Source: Cecembia rubra (GTDB taxonomy: Bacteria > Bacteroidota > Bacteroidia > Cytophagales > Cyclobacteriaceae). Taken from it: a stretch of 64,000 nucleotides of DNA. Within the stretch, counting starts at the first letter, position 1. Each line of letters opens with the position of its first letter. The stretch lies in assembly GCF_003014575.1 (NCBI RefSeq), contig NZ_PYGF01000007.1, positions 186,001-250,000 of the forward strand, read 5' to 3'. Shown in pieces: positions 1-64,000 of this stretch. Position numbers and translations under genes: made by a program. The notes under the pieces are model-generated. The model saw nothing but the letters and a program-made list of their open reading frames with translations, was not told where the DNA came from and did no database searches.

Positions 1-2
1 TT

Positions 3-1625
3 ACCATCATGGAAACCCTCTCTTACCATGACCTGAGCATGGTCATCAAATTTGGGGTGCAGTTTGGACTATGGGGTATGAGTATCTTTTTCCTAGGCAC
101 GGACAAACACCATCAAAAATACCTCAAAGATGTGGGCAGTCTAAAATTGCCCGGCTGTTTTGCCATGACGGAAACCGGACACGGATCCAATGTGAGAGGC
201 CTGGAGACTACAGCCATCTACAATCACAGCAAAAAGACCTTCACCATCCATACCCCCAATCCGGATGCCAGAAAGGAATACATCGGAAATGCTGCCATGC
301 ACGGTCAAATGGCAACCGTTTTTGCCAAGTTGATGATCGATGGCGAGGACTTTGGGGTAAATGCTTTCATTGTTCCTCTAAGAGATTCCCAAGGTAATAT
401 GGAGCCCGGTGTAAGCATAGAAGACTGTGGCCGGAAGATGGGACTTAATGGGGTTGACAATGGAGTGATTTATTTTGATCAGGTAGAAATTCCAAAGGAA
501 AATATGCTGGACAGGTTCTCCTTTGTCAATGAAGCAGGTGAATTTGAAAGCCCCATCAGTTCTGACAACAGGAGATTTTTTACTATGCTCGGTACTTTGG
601 TGGGGGGTAGGATAGGGATACCAAGGTCTGCCCTATCTGCTTCCAAAACAGGGTTGACCATTGCTATCCGACATGGGGAGAAGCGAAGGCAGTTTGGTCC
701 TGAAGGAGGGGAAGAGGTACCTATCTTGAATTACAGAATGCATCAAAGGAGATTGATGCCGCCATTGGCAAGCAGTTATGCACTCCACTTTGCTTTGCGC
801 TACCTCACTGAGCGGTTTTTAAACAGAACAGAGGAAGATGCCCAGGAGATTGAGGCTTTGGCTGCGGGGTTAAAGGCCTACACGACCTGGTTTACAACAG
901 CGACTTTGCAGGAATGCCGGGAAGCCTGCGGAGGAAAAGGATACCTCTCAGAAAACAGAATCGATGCTCTCAAAAATGATACAGATGTATATACCACTTT
1001 CGAAGGAGATAATGTAGTCTTGATGCAGTTGGTGGCTAAAAATAGACTCACGGAATTCAAGCAGGAATTTGGTGACATCAACATGTTTACCATCTTTAAT
1101 TATGTCGTTAGTCAGGCCAAAACCTCAATTACGGAAAAGAATCCTTTGATCGTAAGAAATACAGATCAGGCCCACCTCTTGGACATGGACTTCCACCTGA
1201 ATGCCTTCAAATACAGGGAGAGAGCTATCTTGGCGAGTGCAGCACAAAGGATCAAAAGGCATATTGACAATGGAATGGATTCCTTTGATGCCTTCAATGT
1301 AGTCCAGCACCATTTGGTCAATGTAGGGCAGGCTTATATTGAAAGAATCATCTTGGAAGAATTCCAAAAAGCAGTAAGAGAAGCTGCCGGCAAAGGTGTG
1401 CAGGATGCACTGACCCAACTTTGCCAGTTGTATGCTTTGCATACGATAGAGAAAAATAGCGGTTGGTACCTGGAACAAGGGTATATGGAAGGTGTCAAAA
1501 CCAAGGCGATCAGAAAAGAAGTCAATCAACTCTGTTGGGAAATCAGAAAAAATGCTTTGGCTCTTACCGATGCTTTTGATATTCCTGAAAGCTGCATTGC
1601 CGCGCCCATAGCCAAGAGAAATTGA
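3..1625 (+). CDS. Acyl-CoA oxidase/dehydrogenase family protein, 5' end cut by window
   Basis: FAD-dependent first step of fatty acyl-CoA beta-oxidation. The reading frame is already open at the first bases, so the true start lies upstream. The Met at base 9 is internal: about 540 residues are present, against roughly 650-760 for acyl-CoA oxidases. Near the visible N-terminus, a FAMTETGHGSN motif matches the flavin/substrate segment of this family. A glycine-rich CGGKGYLSENR motif and a TTFEGDN motif follow, both typical of the acyl-CoA oxidase C-terminal region. Oxidase versus dehydrogenase activity cannot be decided from the sequence. Confidence 0.85.
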   Translation, partial: TIMETLSYHDLSMVIKFGVQFGLWGMSIFFLGTDKHHQKYLKDVGSLKLPGCFAMTETGHGSNVRGLETTAIYNHSKKTFTIHTPNPDARKEYIGNAAMHGQMATVFAKLMIDGEDFGVNAFIVPLRDSQGNMEPGVSIEDCGRKMGLNGVDNGVIYFDQVEIPKENMLDRFSFVNEAGEFESPISSDNRRFFTMLGTLVGGRIGIPRSALSASKTGLTIAIRHGEKRRQFGPEGGEEVPILNYRMHQRRLMPPLASSYALHFALRYLTERFLNRTEEDAQEIEALAAGLKAYTTWFTTATLQECREACGGKGYLSENRIDALKNDTDVYTTFEGDNVVLMQLVAKNRLTEFKQEFGDINMFTIFNYVVSQAKTSITEKNPLIVRNTDQAHLLDMDFHLNAFKYRERAILASAAQRIKRHIDNGMDSFDAFNVVQHHLVNVGQAYIERIILEEFQKAVREAAGKGVQDALTQLCQLYALHTIEKNSGWYLEQGYMEGVKTKAIRKEVNQLCWEIRKNALALTDAFDIPESCIAAPIAKRN

Positions 1626-1705
1626 TCTGCCAATAATCCATGATATCGACTCTTCTCCTCCTGCAAATGTGCCAGGAGAGGTAGCGTTATCCGGGGAAAA
1701 TGCCT

Positions 1706-1960
1706 TTATTCCCCACAGGCCCCTTCTTCAAACTTCAAAATACCTTTGGCACCGGCTTCACAAGCATTGCCGTAGGTTTTTCCATCGCAGCCACAGACGG
1801 GTTGATAGATGGCTGGACACATGATATCTTCCCTTATTTTACTGCTATCAAAGCAGTCTTTGGCCAATAACACCTCTGGTTCAGTTTGTACATTTTCACA
1901 CATAAAAGCTGAGGAAAAAAGGAATGGAAGAACAAATAGAAGGTTCAGTGTTTTTTTCAT
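1706..1960 (-). CDS. Small secreted Kazal-type protease inhibitor domain protein
   Basis: An 84-residue protein with a hydrophobic signal sequence (residues 3-20) ending at Cys21, possibly a lipoprotein although the lipobox is poor. It is followed by one Kazal-like domain. The cysteines C36, C48, C56, C58, C67 and C82, with the PVCGCDGKTYGNAC core, fit the six-cysteine Kazal pattern. Known members inhibit serine proteases; here the target is unknown. It stands alone, convergent with the acyl-CoA oxidase and divergent from the HNH gene. Confidence 0.75.
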   Translation of the reverse strand: MKKTLNLLFVLPFLFSSAFMCENVQTEPEVLLAKDCFDSSKIREDIMCPAIYQPVCGCDGKTYGNACEAGAKGILKFEEGACGE

Positions 1961-2109
1961 GGTCTTGGTATTTTCTGTAAGACGAATAAAAGGGCTTAAG
2001 GTGCTACAGGCAATAGGTTATTTTTTTCTTAAAATTATCCGATTAAAATTAGTTGTGGGGTTGGGGAATGATTTGACAATTAGTATTTTCAAAGAAATGA
2101 AAATGAATA

Positions 2110-3171
2110 ATGGAATTTCCCAAGGATTCAAACCTTCCTACTCATCTATTAGCTTCTTGTTTTGATAGCACATCTGCTACCTATAAGTACTATTGGTTTT
2201 TGAGTATTCTAGATTGTCTTAATGGTGGAATAAGGATAATTGAAAAAAGAGAACTCTTCGCTCGGATGGTTGCCATACCTTGGTATACAGTGAATTATTT
2301 TCAGGTTTCTTTTGGTAAGCAGGACGTGATTCATAGAGCAGTAGAGAATATAAAAAGAATTGAAAATATTTCCATTGAGGAGCACAAAAATGTAATTGTA
2401 GAGAAGTTAGTTCAATCTCAAAATCAAGAAACTCAAAAGACACTGAATCATTTTAATAATCAAGTTCCCCATTGGTTTTTGGCTCCTTGGTTAAAAGGAG
2501 AAAAATTGATATCAAGAATATACTCTAGATCTCAAGGCTTTGAAAATGATTGTTTATATGCACTTTACCCAAATCATGTTGAAATAAACTCGAATTGGAT
2601 ACCTTACTTAATCCAAAATATACGCTTTTTAAGAGACTTTTGCTTTTGGAATCTCGCCATTTTCTTACAAAAAAGGAATCCTGGCTTACCTGATGTTCCA
2701 AGTAAACTTATAAAGCCTCCTTCAAGAATCCCATTAACCAATCAAAGGAAGAACTTTTGGAATCTTTTCTTTGATGAAGTTGGAACAATGAAGTGTATTT
2801 ATACTGGCGAAAATCTAAATAAGTCAAATTACGTAGTCGAACATTTTATTCCTCACAGATATGTTTGTCATGATCTTATTTGGAATCTTGTACCGGCAGA
2901 TTCAACATTTAACTCCACCAAAAGTGACAAAATACCTGTGTTAGAAGACTTCTTTGATGATTTTTATGAAATTCATAGAAAGGCCATTGAAATTGTATCT
3001 GTAAAAGATCCCAAATCAAATTACCTTTTTGAATACTTAGATATTTTTCAAGGTGTCCAGGATATAAAAAAATTATCAGAATCATTTGAAAAAGAAAAAT
3101 TCAGAAAAACTTTTAATCCAATGGTTTTAATGGCAATTAATAATGGGTTTCAATCTTTAGCCAAATCATGA
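2110..3171 (+). CDS. HNH endonuclease domain protein
   Basis: A 353-residue protein whose C-terminal third carries an HNH-like core. This has CIYTGE, then EH at residues 244-245, WNLVP with Asn259, and a downstream N-x-x-K-x-x-K-x-P element, as in HNH_4/Cas9-like HNH folds. The N-terminal 200 residues match no family I recognise and may supply specificity or partner binding. It lacks the paired zinc cysteines of many HNH proteins. Its last codons overlap the next gene by 4 bp (ATGA), so the two are probably translationally coupled. The DNA is clearly more AT-rich than the flanks, which suggests horizontal transfer. A defence role is inference only. Confidence 0.65.
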   Translation: MEFPKDSNLPTHLLASCFDSTSATYKYYWFLSILDCLNGGIRIIEKRELFARMVAIPWYTVNYFQVSFGKQDVIHRAVENIKRIENISIEEHKNVIVEKLVQSQNQETQKTLNHFNNQVPHWFLAPWLKGEKLISRIYSRSQGFENDCLYALYPNHVEINSNWIPYLIQNIRFLRDFCFWNLAIFLQKRNPGLPDVPSKLIKPPSRIPLTNQRKNFWNLFFDEVGTMKCIYTGENLNKSNYVVEHFIPHRYVCHDLIWNLVPADSTFNSTKSDKIPVLEDFFDDFYEIHRKAIEIVSVKDPKSNYLFEYLDIFQGVQDIKKLSESFEKEKFRKTFNPMVLMAINNGFQSLAKS

Positions 3172-4025
3172 AAAATAAATTTTCCCATCTCACTGCTAAA
3201 GAAAGAGAAAAACTTTCTTATCCAGCAAGATTGCTTTTGGATAAGACGTTGCTTAGGGGAAAGATCCTAGATTTTGGTTGTGGTTTTGGAAAGGATGTGG
3301 AAATTCTCCAATCCAAGGGTTTGGATATCCAAGGGTATGACAGGCATTATTTTCCAACTTATCCACAAGGTAAATTTGATACCATCATCTGTTTTTATGT
3401 TCTGAATGTGTTGATGCTGGAAGAACAAACCAAGGTTTTATTGGAAATTTCGCAAATATTAAAACCAGGAGGAATAGCCTATTTTGCTGTCAGAAGGGAT
3501 GTGAAAAAATCAGGTTTCAGAAACCACAAAATACACCAAAAACCCACTTATCAATGTAACGTCATACTTCCATTTCAATCTGTTTTTCGAAATGAAAACT
3601 GTGAAATTTATGAATATCAACATATTAATCATCTGATTCATGAAGATGGTCAGTCGTGTATTTTTTGTAACCCTTCGAAGGATATGGAATTGATTGCAGA
3701 ATCGGCATCAGTTTATGCTATCTATGACAAATATCCAGTTGGTAATGGCCATGCTTTGATTATTCCCAAGAGACATGTGGAAAACTTTTTCGATTTAAGC
3801 TTGAAAGAACATGCAGCTTTGTTTTTTGTGCTTAACCATATAAAAACCCAACTTCAAAACCTTTTTAATCCAGATGGATTCAATGTGGGAATCAACATAG
3901 GAGAAAAAGCCGGTCAAACCATCCCCCATGTGCATATTCATTTAATTCCAAGGTATGCAGGGGATATTGATGATCCTGAAGGAGGTGTCAGGGGGGTTAT
4001 TCCTCAAAGAAGGAAGTATAAGTAA
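3168..4025 (+). CDS. Class I SAM methyltransferase - HIT hydrolase fusion
   Basis: A 285-residue two-domain protein. Residues 1-160 form a compact Rossmann methyltransferase: SAM motif I at residues 33-43 (ILDFGCGFGKD), an acidic loop GYDRH, and a LKPGG motif. Residues 164-285 form a HIT domain that starts with C164-x2-C167 and ends with the HIT triad H254-x-H256-x-H258. HIT proteins hydrolyse or transfer nucleotides on small nucleotidyl conjugates. The gene overlaps the HNH gene by 4 bp and shares its low GC. The combination suggests nucleic-acid or nucleotide modification coupled to nucleotidyl cleavage; the substrate is unknown. Confidence 0.8.
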   Translation: MKNKFSHLTAKEREKLSYPARLLLDKTLLRGKILDFGCGFGKDVEILQSKGLDIQGYDRHYFPTYPQGKFDTIICFYVLNVLMLEEQTKVLLEISQILKPGGIAYFAVRRDVKKSGFRNHKIHQKPTYQCNVILPFQSVFRNENCEIYEYQHINHLIHEDGQSCIFCNPSKDMELIAESASVYAIYDKYPVGNGHALIIPKRHVENFFDLSLKEHAALFFVLNHIKTQLQNLFNPDGFNVGINIGEKAGQTIPHVHIHLIPRYAGDIDDPEGGVRGVIPQRRKYK

Positions 4026-4095
4026 ATTTAATAGTGTCAATTTTTTGTTTCTTTAAAGCCACAACCCCACACCTAAAAAATCAGTATAACACACT

Positions 4096-4704
4096 ATGAA
4101 GAAATTTTTGATATTTTCTCTTTTTGCCCTGTTGATACAGTCCTGTATCACTTCTCGCATCAACTCTCACAAACTCGTAGACCAAGCCGAACGCTATAAT
4201 AAACTACTTTTGCTGATCACTGACTCTGAGCAGGATTTCTATGAATGGAATCAGGAAAACTTTGACTATGTGATCTACAGTAGGTTCAACCACCTAGATA
4301 CCGATTATGAAAGGAAAGTCATTGGCAATGCCCTGCAAAGGAACATAAGACCTACCATCATCGTCCCTGCCGACAAAGCCTTCACGATCCATAGTGAGGT
4401 GAGCTATGCAGACTTTATGAACACCCTCAATTACTTAGAATATGATGCGGTATTGTTGGTTCAGATCAAGGGCTTATGGAAGGAGCAAAGAATCAGAGAA
4501 GGGGACAGTTATTTTGTACCACGATCAGAATTTCATGTATTTCTAATAGATAAACAACGCTTCAAAAATCAATACCTCGCCAAAATAAATGTGGATGGTG
4601 GAAGCGGATGGAATAATTTTGAAGAGATATTCAGCCGCTTTTCCAGAGAACTCGCCAAGGACCTCAGCGACAAAGGATTTATCCTAAGACCTGCTGTATT
4701 GTGA
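4096..4704 (+). CDS. Hypothetical lipoprotein
   Basis: A 202-residue protein with a short signal peptide and a lipobox-like LIQSC placing the lipidated cysteine at C17. The mature part is a mixed alpha/beta sequence with no motif I recognise. GC is nearer the chromosome average than the preceding island. It stands alone, about 70 bp after the methyltransferase-HIT gene, and may not belong to that unit. Confidence 0.6.
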   Translation: MKKFLIFSLFALLIQSCITSRINSHKLVDQAERYNKLLLLITDSEQDFYEWNQENFDYVIYSRFNHLDTDYERKVIGNALQRNIRPTIIVPADKAFTIHSEVSYADFMNTLNYLEYDAVLLVQIKGLWKEQRIREGDSYFVPRSEFHVFLIDKQRFKNQYLAKINVDGGSGWNNFEEIFSRFSRELAKDLSDKGFILRPAVL

Positions 4705-4798
4705 TCCAAGGATTCATTCCTGATTTAAATACCACAGCATCAATCTGGCAATGCTTCACGACTTTTACATCGCTACAAAAAATTTATGCCTGATTTTG

Positions 4799-4825
4799 CA
4801 AATTGTATTTTACAATTTGTAAAAT
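4799..4825. promoter_or_regulatory. Overlapping perfect palindromes upstream of ATPase remnant
   Basis: Two interlocked inverted repeats. CAAATTGTA (4799-4807) pairs with TACAATTTG (4811-4819) across 3 bp. ATTTTACAA (4807-4815) pairs with TTGTAAAAT (4817-4825) across 1 bp. The block ends 14 bp before the start codon of the decayed ATPase. It looks like an operator or a phased dimer site. The two hairpins are mutually exclusive in RNA. Confidence 0.6.
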
Positions 4826-4839
4826 CAAATCTTCAAATA

Positions 4840-5474
4840 ATGAATCCAACAAGTCCTTTTCCCACTACAGGCTATTATGGTCCCAAGTACTTTTGTAACA
4901 GGAAAATTGAAACCCAAAATATCCTATCCATGTTGACTGGTGGTGAATCTAGTCTTTTGCTTGGTTTCAGAAGACTTGGGAAAACAGCCTTGATACGTCA
5001 TGTTATGGGAAAAATTACCCAAAGGTTGGATAGGAATTTACCTTAATATCTTATACAGAAAATGAAAAGGAATTTTTGAATTCGCTTGCTTCAGGTCTTT
5101 TACAGTCCATACCTGAAAAAAGTCCGTTTGGAAAAAATGTTTGGAACTTCATCAAATCCCTAAGGCCAACGATTAGTTTTGATGCACTTTCTGGTATCCC
5201 ATAAGTCGGATTGGATGTAAAAGACACCCCAAAACAAGTAAAGGACATCTTTCAGTTTTTGGTTCAACAGGATATCCCAATAGTAGTTGCCATTGATGAA
5301 TTTCAGCAGACAGGTAACTATCCCGGAAAAACACGGATGCCTGGCTTAGGGGATTGATATAGTCACTACCCAACGTGCGTTTCATTTTTGCTGGCAGTCA
5401 GCAACATTCCTGCTGGAATTTAATTTTTTAGGAAAGCAAATGGCCTCGGTAAATCAGAATTTTTGGGAATGGGA
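4840..5474 (+). pseudogene. Decayed AAA-family ATP-binding protein
   Basis: Homology survives in pieces across frames. An intact N-terminus from the Met at 4840 includes a P-loop GFRRLGKTALI and ends at a stop at 5044-5046. A second frame carries about 90 residues with a Walker B VAIDEFQQ, interrupted by an in-frame TAA at 5202-5204. After another frameshift near 5325, a third frame reads TDAWLRGLI, a TAG at 5360-5362, and VRFIFAGSQQH. The C-terminal half is missing and the remnant runs into the 3' end of the MarR gene. The family is the mobile archaeal-type AAA ATPase group common in Bacteroidota. At least two frameshifts and two nonsense changes make it non-functional. Confidence 0.8.
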
Positions 5475-5891
5475 CTTCAGACTTTCCAAGAGTTTGTTCA
5501 TCAGCTGTTCCAGTTTGCTTTTGTCCTTTTCGGCCCAATTCGCAAAGACGGCATCCAAACTGGATGAAATCAAAGAAGCCTTGGACTGTAATGATTTTCC
5601 CGGATAGGTCAATTGAATCCCCACCTTGCGTTCATCTTTCTCACTTCTTTCCCTTTTGACCAAGTTCATTGCCTCTAAGCGCTTCAATAAAGGTGTAAGT
5701 GTTCCCGAATCCAAAGAGAGTCTCTCTCCTATTTGGGATACCATTAGCCCATCCTCTTCCCAAAGACAAAGCATGACGAGGTATTGTGGATAGGTCAAGC
5801 TCAAGGACTCCAAAGGTTCCCGGTAAGCTTGCGAAATCAGTCTGGATACTACATAGAATGGAAATCCAGGTTCTTTCTCTAGATTGGCCAT
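5454..5891 (-). CDS. MarR/OhrR-type transcriptional regulator lacking the N-terminal sensing Cys
   Basis: A 145-residue winged-helix repressor taken from the Met at 5891; an in-frame Met at 5942 would add a poor extension. LTYPQYLVMLCLWEED, LDSGTLTPLLKRLE and RSEKDERKV match the OhrR subgroup closely. OhrR proteins sense organic peroxides through a cysteine a few residues before the FxLYxxSR segment. Here that position is Gly (PGFPFYVVSR), so peroxide sensing by the usual thiol is not expected. The only other obvious cysteine is in the LCLWEED helix. No ohr gene lies beside it, so the target is unknown. Confidence 0.8.
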   Translation of the reverse strand: MANLEKEPGFPFYVVSRLISQAYREPLESLSLTYPQYLVMLCLWEEDGLMVSQIGERLSLDSGTLTPLLKRLEAMNLVKRERSEKDERKVGIQLTYPGKSLQSKASLISSSLDAVFANWAEKDKSKLEQLMNKLLESLKSHSQKF

Positions 5892-6053
5892 AATTTTTGA
5901 TTGTAAACAATTAAATTTATGAAAATTTATATTCGAAAACAAGGGAATTAATACCTCATTTGTTGATTTTTCTCAGGAACAAGGTTTGCTTTCAATTTTA
6001 GTTGTAGATAAGGATAAAATCATTTAGCTTTAAAAGTTTACACAAAGTTTAAA

Positions 6054-8078
6054 ATGAGACAGATCCTAACATTATTTTTCTTATTAAGTATACTCCTTTT
6101 GGGTTGTGAAAATGAATATGATGATCCTAAAAAAGACCCAACCATCAAGACATTGGAAGCCGAAGTAAACGCAGCTGGGTCTGTTATGCTTAAAGGTGAA
6201 TTGACTAGTCCATCCAATATCAGAGAACATGGCTTCCTTGTATCTGAAGATAGCGATTCATGGATAAACCCTATCAATAATATAAGGTTGGGAAAACCGA
6301 AGAAATCGGGTCCCTATCAGTACGAATTGGGAAGGACAAGTCAAGCAAATAGAACTTACTATTACAAAGCTTATGTAGAAACTGATATACAAATTATATA
6401 TGGAAGTGTAGTATCATTTGTTTCACGTGGTCTCAAGGACCCCGTAATCACCAGAGTGTCGCCAGAAAAAGGTCATTTGGAGGACTGGATCAATATTTAT
6501 GGTAGAAATTTTGGAGATGATCCTTCAAAAACCTTAGTGCGTTTTGGAGAAGTCGCTACATTTTATTGGTTAGTGGTCTCAGACACCTTTGTCAAAGCCC
6601 AGATTCCCGCAAATGTCAAATCTGCGGACTTTAATGTCAACGTAATCAATATTTCTTATGGAACTGATAAAATTGCAACTTACCCATATTCACTTTATAA
6701 ACCTGAAATCCATGAGGTGGATCCTAAAATTGTAAAAATAGGTGAGCCTTTTAAAATCATTGGAAACCATTTTGATTCAATACCTCAAAGAAATACTGTC
6801 TTTGTTGGTAATATGAAATTAGAAATCTTGGGCGCAAGAAGGAAGGAATTAACAGTAAGCTTACCCAAAGAGCTGAAAACGAGCGATCACCCAATTCGGA
6901 TAGAGGCACAATTACAAGAAGCACTATCAACTTTTAATTTAAGCTTGGCTGAACCCATTATCACAGAAATCCCGGATTGTGCAGTAACTTGGGATGAAAT
7001 TTTAATAAAAGGTGAAAATTTTAATCCTGATGTGTTTTGGAATCATGTAAGTATTGAAGGTCAAGAAGCGCAAATTATAGGTGGCAATGAGAAAGAAATT
7101 CTGGTAAGGGTTCCAAGGGGTCCTTTTCCCAATGGTAATGCTAGGATTACTGTGAAGGTAGCGGACAAATTAAATACTTTTTCCAAACCAATGTGCATTA
7201 ATGACGACTGGTTGATGGTTTCCAATAAACTTCCTTTTCATTTTTATGGGAATGCAGGAGCATTTTCACTTAACCAAAAAGGTTACGTTATTTCCAAATC
7301 CGCAGATTTCAATGACCCAAAGGATTACCTTTGGGAATATAATCCAAGCAATGGTTCCTGGATCAAAAGCAGTCCGCCTTTTGAAAAGGCCTATACCGGT
7401 AATGTAACAACAAGCAATGGGAAGGCGTTTCTTTATACAGGCCAAGATGCGGACAACTTTTGGGAATTTGAACCTTCAACTAAAACATGGACCAAAAAGG
7501 CAAACTTCCCTGGTGAAAAAAGGGCTGCGCCAAGTATGTTCGCATTCTCAGGAAGAGTTTTTCTAGGACTGGGAAGCTACTCGGAAGGCTTGAACAATAT
7601 CGACTATTTGGATCTTTATGAATACAATACAAGCACTAATTCATGGCTAAAATTGACAAATCCTCCAGCTGGTTTGACAGGAAGTAACAAGGCCTCAGCA
7701 GTTACTTTGGATGGATTTGTGTATATTTTTGGAGGGGCAAAAGACACAGGAATGAACAAACTTTTTAGATATGACCCATCAAATAATAGCTGGACCAATC
7801 TCGCGGCTTTACCTCAAGCAATCAATATGCAGACTGGATTTGCTTTCAAAGGTAAAATATATTGTGCAACCGGAACTCCAATTGGTGGAGGAGCAACCCC
7901 GGATGTTTGGATTTATGATCCATCAAACAATACCTGGCAAGCAGGCCCCATTGTAGGGAAAATTGGGAGATACCGGGCATTTTCTTTCGTAATCAACGAT
8001 GAAGTATTTTTGGGCGGTGGAGATGGAAATGGGTTTAATGAATCATTCATTGAAGAATTTTTTAAATTGAAGAACTAG
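6054..8078 (+). CDS. IPT/TIG and Kelch-repeat lipoprotein
   Basis: A 674-residue surface-type lipoprotein with lipobox LLLGC (C18). It begins with a short fibronectin-like segment, followed by three IPT/TIG-like beta-sandwiches (about residues 125-400) with the ITRVSPEKG...IYGRNFG pattern. The last 270 residues form a Kelch-type propeller, with recurring WEYNPSNGSW, YEYNTSTNSW, FRYDPSNNSW and IYDPSNNTW strands. Such proteins are presumed to bind ligands or sense at the outer membrane; no catalytic residues are evident. It is monocistronic and ends at a strong bidirectional terminator. Confidence 0.75.
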   Translation: MRQILTLFFLLSILLLGCENEYDDPKKDPTIKTLEAEVNAAGSVMLKGELTSPSNIREHGFLVSEDSDSWINPINNIRLGKPKKSGPYQYELGRTSQANRTYYYKAYVETDIQIIYGSVVSFVSRGLKDPVITRVSPEKGHLEDWINIYGRNFGDDPSKTLVRFGEVATFYWLVVSDTFVKAQIPANVKSADFNVNVINISYGTDKIATYPYSLYKPEIHEVDPKIVKIGEPFKIIGNHFDSIPQRNTVFVGNMKLEILGARRKELTVSLPKELKTSDHPIRIEAQLQEALSTFNLSLAEPIITEIPDCAVTWDEILIKGENFNPDVFWNHVSIEGQEAQIIGGNEKEILVRVPRGPFPNGNARITVKVADKLNTFSKPMCINDDWLMVSNKLPFHFYGNAGAFSLNQKGYVISKSADFNDPKDYLWEYNPSNGSWIKSSPPFEKAYTGNVTTSNGKAFLYTGQDADNFWEFEPSTKTWTKKANFPGEKRAAPSMFAFSGRVFLGLGSYSEGLNNIDYLDLYEYNTSTNSWLKLTNPPAGLTGSNKASAVTLDGFVYIFGGAKDTGMNKLFRYDPSNNSWTNLAALPQAINMQTGFAFKGKIYCATGTPIGGGATPDVWIYDPSNNTWQAGPIVGKIGRYRAFSFVINDEVFLGGGDGNGFNESFIEEFFKLKN

Positions 8079-8100
8079 TCTTTCTCCAACATTTAAAAAA

Positions 8101-8133
8101 AAACCGCTGAGTTCAATTCATGCTCAGCGGTTT
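8101..8133. terminator. Bidirectional Rho-independent terminator
   Basis: A perfect 11-bp stem, AAACCGCTGAG with CTCAGCGGTTT, around an 11-nt loop. An A-run lies on the left and T-rich sequence on the right. It sits between convergent genes ending at 8078 and 8188 and can serve both. Confidence 0.85.
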
Positions 8134-8187
8134 ATAATACCCATAGCCTTCGTTAAAAAAAGGCACATGGACAGAATTTTTTCCTGA

Positions 8188-9378
8188 TTAATAATACCTT
8201 CCAATCATAGGATGGTCCACAATGGCCCGGCGAAGCTCCAAGTTTTTGATGGTTCCAGGTACTTTGTATGCCACATTTCCTCCAGGCTCAATCAATAGGG
8301 TCAAAGGTAAACTTCCATCCCATCCATTTTTTACCACATCGATTACGGCATATTTATCATCTGTATCAATGAGGTAATTGCTCACTGCAGAATATTTGGA
8401 CTTGAGAAATTTGAGGACTTTTTCTTCTTGGTCGGGATTGTCCATACTCAATGAAACAAATCGGAAATCCCTTGCCCCATACATGCGCTGAATTTCAATG
8501 AAATCAGGATATTCCACCACACAAGGTCCACACCAAGTTGCCCAAAAATTGATTAGCAATAATTGGTCTGTATCGTTATGCAGCAATTCCGATAATCCTG
8601 TGGTAGAGATCTTTTCAACTGTGACAGGTTTCTTTTTCCATTCTTCATTGGTTTTGATGGCATACTCATTTTTCCATGCCCACTTGGTAGAACATCCGAA
8701 AGCAGGTGTGATGGCCTTATCAGCTTCCAATGCCTCTCCTGCCAATGTCCTGTCAATTGCATTTCTGATATCCTCTGCATTGGCAGTTCCCGGTTTTTCA
8801 GAACTGTCCATCCTGCCCGAATAAGTCAGCTTCCTTTCCTTGTCAAAAACAAAAACTTGCGGAGTTACCGCAGGACCATATGCCAAAGAATATTCATGTG
8901 TGTCGCCATCATAAAGATAAGGGAAGTTATAATCCATGTCTCTATATCGGATCTGCATGCTGTGGTAATCATCATTCAAGTCGGTGTAGCCTAATTCTTC
9001 CGGTAAAATTCCGATGGGACTATTTGCAGAAATGGCTACAAATGCCACTCCCTTGTTGCTGTAATCATTGACCACTTGTTTAAATCGCTCTTCATAGGCC
9101 TGGGCTGTTGGGCAGTGATTACAGGTAAAATTGATCACTAATACATCTGCATCTTTGAAGTCATCAATGGATACATATTTTCCATCCACATTGGGAAGGT
9201 TGAAATAGGGCGCCTTGTCCCCTATAGCCAATTTTCCTACAGGCTGTTCTGACATTTCCTGTGGATTTGGAATAAATTCTCCGTTAGGTTTTGCCCCTTC
9301 CATACTTTGCTGGGGGCCACAGGATGCCAGAATAAGTATTCCTGCCATCATTAGTGTGGATAAATAATTTATTTTCAT
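8188..9378 (-). CDS. Lipoprotein with two thioredoxin-like domains
   Basis: A 396-residue periplasm-facing lipoprotein (LASC, C20) that fuses two thioredoxin folds. Domain 1 (about residues 48-215) is an AhpC/TSA-redoxin type with a C86-N-H-C89 motif. Domain 2 (about residues 255-390) is TlpA/ResA-like with WC283GPC286. A disulfide relay between the two domains is plausible but inferred. Family members reduce or exchange disulfides during envelope protein maturation. It stands alone, with no cytochrome biogenesis genes beside it. Confidence 0.8.
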   Translation of the reverse strand: MKINYLSTLMMAGILILASCGPQQSMEGAKPNGEFIPNPQEMSEQPVGKLAIGDKAPYFNLPNVDGKYVSIDDFKDADVLVINFTCNHCPTAQAYEERFKQVVNDYSNKGVAFVAISANSPIGILPEELGYTDLNDDYHSMQIRYRDMDYNFPYLYDGDTHEYSLAYGPAVTPQVFVFDKERKLTYSGRMDSSEKPGTANAEDIRNAIDRTLAGEALEADKAITPAFGCSTKWAWKNEYAIKTNEEWKKKPVTVEKISTTGLSELLHNDTDQLLLINFWATWCGPCVVEYPDFIEIQRMYGARDFRFVSLSMDNPDQEEKVLKFLKSKYSAVSNYLIDTDDKYAVIDVVKNGWDGSLPLTLLIEPGGNVAYKVPGTIKNLELRRAIVDHPMIGRYY

Positions 9379-9539
9379 AGTGTTGGGTGTTTGTTTACCA
9401 AATGATAGTATCCATGCCGATACTTTGCTGTATCATTAATTTCGTTCCAAGATTACTTTGTGGTCCATTTTTGTAGATCAGCTAAGCTGTTGTTTAGTTA
9501 TCCAGAGCTATTAGTGATTTTTAACAACTTTCCGATTAT

Positions 9540-10403
9540 TTATTTTACATAAGCAGCAGAATTCAGGAAATCAAAACTCCTTTTCACACTTTCAATAGGC
9601 TCGAAATTGTACCTTTCTACTTCAACATAATAATCCTTCATGCCCTGCTTGTATGCTGCTTTGAAAATAGCCTCAAAATCCATAGTTCCGCTGGCCCCGA
9701 TTTCCTCTTCATCTTTGATATGTAGTACTGGGAATCTTCCTCCATACCTTTCCAAGTAAGCAACAGGGTCCTGACCTCCTTTTTGGCTCCAGTAAACATC
9801 CAGTTCAAAGCAGACCAGTTTGGGATCTGTATTTTCTATCATATAATCCATCATGATTTTTCCTTCGATGGCTTCAAACTCCCTGGCATGGTTATGAAAG
9901 CCAAAAAGCATTCCTGACTTTTTGGCGATTTCCCCAATGCTATTGTAATAATCAATCCAGGTGTCCAGTTCTTTTAAAGTGGTAGGTATGGGCATAGAGG
10001 GCTTGATTAGGTATTTGGCGCCCATGGTCTTATGGTCTTCCACTGCTTTTTTCCACCAGTCCAAAGCCTCTCCCTTTTTGGCGGGATCATAGGTTCTTGG
10101 GCCACCAACATGGGCTGACTTTAATTTCATGCCAAGGTTTTCTATGTATTTCCTGAAAAATACAGGATCCATACCATAGACCTTTCCTTCTGAATAACTT
10201 GCTGTTTCCAGGTTTTTATACCCTATAGATGACACATACCTTAAGGTATTTTGCGGGTCATCTCTCATGGCCTCCCTTAAAGAATAGAGCTGTATCCCTA
10301 TGGGTTTTTTGGCCATTTTCTCTGCCCATAATGACTGGGGTTTCAATAGGGTTCCCAAAGCAAGGGCGCTTGATATTTTCAGAAAATCTCTACGATTGTT
10401 CAT
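9540..10403 (-). CDS. Tat-exported sugar phosphate isomerase/epimerase family protein
   Basis: A 287-residue xylose-isomerase-like TIM barrel (AP_endonuc_2 family). A twin-arginine signal (RRDFLKISS) lies at the N-terminus. GIQLYSLRE, GFHNHAREFE, ELDVYW and HIKDEE provide the metal-binding acids and histidines expected of the fold. It starts 12 bp after the upstream oxidoreductase gene, in the same operon. Paired, exported TIM-barrel and Gfo/Idh proteins are common in Bacteroidota sugar catabolism; the substrate is unknown. Confidence 0.8.
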   Translation of the reverse strand: MNNRRDFLKISSALALGTLLKPQSLWAEKMAKKPIGIQLYSLREAMRDDPQNTLRYVSSIGYKNLETASYSEGKVYGMDPVFFRKYIENLGMKLKSAHVGGPRTYDPAKKGEALDWWKKAVEDHKTMGAKYLIKPSMPIPTTLKELDTWIDYYNSIGEIAKKSGMLFGFHNHAREFEAIEGKIMMDYMIENTDPKLVCFELDVYWSQKGGQDPVAYLERYGGRFPVLHIKDEEEIGASGTMDFEAIFKAAYKQGMKDYYVEVERYNFEPIESVKRSFDFLNSAAYVK

Positions 10404-10415
10404 AGTATGCCAGGT

Positions 10416-11729
10416 TTAAAGTGAATATCCGTTTTCATAGTTGTAATGCAGGAGTTCAAGGGCCTGCTTGTCATTTGGGAAAGTCTGTTTGACAGGATCC
10501 CAGTCCAAAGGCCTTCCCAGTTCGTGGGCTATATTTCCAATAGTACAGATCACACAGGTGCTATGGCCTACTTCTACCGGAACGATTGGATCCTTCCTTT
10601 TGATAACTGAATCGATGAAATCCCAATAATGGGGAGGATAACCCAAATTAGGCCTTTCCATTGTAGGATTAAGGGCCAGATCCGAAGCTTCAAACTGTCC
10701 CCTGGATACCTTAATCCAGCCTTTATCTCCAATAAATTTAACACCTTGCCTGCCTTCATCAAAGGGGCCGACCACCATTTCTACACCATTGGCATAATGA
10801 AACGTAAGTGGATGGGTTCCATTTCCCGGTACCACCTTGACCGGACCACTTCTGTCCATTCCCAAACCCCATTGGGCAATGTCAAACATATGTGCTCCCC
10901 AGTCGGTCATATACCCTCCACCTGTTTCCTTGAATTGCCTCCAAGCACCCCATAATTTTTCATTTTCTTCAGGTACAAGTGAAATGCCTGGATTCAATTG
11001 TTCATTATAGTGAAGGTATGGCAACGGCCCCAACCAGGCCTGCCAGTCCAATCCTTTTGGAACTTCCTGTTTGTCGAGATCATAAGCCCGAGGGTGTTCA
11101 GGTTGACCCACATGCACCAGGACTTTTTGGACTTTTCCGATTTTGCCTTTTAGTACCATCCTTGCTGCATGCTGGAAATTCAGGTCAGAGCGCTGTTGAC
11201 TTCCTACCGCCAAGACTGTTCCATTGGACCTAACTGCCTCTACCAGCTTCTGCCCTTCATAGATGGTTAAAGTCAATGGTTTTTCCAGATAAATATCCTT
11301 TCCTGCCTTGCAGGCATCTATGGCCATTAAGGCATGCCAGTGGTCAGGTGAAGCAATTACCACAGCATCTATATCTGCTCTTGTCAAAAGCTTCTTATAA
11401 TCTGAATAAACATCAATGTTTGAATTCTTTTTGCCCCATTCTTCTGCAAGCCGCTTTGCCCGGATCTGAAACCTTTCCCTTTTTATTTCATAAACATCCG
11501 CACATGCCAACACTTCCACTCCGGGAATCCGCATCATCCCGTTCAATATGCCCATAGCCTGTCTTCCTACGCCTATAAATCCCAGCCTAATTTGGTGGAT
11601 ATCTTCAGCTCCTGAAAAGGAATTGGTTTTTGCTGAGCTCAGGCCGGGAATAAATGATAGGCCCGCTGCACTGAGCAAACTGGTTCCAAGAAATTTTCTT
11701 CTTGAAAATGTAGGGTTATCTTTTTTCAT
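10416..11729 (-). CDS. Tat-exported Gfo/Idh/MocA family oxidoreductase
   Basis: A 437-residue NAD(P)-dependent sugar dehydrogenase family member. A Tat signal (SRRKFLGTS) is followed by a Rossmann domain with GFIGVGRQAMG and then EKPLT, the hallmark motif containing the catalytic Lys. The C-terminal alpha/beta domain includes GGGYMTDWGAHMFDIAQW. It is the first gene of a two-gene operon with the TIM-barrel epimerase. It diverges from the ribose-salvage operon, with 189 bp of shared upstream DNA. Confidence 0.85.
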   Translation of the reverse strand: MKKDNPTFSRRKFLGTSLLSAAGLSFIPGLSSAKTNSFSGAEDIHQIRLGFIGVGRQAMGILNGMMRIPGVEVLACADVYEIKRERFQIRAKRLAEEWGKKNSNIDVYSDYKKLLTRADIDAVVIASPDHWHALMAIDACKAGKDIYLEKPLTLTIYEGQKLVEAVRSNGTVLAVGSQQRSDLNFQHAARMVLKGKIGKVQKVLVHVGQPEHPRAYDLDKQEVPKGLDWQAWLGPLPYLHYNEQLNPGISLVPEENEKLWGAWRQFKETGGGYMTDWGAHMFDIAQWGLGMDRSGPVKVVPGNGTHPLTFHYANGVEMVVGPFDEGRQGVKFIGDKGWIKVSRGQFEASDLALNPTMERPNLGYPPHYWDFIDSVIKRKDPIVPVEVGHSTCVICTIGNIAHELGRPLDWDPVKQTFPNDKQALELLHYNYENGYSL

Positions 11730-11918
11730 TCTACAATGGGTTTATGGTCAATTTCATCCAAAGGAACTTTAAACCGTTAATCCGCTGATTATTTGTTTCT
11801 TTTGAATAATATCAGTATAATATTACTCGAAATTGGCCTTTCTTGAAAATTTCAAATCGTAAAAATCAGGATTCATGGCGCTTAGTTTGATAAAAGGCAG
11901 GTAAGGCAGATATAAGGT

Positions 11919-12833
11919 ATGCAGGCAAAACCTAAAATTTTGGTAATTGGCAGCGCCAACATGGATATGGTCATCCAATCCGATCACTTTCCCGTTCCCG
12001 GGGAGACGATCATAGGCGGAGAATTCTCTCTGGTCCCGGGTGGAAAAGGAGCCAATCAAGCTGTTGCCGCGGCAAGACTTGGTGGTGATGTCTGTTTCAT
12101 AACCCGATTAGGGAATGATATTTTTGGAAGTCAGAACCTGCTCAATTACCAAAAGGAGGGAATCGATACCAGTCATATCCAACAAATCCCGAATGTTCCA
12201 TCAGGAGTAGCATTGATTACAGTAGATAAGTCCGGGGAAAATACCATCATATTGGCTCCAGGAGCCAACAGTCAGCTTTCTCCTTATGACATTATTGCAT
12301 CCCAACAAAAATTTGAAGAAGCCGATTTGATACTACTTCAATTGGAAGTCCCTATAGAAACTGTCTGTGCTGCAGCGGAACTGGCAAAAAAATTGGATAA
12401 AAAAGTAGTCCTCAACCCTGCCCCTGCCCTAGGTTTACCTGATTCCCTCTATGAAAATTTGTTCTTAGTTACACCCAATGAAACGGAAGCAGAATATTTG
12501 ACAGGAATAGCAGTTAAAGATGAAAAATCAGCGAAAAAGGCGGCCAGATATTTTCTTGAAAAAGGGGTTAAGGAAATTATAATCACACTTGGTGCCAAAG
12601 GGGCCTACCTCTATACCTCTGATTTCAAAGGGATTTTGCCAACAGTCAAAGTACAGACTAAGGACACGACTGCGGCAGGGGATACTTTCAACGGAGGACT
12701 TGCCGTCGCCCTTGGAAATAGCCTCCCACTTAAAGATGCAGTAAAATTTGCTATGAAAGCTGCGACGCTTTCTGTACAAAGAATGGGGGCCCAGACTTCT
12801 ATTCCTTTTTTACATGAGTTGCCCATGACATGA
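11919..12833 (+). CDS. rbsK: Ribokinase
   Basis: A 304-residue PfkB-family kinase that phosphorylates ribose at O5. Motifs in order are GSANMD near the N-terminus, GGKGANQAVAAARLG (PfkB signature 1), NPAPA, NETEAE, and the catalytic DTTAAGDTFNGGLAVAL (signature 2, anion hole and base Asp). Length and motifs match RbsK. It leads a four-gene operon whose other products release and import ribose, which supports the ribose assignment over another sugar. Confidence 0.9.
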   Translation: MQAKPKILVIGSANMDMVIQSDHFPVPGETIIGGEFSLVPGGKGANQAVAAARLGGDVCFITRLGNDIFGSQNLLNYQKEGIDTSHIQQIPNVPSGVALITVDKSGENTIILAPGANSQLSPYDIIASQQKFEEADLILLQLEVPIETVCAAAELAKKLDKKVVLNPAPALGLPDSLYENLFLVTPNETEAEYLTGIAVKDEKSAKKAARYFLEKGVKEIIITLGAKGAYLYTSDFKGILPTVKVQTKDTTAAGDTFNGGLAVALGNSLPLKDAVKFAMKAATLSVQRMGAQTSIPFLHELPMT

Positions 12834-12855
12834 TATCATCCTATCCCAATCAAAT

Positions 12856-14424
12856 ATGAAATCAAGCCTTTTCCTTACATTCATCATTGCCGCTTCCTTG
12901 TGGTTAAATTCATGTCAGAAGTCCCAACCCTCATATGAATTATATGAAGAGGGACAGGAAATTTCCATACCTAAGGCAAAACTTCAGGACAAGATAAAAG
13001 GAGGTTGGGCCGGTCAGGTGATCGGCTGTACCTATGGTGGTCCTACCGAGTTCAGGTTCAACGGCACCATGATTGGAGATCATATTCCTATCCCTTGGGA
13101 TGAAAATCAAATGCTGTGGTGGTATGAAAATGTGCCCGGACTCTATGATGATGTATACATGGACTTGACCTTTGTGGATATTTTTGAAAAGTATGGATTG
13201 GATGCCCCTGATTCCCTTCATGCCCTTGCTTTTGCACATGCAGAATACCAATTGTGGCATGCCAATCAGGCGGCCAGGTATAATATTTTGAACGGTATGA
13301 TGCCTCCTGCTTCGGGGTTTTGGAAGAACAACCCCCATTCCGATGATATCGATTTTCAGATTGAAGCTGATTTTGCCGGTTTGATGGCCCCAGGAATGGT
13401 CAATGCTGCAGCTGATATCGGTAACCGTATCGGACATATCATGAATTATGGGGATGGGGTATATGGGGGTATTTATGTAGCTGCCATGTATGCCCTGGCT
13501 TTTGTTCATGATGATATGGAGTTTATTGTCGAGGAAGCATTGAAAACCATACCCAAGGAGAGCGAATTCCACCAATGCATAACAGATGTGATCCAATGGT
13601 ACCGCCAATATCCTGATGATTGGAAACGTAACTGGTTTGAAGTGCAGAAAAAATGGAGTTTCGACAGAGGTTGCCCGGATGGGGTTTTCAAAGCCTTCAA
13701 CATCGATGCAAAAATCAATGCAGCATACATCGTTATTGGCTTGCTTTACGGAAAAGGGGATTATGGGAAGACAATTGATATAGCGACCCGCTGTGGGCAG
13801 GACTCAGATTGTAATCCTGCCAATGCTGGTGGTATTTTGGGGACCATGATAGGGTATAGTAATATCCCGGATTATTGGAAACAGGGAATTGACAAAGTGG
13901 AGGACATGAATTTCAAATTTACTGACATGTCCCTTAACAAGGTTTATGAGGTAGGGATGAAGCACGCCCTTGAGATGGCATCCCGAAACGGAGGAAGAGT
14001 TGAAGGTGACAATGTTGTTCTTCCTTACCAAAAACCCAAAACGATGCCATTGGAAATAGGTTTTGAAGGAATTTATCCTACCAGAAGGATGAATCTTTCC
14101 AAAAACCTCAATACGGCTAATCAGGAAATTGCTTTCAAAATCAAAGGTAAGGGCCTTGTAATTACAGGAGAGGCAGTCAAAGATGCTTCTAAGGAACATG
14201 ATAACCTTTTAATAAATGTCTGGATAGATGGAAAACTTCATGAAGAAGTGAAGATGCCTACGAGTTTTCAAAGCAGAAAACATGAAATTTTCTGGTTTTA
14301 TGATCTTGGGGAAGGAGAGCATGAAATAAGGCTTGAAGCTAAATATATCCCCCAAGGCTATCAGGTCAATGTCAGGGAAGCATTGTTATATTCTTCTATC
14401 AATCCTGGGAATCAAAATTATTAA
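12856..14424 (+). CDS. Exported ADP-ribosylglycohydrolase family lipoprotein
   Basis: A 522-residue protein with lipobox LNSC (C20). Residues 45-370 carry the ADP-ribosylglycohydrolase fold: KGGWAGQVIGCTYGGPTEF, DDVYMDLTF (acidic metal site) and GQDSDCNPANAGG (second metal site). The last 130 residues form a beta-rich extension of unknown role. Intracellular DraG-type enzymes cleave N- or O-linked ADP-ribose; an exported form would act on nucleosides or ADP-ribose conjugates in the periplasm. It lies between ribokinase and nucleoside hydrolase, 22 bp and 7 bp from its neighbours. Confidence 0.8.
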   Translation: MKSSLFLTFIIAASLWLNSCQKSQPSYELYEEGQEISIPKAKLQDKIKGGWAGQVIGCTYGGPTEFRFNGTMIGDHIPIPWDENQMLWWYENVPGLYDDVYMDLTFVDIFEKYGLDAPDSLHALAFAHAEYQLWHANQAARYNILNGMMPPASGFWKNNPHSDDIDFQIEADFAGLMAPGMVNAAADIGNRIGHIMNYGDGVYGGIYVAAMYALAFVHDDMEFIVEEALKTIPKESEFHQCITDVIQWYRQYPDDWKRNWFEVQKKWSFDRGCPDGVFKAFNIDAKINAAYIVIGLLYGKGDYGKTIDIATRCGQDSDCNPANAGGILGTMIGYSNIPDYWKQGIDKVEDMNFKFTDMSLNKVYEVGMKHALEMASRNGGRVEGDNVVLPYQKPKTMPLEIGFEGIYPTRRMNLSKNLNTANQEIAFKIKGKGLVITGEAVKDASKEHDNLLINVWIDGKLHEEVKMPTSFQSRKHEIFWFYDLGEGEHEIRLEAKYIPQGYQVNVREALLYSSINPGNQNY

Positions 14425-14431
14425 GTAAGAT

Positions 14432-15463
14432 ATGAGACAGAATAACATGTATTTTTCAATTACTCTTGGCCTCTTTCTGGGATTGTCATGCACATCCCCC
14501 AAACAAGAATCAGGACTTGAACAAATCGTGGAAAATCCAAAAATCAGATTGATCTATGATACTGATGCCAATAATGAGTTGGATGACCAATTCGCTTTGA
14601 TGTACCTTCTGGTCAATGGTCCCACCTTTGACTTGGTAGGTGTAACCGTAAATGCCACAAAAAGTGGTGGTAATATTGATCAGCATTATGAAGAAGCCAA
14701 GCGTATTCTTCAACTGGGACAACGTTTTGGGCAAATTCCGCTCTTGAAAGGTGCCGATGCTTCCTTTGAAACAATTCGGATGCATGTGAAAGAGACTGAT
14801 TTTGATGGAAAAGAAGGAGTTGATTTTATAATTGAACAAGCCAATAAATCCCATGAACAGGAATTGATCCTTCTCGCTGTGGGCAAATTGACCAATGTGG
14901 CTTTGGCCTTGGAAAAGGACCCCTCCATTGCATCCAAAATTCGGGTGGTATGGTTAGGTTCCAATTATCCCAAACCTGGAGAATACAATCAGGACAATGA
15001 CACAGTTTCTATGAATTATGTGCTGAATTCTAAAGTTCCTTTCGAAATGGTAACCGTAAGGTATGGGGAGCCTAGTGGTACCGATGCGGTAAAGGTTACA
15101 CAAATAGAGATCAACGAAAAAATGCCGGGGATGGGACCTCAGATAGAATTGCCAATTGTAGGGCGTCACGGAGGTGAGTTTTTCAATTTTGGAGATTATG
15201 CGGTAAGCCTCTTTGAGCATATAGACTATTACTCAGATCCACCTGCCAGGGCACTTTTTGATATGGTGGCAGCAGCAGTTCTAAAAAATCCGAAATGGGG
15301 AGATAGTCGAGAAATCCCTGCCCCTATCCTTATCGATAACCAATGGGTAGAAAGGCCAGTCAATCTAAGAAAAATCACCGTTTGGGAAAACTTTGACCGG
15401 GACGCAGTCATTCAGGATTTTTATCATACCCTCGAAAATTATCAATTGGTCAACCCTAAATAA
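14432..15463 (+). CDS. Exported nucleoside hydrolase lipoprotein
   Basis: A 343-residue inosine/uridine-preferring nucleoside hydrolase family protein that hydrolyses N-ribosidic bonds to free ribose and base. Lipobox GLSC (C20). The calcium-binding DTDANNELDDQFAL near residue 43 matches the family DxDxxxDD signature. TNVALAL and a late NFGD segment also fit. It is followed 8 bp later by the permease gene, so released ribose can be imported directly. Confidence 0.88.
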   Translation: MRQNNMYFSITLGLFLGLSCTSPKQESGLEQIVENPKIRLIYDTDANNELDDQFALMYLLVNGPTFDLVGVTVNATKSGGNIDQHYEEAKRILQLGQRFGQIPLLKGADASFETIRMHVKETDFDGKEGVDFIIEQANKSHEQELILLAVGKLTNVALALEKDPSIASKIRVVWLGSNYPKPGEYNQDNDTVSMNYVLNSKVPFEMVTVRYGEPSGTDAVKVTQIEINEKMPGMGPQIELPIVGRHGGEFFNFGDYAVSLFEHIDYYSDPPARALFDMVAAAVLKNPKWGDSREIPAPILIDNQWVERPVNLRKITVWENFDRDAVIQDFYHTLENYQLVNPK

Positions 15464-15471
15464 ACCTCAAC

Positions 15472-16470
15472 ATGTATATCATTGAATCCTATTCCCTTGC
15501 GGTTCTGTTCTGTATCATCACCATGTTTTGTTGGGGATCTTGGGCCAATACCCAAAAGTTGGCAGGAACCCAATGGCGCTTTGAGCTCTTTTATTGGGAT
15601 TATGTCATAGGAATTGTTCTCTTGTCTCTCTTGTTTGGTTACACCTTGGGAAGTACAGGGGATGGAGGAAGAAGCTTTGCAGAAGACCTATTTCAGGCCG
15701 ACCGTAAAAGTTATTCTTTAGCCTTTATCGGAGGGGTCATATTCAACCTGGCCAATATTCTGATTGTAGCTGCCATTGCCTATGCGGGCATGTCTGTAGC
15801 CTTTCCTGTAGGCATAGGATTGGCATTGGTCCTTGGGGTTATTGTCAATTATGTTTCTACCCAAAAGGGAGATCCAGTATTGTTGTTTACCGGTGTTACC
15901 CTGGTAGTCATTGCAATTGTCATGGATGCTTTGGCATATAGGAAATTGGCAGGTACCGAACGAAAAAATCCCAAAGTAGGCTTAATGTTGGCTTTGGTTG
16001 GAGGATTCTTGATGTCCTTTTTCTACTTTTTTGTGGCCCAGTCTATGTCTCTGGATTTTTCCAATCCTGAGGGAGGAAAATTCACACCCTATGGAGCGGT
16101 ATTTGTATTTGCTATCGGGATATTGATGAGCAACTTTGTTTTCAATACCATCTTGATGAAAAAGCCCATTGAAGGATCAAAGCTTTACGGCGCAGATTAT
16201 TTCAAAGGTAGCCTTCCGGTCCATTTGGTTGGGATTTTGGGAGGGATAATCTGGTGTTTGGGAATGTCTTTCAGCATCATTGCGGCCGAAAAAGCGGGCC
16301 CTGCTATCTCTTATGGCTTGGGTCAGGGCGCGACCATGGTGGCTGCTTTCTGGGGAGTGTTTATCTGGCGTGAATTCAAAAATGCCCCAAAAGGCACGAA
16401 CCTGTTGCTGGCAGGGATGTTTGTCCTATTCATTCTCGGATTGGGAATGATTGTGTATGCTGGGGTATAA
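15472..16470 (+). CDS. GRP-family (glucose/ribose porter) sugar permease
   Basis: A 332-residue inner-membrane protein with about ten hydrophobic segments, in the drug/metabolite transporter superfamily. MFCWGSWANTQKL at the N-terminus, the GVIFNLANILIVAAI helix and the final GQGATMVAAFWGVF...FVLFILGLG pattern resemble GRP/RhaT-type sugar permeases. As the last gene of the ribokinase operon it most likely imports ribose or nucleoside-derived sugar. Substrate assignment rests on context. Confidence 0.8.
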   Translation: MYIIESYSLAVLFCIITMFCWGSWANTQKLAGTQWRFELFYWDYVIGIVLLSLLFGYTLGSTGDGGRSFAEDLFQADRKSYSLAFIGGVIFNLANILIVAAIAYAGMSVAFPVGIGLALVLGVIVNYVSTQKGDPVLLFTGVTLVVIAIVMDALAYRKLAGTERKNPKVGLMLALVGGFLMSFFYFFVAQSMSLDFSNPEGGKFTPYGAVFVFAIGILMSNFVFNTILMKKPIEGSKLYGADYFKGSLPVHLVGILGGIIWCLGMSFSIIAAEKAGPAISYGLGQGATMVAAFWGVFIWREFKNAPKGTNLLLAGMFVLFILGLGMIVYAGV

Positions 16471-16530
16471 TCCTGAAATGTCGATCGTTTAGAGCCTGAT
16501 TAAAAATAAAACTTCTCACCCCAAAGCAAT

Positions 16531-16745
16531 AGATGCCTCATGATTTCGGCATGACAAAGAGATGCCCCAGCCAATCGTGACCAGAAATCAAAAGAAATCG
16601 AATCCTAAGGAAAATCTTTATTCCAAAAAATTAATCGTTCAATTCCCTATTTCGAAATTGTACTGGATTTGGCCCTGAGTACTCGTCTCTCGCTTCTTAT
16701 CTCTTGTGTCTTGTTTCTAGAGTCTCGTTTCTAAACTCTCGCCTC
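16531..16745. repeat. Non-coding stretch with pyrimidine-rich intergenic repeat
   Basis: The 274-bp gap between the convergent permease and fbpC genes holds no gene. At 16533-16552 a small inverted repeat (ATGCC/GGCAT) sits in a sequence like dispersed Bacteroidota intergenic repeats. From 16681 to 16745 there is a run of TCTCG/TCTTG/TTTCTA units. The 12-mer TCTCTCGCTTCT (16686-16697) recurs exactly at 37295-37306. Confidence 0.5.
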
Positions 16746-17782
16746 TAAAAAGCTTCTTCCACATCATACTTCCACAGGTAGAAACAAGCCCGGTCAATGC
16801 CGTCAAATGATCGTCCCGGATTGGTCCGGATGGTGACTCTTTGTCCTTCATCATCCGCCAACTTGACCATCTGATGACTTCCGAAATAGGAAATTTTTAC
16901 GATTTTACCTGTCAACTGCTGCCCATCTCTCTGAACTACTTCCCCATGTTCAGGCCTAAAAAGGAGTTTTACTTTTCCTTTGAATTTTTTTGCTTCTGGA
17001 TCTGTGATAAAACCAAAGGATGTATGAAATCCCTCTTCTGTCGGGATCGCCATCATTTCATTCCTCTTTCCAAAAAAATTGGCTACGTAGGGGTTGACAG
17101 GATTTTCATAGAGCACTTTGGGAATATCAATCTGCTGGAGATAACCTTTGTGTAAAATGGCAATCCTGTCAGCAGTGGATAAAGCATCTTTGGTATCGTG
17201 GGTTACAAAGATGGCCGTGATGCCGGTTTTCTTGATGATCTGCCTGATTTCTTCCCTTACCTGATCTTTCAGCATGGCGTCCAGGTTACTAAAAGGCTCG
17301 TCCATCAACAGGATTTTCGGATTTGGAGCTATAGCCCTGGCCAAGGCCACCCGCTGCTGCTGTCCACCGGATAATTGATGTGGATATTTGCTGAAATCTT
17401 CCTTCAGACCGACCAATTTTAGGGTTTCTCGAGAGGTACTGTCTACTTCTTCTTTCGATCCTTTCAGGCCAAATTTCACATTTTCCAAAATGGTTAAATG
17501 GGGAAATAATGCATAATCCTGAAATACCATTCCCACCTGTCTCTCATGGGCAGGAACGGACTTTTTACCTTCTACAATTTTCTGTCCTGAAAGGGAAATG
17601 ATTCCCGAATCGGGGTGCTCCAACCCTGCAATCAACCTAAGCAAGGTAGTTTTTCCAGAACCACTTTCTCCAACTAAAGCCAGGATTTCACCTTCTTTTA
17701 CATCAAAGGACACACCCTTGATGGCAAATTCCATGGCCTGGTTGTATTTCTTATTGACGTTTTGGAGTGTTAGGATACTCAT
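16745..17782 (-). CDS. fbpC: Ferric iron ABC transporter ATP-binding protein
   Basis: A 345-residue ATPase that powers Fe(III) import. Walker A GESGSGKTT, the Q-loop region VFQDYALFPH, the signature LSGGQQQRVALARA, Walker B ILLMDEPFSNLD and the switch His in VTHD are all intact. The C-terminal 110 residues form a TOBE-like regulatory domain. It is the last gene of the iron operon, 23 bp after the permease. Confidence 0.9.
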   Translation of the reverse strand: MSILTLQNVNKKYNQAMEFAIKGVSFDVKEGEILALVGESGSGKTTLLRLIAGLEHPDSGIISLSGQKIVEGKKSVPAHERQVGMVFQDYALFPHLTILENVKFGLKGSKEEVDSTSRETLKLVGLKEDFSKYPHQLSGGQQQRVALARAIAPNPKILLMDEPFSNLDAMLKDQVREEIRQIIKKTGITAIFVTHDTKDALSTADRIAILHKGYLQQIDIPKVLYENPVNPYVANFFGKRNEMMAIPTEEGFHTSFGFITDPEAKKFKGKVKLLFRPEHGEVVQRDGQQLTGKIVKISYFGSHQMVKLADDEGQRVTIRTNPGRSFDGIDRACFYLWKYDVEEAF

Positions 17783-17805
17783 CAGGTCGATTTCTTGTGC
17801 TTTAA

Positions 17806-19437
17806 TTATCTTTTTTCAATCAGCTTGTTAAGGAAGATAATGGGTATGATTCCTGTCAGAATGATGATCAGTGCAGCATTGGACGATTCCGCAATCATCT
17901 CGTTAGTCGCCATGTCAAATGCCTTGGTCGCCAAAGTCTGATAGTTGAACGGACGGAGGATCAAAGTTAAAGGTAATTCCTTTAATACGTCCACAAACAC
18001 CAGTATAATCCCCGATACCAAGCTGGTTTTGATCAGGGGTAGATCTATTTTCCAAAGTGTTTTGGTGCTTCTGATTCCCAAAAGCCGGCTGGCTTCATTG
18101 ACATGGATACCGATTTTCTGGAATCCTGCCTCCACAGGATTATAGCCTACAGCCATGAACCTGACTATGTAAGCAAAGACCAGGGCAAATAAAGTTCCCG
18201 AGAAAAACAGTCCCGCAGTTTTTGAGCTAAAGAGCGTGCCATAAATCCATTTGTCCAACCCGATAAATGGAATCATGATACCTACTGCAATTACGGCACC
18301 CGGTATAGCATAACCTAATGTAGCTACTTTGGTAATATTTTTTACCCATTTGAAAGGACTTAGCCTTAGGGCATACAACATAATCACAGAGAAAACCACA
18401 ATCAATAATCCACTTACTGCGGCCAATCCAAAACTCCTGTAAATCAATAAGAAAAAATCCTTATTGACGACTTTATCCCAAGTCATACTGACCCAATTGA
18501 GCAATTGTAAAAAGGGAATGAAGAAACTCAACAAGAAAATGCTAAGGCAAATCCCCGAATAGAGAATTTTCTTACCGATAGTGGGATGGATCCTTGCTGT
18601 AGGTTTTTGCAAGCCATTGACCGCAGCATATTGTCTATTGCCTCTTTGAATAGATTCCAAGAATAAAATCACAAAAACAAAGACCATCAGAATGGCTGCC
18701 AGGTAAATAGCAGTATTGGAATCACCCATAGAAAACCAAGCACGGAAAATGCCCGTCGTAAATGTATTTACACCAAAGTATTTCACAGTTCCATAATCAT
18801 TGAGAACTTCCATGGATGCCAAAGCAATTCCGGCCACAATAGCTGGACGTGCCATGGGGAGGGCTACTTTGATAAATGTCTTCAGTCTATTGGCCCCCAG
18901 TAAAAAGGAGGCTTCCTGTAAGGTTTTGGATTGCTGCAAAAATGAAGAACGTGTAATGAGAAAAACATATGGGAAAAGGGTAATGGACAAAATGAAAATA
19001 GCTCCCGGAAGGTTCATGATGTCAATCAGGCTTCCTTTGAAATGAATGTCAAAAGTGTTGCGAAGGAAAACCTGTATAGGTCCGGTGTAATCAAGGATAC
19101 CCACATAGGTATAGGCCATGATATAACCAGGGAACCCTAAAGGAAGGATCAATAGCCATTCGAAATATTTTCTGCCTGGGAATTCATAATTGGAGACAAG
19201 CCATGCCGTGCTGACACCCAGTAAAAAAGTTAGGGCTGCAACACCTAAAAGCAAAAATATAGTATTCTGAAAATAGCCAAAAAGGAGGGTGTTGGCAATA
19301 TGTGACCAACTCCCTCCCGGGCTATCAAATAATTTAATCAAAATGGTGATTAAGGGAGTAGCTACCAATAATAATATCAATAACGAGTAGCCTGTCCACT
19401 TATTCCACCAGTAATAACTGCGTTTGACTGCTTTCAA
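17806..19437 (-). CDS. fbpB: Ferric iron ABC transporter permease (fused double permease)
   Basis: A 543-residue inner-membrane protein with about twelve transmembrane helices. Two BPD_transp_1 repeats each carry an EAA-like loop: EASFLLGANRLKTFIKVALPMARPA, shortened here to its core EAS-x4-G, and EASRLLGIRSTKTLWKIDLP. FbpB-type permeases are single polypeptides with both halves, as here. It lies between the substrate-binding and ATPase genes and starts 9 bp after fbpA. Confidence 0.9.
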   Translation of the reverse strand: MKAVKRSYYWWNKWTGYSLLILLLVATPLITILIKLFDSPGGSWSHIANTLLFGYFQNTIFLLLGVAALTFLLGVSTAWLVSNYEFPGRKYFEWLLILPLGFPGYIMAYTYVGILDYTGPIQVFLRNTFDIHFKGSLIDIMNLPGAIFILSITLFPYVFLITRSSFLQQSKTLQEASFLLGANRLKTFIKVALPMARPAIVAGIALASMEVLNDYGTVKYFGVNTFTTGIFRAWFSMGDSNTAIYLAAILMVFVFVILFLESIQRGNRQYAAVNGLQKPTARIHPTIGKKILYSGICLSIFLLSFFIPFLQLLNWVSMTWDKVVNKDFFLLIYRSFGLAAVSGLLIVVFSVIMLYALRLSPFKWVKNITKVATLGYAIPGAVIAVGIMIPFIGLDKWIYGTLFSSKTAGLFFSGTLFALVFAYIVRFMAVGYNPVEAGFQKIGIHVNEASRLLGIRSTKTLWKIDLPLIKTSLVSGIILVFVDVLKELPLTLILRPFNYQTLATKAFDMATNEMIAESSNAALIIILTGIIPIIFLNKLIEKR

Positions 19438-19446
19438 GATTATTTA

Positions 19447-20478
19447 TTATTTCCAGCCTACCTTGTCAAAGATGACTACAGCATCGCTGTTGTTTTCGCC
19501 CAAAACGGAAAGATGAATATCATCTGCTTTGAAATTTCCCCACTTTTTCAGTAGATCCGAGAATTCAGCATTTGGGTTGACCGGATATTCAAAGTTGATA
19601 TTTGCCAGGAATTCCTGGGCTTGAGCGGAAGAAAGAAATTCCAGCAATTTGACAGCATTGTCTTTATTTGGTGCATATTTTGTTACACCCGCGCCGGAAA
19701 TGTTGATATGTGTACCTCTGTCTTCTTGGTTAGGGAAGAATATGGCGATTTTTTCTGCTGCCTTTCTCTCCTCTTCATTGGCATCATTCAACATAATTCC
19801 AATATAATACGTGTTGACAATTGCCACATCACCTTCCCCTGCAGCCACAGCTTTCACTTGGTCTCTGTCAGATCCTTTAGGTTCTCTAGCCATGTTGGAC
19901 AAAAGACCCGCAGCCCAAGTTTCTGCACCTTCTTTTCCATGATGGGCAATAATGGATGCCAAAAGAGATTGGTTATAGATGTTTTCAGAAGACCTGGTTA
20001 GTACCCTTCCCTTCCACTGGGGTTCTGTAAGAGACTCATAACTGTTCAATTCCTCAGGGTTCACCCTTTCCGTGCTGTAAGCTAAAATCCTTGCCCGGTA
20101 GGTCAATCCAAACCAGTATCCTTCCGGATTGCGGAATTTTGAAGGAATATTATTGTTTAAAGTTTCAGAGTTGATGGATTGCAACAATCCTTTGGTCTCT
20201 GCTCTGTACAGTCGGCCTGCATCTACAGTGATCAAAACATCAGCAGGAGAGTTTGCTCCTTCCAGTTCCAATTTTTGGATCAATTCGTCAGCTGATGCGG
20301 ATACCACATTTACCTTAATACCGGTAGCTTCCGTAAACATGTCAAATAGTTTTTGGTCAGCTTCGTAATGTCTATGGGTATAAACATTGACTACTTCTTC
20401 TTTTTCTCCTGAGCCACAGGAAAACAAAATCAAGCCAGTAATGGCCAATAGGGCGGATTTGAGAATGTTTTTAAACAT
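19447..20478 (-). CDS. fbpA: Ferric iron ABC transporter substrate-binding lipoprotein
   Basis: A 343-residue periplasmic binding protein of the transferrin-like FbpA class. The lipobox LFSC (C21) indicates a membrane-anchored form. VNVYTHRHYEADQ near the N-terminus and the paired tyrosines in VNTYYIGIM, the usual Fe(III) ligands, support iron binding. The gene leads the fbpABC operon and diverges from oxyR. A -7-like element and an inverted repeat lie just upstream. Confidence 0.9.
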   Translation of the reverse strand: MFKNILKSALLAITGLILFSCGSGEKEEVVNVYTHRHYEADQKLFDMFTEATGIKVNVVSASADELIQKLELEGANSPADVLITVDAGRLYRAETKGLLQSINSETLNNNIPSKFRNPEGYWFGLTYRARILAYSTERVNPEELNSYESLTEPQWKGRVLTRSSENIYNQSLLASIIAHHGKEGAETWAAGLLSNMAREPKGSDRDQVKAVAAGEGDVAIVNTYYIGIMLNDANEEERKAAEKIAIFFPNQEDRGTHINISGAGVTKYAPNKDNAVKLLEFLSSAQAQEFLANINFEYPVNPNAEFSDLLKKWGNFKADDIHLSVLGENNSDAVVIFDKVGWK

Positions 20479-20511
20479 ATCAAAGTTGTTTTAGACGGGC
20501 GAAATTAGGCA

Positions 20512-20557
20512 TTATTTAAATCAAATCTAAATAAAAAGAAAAAGATTTTTATCTTTG
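20512..20557. promoter_or_regulatory. Divergent fbpA/oxyR promoter region with inverted repeat
   Basis: On the minus strand TAGATTTG (20529-20522) fits the Bacteroidota -7 box TAnnTTTG for fbpA. On the plus strand TATCTTTG (20550-20557) fits it for oxyR. A 7-bp inverted repeat, TTATTTA (20512-20518) and TAAATAA (20528-20534) with a 9-bp spacer, overlaps the fbpA -7 box and looks like an operator. No clear -33 element was found for either. Confidence 0.5.
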
Positions 20558-20617
20558 TAACCTAAGGCACATGTTGGGTCGCCTGTAATTCCGAAATTTG
20601 TTTTTTTAAGGATAATA

Positions 20618-21550
20618 ATGACCATTCAGCAATTAGAATATATCATTGCAGTTGATAAATTCAGGCATTTCGGGCAGGCAGCCGAATCCTGCTTTGTCAC
20701 TCAACCTACCTTAAGCGCTCAAGTGAGCAAGCTGGAAAAAGAACTGGAAGTCATTCTCTTTGATCGCTCCAAAATGCCTGTAATCCCTACAGAAATTGGG
20801 GCACAGATCATAGATCAGGCCAAAAAGGTGGTTTCAGAAAGCAAAGGAATTTTTGAGCTGGTAGCCCAATTGAAAGGGGATGTCAGTGGTGTTATCAAAA
20901 TAGGGATCATTCCTACTTTGGCCCCATACCTCTTGCACCGCTTTATAAAGAGTTTTTTGGAAAAATACCCCAATGTCAAATTGCAGGTTGAAGAAACCGT
21001 GACTGAGGAGATCCTTAGAAAATTGAAAAATGATGAGCTGGACTTGGGGATTGTAGTGACTCCCCTTAACGAAAACGGAATTTTGGAGAAACCAATTTTC
21101 TATGAGAAGTTTTTTGCTTATATGTCCAAAAACCATCCTTTGCTCAAAAAAGAAAAAATAAAAGTTAATGACCTCAATACAGAAGATTTGTGGATGTTGC
21201 AACAGGGCCATTGTTTTAGGGACCAAGTGCTCAACATCTGCAACCAATCCAAATTTGAACGAATGAATTTTCACTATGAAAGCGGTTCTCTTGAAGGACT
21301 CCGCAACATGGTCAATGAATATACAGGAATTACGCTTTTACCCGAACTTGCAACAATGGACTTGAGGGACGAAGAAAAATCAAGGTTGAGAAGGTTTGAT
21401 GGTGTAGAACCCATTCGGGAAGTCAGTATAGTTTTGACCAGGAGTTTCCTTAAAAAGAAATTGGTGGAGCTGCTTTTCAAAGAAATAAGTGAATCCATTC
21501 CCCATGAAATGACATCCAGGGCACACGGAAAGGTGGTCAGGTTCAAATAA
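20618..21550 (+). CDS. oxyR: Hydrogen peroxide-sensing LysR regulator OxyR
   Basis: A 310-residue LysR-type regulator. The N-terminal winged helix has HFGQAAESCFVTQPTLSAQVSKLE. In the effector domain, GHCFRDQVLNIC places cysteines at residues 199 and 208, the same numbering as the redox pair of E. coli OxyR. GSLEGLRNMVNEYTGITLLPELA also matches OxyR. The gene diverges from the iron importer, so OxyR control of iron uptake is likely but inferred. Confidence 0.92.
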   Translation: MTIQQLEYIIAVDKFRHFGQAAESCFVTQPTLSAQVSKLEKELEVILFDRSKMPVIPTEIGAQIIDQAKKVVSESKGIFELVAQLKGDVSGVIKIGIIPTLAPYLLHRFIKSFLEKYPNVKLQVEETVTEEILRKLKNDELDLGIVVTPLNENGILEKPIFYEKFFAYMSKNHPLLKKEKIKVNDLNTEDLWMLQQGHCFRDQVLNICNQSKFERMNFHYESGSLEGLRNMVNEYTGITLLPELATMDLRDEEKSRLRRFDGVEPIREVSIVLTRSFLKKKLVELLFKEISESIPHEMTSRAHGKVVRFK

Positions 21551-21617
21551 TTTTTTGGTTTGATCCAAACAATTTGGATAGGTGAATTGATTATTTTCGT
21601 AGCTGTCTAAAAATTGC

Positions 21618-22742
21618 ATGATCAAAAGGCTTTTGTTTGTTTTTTTGATGCTGGTGACGCATCAAGGTTTTTCACAGGGTTTTGTAAAGAAATACCTCAA
21701 TGGGATTTTTAATGATACAACAGATATCTCACGTCCCCAATTCCTAATTTATCCTACATTGGCCTATGCGCCTGAAACGAGCTGGGAGATTGGTTTTTCA
21801 TCACTTTATGTTTACTATGCCAATAGAGATACCTCCAACCGATTGAGTGAAATCAATGGATTTACTTTTGTCACTTTGGAAAACCAGTTTGGTATCTGGT
21901 TTGACCATGCTATTTATTCAGACCTAAACAAATGGTTTTTTCTCGGCAGGATCAGGTTACAGAGTTTTCCGCTCAAATACCATGGTATCGGAATGGGAAC
22001 TTCCAAGGATTATCTGGCATTGGTGGACGCCAATCAGGTGATTATAAAAGAAAGAATTCTTAGAGAAATCAAACCCAATTTCTATGCAGGAATAGAGATG
22101 GATTTTCAGAAGATGTCAAGGGTCACCTTTAAACCGGGAGTGAATGATCCTGTTTTTGAATTGCCATTGGGCAATGAAGGCTCTACCAATTTTGGACTGG
22201 GATTGGGTGCCGTATATGATGACAGGCACAATGTGCTGAATGTGAGAAAAGGAAACTTTGCCGAACTTGCTTTTCTGCATTACCCGTTAGGCTTGAGCAC
22301 CTTTGAATTCAATACGCTTGTCCTAGATACCAGGTTTTTCAGGCCTTTGGGAAAAAACAATGTCCTGGCCTGGCAACTTTTAGGCGAATTCAACTCTGGA
22401 GATGTACCTTTCAATCAATTGGGTTTGCTTGGGGGAGATGCCATGATGAGAGGTTACTATATGGGTAGGTTTAGAGACAAAAATCTCTTGGCAACACAGT
22501 TGGAATTCAGAATGCTGCCCCTTCCCTTCAACTTTACTAATAGAATTGGTGCAAGTATTTTTGCCGGGAGCGGAACTGTTTTTCCGGATTTTTCCAAAGC
22601 AAGCATACATAGGGCTGTATTTGCCGGTGGCGGGGGACTTAGGTTTTTATTGTTCCCCAAAAAAGATATTTATACCAGATTTGATGTCGCTTTCACAAAA
22701 GAAGGAAGCGGGTTTTATTTGTTTATTGGAGAAGCTTTCTGA
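21618..22742 (+). CDS. Omp85/BamA-type outer membrane beta-barrel protein
   Basis: A 374-residue protein with a signal peptide (residues 1-19). It forms a C-terminal-type barrel with surface-antigen motifs: LGLGAVYDDRHNVLNVRKGNFAEL and GGDAMMRGYYMGRFRDKNLLATQLEFR, cited only for the GD-x-MRGY and R-x-K cores. No POTRA repeats are visible, so this is the short Omp85-like form common in Bacteroidota. The substrate is unknown. It follows oxyR by 67 bp and may be co-transcribed. Confidence 0.75.
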   Translation: MIKRLLFVFLMLVTHQGFSQGFVKKYLNGIFNDTTDISRPQFLIYPTLAYAPETSWEIGFSSLYVYYANRDTSNRLSEINGFTFVTLENQFGIWFDHAIYSDLNKWFFLGRIRLQSFPLKYHGIGMGTSKDYLALVDANQVIIKERILREIKPNFYAGIEMDFQKMSRVTFKPGVNDPVFELPLGNEGSTNFGLGLGAVYDDRHNVLNVRKGNFAELAFLHYPLGLSTFEFNTLVLDTRFFRPLGKNNVLAWQLLGEFNSGDVPFNQLGLLGGDAMMRGYYMGRFRDKNLLATQLEFRMLPLPFNFTNRIGASIFAGSGTVFPDFSKASIHRAVFAGGGGLRFLLFPKKDIYTRFDVAFTKEGSGFYLFIGEAF

Positions 22743-22883
22743 TTGAGATTTCGAAAGGCCGATTTCGGAATTTTGAGTAATGAACCCGAATTTTGAATTT
22801 AAATAATTAGGTCAATTCGTTTTTTAGTTTTATTTTGGGTTGACAAGTTGCTGTTTGATTTTTAGTTCAAAAATTTTTGAGAA

Positions 22884-24062
22884 ATGATAAGACAAAATTC
22901 GAGCCTTAAACAAGTCATTCCAGTTGCTTTACTGGCATTTTCCATTTGGGCATGTTCCGGAAAAGAGTCACAGGAACAAGCTGGAAAATATTCCGAATTG
23001 AAGTTTGCTCTCGATACAGTAATGATCGACCCAGGGGAGGAGATCCTGCACATTCAGGACAATTTATGGGTTTCTGATATTTCCAAAGACAGCAAGTACC
23101 TCTTCAATTACAACAGGAAGGATGCCGTAATGGAAAAAATAGACTTGGATAAACTGATTCTGGTTGAGAAAATAAAATTTGAGAAAGAGGGACCTGATGG
23201 GCTAGGTAATTTCATATCTAAATTTACTGTTGATGCCGAAGAGCACTTTACAGTATGGTCCTATGGCTTAAGCAAGGTTTTTGACCAAAATGCTAAATTG
23301 GTCAAGGACATGAAAATCGAAAAAATATTGGAAGGGACTTTCTCCACATACGATGCACAACCTTTGGATTTTTTTAAGATTCCGGGGGACTCCAATCGCC
23401 TGATAGGCTTTTACATCAAATGGGATGATAAAAGTTATTTGATTGTTGACATAGACCTGAAGGAAGAAAACTTCAGTATAATCGGGCTTCCTGAATTGAA
23501 AAGAATTCAAGATTTCTCTACAGATCTCCTATACGATGGTCAATGGGCCGGAGCCATGGGTACAGGAGCATTTTCATTGGCCAATGGGAAAAAAATATTA
23601 GTTTCTAACAATTCCTTCAATGAAGTATACATCTATGATTCCGCAGAGGACAGTCTATACTTAAAGGAACTTGAAGGGCAATTGTTAGGAATTAAAAAAT
23701 CATACATCCCTCCTAAGCAGGTAGAAGTCTCCTCCAGTCAACATTGGGAGGTAGATAAAAAACAAAGAGAGGATATTTATTTTGGAAGGATCCTCTGGGA
23801 TGCTAAAAACCAACGTTACCTAAGGTTATCCTTCAAAGAAAAGTTTGGAGAGGAGATCTTTGAGAATCGGGGCTACCTGGCGATCGGAGCAGAAGTTTTC
23901 TTAAGTGTATTTGATAAGGATTTCAATTTATTGGCTGAATCTGCTGTACCACAGTTGAACAAAAAGCCAGGTCGGCATTTTGTCAAAAACGGGCAAATCT
24001 GGATTTTCGAAAATATTGACGATGAAATGGCTTTCTTGAGGCTTCAAATTTTGGACAGGTAA
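22884..24062 (+). CDS. Hypothetical lipoprotein, possibly DUF4221-like propeller
   Basis: A 392-residue protein with lipobox IWAC (C24). The mature part is beta-rich, with repeated W/Y-x-D strands suggesting a beta-propeller, and resembles the DUF4221 lipoproteins of Cyclobacteriaceae. That family call is from memory of its pattern. Function is unknown. It appears monocistronic, ending 24 bp before the convergent dipeptide epimerase. Confidence 0.6.
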   Translation: MIRQNSSLKQVIPVALLAFSIWACSGKESQEQAGKYSELKFALDTVMIDPGEEILHIQDNLWVSDISKDSKYLFNYNRKDAVMEKIDLDKLILVEKIKFEKEGPDGLGNFISKFTVDAEEHFTVWSYGLSKVFDQNAKLVKDMKIEKILEGTFSTYDAQPLDFFKIPGDSNRLIGFYIKWDDKSYLIVDIDLKEENFSIIGLPELKRIQDFSTDLLYDGQWAGAMGTGAFSLANGKKILVSNNSFNEVYIYDSAEDSLYLKELEGQLLGIKKSYIPPKQVEVSSSQHWEVDKKQREDIYFGRILWDAKNQRYLRLSFKEKFGEEIFENRGYLAIGAEVFLSVFDKDFNLLAESAVPQLNKKPGRHFVKNGQIWIFENIDDEMAFLRLQILDR

Positions 24063-24086
24063 ATTAAGTATGGATACACCCATTCT

Positions 24087-25127
24087 TCATTCATCACCCT
24101 TCATTCTACATAATTTATCAAGAAGAACCGCTCCAATCCCCTTGCTCTCTGGGAATCTAACCTCACCGGGACTAATTTCTACACCAATTGCTATATCTTT
24201 TGACAAAAGCATCGCCCCATCCATATCCACATAATCCAGCAAGGGAGCAATATGTGCGATGGCCGTAATACCCACAGAAGATTCTGTCATGCAGCCAACC
24301 ATCGTTTTCATGCCCAATGACTTGGCTTCATGGATCATCCTTAATCCTGGTGTAATACCTCCAGCCTTGACCAATTTCACGTTGATACCATGGAATAGAC
24401 CATGACATTTCTTCACATCTGACTCCACGATACAGCTTTCATCAGCGATCACAGGAAGTTTGGAATATTGATATACTTCCTTCATCCCTTCCAGGTCATC
24501 CTTACCCAAGGGCTGTTCCATAAATTCCACATTCAGTTTGGCCAATTCTTCTGAATATCGGATAGCCTGTTCCGCTGTCCAAGCACAGTTGGCATCTATC
24601 CTGAAGGTTGAAGACGTGTGTTTTCTAAGTTCTCGGATGATCTCCAGGTCATGTTCGGTGCCTAATTTAATTTTGTACAGGGGCCAGTCCACTTCCTTCA
24701 TCTTGGCCACCATTTTCTCTATGGAATCTATGCCTATGGTAAAATTAGTAAGTGGAATATTTTTAGGATTCAGTCCCAGGTATTCATATAGTTTCTTACC
24801 CTGTTTTTTGGTGAAAATATCCCAGGCTGCCATGTCCAGGGCACATTGTGCAAAAGGATTGTCTTCAAAAATTCCCTTTCCCAAATCCCATAGTTCTTCC
24901 GGGCTATGCCAGCCCCCTTTTTCCACCAAATCTGTAGCTGATTCCAGCTTGTTGCAGATATTCTCAGCAGTCATACCGTAGAAGGGGTTGGTGGTGGTTT
25001 CCCCCAATCCAAAATAGCCATTCTCCTCCAACTTCACAATGATCGTATCCTGCACATCACGGCTTTGATGGGCAATAGTGAAAGTGTGCTTTAAAGGTAA
25101 ATCAAGGACAGAAAAGGACAGCTTCAT
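24087..25127 (-). CDS. Dipeptide (L-Ala-D/L-Glu) epimerase
   Basis: A 346-residue muconate-lactonizing subgroup enolase-superfamily enzyme that epimerises dipeptides, classically L-Ala-D-Glu from murein. Catalytic lysines are in K152-I-K154 and K251 (NVKLVKAGG). Metal ligands are D178, E204 and D229. The D301-M-D303 motif binds the dipeptide amino group in characterised Ala-Glu epimerases. It is cytoplasmic and divergent from a periplasmic M14 peptidase gene, consistent with murein-peptide recycling. Confidence 0.88.
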   Translation of the reverse strand: MKLSFSVLDLPLKHTFTIAHQSRDVQDTIIVKLEENGYFGLGETTTNPFYGMTAENICNKLESATDLVEKGGWHSPEELWDLGKGIFEDNPFAQCALDMAAWDIFTKKQGKKLYEYLGLNPKNIPLTNFTIGIDSIEKMVAKMKEVDWPLYKIKLGTEHDLEIIRELRKHTSSTFRIDANCAWTAEQAIRYSEELAKLNVEFMEQPLGKDDLEGMKEVYQYSKLPVIADESCIVESDVKKCHGLFHGINVKLVKAGGITPGLRMIHEAKSLGMKTMVGCMTESSVGITAIAHIAPLLDYVDMDGAMLLSKDIAIGVEISPGEVRFPESKGIGAVLLDKLCRMKGDE

Positions 25128-25149
25128 GGAGATTATTATAGTTTTGGTA

Positions 25150-25157
25150 CAAAAGTA
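25150..25157 (-). promoter_or_regulatory. -7 element for the dipeptide epimerase gene
   Basis: On the minus strand the sequence is TACTTTTG, an exact TAnnTTTG match, about 22 bp before the start codon. No clear -33 TTG was seen. Confidence 0.45.
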
Positions 25158-25217
25158 AATTTATTTTTTTGTTGAAGTTCCTAACTTAGACGGATAATTT
25201 ATATCCACAACCAAAAC

Positions 25218-26696
25218 ATGAAAAGACTGATCCCTTCTATTTTCCTAGCCACCGTCTTCGGTATATTTTTCATTTTGGTATCCTGTCAGCCCAAATCCTC
25301 AACACCTGTAGCGGAAGTGGCCGAATTGGAAAAAGCCTATGACTTGTACAAAGAGCAATCCATAGATCATAGGAGGTTTAAATACAATGATGTAATCCAT
25401 CTGGTTACCAAAAGGAAGCAGGGTTTTCTGGTGGAGGAAATAGGAAGGTCCGTAGAAGGGAAGTCCATCTATCAGATGACCTTAGGCCAAGGTCCAACAA
25501 AAGTTTTGCTATGGTCGCAGATGCATGGCAATGAAAGCACTGCTACCATGGCATTGTTTGACCTGTTCAATTTCCTTGAAGGGGAAAATGACGGCTTTGA
25601 ACCTATCCGTGAAAAGCTTTTGGAGAGACTGACCCTACGCTTTATTCCTATGGTCAATCCTGATGGCATGGACCAATGGATCAGGCGAAACTCATTGGAT
25701 ATTGACCTGAACCGCGATGCCATCGCATTGGCTTCCCCTGAAGCGGTCATTTTGAAAAATGCCAGGGACTTTTTCTCTCCGGATTTTGGGTTTAACCTTC
25801 ATGACCAGCAAATCTACTATACCGCTGGAGAGACCTCTACTCCAGCCACCATTTCTGTCCTCGCTCCTGCCTATAATTACGAGACGGAAGTAAATGATAT
25901 CAGAAAGCGGGCCATGCAAGTCATAGTAGGGATGAACAAAGTCATACAGCAAATAGCGCCAGGACATGTGGGCAAGTATGATGATGCCTTTGAACCGAGG
26001 GCTTTTGGGGATAATTTCCAAAAATGGGGCACCAGCACCATCCTGATTGAGTCTGGAGGCTATCCCAATGACCCTGAAAAGCAGGAAATCCGCAGGCTGA
26101 ATTTCATCATCATGCTGCATGCCCTTTTGGAAATTGCAGAGGTCCAATACACCCAATACAGTTTGGACGACTATTACAGCATTCCTGATAATTCCATCCG
26201 CTTGATGGATCTTGTTGTCCGGAATATTTCCCAAAGCAAAGAGCAGCATGCGTATGAAATTGATCTAGGAATCAGAAGAAGGGAATCAGATGCCCATGGG
26301 TCTTTCTTTGTAAGTGGGGTGGTAGATGACCTGGGTGATTTATCCATATTCTATGGTTTTGAAGAACTGGATGCCAAAGGCTTGGAAGTAGTAGAAGGCA
26401 AAGTATATGAAACACCTTTTGCCAACGTTAGGGAAATTACTTGGGACAAGGCAATGGGACTTCTCCGTGAAGGCTACCTGGGCGCAAAAGTACAAGAAGC
26501 TGTGGACAGGGAACTGCATAGTTTGCCGCTGATAGTATTGAAAAATGGAAACTCGATTTCTATGGGCATCCGAACAGGAGGCAATCCCAATTTCTTCCTG
26601 GCCCAGGGTGGTAACCTTCGCTATGCCATTGTCAATGGCTACCTGATTGATCTGAATGACAATAGCCCCCAAAAACTGATGCAAAGGGTGCAATAA
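25218..26696 (+). CDS. M14-family zinc carboxypeptidase lipoprotein
   Basis: A 492-residue lipoprotein (LVSC, C23). The peptidase domain (about residues 50-310) has zinc ligands H103-x2-E106 (HGNE) and H195 (NLHDQ), the substrate-binding NPDG and R-x3-LDIDLNRD segments, and the catalytic Glu278 in ILIESGG. The remaining 180 residues are a C-terminal extension without a clear family. It likely trims peptides in the periplasm. It is divergent from the dipeptide epimerase. Confidence 0.85.
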   Translation: MKRLIPSIFLATVFGIFFILVSCQPKSSTPVAEVAELEKAYDLYKEQSIDHRRFKYNDVIHLVTKRKQGFLVEEIGRSVEGKSIYQMTLGQGPTKVLLWSQMHGNESTATMALFDLFNFLEGENDGFEPIREKLLERLTLRFIPMVNPDGMDQWIRRNSLDIDLNRDAIALASPEAVILKNARDFFSPDFGFNLHDQQIYYTAGETSTPATISVLAPAYNYETEVNDIRKRAMQVIVGMNKVIQQIAPGHVGKYDDAFEPRAFGDNFQKWGTSTILIESGGYPNDPEKQEIRRLNFIIMLHALLEIAEVQYTQYSLDDYYSIPDNSIRLMDLVVRNISQSKEQHAYEIDLGIRRRESDAHGSFFVSGVVDDLGDLSIFYGFEELDAKGLEVVEGKVYETPFANVREITWDKAMGLLREGYLGAKVQEAVDRELHSLPLIVLKNGNSISMGIRTGGNPNFFLAQGGNLRYAIVNGYLIDLNDNSPQKLMQRVQ

Positions 26697-26848
26697 GATG
26701 CAGGTTTTTGATCAATTTATTGTTGCTTTGCAATTGAATTGCTGAGAATTACACTGAACCCAAGAATAATAGAAATTTCTTTCAGATGCAGCAGGATTTT
26801 TGTTACATTTAGAAAAGTTAAAACCTCTACTTTTAAGCTAAATTAACT

Positions 26849-27580
26849 ATGAAGAAAAATCTTACAGCGGTCATTTTTTCTTTGGCTATTGTAATTGCTG
26901 CTGCCATTTTGGGCAGTGCTTTTCTGAACAGAAATAAAAAATCCGGCACCGTAGATGTTACAGGTTTGGGACAGAAAAATTTTACTTCCGATCTCGTGGT
27001 TTGGGAGGGGAATTTCAGCCGGGAAAATCTGGATATCAAGGTGGCATATGCGGAACTTGAAAAGGATAGAAAAGCGGTAACGGATTATCTGGTGGCCAAA
27101 GGTATTCCAAAAGATCAGATCATTTTTCGCGCCGTTAATACCAATCCCCTTTACAGACAAAATTACAGCAGCGCGGGTAATTATATGGGACAGACTTTTT
27201 TGGGTTATGAACTTAACCAAAGTCTTCAGATCGATTCCAAGGAGGTGGATAAGATTGACCAGATTTCAAGAGAAATCACAGAGTTATTGTTGCAGGGGGT
27301 AAAATTTTATTCCCAACCTCCGAGGTATTATTATACCGAACTGGAAAGTCTAAAAATAGAAATGATATCCAGGGCAACTGAAGATGCAAGGTTGAGGGCA
27401 GAAAAAATTGCTGAGAATTCGGGTGCTAAGCTGGGGAAACTGATTGCCGCAAATATGGGGATATTCCAGATTACCGGTCAACATTCTACAGAGGATTATT
27501 CTTGGGGAGGTACTTTCAATACTACCTCCAAAGAAAAGACGGCCTCCATTACCATGAGGTTGAGTTATTCCGTAAGATGA
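26849..27580 (+). CDS. SIMPL domain-containing protein
   Basis: A 243-residue protein with an N-terminal membrane anchor (residues 5-26) followed by a SIMPL (DUF541) domain. Features are VDVTGLGQKNF, YLVAKGIPKDQI and ATEDARLRAEKIAENSGAKLGK. The domain was named from a kinase-interacting mouse protein; bacterial members are poorly understood and sit in the envelope. The gene ends at a bidirectional terminator. Confidence 0.82.
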   Translation: MKKNLTAVIFSLAIVIAAAILGSAFLNRNKKSGTVDVTGLGQKNFTSDLVVWEGNFSRENLDIKVAYAELEKDRKAVTDYLVAKGIPKDQIIFRAVNTNPLYRQNYSSAGNYMGQTFLGYELNQSLQIDSKEVDKIDQISREITELLLQGVKFYSQPPRYYYTELESLKIEMISRATEDARLRAEKIAENSGAKLGKLIAANMGIFQITGQHSTEDYSWGGTFNTTSKEKTASITMRLSYSVR

Positions 27581-27601
27581 TTTTGAAGTATCAAGAAAAA
27601 C

Positions 27602-27631
27602 AAAAACCCGCTTTTTATACTGCGGGTTTTT
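27602..27631. terminator. Bidirectional Rho-independent terminator
   Basis: A perfect 10-bp stem, AAAAACCCGC with GCGGGTTTTT, around a 10-nt loop, with T-runs on both strands. It serves the convergent SIMPL and ndk genes. Confidence 0.85.
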
Positions 27632-27652
27632 TTATGTCTATAAGAGAAGGAA

Positions 27653-28075
27653 TTATCTTACCCTGTCAAATTGGTTGAAATAGAAGTTTCCTTCAATTTC
27701 AGCATTCTCATCAGAGTCTGAACCATGAACAGCATTTGCTTCGATGGATGTAGCGAAGATTTTTCTGATGGTTCCTTCAGCAGCATTTGCAGGATTGGTA
27801 GCACCGATCAAAGTTCTGAAATCTTCTACCGCATTGTCTTTCTCCAGGATAGCTGCAATGATCGGTCCAGAGGACATATACTTGCAAAGATCTGCATAGA
27901 AAGGTCTTTCCTTATGTACTGCATAGAATTTTCCTGCGAGCTCAGGAGTAAGCTGGGTCGCCTTGATGGCTACAATCTTAAAGCCTGCTTCCTCGATCAT
28001 TTTCAAAATTGCTCCTGAGTTGCCTGCAGCAAAAGCATCAGGCTTGATCATGGTGAATGTTCTGTTTCCTGCCAT
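27653..28075 (-). CDS. ndk: Nucleoside diphosphate kinase
   Basis: A 140-residue enzyme that balances NTP and dNTP pools. FTMIKPDA near the N-terminus, the G-A-T-N-P-A loop and the active-site motif NAVHGSDS with its phospho-histidine are intact. Length matches bacterial Ndk. Confidence 0.96.
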
Positions 28076-28111
28076 TTCTTTGGAATTTATATCTGTTTTT
28101 TAATTTGGCTG

Positions 28112-28119
28112 CAAAAATA
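28112..28119 (-). promoter_or_regulatory. -7 element for ndk
   Basis: On the minus strand TATTTTTG matches TAnnTTTG, about 37 bp upstream of the ndk start codon. No strong -33 element is apparent. Confidence 0.45.
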
Positions 28120-28249
28120 GGGGAATTCATTTAAAGTCCATAGAAAGGTATGGAATTCTCTCTTATCTCTTTCAAAATTAGCTGATTAACCAAATTGGGA
28201 AAATTCAAAAATATTATAGACATTTGCAGACTATATTCCTTTCAGGGGA

Positions 28250-29308
28250 ATGTACAAAAGCAACCAAATGCAGGAATTAGAGTTATTTAAAGATAGATTA
28301 TCATCCCCCCACAAAGTTGTCATTACCACCCATCATAAGCCAGATGCAGATGCATTGGGATCTTCTTTGGGAATGGCCAACTACCTCAAAAAAAAGGGAC
28401 ATGATGTCACGGTAATTACACCTTCAGATTATCCCCAATTCCTTTCTTGGATGAAGGGAAATGACCAAGTCCTCAACTTTGAAAATCCAGAGCACAGGGA
28501 AAAAGCAATTGAAATGGTGATGAATGCTGATACCATTTTCTGTCTTGATTTTTCCTGTCTCAAAAGACTTCATGAACTTGCATCCTTTGTAACCAAGTCC
28601 AAGGCTTTCATTGTAAACATTGACCATCATCAGGACCCAAAGGACTTTGCTGATTTTAGGTATTGGAGTACAAAAGCTGCAGCTACCTGTGAACTGGTCT
28701 ATGAACTCATTGTAGCCCTAGGGGACCAATATTACATAGATAAAGATATTGCAGATTGTCTTTATGCAGGTATCATGACGGATACAGGAGGTTTTAGGCA
28801 TCCAAATACCACCAAAAATGTTCACCTTATTACCGCAGAACTCATTGAATTGGGTGCGGACAACACAAGGATATCCAGATTGATTTATGATACCAATTCG
28901 GTTAACCGTCTGAAGTTTATTGGATTTGCCATTACCAGAAGGCTGACTATTTTGGAGGATTTAAAGACGGCCTATTTTTCTATAGGAAAAAAGGACCTCA
29001 AGAAATACCAATCCCAGACCGGAGATACAGAAGGGCTAGTCAATTATGCCCTTTCCTTGGATGGTATAAAAATTGCCGCACTCTTTACAGAAAGGGAGGA
29101 CGGAGTAAAAATTTCTTTCCGTTCCACTGAGGAAATAGCTGTTAATAAGTTTGCGGCGGACTACTTTGATGGAGGAGGGCACAAAAATGCATCCGGCGGA
29201 AGATCTTCTCTTCCTTTAAAGGAAACAACCGAAAAATTCGAAAAATTAATAAAAGAAAATCAAAAAACGCTTTTCAATCAATTAGAACCCATCCATGAAA
29301 AAAATTAA
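28250..29308 (+). CDS. nrnA: DHH/DHHA1 phosphoesterase, NrnA-like oligoribonuclease/pAp phosphatase
   Basis: A 352-residue cytoplasmic enzyme. DHH motifs in order are HHKPDADALGSS, CLDFSCL, NIDHHQ and GIMTDTGGF. The C-terminal DHHA1 domain ends in GGGHKNASGG. NrnA proteins degrade nanoRNAs and dephosphorylate pAp. An in-frame Met at 28268 is an equally good start. Its 3' end overlaps the first FKBP gene by 14 bp, so it probably drives an nrnA-FKBP operon. Confidence 0.85.
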   Translation: MYKSNQMQELELFKDRLSSPHKVVITTHHKPDADALGSSLGMANYLKKKGHDVTVITPSDYPQFLSWMKGNDQVLNFENPEHREKAIEMVMNADTIFCLDFSCLKRLHELASFVTKSKAFIVNIDHHQDPKDFADFRYWSTKAAATCELVYELIVALGDQYYIDKDIADCLYAGIMTDTGGFRHPNTTKNVHLITAELIELGADNTRISRLIYDTNSVNRLKFIGFAITRRLTILEDLKTAYFSIGKKDLKKYQSQTGDTEGLVNYALSLDGIKIAALFTEREDGVKISFRSTEEIAVNKFAADYFDGGGHKNASGGRSSLPLKETTEKFEKLIKENQKTLFNQLEPIHEKN

Positions 29309-30230
29309 ATCACTATTATTTGCGGTTGCCCTTATGGTCATTGCATTCAGTGCCATGTCATGCAACAAAACCAAGACCACTTCTGATGGTATAGAATATA
29401 CTTACATCAAAGAGGGTAGCCAGGCACCAAAAAACGGAGAATTTGTATTGTATCATTTGATTGTTAAAACTGACAAAGATTCAACATTCATCTCAACCTA
29501 TGACCAAATGATGCCTGCATATCTGCAGTTCAATGACTCCATCCCTAGGAAATCGGGTATGGATGAAATATTTCTTGGATTGAAGAAAGGTGACAGTATA
29601 GCATTTGAGACGACCGCCAAAAAAATATTTGCTGAAAATATTCCGTTTTTCCTGAAGGATGAACAAAAAATTAAAGTAAGAATTGGCGTATTAGATGTTC
29701 TTGATTATCAGGGAGTCGAGGCCTATTTCAATTCACTACAGGAAGCAGAAATGAAAAGACAGGCAGAAGGAGCAGTAAAGCAGTTGGAAATCGATACCCA
29801 AATCATCCAAGATTACATCGCTGAAAAAAATATCAATGCCATCAGGACAGAGTCAGGTCTATATTACGTCATAGAATCAGCAGGATCAGGACCGCAAATT
29901 GAAGAAGGTGATTTGGCCTTTGTTCATTATGCGGGATATTTGTTGGACGGTACTCTATTTGATACAAGCATCAAATCACTTGCTATGGCAAATGGTGTTT
30001 ATAATGAACAAAGAGACCAATATAATGGATATGCTCCTTTGGAAGTAAGGGTAGCTATGGGCCAGGTAATCAAGGGATGGGACGAAGGTCTTGCCTTATT
30101 GAAAAAAGGCGATAAAGCAAAATTTATCATTCCGTCTCCATTGGCATATGGGGACAGAGATTCAGGTGGCCCAATTCCGGCAAACTCTATTCTGATCTTT
30201 GACGTAGAAGTCACTGATGTTCAAAAATAA
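29295..30230 (+). CDS. FKBP-type peptidyl-prolyl isomerase lipoprotein (1 of 3)
   Basis: A 311-residue lipoprotein (AMSC, C23). It has two FKBP-like halves: an N-terminal degenerate one (about residues 30-135) and a C-terminal one (about residues 205-311). The C-terminal half has VHYAGYLLDGTLFDTS, the active-site VIKGWDEGL with Trp, and AYGDRDSGGPIPANSIL. A roughly 25-residue insertion follows FDTS. It likely catalyses proline isomerisation on envelope proteins. It overlaps nrnA by 14 bp. Confidence 0.85.
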   Translation: MKKIKSLLFAVALMVIAFSAMSCNKTKTTSDGIEYTYIKEGSQAPKNGEFVLYHLIVKTDKDSTFISTYDQMMPAYLQFNDSIPRKSGMDEIFLGLKKGDSIAFETTAKKIFAENIPFFLKDEQKIKVRIGVLDVLDYQGVEAYFNSLQEAEMKRQAEGAVKQLEIDTQIIQDYIAEKNINAIRTESGLYYVIESAGSGPQIEEGDLAFVHYAGYLLDGTLFDTSIKSLAMANGVYNEQRDQYNGYAPLEVRVAMGQVIKGWDEGLALLKKGDKAKFIIPSPLAYGDRDSGGPIPANSILIFDVEVTDVQK

Positions 30231-30239
30231 TCTATACCA

Positions 30240-30785
30240 ATGAAGTACTTAAATTTTGGGATTTTAGCTTTATCGTTATTCTTATCTTCATGTATTTCCG
30301 ACAGTGAAAATACCCAAATCATCTTTGAGAGAGATCTTCAAAGAATCGAGGAGTTTGTACGTGAAAATCCTATCCCTTCTGTGAAGGAGTTTTCTGATCC
30401 TGGTTTGGGAATCCGGATCTTCTGGCAAGAGGTTTCCAACAGTGGAAGAAAAGCATTTCTAGGTGATACAGTGGTGGTGGACTATGTCGGTAAATTGTTG
30501 AACGGCAATGTGTTTGACACCTCAATTGAAAGTGTTGCAAGGGAGAATAACATATTCAACCCAAATAGGCCTTATGGGCCATTTAGATTTGCATTCGGAC
30601 TTGAACCGGTAATCCAAGGTTTTCTCTTTGGTATTTCCCAAATGGAAGAAGGGGATAAAGCTACTGTAATTATGCCCTCCCTTTATGGATATGGTCGTGA
30701 TGCAGCACAGGGTATCCCTAGTATTTCTGTATTAATGTTCGAGTTGGATTATATCAAACTCAAAACTCCTGAAGACGAGGAATAA
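30240..30785 (+). CDS. FKBP-type peptidyl-prolyl isomerase-like lipoprotein (2 of 3)
   Basis: A 181-residue lipoprotein (LSSC, C18) with a single FKBP domain. VDYVGKLLNGNVFDTS is conserved, but the active-site Trp is Phe (VIQGF) and the usual AYG is YGYG. It has the same roughly 25-residue insertion as its neighbours. Catalysis may be weak, so a chaperone or scaffold role is possible. The TAATG junction overlaps the next start by 1 bp. Confidence 0.82.
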   Translation: MKYLNFGILALSLFLSSCISDSENTQIIFERDLQRIEEFVRENPIPSVKEFSDPGLGIRIFWQEVSNSGRKAFLGDTVVVDYVGKLLNGNVFDTSIESVARENNIFNPNRPYGPFRFAFGLEPVIQGFLFGISQMEEGDKATVIMPSLYGYGRDAAQGIPSISVLMFELDYIKLKTPEDEE

Positions 30786-31324
30786 TGAAAAGATTAAGTA
30801 CTTTATTTTTGGTATTGGTAGCCATTATCGGGTTATCTTGTGAACCCCGCAATCCCTTTGGACCAACCTATGATCTAGAAGGAAATCTCGCCAGGGACGG
30901 CAAAATCATCGATGAGTTCTTGAAGACTGCTCAGATTGACAGCATAAGAAGGATTCATGATCAAAATGGCGTAATTATAATCGTACAAGAAGAAGGGACT
31001 GGTTCAAAGCCTGGAGAATTCCGCTTGATCTATACCAATTATATTGGAAGATTGCTGGATGGTACCGTGTTCGATACCAACCTGGAATCAGTAGCCAAGG
31101 CCAACGATGTTTGGGATGAAAACCGTATTTACAGGACTTTCCAGTTTACCTTAGGTTCTGGGGAAGCTATACAAGGTTTCAATATTGGGTTCAGGCAGTT
31201 AAGAAGCGGATCTAAGGCCGTTTTGATCATTCCTTCTCCATGGGCTTATAGGGATCAGGAAAGGGATGGTATTCCAGCAAATTCCATTTTGATGTTTGAA
31301 GTTGAATTTCTGGGAATTGAGTGA
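30785..31324 (+). CDS. FKBP-type peptidyl-prolyl isomerase-like lipoprotein (3 of 3)
   Basis: A 179-residue lipoprotein (GLSC, C19). IGRLLDGTVFDTN, AIQGFNIGF (Phe for the active-site Trp), AYRDQERDGIPANSIL and the shared insertion (SVAKANDVWDENRIY) make it a diverged paralogue of the two upstream genes. The usual Gly after AY is Arg. It is the last gene of the operon, followed by a strong terminator. A gliding-motility GldI-like role is conceivable but not shown. Confidence 0.82.
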   Translation: MKRLSTLFLVLVAIIGLSCEPRNPFGPTYDLEGNLARDGKIIDEFLKTAQIDSIRRIHDQNGVIIIVQEEGTGSKPGEFRLIYTNYIGRLLDGTVFDTNLESVAKANDVWDENRIYRTFQFTLGSGEAIQGFNIGFRQLRSGSKAVLIIPSPWAYRDQERDGIPANSILMFEVEFLGIE

Positions 31325-31383
31325 GCAGGGTAGTTTAGAAGATCCTGTATATAGCATTCACTTCTTTTTGATAAATTAAATAC

Positions 31384-31421
31384 AAAAGAGGCTGCCATCA
31401 TTTTATAAGGCAGCCTCTTTT
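31384..31421 (+). terminator. Rho-independent terminator after the FKBP operon
   Basis: A perfect 13-bp stem, AAAAGAGGCTGCC with GGCAGCCTCTTTT, around a 12-nt loop. It lies 60 bp after the last FKBP stop codon. Confidence 0.88.
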
Positions 31422-31800
31422 CTTTGATGTTTATTCAAGCTTTTGATTCTCTTCACAGAATAAACGTCATAAGTCTTTGAAATATACAATATTAATCCGG
31501 GTTGAAATCCATGGACTGAAATGTCCTGATTCTAAGGATTTAACATTTAGGAAAATGTTAAGAAAAAGAGTTGATATTTATTAAAAGGACATCCTGAACC
31601 GGAGCTGTGGAGGTGAAGGATCTCCTAAACAATAGGTGTATTTCTCAGCTGGATCTGGTCAACGTGGTGCGCAATATTGTAGTGTCCTACCTGTTCATAA
31701 CCTTAAATGTTGAGACCTCAGAATGAGGCGGCATTAGAGATATTATTTTTCTGGAGACAAATAATTTAAAATCTGCCAAAGAGGCAAAACCTTTGAATAA
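31422..31800. repeat. Gene-free stretch with degenerate REP-like elements
   Basis: There is no credible coding frame. A GGACATCCTGAAC...GAAGGATCTCC segment at about 31587-31627 and CCTCA-GAA-TGAGG at 31716-31728 resemble the dispersed CATCCTGA/AAGGATCT intergenic repeats seen in Bacteroidota genomes, here with internal changes. The repeat-family assignment is from memory. Confidence 0.35.
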
Positions 31801-32391
31801 TTAAGCTCTCAATTTCCTTGGGATTAATGACGGAACTTCATTTTTATACTGGGTATAACTTTTACCATAAAGTTGAGTAAGCTTTTTTTCTTCAAAATAA
31901 ATTCCAAAAGGCAAATAAGTCAGCAAGCAGAGAAGATGCATAAAGGATGAAAGCAAAGGTTGGTAAAAGAAAAACCCTAGAAAGATCAAAACCAATCCTG
32001 CATATAATGGATGCCTAATGTATTGATATAAGCCCTTTTGAATAAACTCTTGTTTTTCAATGAGGTCATCATTGGGGCGGAATCCTATAAATGAACTCAG
32101 GGAAAAATGCCTGAATGATTTTACACAGATAATTGTGCCAAAAGCAGCAAACATATAGCCCAAATAAGTGGTAAAATCAGTAACGGCCATGAGGGAACTT
32201 TTTTCTATTGTTGCACCGTAAACCAGAATGGCCAATAAACCGACAACAGATAATAGAGAATATAATAAGCGGTACCAAACATAGGATTTACCTATTTTAT
32301 TTTTTAGCCATTGTTTGAAAAAAAGGCTTGCCAAAAGGGTATGTAAGCTGTAATATAATCCCCAAAAGAGGACAAGAAGTAGGTAGGGCAT
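31801..32391 (-). CDS. Isoprenylcysteine/phospholipid methyltransferase-family membrane protein
   Basis: A 196-residue integral membrane protein with about five helices, started at the Met at 32391 rather than the weaker one at 32439. The C-terminal signature GLYQYIRHPLYAG...EEKKLTQLYGKSYTQYKNEVP is summarised here by its RHP and EE...YGxxYxxY cores. It fits the ICMT/PEMT-like S-adenosylmethionine-dependent methyltransferases. The substrate is unknown and the gene stands alone. Confidence 0.78.
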   Translation of the reverse strand: MPYLLLVLFWGLYYSLHTLLASLFFKQWLKNKIGKSYVWYRLLYSLLSVVGLLAILVYGATIEKSSLMAVTDFTTYLGYMFAAFGTIICVKSFRHFSLSSFIGFRPNDDLIEKQEFIQKGLYQYIRHPLYAGLVLIFLGFFFYQPLLSSFMHLLCLLTYLPFGIYFEEKKLTQLYGKSYTQYKNEVPSLIPRKLRA

Positions 32392-32523
32392 TTTGGAATA
32401 TGTTTTTAGGTTTACCTTTACATACCACAAAGTAAACAAGTCTTGTTTAAAGGGATTACTTTTATGCTCAGGAGTTTTTTGATTGCTTGTCTTTTTCTAA
32501 TTTGACAGTTCAAACCCAAAGTA

Positions 32524-33735
32524 ATGAAAATAGGATTAATAAGAGAGGGTAAAATCCCTCCTGATAAGAGAGTGCCCTTTACTCCTGAGCAGGTAAGGAG
32601 ACTTTTAGAGCTACATCCCAATGAACTGGAATTCAAAGTGGAGGCGAGCCCTATCAGATGTTATTCCGATGCTGAATTTTCAGACTTGAATATTGAAGTC
32701 GCTCAGGATATGTCTGATTGTGATGTGCTTATGGGGATTAAGGAGGTGCCTATAAATCTACTTATTCCTGACAAAACATATATCTTTTTCTCCCATACGA
32801 TTAAGAAGCAAGCCTACAACAGGAAACTTTTACAGGAAGTACTCCGAAATAACATCAAACTCATTGATTATGAGGTATTGAAAAATGAAAAGGGAGAGCG
32901 TACTGTAGCTTTTGGAAGATGGGCAGGAATAGTAGGTGCCTATAACGGTCTTTGGACCTATGGTAAAAAAACAGGTCTCTATGATATCAAAAGGGCTTTT
33001 GAATGTTTTGATAGGGATGAATTGGACATTGAACTCAAAAAAGTTCAGCTTCCACCAATTAAAATTGTAGTGACAGGAACGGGAAGGGTCGGCAAAGGGG
33101 TTTTGGAAGTACTTGAATCTGTAGGTATCAGACAAGTTGGTCCTAAGGATTTTTTACACCAATATTTTGATGAAGCGGTGTTTACGGTTTTATCTTCATC
33201 GGATTTCAATAGAAGAAAGACGGATGGTGGCTTCGACAGAGAGGAATTTTTCACATGTCCTGAAAAATATGAAAGCCACTTTTTGAAGTATGCAGAAGTC
33301 AGTGACATCCTATTGGCTGCCGCTTATTGGGACAGCCGGGCACCAAGATTATTCGAAATAGAGGACATTAGCTCAGAAGATTTCAATATTTCAGTAATTG
33401 CAGATATTACCTGTGATATCAATGGTTCAGTTCCTACCACAGTCAAGGCTTCAAATATTCAGCAACCCGTTTTTGATGTAGATAGAGAAAATTTTGAAAT
33501 CTTGCAGGCTTTTGGAAAGCAGAACAGTATTTCTGTAATGGCCATAGACAATTTGCCGACTGAGCTGCCGAGAAATGCTTCTGAGGAATTTGGACGGCAA
33601 TTGATAGAACATCTTATCCCGGAACTTTTGAAGCCAAGTTCAAAAATTTTGGATAAAGCAACCATAACCAAGGATGGGGATTTAACTTTGGAGTTTATGT
33701 ATTTAAAGGATTTTGTGAATGAAACAGTAGAATAA
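32524..33735 (+). CDS. Saccharopine dehydrogenase/alanine dehydrogenase-like NAD(P) oxidoreductase
   Basis: A 403-residue protein of the AlaDH/PNT superfamily. The N-terminal domain has GLIREGKIPPDKRVPFTP and SHTIKKQ. A Rossmann nucleotide site reads VVTGTGRVGKGVLEVL (about residues 181-196). A DITCDINGSVP segment is typical of lysine-forming saccharopine dehydrogenases. The exact substrate is uncertain. It is followed 2 bp later by deoC, suggesting an operon. Confidence 0.75.
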   Translation: MKIGLIREGKIPPDKRVPFTPEQVRRLLELHPNELEFKVEASPIRCYSDAEFSDLNIEVAQDMSDCDVLMGIKEVPINLLIPDKTYIFFSHTIKKQAYNRKLLQEVLRNNIKLIDYEVLKNEKGERTVAFGRWAGIVGAYNGLWTYGKKTGLYDIKRAFECFDRDELDIELKKVQLPPIKIVVTGTGRVGKGVLEVLESVGIRQVGPKDFLHQYFDEAVFTVLSSSDFNRRKTDGGFDREEFFTCPEKYESHFLKYAEVSDILLAAAYWDSRAPRLFEIEDISSEDFNISVIADITCDINGSVPTTVKASNIQQPVFDVDRENFEILQAFGKQNSISVMAIDNLPTELPRNASEEFGRQLIEHLIPELLKPSSKILDKATITKDGDLTLEFMYLKDFVNETVE

Positions 33736-33737
33736 GT

Positions 33738-34397
33738 ATGAAAAATATTGAAAGGTATATAGAGCAGACGATTTTGAAGCCTCTGACCGTCGATGCTGAT
33801 ATTGAAGGTTTGGTTCAGGATGCCAAAAAATTCGGGTTTGTGGGTATTTGTGTGCCTCCATTTTGGGTGAAAAAAGCCAAAAGGGAAATAGGAGACGCTC
33901 CTATACAATTGGTGACAGTGGTAGGCTTTCCCCTAGGCTATAACATGACAGAGACCAAAGTTTATGAAACCGAGCAAGCCATAAAGGACGGTGCAGATGA
34001 GATTGATGTAGTTTGGTCCATCACTGCATTTAAGGCAGGGATGAACTGGCCAAAAATTGAATTGGCGAGGTTGGCCAAGCTTTGTCATGAACATGAGCGT
34101 ATCCTGAAAGTAATAATAGAGACGGCGTACCTTAACGAGGAAGAGATCATCCAAGCCTGTAAAATCTGTGCTGAAGCGGGGGTAGATTATGTTAAGACTT
34201 CTACCGGGTTTGCTCCGGAAGGGGCTCAGGAAGGCCATATCAAACTGATGAGAGAAAATTTGCCCAGCAGTGTAGGTATCAAGGCAAGTGGCGGTATCAA
34301 AACTTATGAACAGGCGGTGAGAATGATCAAGGCTGGCGCTGATAGGATAGGGACCAGCTCGGGGGTACAGATTGTAGAAGCATCAAGGGAGGGTTAA
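33738..34397 (+). CDS. deoC: Deoxyribose-phosphate aldolase
   Basis: A 219-residue class I aldolase that splits deoxyribose 5-phosphate to acetaldehyde and glyceraldehyde 3-phosphate. DEIDVVW carries the catalytic Asp, YVKTSTGF the Schiff-base Lys, and GIKASGGIKT the second Lys. Length fits the short bacterial DeoC. It allows use of deoxynucleosides. Its coupling with the upstream dehydrogenase is positional only. Confidence 0.92.
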   Translation: MKNIERYIEQTILKPLTVDADIEGLVQDAKKFGFVGICVPPFWVKKAKREIGDAPIQLVTVVGFPLGYNMTETKVYETEQAIKDGADEIDVVWSITAFKAGMNWPKIELARLAKLCHEHERILKVIIETAYLNEEEIIQACKICAEAGVDYVKTSTGFAPEGAQEGHIKLMRENLPSSVGIKASGGIKTYEQAVRMIKAGADRIGTSSGVQIVEASREG

Positions 34398-34407
34398 ACA
34401 CTCCCTT
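34385..34407. terminator. Terminator overlapping the deoC stop codon
   Basis: A perfect 7-bp stem, AAGGGAG with CTCCCTT, around a 9-nt loop, followed by T-rich DNA. It occupies the 10-bp gap between convergent deoC and the Na/Pi gene. Confidence 0.7.
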
Positions 34408-35577
34408 TTATTTTTTGATTTCAGTTTTTTGATACCGATCTGCATGGCCCATTTCCCTGATGTCCTCATTTTTATTGAAATAGATCAATAAGAATGGAAT
34501 GATGAAAAATGTCAATAGAATGTAGGCAAAACCCACTAATCTTGTTCGAGTAGACTCATTTCCCAGGTAGGTGGCAATTTTTACGGGGATATTCCTAATT
34601 GATGGAAATGGCATAAAGAGCATTGCGCCTATCATATTGAAAAGGAAATGTACCACAGCTAAACTGATAGCAGCATCTGTTTTATAAATCGCAGCTATGG
34701 CAGCTGTAATGGTAGTTCCGATATTTGCACCTATGATAAAAGGAAAAGCTTTCACCAGAGATACTTTCCTATTGGCCACAGCAGGCACTATGATGGAAGT
34801 AGTCACTGTACTGGATTGAACAGCGGCAGTGAAGAATGCCCCATACAAAAAGGAGAAGAAGGGTTTTTGAAAAATGTGCTTGTTGATTTTATTCACATTG
34901 GCAGACATAAATGACTTCAACACAAACTTGGAAAGCAGCTTGATAGAGGTAAATACCATTATTACTGCAAACAGCAGCAATAGAAATGGTTGGCCAATTA
35001 GGTTGGCAATCCACAATGTCAATGGTCTAGTAAAGAGCACATTATACTGGTAGTTACCGTCATATTCTCCCCCACTATCAAAAAATGTAGCGGTAATAAA
35101 GGAAGCTGTTTCACTTAGGAAACCAAAATAAACTTCCAAGGGAAATAGGATTAATACAGTAAGGATATTGAAAATATCATGGAGCACCCCTGCGGCCAAA
35201 GCTTTTTTGAACACATTTCTCTTCATAATAAAAGAAAATGCAACCAAAGTACTGGTAATCGTTGTACCAATATTTGCTCCCATCACCAAGGGAACAGCTT
35301 GCCCTAATGTCAATGAACCTGATGCGACCACAGCGACAATCATTGCAGTTACTGTAGAACTGCTTTGGATCAAAGCAGTCATCAATAATCCCACAAAAAG
35401 ACCGATGAATGGATTGTTTGTTGCCCGGAAGAGAGAGGAGGCAAAATCACTGTTGAGACGGATCATGCTCACCGTTAATAAATCAATGGAGAGCATAAAT
35501 AGCAATAGCCCCAAAACTGTAATTAAGACTGAAAATAACCTGTTGGGGCCTTTTGGGCCTGTTTTACTACTGCTCAT
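34408..35577 (-). CDS. Na/Pi cotransporter family protein
   Basis: A 389-residue inner-membrane sodium-phosphate symporter of the NptA/YjbB family. Two inverted repeats each carry the hallmark QSSSTVTA or QSSTVTTS followed by GANIGTTIT. It lacks the C-terminal PhoU-like domain of longer members. It diverges from a PiT-like protein across a 330-bp region. Confidence 0.88.
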   Translation of the reverse strand: MSSSKTGPKGPNRLFSVLITVLGLLLFMLSIDLLTVSMIRLNSDFASSLFRATNNPFIGLFVGLLMTALIQSSSTVTAMIVAVVASGSLTLGQAVPLVMGANIGTTITSTLVAFSFIMKRNVFKKALAAGVLHDIFNILTVLILFPLEVYFGFLSETASFITATFFDSGGEYDGNYQYNVLFTRPLTLWIANLIGQPFLLLLFAVIMVFTSIKLLSKFVLKSFMSANVNKINKHIFQKPFFSFLYGAFFTAAVQSSTVTTSIIVPAVANRKVSLVKAFPFIIGANIGTTITAAIAAIYKTDAAISLAVVHFLFNMIGAMLFMPFPSIRNIPVKIATYLGNESTRTRLVGFAYILLTFFIIPFLLIYFNKNEDIREMGHADRYQKTEIKK

Positions 35578-35907
35578 CTATGCCAGATCACATGCATGGG
35601 AATAATGCCTGTCTTTTATACTGCAAAATAAATGTACAGCAGCTGAATTAACAGTCCTTAAATGTGAAGATTTTGTTAACATTAGCTGCATTGATTGGGG
35701 CTTTTTTTCTCTCTTGTGTCAAAAAATGAAAAAAAATCGACCATTTTTGCCTAAATTTGATTGGTATTTATGGCAAATGCTTGCTTTTTTCTCTTAAAAA
35801 CGAAGAAATGGCAGGTTTTATTTTCTAATTAACAATTTGTTAACATTAAAACGGATTAATCTTCTTTAACTTTGCATCGGCTTTAGCTAAGAAACTTACC
35901 TCCCTTT
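35578..35907. promoter_or_regulatory. 330-bp divergent intergenic region
   Basis: There is no gene. TAACTTTG (35867-35874) is an exact -7 match for the rightward gene. A palindrome TTAACAA-T-TTGTTAA lies at 35829-35843, about 30 bp upstream of it, and may bind a regulator. The remainder is AT-rich. Confidence 0.5.
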
Positions 35908-37038
35908 ATGGCCAAACTTAAAGACCAAAACATCAATCAGGACGCACTGTCCAAAGTTGCCTATTCACTTTTTGATTTTACCAAAAAAGAAAAATCCTTT
36001 CTCGTAGTTATCTGTATTTTGATTTCGATTGCAGGTATAATCAGTCCATTTACCTATTTGGCAATGTGGTTCGGGTTTGCCCTGGCGGCTTACTCTGCGA
36101 TAGCCAATGACAGTATTCAGACCATCGGAACATTTATCGCCTCCAATTCGAGAACCAGATGGTATTGGCTGTGGTTGTTTATGGGCTTGATATTCGTAGC
36201 TACGGTGACCTATAGCTGGTTTATTTACAATGGTGATGTGAGTTACCAAAGGTTACAGGTTCCTGGTTTGGACAAATCTCCTGACAACTTTGTGTTTCTA
36301 CAGCTAGCAGCACCAATTGTCTTGCTTGTAATGACAAGGCTCAGAATGCCTGTTTCTACGACATTTCTATTATTGAATGTATTTACCTACAAAGCAAATA
36401 CCATATTAGATGTGATGAAAAAAAGCTTTATGGGCTACCTTTTGGCTTTTTTCATTGCGATCATAGTTTGGTTCGCTATCGAAAAATTGGTGAAGAATTT
36501 TTTGAAAGGAAAGGCAAAACCACATTGGTATGTCTTTCAATGGTTCACCTCTGGAACACTTTGGGCTGTTTGGATAATGCAAGATGCAGCTAACATTGCT
36601 GTTTTTCTTCCACGTCAATTGAGTGTCTGGGAATTCTTAGGTTATGCAGGTTTTATTTTCATTGGACTAGGTTTCTTGTTCTACATGAAAGGAGATAGGA
36701 TACAGTCAATTGTCAATGAAAAAACCCGTGTGACTGATGTTAGGGCCGCTACATTGGTGGACTTTGTATATGCAATTATCCTGTTCTATTTCAAGATGCT
36801 TAACAATGTACCCATGAGTACCACTTGGGTGTTTATCGGTTTGTTAGGTGGTAGAGAATTGGCTATAGCGCTTTCTAAATCCAAAAAATTGAGCAAGAGA
36901 AAAGCAAGAATTTACCGTGCATATACATTGGCAAGAAAGGACATTTTTAAAGCCACCATTGGCCTTATAGTTTCCCTAATCCTGGCTTTGATTATCAATG
37001 AAGGAGTCAGAAATGAAATTTTTGATCTTTTCAGATAA
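35908..37038 (+). CDS. PiT-like (PHO4-related) membrane protein with altered motifs
   Basis: A 376-residue integral membrane protein with about ten helices. AIANDSIQTIGT near residue 65 and MQDAANIAVF near residue 225 align with the GANDxANAxGT signatures of PiT phosphate permeases. MPVSTTF (about residue 150) and VPMSTTW (about residue 305) align with their PVSTTH elements. The key Gly of GAND is changed in both repeats, so phosphate transport is unproven. It is divergent from a Na/Pi symporter and ends at a good terminator. Confidence 0.7.
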   Translation: MAKLKDQNINQDALSKVAYSLFDFTKKEKSFLVVICILISIAGIISPFTYLAMWFGFALAAYSAIANDSIQTIGTFIASNSRTRWYWLWLFMGLIFVATVTYSWFIYNGDVSYQRLQVPGLDKSPDNFVFLQLAAPIVLLVMTRLRMPVSTTFLLLNVFTYKANTILDVMKKSFMGYLLAFFIAIIVWFAIEKLVKNFLKGKAKPHWYVFQWFTSGTLWAVWIMQDAANIAVFLPRQLSVWEFLGYAGFIFIGLGFLFYMKGDRIQSIVNEKTRVTDVRAATLVDFVYAIILFYFKMLNNVPMSTTWVFIGLLGGRELAIALSKSKKLSKRKARIYRAYTLARKDIFKATIGLIVSLILALIINEGVRNEIFDLFR

Positions 37039-37048
37039 TATATAAACC

Positions 37049-37075
37049 AACCCCATGCCTCTCAAGCATGGGGTT
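37049..37075 (+). terminator. Rho-independent terminator
   Basis: A perfect 10-bp stem, AACCCCATGC with GCATGGGGTT, with a 7-nt loop and a trailing T-run, just after the PiT-like gene. Confidence 0.85.
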
Positions 37076-37189
37076 TTTATTTTCTGAAATCCGTCTTTTG
37101 ACTTCTGCCTTCGAATCGATCCTTCCAACCTTTCTTGCTTATCTACAAGAAATAAGACCAGTCAACATAGGCTTCCGCTTCCAGAACAT

Positions 37190-37312
37190 CCCCTAAATCC
37201 CAACAAGCAATCGAGTCTTGTCTCTTGCTGTCTCTTATTTCTGAAATTAGGATTTCCCACTTGACAGAAATGCAGTCCAATCTCAAGCTTCTCTTCTCTC
37301 GCTTCTCCTTTT
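37190..37312. repeat. Pyrimidine-rich intergenic repeat, second copy
   Basis: A non-coding gap upstream of tadA. It is rich in TCTTG/TCTCG/TTCTC units and shares the exact 12-mer TCTCTCGCTTCT (37295-37306) with the repeat at 16686-16697. Confidence 0.5.
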
Positions 37313-37339
37313 TTGCTATTTTTGAACAAAATACTTTCC

Positions 37340-37783
37340 ATGGAACTCTTTTCTGATGCCTACTTTATGAACGAGGCCTTTAAACAGGCCAAACTGGCTT
37401 TTGAGGAAGAAGAGATTCCTGTAGGAGCGGTAATTGTATGCAGAAATAAAATAATTGCCCGGGCTTATAACCAAACAGAAAAGCTCACTGATGCCACAGC
37501 CCATGCTGAAATGATTGCTATCACCGCAGCAGCCAATGCCCTAGGAGCAAAATACCTTCCTGAATGTAAGCTATATGTCACCCTCGAACCCTGTGTCATG
37601 TGTGCCGGAGCCAGTTTCTGGTCACAGTTGGGAGAGCTACATTATGGTGCCTCAGATCCCAAAAGAGGGTTTTCGCTTATACAGGAGAGAATATTACATC
37701 CTAAAACCAAAGTGACAAAAGGATTAATGGCCAAAGAATCCAAGAATTTATTGGATGAATTCTTTAAAAAGTTAAGAAATTAA
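37340..37783 (+). CDS. tadA: tRNA-specific adenosine deaminase
   Basis: A 147-residue zinc deaminase that converts A34 to inosine in tRNA-Arg. HAEMIAI holds the zinc His and proton-shuttle Glu, and PCVMCAGA holds the two zinc cysteines. Start chosen at 37340 (MELFSDAYFM), matching the family N-terminus; the Met at 37313 would add nine residues from repeat DNA. A related nucleoside or guanine deaminase activity cannot be excluded. Confidence 0.85.
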   Translation: MELFSDAYFMNEAFKQAKLAFEEEEIPVGAVIVCRNKIIARAYNQTEKLTDATAHAEMIAITAAANALGAKYLPECKLYVTLEPCVMCAGASFWSQLGELHYGASDPKRGFSLIQERILHPKTKVTKGLMAKESKNLLDEFFKKLRN

Positions 37784-37891
37784 ATCCTTTTTGCAGGATA
37801 CAGAACCATTTTCCCACCAATTGGGTTAATTATTTGTAAATTCTTTCGGAATTTTAATTTTCATGTTTCACCATAAACGCAAAAGATAAAA

Positions 37892-38494
37892 ATGGCTTTT
37901 GAACTACCAAAACTACCTTATGATTTTAATGCGCTTGAACCACATATAGATGCGCGCACAATGGAAATCCATCATGGAAAGCACCACAATGCTTACGTTA
38001 CCAATCTGAACAATGCCATTGCCGGGACAGATTTGGAAAACAAAAGTTTGGAAGAATTAATGCTTGTCGCTGGCTCTAATACCGCAGTAAGAAATAACGG
38101 TGGAGGTCATTATAACCATAACCTATTCTGGACTATCCTTTCTCCTAATGGTGGAGGAGCTCCGACCGGGGAATTGGCAGATGCCATCAATGCCAAATTC
38201 GGCACTTTTGAAGCATTCAAAGAGGAGTTCAATAAAGCAGCTGCTACCAGATTCGGTTCTGGTTGGGCATGGCTATCGGTGACAGCCAATGGTTTGGCCG
38301 TAAGCTCTACTCCAAATCAAGATAATCCTTTGATGGATGTAGTTGAAGTAAAAGGTACCCCTATCTTGGGCCTTGATGTATGGGAGCATGCTTACTACCT
38401 ACATTATCAAAACAGAAGACCGGATTATATCGGGGCTTTCTGGAACGTGATCAATTGGGCTGAAGTTAGCAAAAGATACGCTGCTGCTAAGTAA
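37892..38494 (+). CDS. Fe/Mn superoxide dismutase
   Basis: A 200-residue enzyme that disproportionates superoxide. [10 protein letters not shown] gives the first metal His, [11 protein letters not shown] the second region, and [11 protein letters not shown] the Asp and His ligands. The Gly-rich GGHYNH segment fits cambialistic or Mn-type enzymes, but the metal cannot be fixed here. It is monocistronic with a clear terminator. Confidence 0.95.
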
Positions 38495-38523
38495 GCTATA
38501 CAACAGAAACAGTAACGATACAG

Positions 38524-38547
38524 GCCTTGGGGATTTTTTCCCAAGGC
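38524..38547 (+). terminator. Rho-independent terminator after superoxide dismutase
   Basis: An 8-bp stem, GCCTTGGG with CCCAAGGC, with an 8-nt loop and a 7-T tail. Confidence 0.88.
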
Positions 38548-38716
38548 TTTTTTTGTACGCATAGCGTACGATTCATGTGTTCGTAAATGATACACCTATG
38601 AAATAGATCATTATTATAAAACCCAGTAAATCAGTTAATTATAATGAATTTTTTGAACTGGCACTGGATTTTCATAGGAGTTGGCACAGAACATTGAAAT
38701 CTAAACCAACTATTTT

Positions 38717-41149
38717 ATGAAAATCTCAACCCAAGTATTTGTAGTGCTTTTGACCTTCTTTTTAGGAATGAGCAACTTGGCAGCTAAGGAGTTTTCCCAG
38801 ATTACAGGCCGGGTAGCAGACGGGAAGGGTGATTTCCTTCCTTTTGCCAATGTAGCATTGGTCGAAACCGAGTCTGGTATATTACTGACCGGTGCTGTAA
38901 CTGGAGATGACGGAAAGTTTCATATAGAATCAGCTAGGTCAGGAAAAGTTCATCTGGTAGTTTCTTCAATAGGATTTGAAACCTTCAAGACGGAGCCTTT
39001 TGATATCAAACCGGGAACCAATAAGGATTTTGGGATGATTACCATCAAAGAAGAAGCAGGGAAACTTTCAGAAGTAACTGTAAGAGCGACAAGACCGGAG
39101 ATCATCGTAGAGGCGGACAAAACCATCGTGAATGTCGAAGGCTCTGTTTTGGCAGATGGCAATACAGCATTGGAAGTGATAGGAAGGTCCCCAGGAGTAT
39201 ATGTAGATGAAAATGATCAGATCAATTTGAATGGAAGACCTGGTGTAACCGTGATGATCAATGACCGGCAGACTTACATGAGTGCTGCTGACCTTGCTCA
39301 ATTTTTAAGGTCTATTCCTGCTGAAAACATAAAAAGTATTGAAATCATAAACAACCCTCCATCCCGGTTTGATGCGGAAGGAGGTGCTGGTATTATTAAC
39401 CTTAGGTTAAAAAAGAACAATATTGACGGCATGTTTGGCAATGTGAGTTTGGGGGGTATTTACAATGGAATTTTTGGACCTAATGCAGGCTTGTCCCTTA
39501 ACGTCAAGAAAGGCAAATGGACCAATCAGGCCAGTCTGAACTACAATGAATTCAATTTTGTAAATGAACTTGATATCAGCAGGAATTTTCAATTAGAACA
39601 GGGAGTATCCAATTTCCACCAAAATGGTAATATTACAACCTACAATAAGAGCTTATTTTTCAATGGTGGAAGTGATTACGAAATCAATTCAAACCACAGC
39701 GTGGGTATAACTGTCCAGGCATCTGAATATAATGGGGAAAACATTGGTAGGTCCCTTACAGAAATCAATAATCCAGGAACGGAAGATGTGTTTTTCTTGA
39801 GATCCCGCAATGATTCTGATTCAAGAAACAGAAGGGTATTCGGAAATTTCCATTATGTGGGTGTACTGGATTCATTGGGTACCAAGTTGACATCAGATTT
39901 GGATTATACCAGGATGGTTTCTTCTTCTAATTCGCTTTTGACAAATAACAATTGGGTCAATGAGAATGAGCCACTTTCCACGAGAGACTTTATCCTCACA
40001 TTAAATGATATGGACTATTCCATTTTCACAGCGAAAGTTGACTTTATTAGACCATTAGGTAAAGGAAGGGTGTTTGAAAGTGGGCTTAAAGGAAGTTGGG
40101 TAAAATCAGACAACAATCTGGATTTGAGTAAGGCGGTTGAAGACGAACCTTTCCAGCCTGATCCCAATAGCAACAGGTTCATCTATGAAGAAAATGTATT
40201 GGCAGCTTATGCTTCCTACAAAAGTAAGTTTGCTGAGAATGTAAGCTTTCAGGCAGGATTGAGGACAGAGTACTCCGATATTACCGGTAATTCTGTTACT
40301 TTGGATCAGGTAAATAAGCAAAATTACATCGACCTTTTCCCGAGTTTAAGTGTTCAGCAAAAAGTCAGCAAGGATTATCAAATTATCTACAATGCCAATA
40401 GGAGAATTACAAGACCCAACTACAGACTGTTGAACCCATTTGTGTATTACATAGATCCATTGACCACTGAAGAAGGAAATCCCAATCTCCGTCCTCAATA
40501 TGCCCATAACCTTGAAATGAACCATGTAGTAAAAGGTGCGTATCAGTTCACCGTTGGTTATTCCCTGACCAATGATGTATTCCAGCAAATTTTTACCCAA
40601 GATGAAGAGTCCAGAACCACTACTACTTATACTGCGAATTTGGATAGAGCGAAGACCTGGAATTTTAGGGCCATGATTCCTGTGGAAATCCGCTCTTGGT
40701 GGAATACCAGCAACATGGTTCAAGTTACCAATTCTGCTTGGAAATCCCAGATTGGAGATGCCCTGTTGGATGTTTCCCAGACCTCTTACACGTTGAGAAC
40801 CCAGCATAACTTCAATTTACCGGCCGGATTCAGGGCAGAATTGATGGGGATGTATATCGGTCCTGCACAATACGGACAGGCCACAATTAAAGGTTTTGGA
40901 TGGGTAGATTTGGGAATCACCAAAAGCTTGATGAAAGACAAGATGACCCTTACTTTAAATGGAACAGATTTGTTTGCCAGTCAGGTTATCCGAGCCAATG
41001 TGCAGTTTGATAATATTGATACCCAGTTCAGACAATATCGAAATACTCAAGGGGTAAGATTCACCCTCAGGTATAAGTTTGCCAAAGGAGAAAGCTTCAG
41101 GGTATCCAATAGAAGTGGAAGTACTGAAGAAAGAAACAGGTTGGATTAA
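38717..41149 (+). CDS. TonB-dependent-receptor-like outer membrane protein
   Basis: An 810-residue protein with a signal peptide (residues 1-23). A carboxypeptidase-regulatory-like beta-sandwich follows (about residues 28-115), then a plug (GRPGVTVMIND, IKSIEIINNPPSRFDAEGGAGIINL), then a large barrel of the OMP_b-brl_3 type. Its ligand is unknown and no SusD partner is adjacent. It ends at a terminator. Confidence 0.85.
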   Translation: MKISTQVFVVLLTFFLGMSNLAAKEFSQITGRVADGKGDFLPFANVALVETESGILLTGAVTGDDGKFHIESARSGKVHLVVSSIGFETFKTEPFDIKPGTNKDFGMITIKEEAGKLSEVTVRATRPEIIVEADKTIVNVEGSVLADGNTALEVIGRSPGVYVDENDQINLNGRPGVTVMINDRQTYMSAADLAQFLRSIPAENIKSIEIINNPPSRFDAEGGAGIINLRLKKNNIDGMFGNVSLGGIYNGIFGPNAGLSLNVKKGKWTNQASLNYNEFNFVNELDISRNFQLEQGVSNFHQNGNITTYNKSLFFNGGSDYEINSNHSVGITVQASEYNGENIGRSLTEINNPGTEDVFFLRSRNDSDSRNRRVFGNFHYVGVLDSLGTKLTSDLDYTRMVSSSNSLLTNNNWVNENEPLSTRDFILTLNDMDYSIFTAKVDFIRPLGKGRVFESGLKGSWVKSDNNLDLSKAVEDEPFQPDPNSNRFIYEENVLAAYASYKSKFAENVSFQAGLRTEYSDITGNSVTLDQVNKQNYIDLFPSLSVQQKVSKDYQIIYNANRRITRPNYRLLNPFVYYIDPLTTEEGNPNLRPQYAHNLEMNHVVKGAYQFTVGYSLTNDVFQQIFTQDEESRTTTTYTANLDRAKTWNFRAMIPVEIRSWWNTSNMVQVTNSAWKSQIGDALLDVSQTSYTLRTQHNFNLPAGFRAELMGMYIGPAQYGQATIKGFGWVDLGITKSLMKDKMTLTLNGTDLFASQVIRANVQFDNIDTQFRQYRNTQGVRFTLRYKFAKGESFRVSNRSGSTEERNRLD

Positions 41150-41156
41150 ACTAAGG

Positions 41157-41181
41157 ACTCCTCCCAAAAATCGGGAGGAGT
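41157..41181 (+). terminator. Rho-independent terminator
   Basis: A 9-bp stem, ACTCCTCCC with GGGAGGAGT, with a 7-nt loop and a T-run. Confidence 0.88.
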
Positions 41182-41184
41182 TTT

Positions 41185-41192
41185 TAGCTTTG
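41185..41192 (+). promoter_or_regulatory. -7 element abutting the terminator
   Basis: TAGCTTTG matches TAnnTTTG and starts within the T-run of the preceding terminator, 25 bp before the serine hydrolase start codon. Confidence 0.5.
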
Positions 41193-41217
41193 TAGGATTG
41201 GAGCTAAATTTACTTTT

Positions 41218-42537
41218 ATGAAAAAGGCGATTGTAATGTTTACCCTAATTGGAGTCACTATGGCTTCAGTTATTGCACAAGACTTTAATAGGGCCAAATT
41301 GGATGAGTTTTTTGATGTTTTGGAAGCCAATGACAGAGTGATGGGCTCGGTGTTACTTTATTATCGTGGGGAGCCCATTTACCAGAAGTCCTTTGGTTAC
41401 GCAGATCGTAGCGAAAAAATTCCCTTAACCAAAGAAAGTAAATTTAGGGTAGGCTCTATTTCCAAAACCTTTACCTCTGTACTTGTTTTCAAGGCCATAG
41501 AAGAGGGAAGGCTCAATTTGGTACAAAGTATTGAAGGCTTTTTCCCAGAGTTGCCCAATGCCGAAAAAATAACATTGAGTGATCTGCTAAGCCACAGGAG
41601 TGGTATTTATAGCTTTACCTCAAGCCAGGATTACCTGACCTGGAACACAGTCCCTAAGTCAAGAGAAGAATTGTATCAGATAATACTTGCAGGAAAGAGT
41701 GAATTTGAACCTGGCACAAAAGCCAATTATTCTAATCCGAACTATGTGCTTTTGACCTGGATTTTGGAGGATACCTATCAGGAGTCTTACCCCTATTTAT
41801 TGCAAAAGTATGTTTTAGGTCCCCTTGGTCTGAACAACACCTACATCGGTGAGGAATTTTCACCTGACCAAGGGGAGGTTTTATCTTACAGATTTTTGGG
41901 AGAGTGGCAACAGGAAAGCATTACTGATATGTCCATCCCTTTAGGTGCCGGAGCACTTGTTTCCACGCCCGGAGATTTGACGGTTTTTATTAGAGCATTA
42001 TTTGAAGGGAAATTAATCAGTGAGGCCAGTCTCTCCCAAATGACAGAATTGAGGGACAATTACGGACGCGGAATATTTAAATTTCCTTTTTATGATCATT
42101 TTGCCTATGGCCATGATGGGGGCATAGATGGGTTCATGGCTTCTTTAAGTTACTTTCCAGAGAAAGACCTCGCATATTCACTGACCTTGAACGGGGCCAA
42201 TATGGATCCTAATCAGATTTCTATTGCTGTGTTGAGCGCATTTTTTGGAAAGGATTTTGACATTCCACAATTCTCCGATGATTCCTTTACGGAAGAGGAA
42301 TTGGATGCTTTTGTCGGGGTTTACGGGGCTCCCGGTTTTCCTTTGGATATTACCATCAGAAGACAGAAGCTGGCACTCATGGCACAGGCCACCGGCCAAC
42401 CTGAATTTTTATTGGAGCATGATGAGGGAACTACTTTTGTTTTCCGATTGGCCAATCTTTCTATTGAATTTCAGCCGGAAAATGATCAGCTGACTTTGTC
42501 CCAATCGGGGATGAAATTCGTATTGAAGAAGAAATGA
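41218..42537 (+). CDS. Class C beta-lactamase-family serine hydrolase
   Basis: A 439-residue exported protein (signal peptide 1-20). The penicillin-binding fold has the catalytic S80-x-x-K83 (SISK), Y171-S-N173, and a late HDGGIDGF segment in place of the KTG motif. Members include esterases, D-aminopeptidases and lactamase-like proteins, so substrate is unknown. The last 90 residues form a lipocalin-like extension. Confidence 0.85.
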   Translation: MKKAIVMFTLIGVTMASVIAQDFNRAKLDEFFDVLEANDRVMGSVLLYYRGEPIYQKSFGYADRSEKIPLTKESKFRVGSISKTFTSVLVFKAIEEGRLNLVQSIEGFFPELPNAEKITLSDLLSHRSGIYSFTSSQDYLTWNTVPKSREELYQIILAGKSEFEPGTKANYSNPNYVLLTWILEDTYQESYPYLLQKYVLGPLGLNNTYIGEEFSPDQGEVLSYRFLGEWQQESITDMSIPLGAGALVSTPGDLTVFIRALFEGKLISEASLSQMTELRDNYGRGIFKFPFYDHFAYGHDGGIDGFMASLSYFPEKDLAYSLTLNGANMDPNQISIAVLSAFFGKDFDIPQFSDDSFTEEELDAFVGVYGAPGFPLDITIRRQKLALMAQATGQPEFLLEHDEGTTFVFRLANLSIEFQPENDQLTLSQSGMKFVLKKK

Positions 42538-44244
42538 TTATTTGAAAATATAGCTAATTCCTACAGTAGCAACGAAGTTTTTTCTATCCAGTCCCGGAAC
42601 AAAATACTGGTCGGGCTGATTTTCCAAAAACCACTTGTAATTTAGGGTATTGACATACTGGAAGTTGACATGAGCGAGAAGGTTTCCAAATCTCCAATCT
42701 GCCACCAAAGAAGGTACAAGGTCAACATATTTATTTCTCCAGTCTTTGGATTCCTCATAGCGGAAATAATAGAAATCATTGTTATACACTATTCTTTCAA
42801 AATGAAAAGCTATTCGACTGAAATCCTTTACCCAAGCCAATTCCACCCAGTTGACATTAGCAGCAGGTCCGTACCCTACTCCAAGTACCTGTCCATTGTG
42901 GGTATATCCGTGACGGACATGGTTATGTATATACCATGTGTCCAGGTTTCTTATACTTTCCCTTATGGTTTGTCCTGTTTGGGTCATTTCTGCACTGATT
43001 TGCAGGAATTGTCTATCCTTTTTTAGTGGCATCAAGTTGCTGAAACCAAAAGTAAATCCTCTGTTTCTCTCAGGGGTGATAATAAAATCTGAGAACCTTC
43101 TGCTGTTTCCATTGGTTCCATATTCACCGTAAAATTCAAAATGTCCTTCTGGGCTAATCCATCTAAAAAAGCCAGAACTGAATTGTTGTCTTTTATCCCT
43201 AACAGGATTGCGTACATTGTTTAATCCTTTCTGGCCATTGAAGAAAGGCACATAATCACCGAACCTGTCCATATCTTCTAAATAGACATTATTGGTAGCG
43301 GCATAACCAAGAAAAAGTCCAGGGACCCATTTGGGTTTGTAACTCATTATAAATCCGGAAAGAAATCGTTGACCATTTTCCCGTTTGGGTATCAAAACAT
43401 GATTTCCCTGAATATGATAACCTGGATGTGGAGGCAAAAAGCCAGAGGCATTTAATAAGCCACCAATCAACTGTCCCTCGAAGTGACCTATAGGACTTTC
43501 TATAGGCTTAAGCGTATTGGCTGTAAAGTGAAGGAATCCTTGGGCATTATTACTTAGTATAAGTGAATTGCGCCGGGAAGGGCCCCACCAGAGGTTTTCC
43601 GTGGAAACCCCAATAGAGAAACCACCAGGATTAAATCGGATACTGGATTGACCTGCAAGAATGCGGGTGTAAGGTCCCGTTCCAAATCGCTCAGGCATAT
43701 CAATCCGGTTCATATATTCATAGTAATATAGGATTGTGGCTTGGTGTTCTATGGGGAAACCCAGATATTCTTTGTTTTGGGCATAGAGAATTTCGGGTTG
43801 CAATTGAACCGTAAGCTTGCCTTCCTTTAAAAATATTCCTGCACTGACCAAACTCTGGAAGCCTCTATTTGGGATCATTGCCCCATTGTTCAAGCCGAAT
43901 GCATAATCAGAATTATACTGGGTACGGATGGAGACGGGCATTACGATTAGATGGTCTTTTTTGTTTTTGCCAAATACCTGATGCACCTCAGAATGTGCTA
44001 AATCCGTAAAAGTACTGTCCAAATCCAATCCATTTTCTCGGTCAAATGCATATGCAGGATGCAAGGGCCTGATGGCAAAGGAAGCATGTTCATTAAGCCT
44101 GCCCAATAATTGTTGCCTTCTCATGTATTCTTCCAAGACCGGGGTATTGAGTGGAACTGTCTGTGCATCTAGGCGATTGCTTAAAATCAGCAAGATGATT
44201 GTGAAGATAATATGGAGATTTGTTGATTTCATTTTCCTGCTCAT
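42538..44244 (-). CDS. Wzi-family capsule assembly outer membrane protein
   Basis: A 568-residue outer-membrane barrel with a signal peptide ending at about LDAQ. ENLWWGPSRRNSLILSNNA is the most recognisable Wzi-family segment. Wzi proteins help attach capsular polysaccharide at the cell surface. An in-frame Met at 44232 is an alternative start. It overlaps the upstream lipoprotein gene by 4 bp, indicating co-translation. Confidence 0.82.
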   Translation of the reverse strand: MSRKMKSTNLHIIFTIILLILSNRLDAQTVPLNTPVLEEYMRRQQLLGRLNEHASFAIRPLHPAYAFDRENGLDLDSTFTDLAHSEVHQVFGKNKKDHLIVMPVSIRTQYNSDYAFGLNNGAMIPNRGFQSLVSAGIFLKEGKLTVQLQPEILYAQNKEYLGFPIEHQATILYYYEYMNRIDMPERFGTGPYTRILAGQSSIRFNPGGFSIGVSTENLWWGPSRRNSLILSNNAQGFLHFTANTLKPIESPIGHFEGQLIGGLLNASGFLPPHPGYHIQGNHVLIPKRENGQRFLSGFIMSYKPKWVPGLFLGYAATNNVYLEDMDRFGDYVPFFNGQKGLNNVRNPVRDKRQQFSSGFFRWISPEGHFEFYGEYGTNGNSRRFSDFIITPERNRGFTFGFSNLMPLKKDRQFLQISAEMTQTGQTIRESIRNLDTWYIHNHVRHGYTHNGQVLGVGYGPAANVNWVELAWVKDFSRIAFHFERIVYNNDFYYFRYEESKDWRNKYVDLVPSLVADWRFGNLLAHVNFQYVNTLNYKWFLENQPDQYFVPGLDRKNFVATVGISYIFK

Positions 44245-44906
44245 ATCACTACCATTGCTGTTACTTCAATTTTTCCTACTGACCAGCTTTCATCGCAAAG
44301 TGGGTCAGGGCTATTCACCTGTTTGAGTTCATCACCCAAAGTGATCTGCACACTGTTATTGAAATGAGAAATCAAGCGGCTTATCCTGTACACGGTCGTA
44401 TAGTTCTGAAATGCTCCAAAAAGACAAAGGCCAGGAAGATCAGTTCGTATGGCTCCGGTTTTTGGGAAGTTCTGCCTAAAATAATCCTGTGGAAATGATT
44501 GCCTCAAGCAAAAAGTAGATTCACAGGGCGAGTTGGAGAAAGTCGTCCGGAAAACCTCATCCTGATCTACCTTCAAGTACCAAAAATCAGGTCCGCTTAT
44601 TCCATCATCAGGATTTCCATCCCAACTATCATGCACAAAAAGTTCTACTTCAATTTTTAAAATGTTGTGATTGGGTAAATCGGGAATAGTCACCGAAACT
44701 TCCTCATTGTTATAAAAACCTAATAATGTATCGCCATAGAAAATAAAAAGTCTTCCGTTTTCAAAGCCAGCAAGATCTAACTGGCCAAAATTATTGGAAT
44801 AAACCACTACTTGGGATTCTATTTCATCAGAGCAGGATGAATAGATTAATACAGTACATGAAAAGATCAGAACAAACAATAAATTCCTTAAATAACTGAA
44901 AAGCAT
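44241..44906 (-). CDS. Hypothetical lipoprotein coupled to Wzi-like protein
   Basis: A 221-residue protein begun at the Met at 44906, which gives a compact signal with lipobox YSSC (C25). Several cysteines (the SPCESTFC segment, GLCLFG, DPLCDES) suggest disulfides in the mature domain. DSWDGNPDD and GPDFWYLKVD suggest a beta-sandwich. No family is recognised. It is co-translated with the Wzi-like gene, so a capsule or surface role is inferred. Confidence 0.65.
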   Translation of the reverse strand: MLFSYLRNLLFVLIFSCTVLIYSSCSDEIESQVVVYSNNFGQLDLAGFENGRLFIFYGDTLLGFYNNEEVSVTIPDLPNHNILKIEVELFVHDSWDGNPDDGISGPDFWYLKVDQDEVFRTTFSNSPCESTFCLRQSFPQDYFRQNFPKTGAIRTDLPGLCLFGAFQNYTTVYRISRLISHFNNSVQITLGDELKQVNSPDPLCDESWSVGKIEVTAMVVI

Positions 44907-44942
44907 TGCGATGATACTTAAATAACCAATAAATATATGAGC

Positions 44943-44950
44943 CAAAACTA
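44943..44950 (-). promoter_or_regulatory. -7 element for lipoprotein-Wzi operon
   Basis: On the minus strand TAGTTTTG matches TAnnTTTG, about 37 bp upstream of the chosen start. Confidence 0.4.
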
Positions 44951-45069
44951 CCTAATCTCTACAAATAAACGAAATTATCTGAGAAAATGCCCAGGATGTT
45001 GATCATGGGAATAATTGGCTATCCTGATTGGAATGTGTAACTTGCCGTAGTTTTAATTAAGACTTTTCC

Positions 45070-46164
45070 ATGATAAAGATCACTTTGGTGGCTGGTGCCC
45101 GCCCAAATTTCATGAAAATTGCTCCCATTGTCCACGCAGTTCAGTCCAAACAAAAAGAAGGCTTCCCTATTTCATACAGGCTTGTTCATACAGGACAACA
45201 TTATGATAAAAAAATGTCCGGGGATTTCTTTGAGCAGCTGAATATCCCTGAACCAGATGCCAATCTTGGAGGAGGCGGTGGCACCCAAGCTGAGCAAACC
45301 GCGTCCATTATGGTAGCATTTGAAAAAGAATTGATGGCCAACAGGCCTGATTTGGTGATAGTGGTCGGTGATGTGACCTCCACTTTGGCATGTTCGATTG
45401 CAGCAAAAAAACTGGTGATTGATGTAGCCCATGTAGAAGGAGGCATCCGATCAGGGGATTTAAGCATGCCTGAAGAGATCAACAGAATGGTAACAGACAG
45501 CATTACGGATCACTTCTTTACAACTTCTGAGATAGCCAATAATAACCTGAGAAAACTAGGGTTTTCTGAAAATCAAATCCATTTTGTAGGAAATACTATG
45601 ATTGATACCCTCATGGCCAATATGGAAAAATTAAAAAGGCCTGAAGGGGAAGTCTTTGATGGATTAATTCCTGGCCAATACTTTGTAATGACCATGCACA
45701 GACCTGCCAATGTAGATCAGGAAGAAAAATTAAAGGAAATGATCAATGCCATTATGGAAGGCACCCAAGGTCTTCCGGTCATTTTCCCGGTTCATCCAAG
45801 GACTGCCAAAAATCTCCAGAATTTGGGTATAAATGACCCTAAATTGTACATGACAGAACCGCTGCCCTACCTGGAGTTTAATTATTTGGTTAAACATGCC
45901 AAGGGGGTAATTACCGATTCGGGAGGGATAACCGAAGAAGCTTCTGTCATGGATGTACCCTGCATTACCCTTAGGAATAATACTGAAAGAGCGGAAACAA
46001 TTGAATTGGGCACAAATGAATTGGTAGGTACCAATCCCCAAAATCTTCAACCCTATTTGGAAAAGCTGATGCGTGATGAATGGAAAAAGTACAAAGGTAT
46101 TCCTTATTGGGATGGAAAGACGGCTGAAAGAATTGTGGATAAAATCATTGAAATTTATAGCTAA
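45070..46164 (+). CDS. wecB: UDP-N-acetylglucosamine 2-epimerase (non-hydrolysing)
   Basis: A 364-residue GT-B-fold enzyme that interconverts UDP-GlcNAc and UDP-ManNAc for surface glycans. GARPNFMKIAPI, HTGQHYD, HVEGGIRSGD, MHRPANVD and TDSGGITEEA are all family landmarks. It overlaps the cupin gene by 1 bp (TAATG). Confidence 0.93.
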   Translation: MIKITLVAGARPNFMKIAPIVHAVQSKQKEGFPISYRLVHTGQHYDKKMSGDFFEQLNIPEPDANLGGGGGTQAEQTASIMVAFEKELMANRPDLVIVVGDVTSTLACSIAAKKLVIDVAHVEGGIRSGDLSMPEEINRMVTDSITDHFFTTSEIANNNLRKLGFSENQIHFVGNTMIDTLMANMEKLKRPEGEVFDGLIPGQYFVMTMHRPANVDQEEKLKEMINAIMEGTQGLPVIFPVHPRTAKNLQNLGINDPKLYMTEPLPYLEFNYLVKHAKGVITDSGGITEEASVMDVPCITLRNNTERAETIELGTNELVGTNPQNLQPYLEKLMRDEWKKYKGIPYWDGKTAERIVDKIIEIYS

Positions 46165-46643
46165 TGCACAAGAGGATAAAAGAATTGGTGGAGCAACTTC
46201 AGTTGAAACCCCATCCAGAGGGGGGTTATTATGCTGAAACTTACAGGTCTGAATGGGAAGTTTCTACAGATCATGGAGGCAGGAGCCTGATGACCTGTAT
46301 CTATTTTTTGTTGACCTCCGATAACTCCTCCAAATTCCATCAGATCAAAAGTGATGAAATGTGGTTTTTCCATGAGGGAAGCCCCCTTACCGTTCATGTG
46401 CTTTCTGACAATGGCTATGAAAAACTATTGGTCGGGCCATCCGATAAGGAGGGTCACCTGCCCTATCAATTGGTAAAATCGGGAGTCATTTTTGGTTCCA
46501 CAGTGGATAAGGAGGAAAGCTACAGTTTGGTTTCCTGTGTGGTAGCCCCTGGGTTTGATTTCGAAGATTTCAAATTGTTTACGGCTGAGGATCTTTTGGA
46601 GAAATGGCCGGAAGAGGCGGACATTATCTATAAATTGACTTAA
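46164..46643 (+). CDS. DUF985 (cupin_5) protein
   Basis: A 159-residue RmlC-like cupin. PHPEGGYYAETYRS, SKFHQIKSDEMWFFHEGSPL and VAPGFDFEDF match DUF985. The H-x-E-W-type residues suggest metal or sugar-nucleotide binding. Function is unproven. It is coupled to wecB, so a nucleotide-sugar role is possible. Confidence 0.85.
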   Translation: MHKRIKELVEQLQLKPHPEGGYYAETYRSEWEVSTDHGGRSLMTCIYFLLTSDNSSKFHQIKSDEMWFFHEGSPLTVHVLSDNGYEKLLVGPSDKEGHLPYQLVKSGVIFGSTVDKEESYSLVSCVVAPGFDFEDFKLFTAEDLLEKWPEEADIIYKLT

Positions 46644-46670
46644 TTGGATTACATCCGCAGCCAGAACCCT

Positions 46671-47363
46671 ATGTCCAGAGCACAGATTTTACTGATTGAA
46701 GATGACGAGAGGTTATCCACAGTCCTTAAAAAAGGTCTGGAGGAGAAGGGATATGCAGTGACCCAAGCTTTTGATGGGGAGATGGGGCTCCGATTGTATG
46801 AAAAGGGAGGTTTTGAACTGGTCATTACAGATCTGATATTGCCCAAAGTCAATGGCCTGGATGTCTCCAAATCCATCAGGCAGAAAGATACCCATATTCC
46901 TATCATCATGTTGACGGCTTTAGGAGCTACAGACGATAAGGTAGAGGGTTTTGATGCAGGGGCCGACGATTACCTGGTAAAGCCTTTTGACTTTAGGGAA
47001 TTGCATGCCCGTATCAAAACCTTGCTGAAAAGATCTGGTAGGGTTGCAGCCAAAGATGAAAAATCCACCTATGTTTATGCTGATCTGGAAATAGACAGCC
47101 AATTGAAAATGGCCAGCCGTGCAGGAATCAGCCTGAACCTGACGCCCAAAGAGTACAGTCTTTTGGAGTACATGGTAAAAAACCCGGAGAGGGTTCTTTC
47201 CAGGGAGGAGATTGCCAGGGAGGTCTGGGGGGTTAATTTCGATACCGGTACGAACTTCATTGATGTCTACATCAACTATATCCGAAAAAAGGTGGATAAA
47301 CCTTTTGAGGATAAGTTGATACACACAAGGCCAGGGATGGGCTTTTTATTACAGAAAACATGA
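46671..47363 (+). CDS. OmpR-family response regulator
   Basis: A 230-residue two-component regulator. The receiver has acidic pocket E10-D11-D12, phospho-acceptor D54 (VITDLILP) and Lys in the VKPFD loop. The winged-helix C-terminus has LTPKEYSLLEYMVKNP and GTNFIDVYINYIRKK. ATG at 46671 was chosen over an upstream TTG at 46644. It overlaps the kinase gene by 4 bp. Its likely target is the phased repeat array at 48731-48769. Confidence 0.9.
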   Translation: MSRAQILLIEDDERLSTVLKKGLEEKGYAVTQAFDGEMGLRLYEKGGFELVITDLILPKVNGLDVSKSIRQKDTHIPIIMLTALGATDDKVEGFDAGADDYLVKPFDFRELHARIKTLLKRSGRVAAKDEKSTYVYADLEIDSQLKMASRAGISLNLTPKEYSLLEYMVKNPERVLSREEIAREVWGVNFDTGTNFIDVYINYIRKKVDKPFEDKLIHTRPGMGFLLQKT

Positions 47364-48736
47364 GGATACAACAGCAGATATCGCTCATGTTTACAGCGCT
47401 GGCAGCGGGAATTCTTCTGGTATTTATGGGCATTGTCTATTTTTCGGCTTACACCAATAGAATCAATGAATTCTATAACATATTGGAGAAAGAGGCCATT
47501 ACAAAGGCGAATCTTTTATTGGAAACCCAGTTGGATGCTGGTACCCTTCAGACCATTTACCGAAACAACAGAGAAATTCTCTATGAAGTGGAGGTGGCCA
47601 TTTATGACGCAGGTCAGAAGCTTATCTATCACGATGCGGTGGATATTGATTTTGTGAAAGAAACCCCTGAAATGCTTCTGGAGATTGGGAGAAAAAAGAA
47701 AATAAATTTCATCCAGGACAAATGGCAGGTCATTGGTTTTGTATATCAGCAGGCAGAGCAGCAGTATTTCATTACTGCTGCAGCCTATGATTTTTATGGT
47801 TTTAGTAAGTTGGAAAACTTGAGAGACACCATGTTGGTGAGTTTTTTCTTCGGCCTTGCTATCATTTTCCTGATAGGGAAGTATTTTTCAAGAAAAACAT
47901 TAGCCCCTATAGCAGGGATTATCAAGGAAGCCCAAAATATATCTGCCTCTAACCTTGATCTTAGGATCCAGGAATACAATTCAAAGGATGAACTAGGACA
48001 ATTGGCTCAAACTTTTAACCAAATGCTGGAAAGACTGGAAAAGTCTTTTGATTCCCAAAAGCAATTTGTGTCCTATGTGGCCCATGAATTGAGAACCCCA
48101 CTTTCGGCTATTATTGCCGATCTAGAATTAAGTCTGGATAAGGAAAGGACTGCACAAGAGTATCAGGCAACCATAAAGGACGTCTTATCGGACAGCCAAA
48201 AAGTGGCAAGATTGGCCAGTACCTTATTGGACTTTGCCAAAGCGAGTTATGACAGGACGGAAATTACTTTTAAACCTGTAAGAGTAGATGAGATTCTTTT
48301 GGAAGCGAGCCATCAATTGCAGGCAAAAAACCCCGGATATAAAATCCAACTCGACTTTGTAGGTGATTTGGAGGAAGAGGACATTACGGTGAAGGGCAAT
48401 AATTATCTTCTTGGAATAGCTTTCTCCAATCTGATGGAAAATGCCTGTAAGTTTTCAGAGGATAAATGCTGTGATGTTTCCATTTCTTCATTCCTTTCCG
48501 GTGTCATGATCAAATTCAAGGACAGAGGCATTGGAATTTCTGAAGAGGATCAGGAAGAAATTTTCAATCCTTTTTTCAGGGGAAAAAACAAAGACTATTC
48601 TAATGGAACCGGAATCGGACTTACCTTAGTACAGAAGATTATCCATCAGCATGATGGAGAGATAAGATTAGATTCTAAAACAGGACAGGGCTCAATTTTT
48701 TCCATTATTCTGCCCAAGGCGGAACAGCCAATCTAA
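47360..48736 (+). CDS. Sensor histidine kinase
   Basis: A 458-residue membrane kinase. TM1 is at about residues 8-30, a small periplasmic sensor follows, then TM2 at about 152-172 and a HAMP domain. The HisKA domain has H242 in AHELRTPLSA. The ATPase has NLMENACKFS, DRGIGISEED and GTGIGLTLV. It resembles the CusS/QseC-type kinases that partner OmpR-class regulators. The signal is unknown. Its stop codon lies inside the first of the downstream phased repeats. Confidence 0.9.
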   Translation: MRIQQQISLMFTALAAGILLVFMGIVYFSAYTNRINEFYNILEKEAITKANLLLETQLDAGTLQTIYRNNREILYEVEVAIYDAGQKLIYHDAVDIDFVKETPEMLLEIGRKKKINFIQDKWQVIGFVYQQAEQQYFITAAAYDFYGFSKLENLRDTMLVSFFFGLAIIFLIGKYFSRKTLAPIAGIIKEAQNISASNLDLRIQEYNSKDELGQLAQTFNQMLERLEKSFDSQKQFVSYVAHELRTPLSAIIADLELSLDKERTAQEYQATIKDVLSDSQKVARLASTLLDFAKASYDRTEITFKPVRVDEILLEASHQLQAKNPGYKIQLDFVGDLEEEDITVKGNNYLLGIAFSNLMENACKFSEDKCCDVSISSFLSGVMIKFKDRGIGISEEDQEEIFNPFFRGKNKDYSNGTGIGLTLVQKIIHQHDGEIRLDSKTGQGSIFSIILPKAEQPI

Positions 48737-48769
48737 TGGTTTTCTAATTTTTTTCTAAGAACATTCTAA
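48731..48769 (+). promoter_or_regulatory. Four 11-bp-phased [A/T]TCTAA direct repeats
   Basis: ATCTAA at 48731 and TTCTAA at 48742, 48753 and 48764 are spaced exactly 11 bp apart. Tandem sites one helical turn apart are the usual binding pattern for OmpR-class dimers. The array ends 23 bp before the -7 element of the downstream outer-membrane gene, suiting activation by the adjacent response regulator. Confidence 0.7.
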
Positions 48770-48792
48770 AATCAGGAGGCTCTCTGGTCCTC

Positions 48793-48800
48793 TACCTTTG
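48793..48800 (+). promoter_or_regulatory. -7 element of the Omp85-like gene
   Basis: TACCTTTG matches TAnnTTTG and has no good -33 box, as expected of an activator-dependent promoter. The leader to the start codon at 48923 is about 115 nt. Confidence 0.55.
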
Positions 48801-48922
48801 TACCCATAAAGAAAATGCTTATGGATTATTGTCCCTATGGTTATTTATCCACAATCTGATTTTTACCATGACCTTTCCAGGCGATGGTAAAATCATCACC
48901 AACTATTAAGAAAGGAGTTGTC

Positions 48923-50407
48923 ATGAAAAAATTACTGGTTCTTTTTATAACTGTTATTATCCATAGTTTCCTTTTGGCTCAGACAGATGGCTTAAAAAAT
49001 GCTGATAGACTGGCCATTTTGGACACAATTTCCCTGCCCTTCGAAATTTCAGAAGAAAAAAGACTCTCCAAAGAAGACATCCTTACAAAGAAAGAAGGTT
49101 TTTTTGTCACCGGTCTTCCCAGGTTCGAGTTTGACCCTATCCGAGGATTTGGTGTGGGTGGAAATGTGTTCTTTTTTCAAAATAAGACCAAAGAAGATCC
49201 TTTCTTCTATTATACCCCTTACCGCTACAGTGTCAATACGGAGTTTTTTGTCTTCCAAAACGGCAGGGTGAAAGCAGCCATCAACTTAGACGTGCCCTAT
49301 GTCTTCAATTCCAAATGGAGATTCAGGGCAGATGCGGTTTTCTGGGAGGATCCCAATGCACAATACTGGGGTATTGGAAGGCAATTCTTAGATAGGTTGA
49401 GTTTCGCAGACAAGTCAGAAGAACAGGATGGCCCGGTCCGTCAGTTCAACAGGGTGAATGCATACGAGGACAATCTTAAAATAGCCGTTCCAGGTAATGG
49501 CGGAAGATTGCAGACAGACACCCATTTCAACCAGTTTATCCAGAGGGAAAAGCTGTTCAATTTCTTGGGAGAACGTGTGGAGATGGGAGGAAAACTGAGA
49601 CTGATGTTCGGTTATGAAATGTTATTTACTGCCTTTGAGGACTACACAGGAAGAATAGCAGAGACGGCATTTCTGCCCAACGGAACAGAGGTAGAGGCTG
49701 TCCAAAGGGAAACACTGGTCAACCGTCAAAAAAATGATGGTACCTGGGACCGTTTCAATTTGGCGGGCTTTGAAGACAGGTTCCAGTTTACCAGCATGCT
49801 TGCCGGTGCCATCATCTATGACACCAGAGACCTGGAACCTGATCCTTCAAAAGGAGTCTTCCTACAATATTCCCATGAATATTCAGCTCCTTGGCTGGGG
49901 TCCCAGTTCAATTTCAACAAATTTATGCTGCAGGGCCAGTTTATCCACACCTTTCACCGATGGAAAAATGACCGCAACAGACTGACTTTTGCAGGACTGG
50001 CAGCTTTTGGGCATATCTTCGGTTCCAGGATTAACTTTATTGAAATGTGGGATCTGTCTTCTCAGGCCGAGGCTGGTGGTATCCTGGTGCTGGGAGGAGG
50101 GAGATCTGTACGTGGATTCAGGGAGGCCAGGTTTCTGGCGCCCACCGTCGGATTGGTCAATTTGGAAATGCGTGCTAGGCTCCATGATTTCAATGCCTTC
50201 AACCAGCACTTTGCCCTTGGTCTTACGCCCTTCTATGATTTTGGTACCGTATGGGAAGGTTTAAGAGATGTGCAACTGAACAATTTCAGAGGTGCACCAG
50301 GAATCGGAGGTAGGATTGCCTGGAACCAGTCCACCATTTTGAGACTGGATTATGCCCAGAGTAGGGAAGGTGGACAGTTCTTCTTCGGATTTGGGCATAT
50401 TTTCTAA
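48923..50407 (+). CDS. Omp85/BamA-family outer membrane protein
   Basis: A 494-residue exported barrel protein. ATG at 48923 is preceded by AAAGGAG, an unusually good ribosome site here, and begins a clean signal peptide; the Met at 48884 does not. The surface-antigen barrel includes IIYDTRDLEPDPSKGVF, GGGRSVRGFREARF and GLTPFYDFGTVW. No POTRA domains are visible. It is the likely target of the adjacent two-component system. Confidence 0.8.
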   Translation: MKKLLVLFITVIIHSFLLAQTDGLKNADRLAILDTISLPFEISEEKRLSKEDILTKKEGFFVTGLPRFEFDPIRGFGVGGNVFFFQNKTKEDPFFYYTPYRYSVNTEFFVFQNGRVKAAINLDVPYVFNSKWRFRADAVFWEDPNAQYWGIGRQFLDRLSFADKSEEQDGPVRQFNRVNAYEDNLKIAVPGNGGRLQTDTHFNQFIQREKLFNFLGERVEMGGKLRLMFGYEMLFTAFEDYTGRIAETAFLPNGTEVEAVQRETLVNRQKNDGTWDRFNLAGFEDRFQFTSMLAGAIIYDTRDLEPDPSKGVFLQYSHEYSAPWLGSQFNFNKFMLQGQFIHTFHRWKNDRNRLTFAGLAAFGHIFGSRINFIEMWDLSSQAEAGGILVLGGGRSVRGFREARFLAPTVGLVNLEMRARLHDFNAFNQHFALGLTPFYDFGTVWEGLRDVQLNNFRGAPGIGGRIAWNQSTILRLDYAQSREGGQFFFGFGHIF

Positions 50408-50475
50408 AAACATAACAAGGTTTTTTTCATGGGAAGTCCAAATATGGGTACCTTAGTACATGCTATTTATCCTCC

Positions 50476-51945
50476 ATGGACTCCCAACCTGATTTAGATT
50501 ATATCAAAGCACAAATCATGCACTTGGAAAGTAGCATGAATGAATTTGTTGACTCCAAAGCAAGTCTCTTGAAAGCCTTGCACGAGGAACAGGTTGTTTC
50601 CGCAAGAAACCTTTTATCCTACCTTGCCCTTCGCAATCAGGACATCAGGGAATTGCAGGACCTGCTGCATATCTATGGGCTTTCTTCTTTGGCAAGTTCA
50701 GAAGGACATGTCCTGAGACAGGTTCAGGCCATAAGGGAGAGGTTGGGTCATATTTACCAAAAGGAAGAACTGGATCATTGTACTTTTGCCTTCAGCAAAC
50801 TGAAAATGGGAGAGAAAAGCCGTCTGCTTTTTGGACAAAAGGCCGAAGCCAATATGCCCTATCTGATGGTCACTTTTGATGCCGAATTTGCAGATGATTA
50901 TGCCAAGGTGAAAAGTCTCCTCCAAAACGGGATGAATGTGGCCAGAATCAATTGTGCCCATGATGATGAGGATACATGGTCCAGAATGATCAATCAGGTA
51001 CGAATTGCTTCTGAGCAGACGGGGATTCCCTGCAAGATTTATATGGACCTCGCAGGGCCAAAAATCAGGACCCAGATTCTTGGCAAAGGCAGGGATAAGG
51101 GTAAAGTGAAAATCAGGGAAGGGCAGCTCATTTGGATGATTGAAGATGATTTGGATGTGGATAAATCCGAGACGGTCATCAGTCCCAATGAGTCAGGAAT
51201 TATCCAACAGTTAAGAAAGGGTGACCGGGTTTTTATAGACGATGGGGCAATCCGATGCATTGTGGAAAAAGTTAAGAAGGAAAAAATTGGGTTAAGAATA
51301 GTAAGGATTTCTTCCAAAAAGGATTTGCTGAAAGAAGGGAAGGGGATCAATTTTCCTGATTCTTTTTTACAGGTTCCATCTCTGACAGATTTTGACAGAG
51401 CGTGCCTTCCGTTTATCTGTGAAAATGCCGATTTGGTGGGATATTCATTTGTCAAAACAGCAGGGGATATTGCAGTCCTACGGCAGGCACTTCAGGAAAA
51501 ATCCGAAAGTTATCCACAGTTGATAATTAAAATAGAGACATTGGAGGCTGTGGAAAACCTCCCTTCCCTATTGCTTGAGGGCATGAAGGAACAGGCATTC
51601 GGTGTGATGATTGCAAGGGGAGATCTGGCTGTGGAAATCGGTTTTGAGCGATTGGGAGAAATACAGGAGGAAATCTTGTGGATATGTGAATCGGGGCATG
51701 TGCCTGTAGTATGGGCTACCCAGGTTTTGGAGACTTTGCATAAATCCGGGATGGCTACCCGATCGGAGATCACAGATGCAGGACATGCGGCTATGGCAGA
51801 ATGTGTCATGATCAATAAGGGTGATTATACCATAGAGGTCATGGAAACCCTTCGTGATGTTATCCATAGGACCTCCACGCATAGGGTCAAAAAGCGTTTT
51901 ACCCTGAGGCCATTGAAAATTGCCCAAAAGTTTCTTTTAGGTTGA
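50476..51945 (+). CDS. Atypical pyruvate kinase-like protein
   Basis: A 489-residue protein. About 125 N-terminal residues are a helical extension. Residues 127-480 contain the pyruvate kinase barrel: INCAHDD, DLAGPKIRTQ, the catalytic-lysine strand IIKIET, MIARGDLAVEIGFERLGEIQ and MATRSEITDAGHAA. The usual C-terminal allosteric domain is absent. It belongs to the short-barrel pyruvate kinase-like group; activity is plausible but unproven. It may share the two-component promoter, 68 bp after the barrel gene. Confidence 0.75.
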   Translation: MDSQPDLDYIKAQIMHLESSMNEFVDSKASLLKALHEEQVVSARNLLSYLALRNQDIRELQDLLHIYGLSSLASSEGHVLRQVQAIRERLGHIYQKEELDHCTFAFSKLKMGEKSRLLFGQKAEANMPYLMVTFDAEFADDYAKVKSLLQNGMNVARINCAHDDEDTWSRMINQVRIASEQTGIPCKIYMDLAGPKIRTQILGKGRDKGKVKIREGQLIWMIEDDLDVDKSETVISPNESGIIQQLRKGDRVFIDDGAIRCIVEKVKKEKIGLRIVRISSKKDLLKEGKGINFPDSFLQVPSLTDFDRACLPFICENADLVGYSFVKTAGDIAVLRQALQEKSESYPQLIIKIETLEAVENLPSLLLEGMKEQAFGVMIARGDLAVEIGFERLGEIQEEILWICESGHVPVVWATQVLETLHKSGMATRSEITDAGHAAMAECVMINKGDYTIEVMETLRDVIHRTSTHRVKKRFTLRPLKIAQKFLLG

Positions 51946-51993
51946 AATATTCACAATTTGCAATATTAGTACTTTCATGAATTTTTTGGAAAA

Positions 51994-52767
51994 TCAACCC
52001 TTGTCATAAGGGATGAGCTGAAGGAGCTGTCTTGCTGCTTCTATCATTTCCTCTTCTCTTTTCTCTTTATTGATTTCTATCCAAGGTGTCAATTCGGTAT
52101 GGGTGTGGGCAATCATTTTCTCCTTGTAGGATTTATAATCTGCCCATAGTTCTTTGGATTGTTCGTCAAATGGGGTCATTTTCCATTTGGTCAATGGACT
52201 TGATTTGACATCTTCTAATCTTTTGGTCTGTTCCTTCATGCTGATATTCAGGTAAAATTTGATCAACTGAATCCCTGACTCATGAAGCATTCTTTCAAAA
52301 TCATTGACCTGACCCATAAATTGATCATATTCTTCCTGGGTGCATAGACCATGCACAGGCTCAATGATGGCCCTGTTGTACCAGCTTCTGTCCCAAAATA
52401 CCATTTCTCCCCCTTGGGGAAGTTTTTCCACAAATTTTTTAAAATACCACTCCCCATTGTTGCTGCTTTCCTGATGGGGAAGATTCACTTCAACCCTGTA
52501 ATGTCTTGGGTTGTTATGAGAAAGGATTTTTCGGATGACCCCACTCTTTTCAGAGGAATCGCCCCCATGGAAGAGCACCATTACTTTTTTTTGGTTTGCA
52601 ATTATCCACAATTGCATTTTGACCAATTCAGCCTGGATTTCCCTCAAGGCCAATTCGTACTTTGCCCCCGACAGGGCTTTTTCCAGGTTGATTTTTTTAT
52701 GGGCAAGCAAGTGCTTGAGGCCTATATTCGAGTTTAAAATTTTCAGATCTTCTTTGGAGAGTTCCAT
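51994..52767 (-). CDS. PPK2-family protein with degenerate Walker A
   Basis: A 257-residue polyphosphate kinase 2 paralogue. Walker B FWDRSWYNRAIIEP and the lid segment are conserved. The P-loop reads H67-G-G-D-S-S-E73-K74-S-G, against E-G-R-D-A-A-G-K-G-G in the upstream copy. The Gly before the catalytic Lys is Glu and the Arg is Gly. Normal nucleotide/polyphosphate transfer is doubtful. It starts 2 bp after the canonical PPK2 stop, so the two may form a complex. Confidence 0.82.
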   Translation of the reverse strand: MELSKEDLKILNSNIGLKHLLAHKKINLEKALSGAKYELALREIQAELVKMQLWIIANQKKVMVLFHGGDSSEKSGVIRKILSHNNPRHYRVEVNLPHQESSNNGEWYFKKFVEKLPQGGEMVFWDRSWYNRAIIEPVHGLCTQEEYDQFMGQVNDFERMLHESGIQLIKFYLNISMKEQTKRLEDVKSSPLTKWKMTPFDEQSKELWADYKSYKEKMIAHTHTELTPWIEINKEKREEEMIEAARQLLQLIPYDKG

Positions 52768-52769
52768 GG

Positions 52770-53615
52770 CTACAGGTCAAGGTTTTTGTTCTTTCTAAAA
52801 TAACGGTAGACCACATTTGGGTCGGTGTGTAGATTGGCCCCTGAACTCCCCTTTCCTTCATAATCAAATTGAGAAAGGACGTGCCGGAGACTTTCCAGCC
52901 TGGCAGTTTCTTTATCATTCGTTTCTACGATAATCCAAGGGCAAAAAGCAGTGTGGGTATTAGTAAACATTTTTTCCTTGTACTTGGTATTATCTTCCCA
53001 CATTTCCTGGGCCTTCATGTCTACAGGGCTGAATTTCCACTCTTTAAGAGGATTATTTTTTCTGGCATCAAAACGCTTCCTCTGTTCTTCTTTGGTGATG
53101 TCAAACCAAAACTTGATGATTTGTATTCCGTCCTCGTACAGCATATGCTCAAAATTGGGAACCTGAGCCATAAATGTATTATACTGATGAGTGGTACAAA
53201 ATCCCATCACAGGTTCCACCACAGCTCTATTGTACCAGCTCCTATCAAAAAATCTGATTTCTCCTCTATTTGGAAGAACCTCAATATACCTTTGAAAATA
53301 CCACTGCCCGCGTTCTACTTCAGTGGGCTTGTTAAGTGCTACCACTGCGGAAGTATGGGGGTTTAGGTGCTCTACAAAGCGCTTTATGGATCCTCCCTTT
53401 CCCGCTGCATCTCTTCCTTCAAAAAGAATGGCCACCCTTAATTGATTTTTTTCAATATGCTTTTGAAGGTAAGCCAATTCGATTTGAAGCAGCTTCAATT
53501 CATCTTCATATTCAGCTCTTTTGATGGATTTTTTGATTTTTATTTTTTTCTTTTTGGCCAGAGCCACCAGTTCCTTTCTGGTCTGTACTTGTAAGAGGTC
53601 TTCTTTGGTAAACAT
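52770..53615 (-). CDS. ppk2: Polyphosphate kinase 2
   Basis: A 281-residue kinase that uses polyphosphate to phosphorylate nucleoside mono- or diphosphates, or the reverse. Walker A E66-GRDAAGKGG-75, Walker B FFDRSWYNRAVVEPV and the lid with RKNNPLKEWKFS are intact. It is the first gene of the tandem pair. Substrate class (ADP/GDP or AMP) cannot be fixed from these motifs. Confidence 0.9.
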   Translation of the reverse strand: MFTKEDLLQVQTRKELVALAKKKKIKIKKSIKRAEYEDELKLLQIELAYLQKHIEKNQLRVAILFEGRDAAGKGGSIKRFVEHLNPHTSAVVALNKPTEVERGQWYFQRYIEVLPNRGEIRFFDRSWYNRAVVEPVMGFCTTHQYNTFMAQVPNFEHMLYEDGIQIIKFWFDITKEEQRKRFDARKNNPLKEWKFSPVDMKAQEMWEDNTKYKEKMFTNTHTAFCPWIIVETNDKETARLESLRHVLSQFDYEGKGSSGANLHTDPNVVYRYFRKNKNLDL

Positions 53616-53763
53616 GGGCTTTTAATAAAGCGAAAAACAAAATTCAATTCCTTTTTAAGTTAAGGATTTAGCCAATATGAAGTGTAGTAAATAGAAAAAT
53701 TTTAAGCAAAACCCCGTTTTATAATTTTATTTTGATGTTTTGAAATTCTTTTGGGTATAAAAC

Positions 53764-53792
53764 TTGTTTAAGTTATTATTGAATTAACTTTG
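53764..53792 (+). promoter_or_regulatory. Bacteroidota-type promoter before small exported protein
   Basis: TTG (53764-53766) is separated by 18 bp from TAACTTTG (53785-53792), a full -33/-7 match. The start codon at 53812 lies about 20 bp after it. Confidence 0.65.
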
Positions 53793-53811
53793 TATTGTAT
53801 TTGACATCAAA

Positions 53812-54195
53812 ATGAATGATCAATCCAGATTTCTGATGAATAGGCAGATTGTCCAAATGTTCATTTTGGTACTTTTTTTCTCCTATAATTATTTATCTGC
53901 TCCAAACAATGAGCTCTTTACTCAGGTCTTTTTTGGATCTGATACCAAGATCGATATACCACATCATGATTTTTTAAAGGATTTTGCACCATCCAACGCC
54001 CTGATTACAGAGGAGGTTAAAGAAACTGAGGAAAAATCAGATTTTCCAAGCAGCCCTGGATTCCAAAAAAGCGCAGCAAATCCTTTATCAAATGGCTTAT
54101 GCCTTCCTATTTCAGTTCCATCTTTTGAAGTTTTCTTTCAAAAAGTCCCGGGTTTTATTTTGTACCATAACCTGAAAATACCCCTTTCTATTTAA
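53812..54195 (+). CDS. Small hypothetical exported or membrane-anchored protein
   Basis: A 127-residue protein with one hydrophobic segment (residues 13-29) after a charged N-terminus, which could be a signal peptide or anchor. The rest is polar with an acidic patch (EEVKETEEKSD). No family is recognised. It is AT-rich. It has the clearest promoter in the region and precedes the inorganic-carbon cluster, so a link to it is possible. Confidence 0.5.
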   Translation: MNDQSRFLMNRQIVQMFILVLFFSYNYLSAPNNELFTQVFFGSDTKIDIPHHDFLKDFAPSNALITEEVKETEEKSDFPSSPGFQKSAANPLSNGLCLPISVPSFEVFFQKVPGFILYHNLKIPLSI

Positions 54196-54254
54196 TATTT
54201 CCCCTATATCTCCTCTAGTCCTCTCCGGAGAACAAGAATAGATATGGGCTGATT

Positions 54255-54278
54255 TCCTGAAAGATTGAGCCTTCAGGA
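54255..54278 (+). other. Small stem-loop between unknown genes
   Basis: TCCTGAA pairs with TTCAGGA over a 10-nt loop within the 138-bp gap before the 156-residue gene. There is no T-run, so it may be a processing or attenuator element. Confidence 0.3.
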
Positions 54279-54333
54279 TAAAATTCATAATGGGCTTCCA
54301 TTAATGTCCCAACTAGAATTTTGGATTTATTAA

Positions 54334-54804
54334 ATGAAACATACAATGATTAGCATATATAACATCTCTCTTAAAAAATACCTTGAGAATATAAAAGAGA
54401 AAAGCCTGTTATTGATACTCGAAGATCAAAATGGGTTTAGTCTACCAATCAAAAACCGAAACCTTGTCCTAACACGTGAAAAAATTGCCATTGACTTGGT
54501 TCTTTGCAATGAGTTCTTAAACAGAATTGCCCTGGGTATTGAAATATTTAAGTACGACTCTTTGGTGATTTATCCAGCGTTTTTTTATTCAAGGGCGTTC
54601 CCTTTACCTGATAAAAATTCTTCTAAAGTCAGGGAAGAAATGGTTGAAATAGGAAAAGAGTTGATATTCCAGGTAAGGAAATACCTTGAGTCCTATAGTC
54701 CCCAATTTATATTTAATCTTCCTGAAGTAATGGCCGTATTTGAAGATCCATCAGGAAAGTTAACGGAATTGAAGAAGCTTACTGTTGATTTTAGTCTAAA
54801 CTGA
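54334..54804 (+). CDS. Hypothetical protein upstream of dabA
   Basis: A 156-residue soluble-looking protein of mixed alpha/beta composition without signal or known motif; an in-frame Met at 54346 is an alternative start. It lies 22 bp before dabA and is much more AT-rich than it. It may be an accessory or regulatory subunit of the inorganic-carbon unit, but only position supports that. Confidence 0.55.
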   Translation: MKHTMISIYNISLKKYLENIKEKSLLLILEDQNGFSLPIKNRNLVLTREKIAIDLVLCNEFLNRIALGIEIFKYDSLVIYPAFFYSRAFPLPDKNSSKVREEMVEIGKELIFQVRKYLESYSPQFIFNLPEVMAVFEDPSGKLTELKKLTVDFSLN

Positions 54805-54826
54805 ACACTTCTAAGCGGTAAGCATC

Positions 54827-57322
54827 ATGAGGAGTAATTCCACTGATGACAGTATTCATGTTGTTTTGCATGAACTGTCACATTATTTGCCTGCACAGTC
54901 TCCTTTGAAGGATTTTGTGCACCACAATACGCTACATGCTTTTCAACACATGCCGTTTCATGAGGCATTGCAACAGGCATCCGAAAATTTCGGTTACAAA
55001 GTTTACTGGAACCTCCAAACCTTCAGAGGTCTTTACCACCAGAAAAAAATCAACTCTGACATCCTGGAGAGGGTCATTGATGAACATAAGGGAACAGAGC
55101 AACGCGCTTATTGGAAAAGCTTGCTTTTGGATCTTCCCATAGAGGATTATCCAGAACCAAAGATCGGGCATATCCGAAAGCTTTGGAGAAAAGCATACAA
55201 CCTTAACTTGGACAAGGAAGTGCACCAAACACTTTTCCGTCTGATCTCTGCCTACTTGGACCAAGGGATAGCTATCTGGAAATTTCCTTTAGAGGGCAAA
55301 GGCATACTGAGCAGCCTTAGGACCTTGGAAAAAAACAGTTTCAGCACCCTGATCAAAAGCGAAAGGGCAAGAGAACTTCTGATGGATAAATCCACCTTTT
55401 TGGAAGACCTGCTCCAATTATTGGTAGGAGACCCCAAATGGTACGGGCAATACCTCTTTGACCAGCAATTTGCCCATCCGGGTTGGTCGGGCATGGTCGC
55501 TGTCCTCGAGCATCAGGAAGTTTCGCTGCTCGACAAGAGAAAGGTCTCCCTTCATGACCTGGTCTTTGTGGAATGTATCCTGGAGATCGATGCCTTGGAC
55601 CGCAGAAGGGATGGCAACTGGTCTGCATTGGCGCCCCATATTCCAGCTGATCTTCCACGACTCTTGGAGCAAAGCAGCTATTCGCAATGGTTTGACATCC
55701 ATCGTCTCTGGCAGGAAGCCATGGAATGGACCTATTACGATCAGGTGGTCAGGGGGCTTCAACTCAGCCATGCAGAGGACTTTAGCAAAAGAAGGCCCTC
55801 TTTCCAGGCCATGTTTTGTATTGATGACCGTTCCTGTTCCATCCGCCGCTATGTAGAGCGTTTTGCGCCGGATGCACAGACCTTTGGTACTGCAGGCTTT
55901 TTCAACCTCCCCTTCTATTTCCAACCTGAGCATGGGAAGTTTATGACCAAAGTATGTCCCGCTCCTGTTACGCCCAAGCATGTGATCAAAGAGACGGAAT
56001 CCAAAATCAGACATGAAAAAGATGCCCATTTCAGCAAGCACAGCAAAGGCGTATTTAGGGCTTGGGCCATCTCCCAGACCATGGGCTTTTGGTCTGCACT
56101 GAAAATGGCCAAGAGCATTTTCTACCCCTCCGAAACCCCTGCCATGGTGTCTTCCTTCAAGCACATGGATCCCAAGGGAAAATTGAGCATTGTCTGTCAC
56201 CATCCGGAGCATACGCATCATGGTCTTCAGGTTGGCTTTACCCTGACCGAGATGGCCGATGCGATGGAGGGTTTGCTGAAAAGTATCGGGCTTGTCAAAG
56301 ACTTTGCTCCTTTGGTCTATGTCCTGGGTCATGGGGCAAGCTCGGTGAATAATACCCACTACGCGGGCTATGACTGCGGAGCCTGCAGTGGACGTTCGGG
56401 TTCAGTCAATGCCCGTGTGGCAGCATCCATAGCCAACAATCCTGAAGTCCGCCAATTGCTGTCCGGGCGAGGGCTGCCCATTCCGGCAGACACCCATTTC
56501 GTGGGAGGCCTCCACGATACTACCCGGGATGAGATGGAGTTTTACGACCTGGACCAACTGGATGAGTCCCATCGCCTGCTGCATGAAAGGAATGTGCAGA
56601 CCTTTGAAATTGCCCTGGCTTACAATGCCAAAGAGAGATCCAGAAGGTTCCACACCATTGATTCCTGCCAAGAGCCGCAGAAGGTCCATGAGCAGATCAA
56701 AAAAAGGGCACTGTCCCTTTTCGTGACGCGTCCCGAATGGAACCATGCCACCAATGCGCTTTGCGTCGTGGGCAAAAGGGAAAACAACAGACACCTTTTC
56801 TTGGACAAGAGGGCTTTTCTCAATTCCTATGATTACAGCATAGATCCTGACGGCAGATACCTCTTTGGCATCCTAAAAGCAGTAGCGCCTGTCTGTGGAG
56901 GGATCAATTTGGAGTACTATTTCTCCAAAGTGGACAATGACCGCCTGGGTGCGGGAAGTAAATTGCCCCATAATGTCATGGGCCTGATCGGGGTAGCCAA
57001 TGGAATGGACGGAGACCTGCGTACCGGACTGCCCTTGCAGATGGTGAATATCCATGACCCTTTGCGCATCCTGATTACAGTGGAACATTATCCAGAGGTG
57101 GTCCTGCAGACCATACAGTCCCATGCACCAACTTACGAATGGTTTGCAAATGATTGGGTGAAACTGGTCTGTATCCATCCCGAAAATAAGGAGGCTTATG
57201 TTTTTAAGCAGGGATCTTTTATGCCTTATGTGCCACTGACAAGGCATATCGAGTACGTGCATAACCTGGAGGCCATCTTGGAGGCCAGTTCAGAAAATCT
57301 ACCCGTTTACATCATTGCTTAA
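54827..57322 (+). CDS. dabA: DabA, zinc subunit of inorganic carbon pump (DUF2309)
   Basis: An 831-residue beta-carbonic-anhydrase-like protein that, with DabB, traps CO2 as bicarbonate using the cation gradient. The four zinc-site residues are present: C331 and D333 (FCIDDRS), H502 (GHGASS) and C517 (YDCGAC). Their spacing (2 and 15 residues) equals that of C351/D353 and H524/C539 in the Halothiobacillus protein. It is cytoplasmic, membrane-associated through DabB. It lies 3 bp before dabB and is more GC-rich than upstream DNA. Confidence 0.92.
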   Translation: MRSNSTDDSIHVVLHELSHYLPAQSPLKDFVHHNTLHAFQHMPFHEALQQASENFGYKVYWNLQTFRGLYHQKKINSDILERVIDEHKGTEQRAYWKSLLLDLPIEDYPEPKIGHIRKLWRKAYNLNLDKEVHQTLFRLISAYLDQGIAIWKFPLEGKGILSSLRTLEKNSFSTLIKSERARELLMDKSTFLEDLLQLLVGDPKWYGQYLFDQQFAHPGWSGMVAVLEHQEVSLLDKRKVSLHDLVFVECILEIDALDRRRDGNWSALAPHIPADLPRLLEQSSYSQWFDIHRLWQEAMEWTYYDQVVRGLQLSHAEDFSKRRPSFQAMFCIDDRSCSIRRYVERFAPDAQTFGTAGFFNLPFYFQPEHGKFMTKVCPAPVTPKHVIKETESKIRHEKDAHFSKHSKGVFRAWAISQTMGFWSALKMAKSIFYPSETPAMVSSFKHMDPKGKLSIVCHHPEHTHHGLQVGFTLTEMADAMEGLLKSIGLVKDFAPLVYVLGHGASSVNNTHYAGYDCGACSGRSGSVNARVAASIANNPEVRQLLSGRGLPIPADTHFVGGLHDTTRDEMEFYDLDQLDESHRLLHERNVQTFEIALAYNAKERSRRFHTIDSCQEPQKVHEQIKKRALSLFVTRPEWNHATNALCVVGKRENNRHLFLDKRAFLNSYDYSIDPDGRYLFGILKAVAPVCGGINLEYYFSKVDNDRLGAGSKLPHNVMGLIGVANGMDGDLRTGLPLQMVNIHDPLRILITVEHYPEVVLQTIQSHAPTYEWFANDWVKLVCIHPENKEAYVFKQGSFMPYVPLTRHIEYVHNLEAILEASSENLPVYIIA

Positions 57323-57325
57323 GCC

Positions 57326-59203
57326 ATGGGAAATCAATTGATCATCAGTGCTTTCGTCCTTTTGCCTTTCCTGGCTTTTGCAATTTCCCTGCTGCTTCCC
57401 GAAAAAAAGGAGACAGGTTTTTCCAACCTGGCCTTTGGGACAGCCACTGTGCAATTGCTGGCCATCACAGGCTTTATTGGGTATTGGATATGGGAAGGGA
57501 TGAACCCCCTCAACATCCCCGAACTGGAAATCTACAACAATAGACATTACCGGTTTCTGCTGGATTTCTATTTCGACAAAACAACAGCCGTTTTTCTCTG
57601 GGTGGGAGCCTTTGTGACCTTCCTGATCACCCGCTACAGCAGGTTTTACATGCATATGGAGGAGGGCTATAAGCGATTCTTCAATACCTTGCTGTTCTTC
57701 TTTCTGGCCTATAACCTGACAGTATTGGCAGGTAATTTCGAAACCCTTTTTCTGGGCTGGGAGATGTTGGGGATTTCCTCTTTCCTCCTTATCGCCTTTT
57801 ACAGGGAAAGGTATCTTCCTGTGAGAAATGCTGTGAAGGTATTTACCGTGTACCGTATTGGGGATATCGGGATTATCCTTGCCATGTGGGCGAGCCATCA
57901 TCTCTGGCATGAAAACATTACATTCATCAAGCTGTTGGATGAGCAACTGGTATCTGAACAATTGGCAAGCCATAGCGGAATAGGGCTGTTCATTGCCATC
58001 AGTCTACTGATTGCAGCAGCTGCCAAATCCGCCCAGTTGCCCTTCTCCTCCTGGCTACCCCGTGCCATGGAAGGGCCTACTCCTTCCTCGGCCATCTTCT
58101 ACGGTTCCCTATCGGTGCATTTCGGGGTATTTCTCTTGCTGAGGACCTATCCCTTTTGGGAGCATCAGCTGGCGGCCAGGATCTTGATAGGTTTGACAGG
58201 TATGTTGACCGTGTTGATCGCTTATCCTATCGCCCGGGTACAGTCCACGATCAAGACGCAGATAGCCTACGCTTCCATCGCACAGATAGGCATCATGTTC
58301 ATCGAAGTGGCCTTGGGCCTGGAGACCTTGGCCCTGATACATTTTGCAGGCAATGCCTTCTTGAGGACATACCAGCTTTTGGTTTCCCCATCGGTGGTGG
58401 CCTACATGATCCGGGACCAGTTTTACCACTTCAAACCCCAGCAGGTGACGGTGGAGGATACCCTGCCCAAGCGATTGGAATATAGCCTGTACCTGCTTTC
58501 CCTGAAAGAATGGAACACGGATTATTTCCTCAACAGGTATGTCTTCCATCCTATCAAAAAGCTGGGCAGAAAGCTGGATTTCCTTACCCCAAAAAACCTT
58601 TTGCTTTACTTCCTTCCTGTGTATGCTTTGGGGCTTTACCTGTATTTTCAGCAGGAACTGATTCCTGAAGGACTAAAGGAATGGCTGCCCGAGATATTTG
58701 GTTTGATGGGCCTGCTCATGGTATTCAAGGCATTTTCTGAAAGGATTTACCCAAGATTGGCGCTGATGCTGGTCATGGCCAACCATTTCTGGATTGCTTT
58801 GGCAGTATCTTTCAATGAGACCTTTGATTACAGCGAAACGCTCATCTACTTGAGTGGGGTGTCGGTCGCAGGGATTATCGGATATGCGGTTTTGGAGCGT
58901 TTGAGAAGGAGGGAACCTGCTTTTTTCGACCTGAACAAATACTATGGACATGTCTATGAGCATCCCAGGTTGGCCATGATATTCCTCTTGGCAGCATTAG
59001 GGGTGATGGGATTTCCTATTTCTCCCACCTTTATTGGGGTGGATCTCCTCTTCAGCCATATCCATGAGGACCAATACTTGCTTGCAGCATTTAATGCCAT
59101 CAGTTTCATTTTCAGGGGCATTGCCCTTATCAGAATCTATGCGAGGCTTTTCTTGGGCCCCCATATAAAAAATTATCATCCTACTGCTATACAATCTTCT
59201 TAA
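57326..59203 (+). CDS. dabB: DabB, proton-conducting membrane subunit
   Basis: A 625-residue NuoL/MrpA-like integral membrane protein with about 14-16 helices. The core GWEMLGISSFLLIAFYRER, KSAQLPFSSWLPRAMEGPTP and related segments are summarised by their GWEMLG and LPRAMEGPTPSSA cores. They carry the conserved ion-path acids and lysines. In DAB complexes it couples cation influx to CO2 hydration by DabA. It directly follows dabA. Confidence 0.9.
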   Translation: MGNQLIISAFVLLPFLAFAISLLLPEKKETGFSNLAFGTATVQLLAITGFIGYWIWEGMNPLNIPELEIYNNRHYRFLLDFYFDKTTAVFLWVGAFVTFLITRYSRFYMHMEEGYKRFFNTLLFFFLAYNLTVLAGNFETLFLGWEMLGISSFLLIAFYRERYLPVRNAVKVFTVYRIGDIGIILAMWASHHLWHENITFIKLLDEQLVSEQLASHSGIGLFIAISLLIAAAAKSAQLPFSSWLPRAMEGPTPSSAIFYGSLSVHFGVFLLLRTYPFWEHQLAARILIGLTGMLTVLIAYPIARVQSTIKTQIAYASIAQIGIMFIEVALGLETLALIHFAGNAFLRTYQLLVSPSVVAYMIRDQFYHFKPQQVTVEDTLPKRLEYSLYLLSLKEWNTDYFLNRYVFHPIKKLGRKLDFLTPKNLLLYFLPVYALGLYLYFQQELIPEGLKEWLPEIFGLMGLLMVFKAFSERIYPRLALMLVMANHFWIALAVSFNETFDYSETLIYLSGVSVAGIIGYAVLERLRRREPAFFDLNKYYGHVYEHPRLAMIFLLAALGVMGFPISPTFIGVDLLFSHIHEDQYLLAAFNAISFIFRGIALIRIYARLFLGPHIKNYHPTAIQSS

Positions 59204-59216
59204 TCATAACTGGATT

Positions 59217-60842
59217 ATGAAAACAAAAAAAATTGAAGTTCCACAGGCTGGCCTGTCCGGACTTCGACAATACTGGAAAGCTGATCTTATTTCCGGCTTT
59301 TTGGTATTCCTTATCGCCCTTCCTTTATGTCTCGGTATATCTATGGCCTCAGGCTTCCCGCCTGTGGCAGGAATTTTCACAGCCATTATTGGCGGAATAG
59401 TGGTGAGTTTCTTTGGAGGGTCCCAATTGACCATTAAGGGTCCGGCGGCAGGTCTAATTGTGATCGCTTTAGGGGCAGTGACCGAATTGGGCCAAGGTGA
59501 TCCTATGTTGGGTTATAAACTGACTTTGGCGGTGATTGTGGTTGCAGGTATTCTGCAGATGATCTTTGGCTGGGTAAAGTCCGGAATCTTGGCCGATTTC
59601 TTTCCTTCCGCTGCTGTGCATGGGATGTTGGCGGCCATTGGGGTCATCATTGCCGCCAAGCAGTTGTTTACGCTTATAGGGGTTAAACCTGAGGCCCATG
59701 AGACCTTGGATCTATTGGCGGAACTCCCTTCAGGATTTGCCCAGCTCAATCCGGAGATTGCTTTGATCGGGCTGATCAGTTTGCTGATCATGTTCAGCTT
59801 TCCGCTAATCAAGCATCCTTTGTTAAAAAAAATACCTGCTCCCTTGGTGGTTATTTTGGTAGCCATTCCATTGGGTAGGATCTTTGACCTGGAGCATGAA
59901 CATACTTATTTGTTTTTGGACGGACATGAATACAGCATTGGGCCCAAATTTCTGGTGACTTTGCCCGACAGCTTGTTGGCTGCGGTTACTTTCCCAGATT
60001 TTTCCCAGCTGTTTTCTGGTACCTCTATCAAATACATCATCATGTTTGCGTTGGTGGGAAGCCTGGAATCGCTATTAAGTTCCAAGGCTATTGATTCCCT
60101 GGATCCTTACAAAAGAAAATCCAATATGAACAGGGATCTCTTGGGTGTAGGTGTCGGCAATACATTAGCAGGCTTGATTGGTGGGCTTCCGATGATTTCA
60201 GAAATCGTGAGGAGCTCTTCCAATATCAACAACGGCGGGAAAACCTGGTGGTCCAATGTCTTCCATGGCCTGTTTCTTTTGATTTTCGTGGCTTTCTTCC
60301 CTTTTCTGATACATCAGATTCCGTTAGCTGCTTTGGCCGCTATGTTGATTTATACTGGCTACAGGTTGGCCTCGCCCAAGGAGTTTTATAAAACTTACCA
60401 GATCGGGAAAGAGCAGTTGGCCATTTTCCTGATCACCATTGTCGTCACTTTGGGAACTGACCTGCTGTTAGGCATTGCTGCGGGGATCCTTACAAAAATT
60501 ATCATGCATCTCAAAAATGGTCTGCCCTTGAAAAACATCTTTAAGCCTCTTTTCACAGTAACGGTAGAAGGTGATTCTTATGTGGTAGATGTTTTTCACT
60601 CCGCAGTTTTCAGCAATTACATTTTGCTGAAAAAATCCCTTGATGCTTTACCGCGTGGCAAGCACCTGATCTTGGATTTTACCAATGCCAACCTGGTGGA
60701 CCATACGGTGATGGAAAACCTTCACCATTACCAACACGATTATGAACATGAGGGAGGGAAATTTGATATGAGGGGTATGGAGCACCTGGAGAAGCGGAGC
60801 AGCCATATTTTGGCTGCAAGAAAAGCCAAGAAAACCGCTTAA
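59217..60842 (+). CDS. SulP family anion (likely bicarbonate) transporter
   Basis: A 541-residue transporter with 12-14 helices (LPLCLGISMASGFPP, GPAAGLIVIALG, GVGNTLAGLIGGLPMI) and a C-terminal STAS domain (about residues 440-525). The family moves sulfate, bicarbonate or other anions. Position 13 bp after dabB favours bicarbonate. It ends at a hairpin terminator. Confidence 0.85.
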   Translation: MKTKKIEVPQAGLSGLRQYWKADLISGFLVFLIALPLCLGISMASGFPPVAGIFTAIIGGIVVSFFGGSQLTIKGPAAGLIVIALGAVTELGQGDPMLGYKLTLAVIVVAGILQMIFGWVKSGILADFFPSAAVHGMLAAIGVIIAAKQLFTLIGVKPEAHETLDLLAELPSGFAQLNPEIALIGLISLLIMFSFPLIKHPLLKKIPAPLVVILVAIPLGRIFDLEHEHTYLFLDGHEYSIGPKFLVTLPDSLLAAVTFPDFSQLFSGTSIKYIIMFALVGSLESLLSSKAIDSLDPYKRKSNMNRDLLGVGVGNTLAGLIGGLPMISEIVRSSSNINNGGKTWWSNVFHGLFLLIFVAFFPFLIHQIPLAALAAMLIYTGYRLASPKEFYKTYQIGKEQLAIFLITIVVTLGTDLLLGIAAGILTKIIMHLKNGLPLKNIFKPLFTVTVEGDSYVVDVFHSAVFSNYILLKKSLDALPRGKHLILDFTNANLVDHTVMENLHHYQHDYEHEGGKFDMRGMEHLEKRSSHILAARKAKKTA

Positions 60843-61108
60843 GCACACGTGCCAGTATAAGTTTGTAATAAAGCAATGGTCCCCGATTCGGGAACCATTG
60901 CTGCTTTTTCAAAGGGCTGGTCAGCATGTAGGGGTTCATCTGCTGCAAACCGCTCATTACCTTCCAGCAAAAAGTCCAACACATATTCTTGGGGCACTTC
61001 TTCAGCCGATGGAACTACAGACGCTTTTTTGTATCCAAACAGGAAAATGAGTAGCCCGATAGGTATCAACCAGATCAATTGGGTGTATTTTTTGGTATAC
61101 CTGATCAT
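60839..61108 (-). pseudogene. Truncated beta-carbonic anhydrase remnant with membrane anchor
   Basis: A 90-residue frame from the Met at 61108. One transmembrane helix (about residues 9-26) is followed by VLDFLLEGNERFAADEPLH, which resembles the LLxEGNxRF start of beta-carbonic anhydrases. The catalytic core with its zinc Cys, Asp, His and Cys is absent. The frame runs into the terminator hairpin and ends at a stop overlapping the SulP stop. It is probably a decayed CA gene. It lies 68 bp after the MFS gene on the same strand. Confidence 0.5.
60873..60901 (+). terminator. Terminator after SulP gene
   Basis: The stem is GCAATGGT with ACCATTGC plus inner CCCG/CGGG, followed by TGCTTTTT. It lies about 30 bp after the SulP stop. 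Confidence 0.75.
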
Positions 61109-61176
61109 TAGGGTGCAGTTTATTATAAAACTGTCCATTTCATTAAGGAAATCTTCGGGAGAAATATCAATTGGGG

Positions 61177-62343
61177 TTACATTTTGGAGAAATTTAGATA
61201 AAGGCCTATCAGTAATGCTACAGTTCCTGAAACCAAAAATAAAAACTCCGGACCAAGACTGTACCAGACAAATCCGGCAAAGGAGCTGGCCATCAATGCC
61301 GCTATACTTTGGAAGGCTGTGTAGGTTCCTATGGCGGTTGCAGTGTCTTTTGGCTGACTGATATTGGTAACCCAGGCTTTAGCCACCCCTTCGGTTGCCG
61401 CTGAAAACAAACCGTACAAGAGAAACAATGCGATAAACATCCAGAAATGGTCCGCGTAACCCATCCCCAAATACACCGCTGCAAAGATGAATAGACCAAA
61501 AGCAAAGACCCTTTTCATCCCCCATCTGTCGGCCAATGAACCCAAGGGATAAGCAAACAGCGCATACACCAAATTGAAAAAAATATAAAGACCGATGACA
61601 TGGGTATCCCCCAGACCCGCTTCTTTAAGCTTGAGCAAAAGAAAAACATCAGAATGGTTGAAAAGTGAAAATATCAGCAGGGGAACAAGCAGTTTCCTAT
61701 AGGCAGCAGGACTTTCTTTCCAATACCGGATAAAATCAAGAAAACTTGTTTTTGAGATTTGCTGTGGTTTTTCCCGCTTCTTTTCCCGGATAATAAATGT
61801 AAAACTTATGGCCAGAATGCCTGGAAGAAAAGCCAGCAGGAACAGCATTTTATAATCCTCGGGACGATAGGCTAAGTACAGCAACGCCAACAAGGGACCT
61901 ACCACAGCCCCTAGGGTATCCATAGCCCTGTGAAATCCAAAGACACGGCCTTTGGTAGCATTAGTGGCTTCATCGGACAAAAGCGCATCCCGGGCACCTG
62001 TTCTTAGTCCTTTACCAAACCTGTCCAAAGTCCTTGCAAAAAACACCCAAAGCGGAAAAACATAGGCCACCAACAAGGGTTTGGAAATAGCGCTGAGCGT
62101 ATAGCCCAACTGAACAAAAGGCAACCGCTTTCCTTGATTGTCACTGAGTTTGCCAAAGTATCCCTTGCTCATACCTGCTGTTGCTTCAGCCACCCCCTCT
62201 AGGATCCCTATCAAAAGGACAGAAAATCCTATACTGCTCAAATAAATCGGCATGACCGGATACAGCATCTCACTGGCCACATCTGTGAAGAAACTGACCA
62301 AGGAGAGGATGATAACGTTTTTTGTCAGGAGGGAGGATTTCAT
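61177..62343 (-). CDS. MFS transporter
   Basis: A 388-residue twelve-helix major facilitator, begun at the Met at 62343. The SFFTDVASEMLYPVMPIYL opening and the DRFGKGLRTGARDALLSD loop are typical of a bacterial MFS group that is poorly characterised. The substrate is unknown. It lies 34 bp after the P-type ATPase gene on the same strand. Confidence 0.85.
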   Translation of the reverse strand: MKSSLLTKNVIILSLVSFFTDVASEMLYPVMPIYLSSIGFSVLLIGILEGVAEATAGMSKGYFGKLSDNQGKRLPFVQLGYTLSAISKPLLVAYVFPLWVFFARTLDRFGKGLRTGARDALLSDEATNATKGRVFGFHRAMDTLGAVVGPLLALLYLAYRPEDYKMLFLLAFLPGILAISFTFIIREKKREKPQQISKTSFLDFIRYWKESPAAYRKLLVPLLIFSLFNHSDVFLLLKLKEAGLGDTHVIGLYIFFNLVYALFAYPLGSLADRWGMKRVFAFGLFIFAAVYLGMGYADHFWMFIALFLLYGLFSAATEGVAKAWVTNISQPKDTATAIGTYTAFQSIAALMASSFAGFVWYSLGPEFLFLVSGTVALLIGLYLNFSKM

Positions 62344-62377
62344 TTGAAACAACCTAAAGATTACTGTCCAAAATCTC

Positions 62378-64000
62378 TTAACTATTTACCGGCTTCTGTC
62401 TGATTATTTTTATTAATTCCAATAAGATAAGCATCAATACTCCCCCAAGTAATGAAGGTATAAAATGATAGTAACCAGGGAAATCAAAACTGAAAATCTT
62501 TTGCAACCAGGTAATCTTAATGGTCAACAACAACATGGTAAATGCAGTCAGTGAAATGATCCAGATTGCCACATTTTTTTCAAAAATTACGGACAAAAAG
62601 TTCCTCGAATCAGACAATGAAGTAAGTATCAGAAACACATTTCCCATAATCAACAAAGAAAAAGCGATGGCCCTTACCTCTCCGTCGGAATGCCCTTCGT
62701 TGATGGAAAAAAAATAAACAATGACTACCATAGCCAAGAGTAATAAACCTTTGAGCAAACTGAATAATATTTTTCCCCATCCGAAAAACAGTTCATCTGG
62801 ATTTCTTGGTGGCCGATTCATGATTCCTTTCTCTTCCTGCTCTGATTCAAAAGCAATAGAACATACCGGATCAATGATTAACTCCATAAATACTATATGA
62901 ATAGGCATCAAAAGAATGGGTAGGGAAGGGAAAAAGGCAGGGAGAAGGACCAGGCCAATGATTGGAATATGAATAGCAATGATATATGACATTGCTTTTT
63001 GCAGATTGTCAAAAATCTTTCTTCCCAAACGTATTGCGCTTACTATTGAAGCAAAATTATCATCAAGCAATACTAAAGATGATGCTTCGCGGGCTACATC
63101 TGTGCCCTTTAAGCCCATGGCTACGCCAATATCCGCTGCCTTGAGGGCAGGGGCATCATTGACCCCATCTCCTGTCATAGCGACTATTTCGCCATTTGCT
63201 TTAAGAGCCTGAACAATTTGTAGTTTTTGCTCGGGAACAATTCTCGCAAATACGCTGGTATGTTTTATTCTTTCTTTTAACTCAGCCGTATCCATATCCC
63301 GCAGTTCCGTACCCGTTAACACATTATCATTATGAATTAAACCTATTTGGCTGGCAATGCTTTTTGCAGTTGCCGGATAATCACCGGTAATCATGATGAC
63401 TTTTATCCCTGCTTCATTACAATCTTTGATGGCTTGTGGAACCTCAGGGCGTATGGGGTCCTCAAAGGCTACTAAACCGGTAAATTCAAAATCAAAACCG
63501 CTCTGCTTGTCAGGTAAGGCAGCACCTGAAGAACAAATGCTTCTTGCTGCAGCAAGAACCCTATACCCCTTTTCGGCCAGTTTTTGTACAAGTTGTTTTT
63601 TTCCGGCCGTTACAGCCTCTGAAAATCCGCACAATTGAAAAACCGTTTCGGGAGCCCCTTTGCAATAAGCCGTAACAATCTGGTTATTTTCAGACCCCAA
63701 GACCCTTGTCATGGCAATAAACTCTTTGGATATTGGATATTCTTTCAAAATTTTACCTTCATCCAAATGGATTTCCAAATCATTCAAAGTGCTGTTGATC
63801 GCTTTTTCCATCGGGTCAATGGAGTTGCTGGGTGAAGCGAGATACAGGATCCTTAATAATTCTTCGATTTCTTTTCCTTGGGTCTTAAAATCTGGTTTAT
63901 AAGAGATAATATCATTATAGGCCAAAGCTGCTATTTCCATTTTGTTCTGTGTAATGGTACCCGTTTTGTCCGAGCATAATACTGTGGCAGAACCGAGGGT
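62378..64000 (-). CDS. P-type cation-transporting ATPase, 5' end cut by window
   Basis: A partial P2-type (Ca/other cation) ATPase. At the right edge the frame continues to the last base and reads CSDKTGTITQN, so the phosphorylated Asp is at 63968-63970. KGAPETV, MTGDGVNDAPALK and the helix segment MPIHIVFMELIIDPVCSI follow. The N-terminal transmembrane and actuator domains lie outside. The ion is unknown. An apparent start at 63940 is internal. Confidence 0.9.
   Translation of the reverse strand, partial: TLGSATVLCSDKTGTITQNKMEIAALAYNDIISYKPDFKTQGKEIEELLRILYLASPSNSIDPMEKAINSTLNDLEIHLDEGKILKEYPISKEFIAMTRVLGSENNQIVTAYCKGAPETVFQLCGFSEAVTAGKKQLVQKLAEKGYRVLAAARSICSSGAALPDKQSGFDFEFTGLVAFEDPIRPEVPQAIKDCNEAGIKVIMITGDYPATAKSIASQIGLIHNDNVLTGTELRDMDTAELKERIKHTSVFARIVPEQKLQIVQALKANGEIVAMTGDGVNDAPALKAADIGVAMGLKGTDVAREASSLVLLDDNFASIVSAIRLGRKIFDNLQKAMSYIIAIHIPIIGLVLLPAFFPSLPILLMPIHIVFMELIIDPVCSIAFESEQEEKGIMNRPPRNPDELFFGWGKILFSLLKGLLLLAMVVIVYFFSINEGHSDGEVRAIAFSLLIMGNVFLILTSLSDSRNFLSVIFEKNVAIWIISLTAFTMLLLTIKITWLQKIFSFDFPGYYHFIPSLLGGVLMLILLELIKIIRQKPVNS

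What the first reader, a model, noticed from the sequence alone, without database searches (positions are those of the whole stretch)
2110..4025. AT-rich, overlapping HNH nuclease and methyltransferase-HIT fusion: candidate undescribed system
Two coupled genes (ATGA overlap) combine an HNH nuclease, a SAM methyltransferase and a HIT nucleotide hydrolase in an AT-rich island beside a decayed mobile ATPase. Nuclease plus methyltransferase plus nucleotide-conjugate hydrolase would suit a modification or abortive-type defence unit. I know of no characterised system with this exact composition.
Basis: partly seen in the sequence, partly recalled or inferred. Interest (0 to 1): 0.65.

Follow-up and report, generated by a model that had tools for sequence, protein, structure and literature searches.

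The report
HNH nuclease paired with HIT hydrolase
A DNA-cutting enzyme gene sits back to back with a gene for a nucleotide-trimming enzyme fused to a methyltransferase, a pairing kept across many bacteria that looks like an undescribed defence or DNA-processing unit whose exact job is still unknown.

Summary
Window 2110-3171 encodes a 353-aa HNH nuclease (winged-helix-like N-terminal half, Cas9-like HNH core); 3168-4025 encodes a methyltransferase-HIT fusion; they overlap by ATGA. The pair is a conserved cassette: in 395 Bacteroidota genomes all 17 full-length MT-HIT genes lie directly downstream of an HNH gene; 42 pairs co-diverge (r 0.91). Beyond the finding: the constant part is a HIT subfamily with a GG[VI]R...Y tail, not the methyltransferase. 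In 395 genomes of the class, 26 of 27 tailed-HIT matches have an HNH gene directly upstream (24) or are fused to one (2); the 27th is broken. Partners are of at least five kinds; the MT is optional. No untailed HIT checked (26) had an HNH nearby. Outside that sample the link is looser, and 28 of 80 HNH relatives have no HIT. Some cassettes abut Wadjet, Cas9 or SspA genes; the window copy sits in stable synteny, reduced to remnants in a congener. Best guess: a restriction-type nuclease whose HIT partner removes AMP from adenylylated DNA ends; defence is likely, the substrate inferred. My searches found no paper on it.

The parts
2110..3171 (+). HNH endonuclease gene, 353 aa ('type A')
   Evidence: ORF; Pfam HNH_4 32.1 bits, cut-off 22; AlphaFold2 mean pLDDT 92.1
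2119..2670 (+). N-terminal half, residues 4-187; winged-helix-like, presumed DNA-binding
   Evidence: VIA-align 2: Cdc6 1fnn_A Z 7.5, rmsd 2.9, 108 aligned; ORC1/ORC rows Z 5.6-6.2; moderate, may be only a common arrangement. Not aligned to the N-termini of the other HNH kinds
2794..2937 (+). HNH core, residues 229-276; H245 and N268 invariant
   Evidence: Pfam; invariant columns in 47 rows and 41 rows; Cas9 HNH domains in PDB by profile, best E 1.3e-5, and by fold Z about 5
3168..3171 (+). ATGA overlap of the two genes
   Evidence: sequence
3168..4025 (+). Methyltransferase-HIT fusion gene, 285 aa
   Evidence: ORF; Pfam; AlphaFold2 mean pLDDT 88.4
3168..3626 (+). Class I SAM methyltransferase domain, residues 1-153; motif DFGCGFGKD at 35-43; related to phosphorothioation-associated putative methyltransferases
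   Evidence: Pfam Methyltransf_23 48.8 bits; TIGR04096 E 6.8e-15 over 7-83, 54.8 bits, below its cut-off of 150; fold Z 13.8 to 7bgg; plasmid relatives
3651..4022 (+). HIT domain with C-terminal tail, residues 162-285
   Evidence: Pfam HIT 80 bits; fold Z 15.5 to 3imi, 15.0 to FHIT
3927..3941 (+). Histidine triad H254-V-H256-I-H258
   Evidence: sequence; H258 invariant, H254 and H256 nearly so in 30 rows
3981..4022 (+). Tail GGVRGVIPQRRKYK that marks the HNH-linked HIT subfamily
   Evidence: alignments; untailed HITs checked lack HNH neighbours
1706..1960 (-). Flank: Kazal-domain gene, on this side of the cassette also in another genus and beside the remnants in a congener
   Evidence: Pfam Kazal_1; tblastn
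5454..5942 (-). Flank: MarR-family regulator, directly next to the cassette in the other genus
   Evidence: Pfam MarR; tblastn L004/L038
4786..5046 (+). Flank: weak remnant of an ATPase-like gene, absent between cassette and MarR in L004/L038

Best explanation
A two-gene nuclease cassette, most likely of the restriction/anti-invader kind. Shown: the HNH gene and a tailed HIT gene form a co-inherited unit with overlapping or abutting reading frames; the HIT is constant, the HNH partner differs, and the MT is an optional N-terminal addition to the HIT. Inferred: (1) the HNH protein binds DNA through its winged-helix-like N-terminal half and cuts or nicks it at the Cas9-like HNH core (H245/N268); (2) it acts on invading or abnormal DNA; (3) the HIT domain, by family chemistry a hydrolase working through a nucleotidyl-His intermediate (H256), acts on nucleotidylylated nucleic acid, most simply the 5'-AMP-DNA that a ligase leaves at HNH nicks (aprataxin-like chemistry), either to keep cut foreign DNA from being resealed or to clear abortive ligations on host DNA; (4) the MT, related to phosphorothioation-associated methyltransferases and without a DNA-MTase [DNS]PP[FYW] motif, modifies the same intermediate or an end group. 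How likely: conserved functional unit 0.95, DNA nuclease 0.85, defence 0.65, adenylylated DNA as HIT substrate 0.3.
For: 17 of 17 full-length MT-HIT genes in 395 genomes are directly downstream of HNH genes. Of 27 tailed-HIT matches in 395 genomes of the class (a sample that overlaps the first), 24 are next to and 2 fused with an HNH; Pfam confirms 25 of these 26 partners. The own genome has only 3 distinct PF13395/PF01844 places in 4.75 Mb. Control: 0 of 26 untailed HIT loci checked has an HNH nearby (19, 7). Co-divergence r 0.91 over 42 pairs (shared descent adds to this). Partners L135 and L133 carry a sulfur-binding domain (PDB 8h0l, E 2.9e-9 and 2.3e-7). A tailed HIT stands in an HNH-HIT-Vsr-like-C5-MTase-like run (L138) and in HNH-HIT-C5-MTase-like (L135) (by eye). 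Neighbours: JetABCD after L083's cassette, Cas9 after L100's, SspA beside L069's and L091's. The best-matching NCBIfam MT model is TIGR04096; many plasmid relatives of the MT are PT-associated. HNH relatives on 3 of 6 plasmids opened lie near cysteine desulfurase genes, 2 of these also DUF4007. In a congener both genes are reduced to adjoining remnants.
Against: 28 of 80 HNH relatives have no HIT next to them, so HIT is not needed for the nuclease. Outside the class sample tailed HITs are less strict: of nine fetched tailed loci of the phylum 5 have an HNH, 3 (L136, L137, L145) have none, and L143's upstream side is off the contig; of 8 tailed plasmid loci 4 have an HNH and 4 (Jeotgalibacillus, Pontibacillus, Paraburkholderia, Embleya) none found; the tailed HIT of phage phiSASD1 has none. 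In viral contigs the tailed HIT sits with 7-deazaguanine-type genes, with an HNH nearby in one of 13. The window copy is in stable synteny, and the contexts of L041, L051, L066, L086 and L092 look like housekeeping (by eye). L006/L187 has lost the middle His of the triad, so catalysis is not always kept. The HNH search model was built from the partner proteins themselves and misses HNH_2 types (a second model was added). No assay; the HIT substrate rests on family chemistry only.
Confidence: 0.42

Rival explanations
1. Modification-based unit: MT-HIT (or HIT) makes, edits or strips an unusual mark on DNA or on a nucleotide precursor, and the HNH protein reads that mark (or its absence) and cuts; an R-M-like or type IV-like pair.
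For: TIGR04096 is the best NCBIfam model for the MT; one MT-HIT partner (L133) and one HIT partner (L135) match a solved sulfur-binding domain, and L138's partner is 49% identical to L135's; SBD-HNH enzymes are known readers of phosphorothioate (PMC7461809, PMC10853773, passages). In 12 of 13 distinct viral contigs the tailed HIT lies near FolE/QueD/QueE-like genes of the 7-deazaguanine pathway (motif scan; five proteins by Pfam); phiSASD1 gp4 follows a PAPS-reductase-like gene.
Against: MT lacks [DNS]PP[FYW] and is often absent; own genome has no DndD match at E <= 0.001 (the DUF4007 search rang in no control). I saw no modification gene conserved beside the cassette in the loci listed.
Confidence: 0.22
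2. Signal control: the HIT domain degrades a nucleotide second messenger that would activate the nuclease, as has been proposed for ThsC in Thoeris II.
For: Best PADLOC match of the HIT is ThsC2 (E 9e-14); PMC8565338 hypothesises a role of ThsC in forming or degrading the messenger (passage). TIR-HIT pairs exist on mycobacterial plasmids.
Against: No TIR, cyclase or nucleotide-sensor domain seen in the cassette or in the neighbours listed; HNH N-terminus looks like a winged helix; the two TIR-linked HITs lack the tail.
Confidence: 0.13
3. Toxin-antitoxin-like unit: HNH is the toxin and MT-HIT neutralises it or repairs the damage.
For: Overlapping two-gene operon; patchy presence; both genes decayed together in a congener.
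Against: HNH relatives live without an adjacent HIT in 28 of 80 loci; HNH-HIT single polypeptides exist, unusual for toxin and antitoxin.
Confidence: 0.1
4. Not defence: a nuclease-repair pair used in ordinary DNA maintenance or by mobile elements, with HIT as a generic nucleotide hydrolase.
For: Several copies, the window's included, sit in housekeeping-like synteny.
Against: Patchy distribution (full-length type A HNH in 4 of 59 genomes, the own one included), diverse HNH partners, neighbours JetABCD/Cas9/SspA in some loci.
Confidence: 0.13

Closest known systems
SBD-HNH / wHTH-SAD-HNH modification-dependent nucleases (ScoMcrA, SprMcrA class)
   Same: N-terminal DNA-binding half plus C-terminal HNH; some tailed HITs pair with SBD-HNH proteins
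   Different: The window HNH is HNH_4, not HNH_2, and does not align to the SBD-HNH profile (hhalign probability 0.5%); no HIT partner appeared in the passages read of PMC7461809 and PMC10853773
Cas9 HNH domain
   Same: HNH_4-type core; best PDB sequence and fold matches of that part
   Different: Only the HNH part matches: TIGR01865 22.3 bits against a cut-off of 100
Thoeris type II ThsC (HIT)
   Same: HIT domain in a candidate defence operon (PMC8565338 passage)
   Different: No ThsA/ThsB seen beside it; the two TIR-linked HITs looked at lack the tail
TIGR04096 DNA phosphorothioation-associated putative methyltransferase
   Same: First 80 residues of the MT (E 6.8e-15); 15 of the 25 listed (38 in all) plasmid relatives of the MT bear this name, four of them near-identical Synechocystis records
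   Different: 54.8 bits against 150; about 155 aa plus HIT instead of a 478-position model; the top-ranked plasmid relatives are unnamed or plain methyltransferases
Aprataxin, Hint, Fhit, MccH (HIT hydrolases)
   Same: Histidine triad, fold of Hint/Fhit type; MccH shows a HIT enzyme adapted to a dedicated cluster (PMC7157772 passages)
   Different: Own C-terminal tail; linkage to HNH nucleases; no relation to aprataxin itself was tested

Membership tests
HNH_4 endonuclease (PF13395) | score over the curated cut-off | tested here: met
   32.1 against 22 bits
HNH_4 endonuclease (PF13395) | catalytic His and Asn kept | tested here: met
   H245 and N268 invariant in 47 and 41 rows; their equivalence to Cas9 H840/N863 is recalled, not computed
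HIT superfamily (PF01230) | score over the cut-off and HxHxH triad | tested here: met
   80 against 21.5 bits; HVHIH; middle His lost in relative L006
Class I SAM methyltransferase | Rossmann SAM-binding fold and motif I | tested here: met
   Pfam, DFGCGFG, fold Z 13.8
DNA amino-methyltransferase (N4/N6) | catalytic motif [DNS]PP[FYW] | tested here: not met
   no PP in the domain; the stretch after strand 4 reads FYVLNVL, by eye
TIGR04096 dnd_rel_methyl | score over the curated cut-off | tested here: not met
   54.8 against 150 bits, 7-83 only
SBD-HNH restriction enzyme | sulfur-binding N-terminal domain | tested here: inconclusive
   hhalign of type A with SBD-HNH probability 0.5%; the fold search shows a winged-helix-like half
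Thoeris type II | ThsA/ThsB beside the HIT gene | tested here: not met
   neighbours scanned: HNH, Kazal, ATPase remnant, MarR; the lipoprotein-like ORF 4096-4704 has no Pfam match; only these were scanned
Cas9 / type II CRISPR | full-length Cas9 match | tested here: not met
   TIGR01865 22.3 against 100 bits, HNH part only
Anti-phage defence system | protects against phage or plasmid | not testable with these tools
   needs plaque and transformation assays
Anti-phage defence system | found in defence islands | tested here: inconclusive
   JetABCD, Cas9 or SspA beside 4 of 13 loci listed, chosen by me and not at random; others, the window's included, in housekeeping-like surroundings; no random-gene control was scanned

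The most novel reading that the evidence does not exclude
A HIT subfamily marked by a GG[VI]R...Y tail is a general partner enzyme of DNA recognition-and-cleavage or DNA-modification machinery: in bacteria it travels with at least five kinds of HNH nucleases (one a phosphorothioate-reader type, one fused to it), and in phages with 7-deazaguanine synthesis genes, acting on adenylylated DNA or base intermediates. HNH-HIT would then be an undescribed class of restriction system in which a nucleotide hydrolase controls the fate of cut ends.
Probability: 0.25. Interest if true: 0.85.

Novelty: new variant of a known kind. Interest (0 to 1): 0.6.

Why it matters
If the reading holds, bacteria couple DNA-cutting HNH enzymes to a dedicated HIT hydrolase, so that cutting and the handling of the cut ends are inherited together. 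That would give a testable role to a HIT subfamily that annotation calls 'HIT family protein' or 'diadenosine polyphosphate hydrolase', link it to phosphorothioate and 7-deazaguanine biology, and add a searchable signature (tailed HIT next to HNH) for finding nuclease systems that defence catalogues may miss.

Tried and rejected
Cassette as a Dnd/Ssp phosphorothioation component: HNH relatives on 3 of 6 plasmids opened and the cassettes of L069/L091 lie near SspA-type or cysteine desulfurase genes, but the own genome has no DndD match at E <= 0.001 (its controls rang only below the cut-off), the DUF4007 search rang in no control (uninformative), and most of the loci listed show no such genes (by eye); kept only as a lead.

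N-terminal half of the window HNH as a sulfur-binding domain: suggested by a shared look ('TYKF..L' against 'HKPF.LL'); profile-profile comparison did not support it. No SBD was among the rows shown by VIA-align, which excludes nothing.

All HNH partners as one family: types A, B and C share the HNH core (hhalign probabilities 98.0 and 97.3) but their N-terminal halves were not aligned; SBD-HNH partners (HNH_2) do not align to A or C. My types C, D and E are 29-31% identical in one alignment and may be one family, hence 'at least five kinds' (A, B, C/D/E, SBD-HNH, the HNH fused to HIT). The sorting is mine, by eye. One of the 26 partners has no Pfam HNH match at 0.01 (L167 or L168; L167 had none at 0.001); I read an HNH-like stretch there by eye.

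MT as the essential part: rejected, since 14 of the 26 intact tailed HITs in the class sample are standalone and 2 more are fused to HNH without MT.

Defence-island statistics: PADLOC scans of 149 neighbours of HNH-HIT loci and 149 of HIT-less HNH loci list families, not loci, show the first 25 only, and I ran no random control; used only to find SspA/SspB. Before the scan I skipped 19 of the loci with HIT as near-duplicates or short contigs and L060 of the others, dropped genes over 900 or under 100 aa, and kept the first 149 of 167 and of 150.

Extension of L094/L097 MT-HIT as Myb/SANT-like: by eye; Pfam gave no match to it in L094.

Viral contigs: the tailed HITs there are not HNH partners as a rule; L029 has an HNH gene (E 1.4e-4) about 140 bases upstream.

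Not reached: genomes outside Bacteroidota in bulk. Plasmids: HIT next to HNH in Polaromonas, Aromatoleum, Hymenobacter and Persicobacter; no HNH found by the two models in Jeotgalibacillus, Pontibacillus, Paraburkholderia and Embleya (tailed) nor in the six untailed loci L154, L157-L159, L161, L162.

Papers: one search listed 5 papers with 'histidine triad' and 'HNH endonuclease'; I opened one (PMC8565338) and judged the other four by title and abstract start only.
Full report
WHAT IS THERE. Window 2110-3171 (+) is an ORF of 353 aa and 3168-4025 (+) one of 285 aa; bases 3168-3171 are ATGA, the start of the second and the stop of the first. The first carries HNH_4 (32.1 bits, cut-off 22), the second Methyltransf_23 (48.8, cut-off 27) and HIT (80, cut-off 21.5). 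G+C is 0.316 and 0.359 against 0.412 for the window. AlphaFold2 models from 41 and 30 sequences have mean pLDDT 92.1 and 88.4. The HNH protein has two halves: residues 4-187 resemble the winged-helix part of Cdc6/ORC1 (Z 7.5, rmsd 2.9, 108 residues; moderate, may be a common arrangement), residues 207-346 the Cas9 HNH domain (Z about 5) (sequence match to Cas9 HNH best E 1.3e-5). In the fusion the HIT part matches HIT proteins (3imi Z 15.5, rmsd 2.3, 110 residues; FHIT 15.0) and the MT part class I methyltransferases of small molecules and tRNA (7bgg Z 13.8, rmsd 2.5, 140 residues). H245 and N268 of the HNH are invariant in 47 rows; H258 and H195 of the HIT are invariant and H254/H256 nearly so in 30 rows.

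THE PAIR IS CONSERVED. Among 59 genomes (the own one included), full-length relatives of the HNH occur in 4 (G000, G021, G019, G046; identity 100, 66, 46, 34%), each followed directly by an MT-HIT; of the 4 weaker matches, those of G027 and G026 have an MT-HIT beside them, that of G048 a HIT, and that of the congener G001 is a remnant. In the genome collection 289 HNH relatives were confirmed and the 80 most similar kept; all whose record names a group are Bacteroidota, Kapaibacterium included (L068 names none). In these 80 the next gene on the same strand is an MT-HIT in 43 (one cut by the contig end), a standalone HIT in 9, and neither in 28 (one of these at a contig end). L004 and L038 are probably the same genome. 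Starting instead from the MT-HIT profile, 395 Bacteroidota genomes hold 17 full-length matches, the own one included, and all 17 lie directly downstream of an HNH gene: 16 found by the HNH profile (one HNH cut by the contig end) and L133 by Pfam HNH_2. By my sorting 8 of the 17 partners are like the window's (type A), 8 are a second HNH_4 kind (type B), 1 is SBD-HNH. No listed match covered the first 100 positions of the profile without the HIT (weaker rows were not listed). For 42 complete pairs the protein distances of HNH and MT-HIT correlate at 0.91; the highest of 2000 permutations was 0.20; common descent of both genes contributes to this. On the HNH tree (78 rows) the partner label changes at least 9 times, against 30 on average in shuffles: partners are inherited but sometimes gained or lost.

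THE CONSTANT PART IS THE HIT. The HITs in these loci share a C-terminal tail, GG[VI]R...Y. A profile of tailed HITs found 27 matches in 26 of 395 genomes of the window's class at E <= 1e-28 (this sample shares genomes with that). One (L188) is broken by stops and left no HIT ORF. Of the other 26, 24 have an HNH-type gene directly upstream on the same strand (gaps -92 to +9 bases with my longest-ORF starts) and 2 are HNH-HIT single proteins; Pfam at 0.01 confirms an HNH domain in 25 of the 26 (HNH_4 in 22, plus the HNH_2 partner L185 and the two fusions; the one left is L167 or L168). 10 of the 26 are MT-HIT, 14 standalone HIT, 2 the fusions. By my sorting the partners are type A 13, B 5, C 2, D 1, E 2, SBD-like 1, fusions 2; C, D and E may be one family, so I count at least five kinds over both samples. 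In L168, L176 and L177 the HNH frame is split, in L172 it is cut by the contig end. Outside that sample the link is looser: of nine other fetched tailed loci of the phylum (L135-L139, L143, L145, L146 and L196), five have an HNH beside or fused (L135, L138, L139, L146, L196), three have none (L136, L137, L145) and L143's upstream side is off the contig. On plasmids, of eight tailed loci fetched four have an HNH gene adjoining (Polaromonas, Aromatoleum, Hymenobacter, Persicobacter) and four have none. Control: 20 further HIT loci taken from the list were searched with an HNH model built from the partner proteins; 19 are untailed and have no HNH within about 1.5 kb, the one tailed (L196) has one, on the other strand; a second model for the HNH_2 kind gave the same, and so did seven more untailed loci (L147, L154, L157-L159, L161, L162). 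The own genome has 3 distinct places with PF13395 or PF01844 in 4.75 Mb, so adjacency by chance is rare.

RELATIONS OF THE PARTS. Types A, B and C share the HNH core (hhalign probability 98.0 and 97.3%); SBD-HNH partners do not align to A or C. The partners of L135 and L133 match the solved sulfur-binding domain 8h0l (E 2.9e-9, 2.3e-7). The best NCBIfam model for the MT is TIGR04096 (E 6.8e-15 but far below its cut-off), and 15 of the 25 listed plasmid relatives of the MT (38 records in all; four are near-identical Synechocystis records) are annotated as DNA phosphorothioation-associated putative methyltransferase, though the top-ranked ones are not. Relatives of the HNH on plasmids number 16 records; of six such regions opened, the HNH lies within a few genes of a cysteine desulfurase in three (Hymenobacter, Synechocystis, Leptolyngbya; DUF4007 in the first two) and not in Calothrix, Allochromatium and Nostoc. 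In viral contigs the same tailed HIT (13 distinct) sits within about 4.5 kb of FolE-, QueD- or QueE-like genes in 12 of 13 (motif scan); of five such proteins put to Pfam three are GTP cyclohydrolase I, one PTPS, and one a radical-SAM match below the cut-off.

SURROUNDINGS. Among 13 of the longer loci whose genes I listed (chosen by me, printout partly cut), PADLOC models identify JetA-D directly after the cassette of L083, Cas9 after that of L100, and SspA-type cysteine desulfurases beside L069 and L091; L039 and L096 have a 1600-aa protein with DpdF-like and UvrD-like helicase parts. Others look like housekeeping. In the window the same Kazal and MarR genes flank the cassette as in Mongoliitalea (L038). 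In the congener G001 the acyl-CoA-dehydrogenase-like and Kazal genes stand in place, but only a piece of the HNH (about residues 269-301) and the HIT end (226-285, 90% identical) could be found, adjoining each other: the stretch from HNH 302 to HIT 225 is gone, and so is the front of the HNH, so at least two deletions or one plus decay. So this is a unit that is gained and lost, though the window's copy is old at its site.

HOW IT PROBABLY WORKS. Shown: coupling, conservation, kept catalytic residues. Inferred: DNA cutting by the HNH (family), DNA binding by the N-terminal half (fold, moderate), anti-invader role (some neighbours, partner kinds, patchiness), and HIT action on adenylylated nucleic acid. 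The last rests on HIT family chemistry (aprataxin removes the AMP of abortive ligation products, PMC8385414 passages; the middle His attacks the phosphorus, and MccH shows a HIT enzyme adapted to a dedicated cluster, PMC7157772 passages) and on the setting: nicks that a ligase would adenylylate. Rivals are given with their evidence; none is excluded.

KNOWN OR NOT. Full-text searches for HIT or histidine triad together with HNH and defence or methyltransferase terms returned nothing that I recognised as describing the pair (of the five papers I opened one). PMC8565338 (passages) has HIT as ThsC in Thoeris II and, apart from it, HNH in Septu; PMC10853773, PMC12839542, PMC7461809 and PMC13092281 (passages) show HNH nucleases without a HIT partner in the passages seen. 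The library lacks most subscription papers and holds no bioRxiv collection, so this is absence from that library only. I therefore call it a new variant of a known kind (HNH restriction-type nuclease with a dedicated HIT partner), with the bolder reading in the section on the most novel reading.

Noticed in passing
L011-L030 (viral contigs), e.g. L018:4938-5324, L030:4908-5342: The tailed HIT subfamily occurs in phage-like contigs near FolE/QueD/QueE-like (7-deazaguanine) genes in 12 of 13 distinct cases, some with a phosphoribosyltransferase gene.
   Followed up: partly
L160:3537-3869 (Streptomyces phage phiSASD1 gp4): Tailed HIT directly after a PAPS-reductase-like (AANH) gene.
   Followed up: no
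L008 (G001), about 1343-1614: Congener keeps only adjoining remnants of both genes at the same locus; at least two deletions, or one plus decay.
   Followed up: yes
L141, L146, L186, L189: Single proteins with a different HNH domain fused to the tailed HIT; L141 and L186 are the same place.
   Followed up: partly
L157:2501-4008 and L158:2501-4008: TIR gene overlapping a gene for an untailed HIT with a membrane-like C-terminal part (read in L157) on mycobacterial plasmids; a Thoeris-like pair.
   Followed up: no
L039:4881-9698, L096:11888-16711: About 1600-aa protein with DpdF-like and UvrD-like helicase parts next to the cassette in two distant genomes.
   Followed up: no
L094:11047-12150, L097:10441-11544: MT-HIT with an extra C-terminal stretch (367 aa in all) that looks like a Myb/SANT-type helix domain by eye in L094.
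   Followed up: partly
L081:8741-9670, L099:11041-11991: HNH without HIT followed by a gene whose start resembles an EVE/PUA-like reader of modified bases, by eye.
   Followed up: no
window 4786-5400: Broken ATPase-like reading frame downstream of a lipoprotein-like ORF (4096-4704), between cassette and MarR gene, absent in L004/L038.
   Followed up: partly
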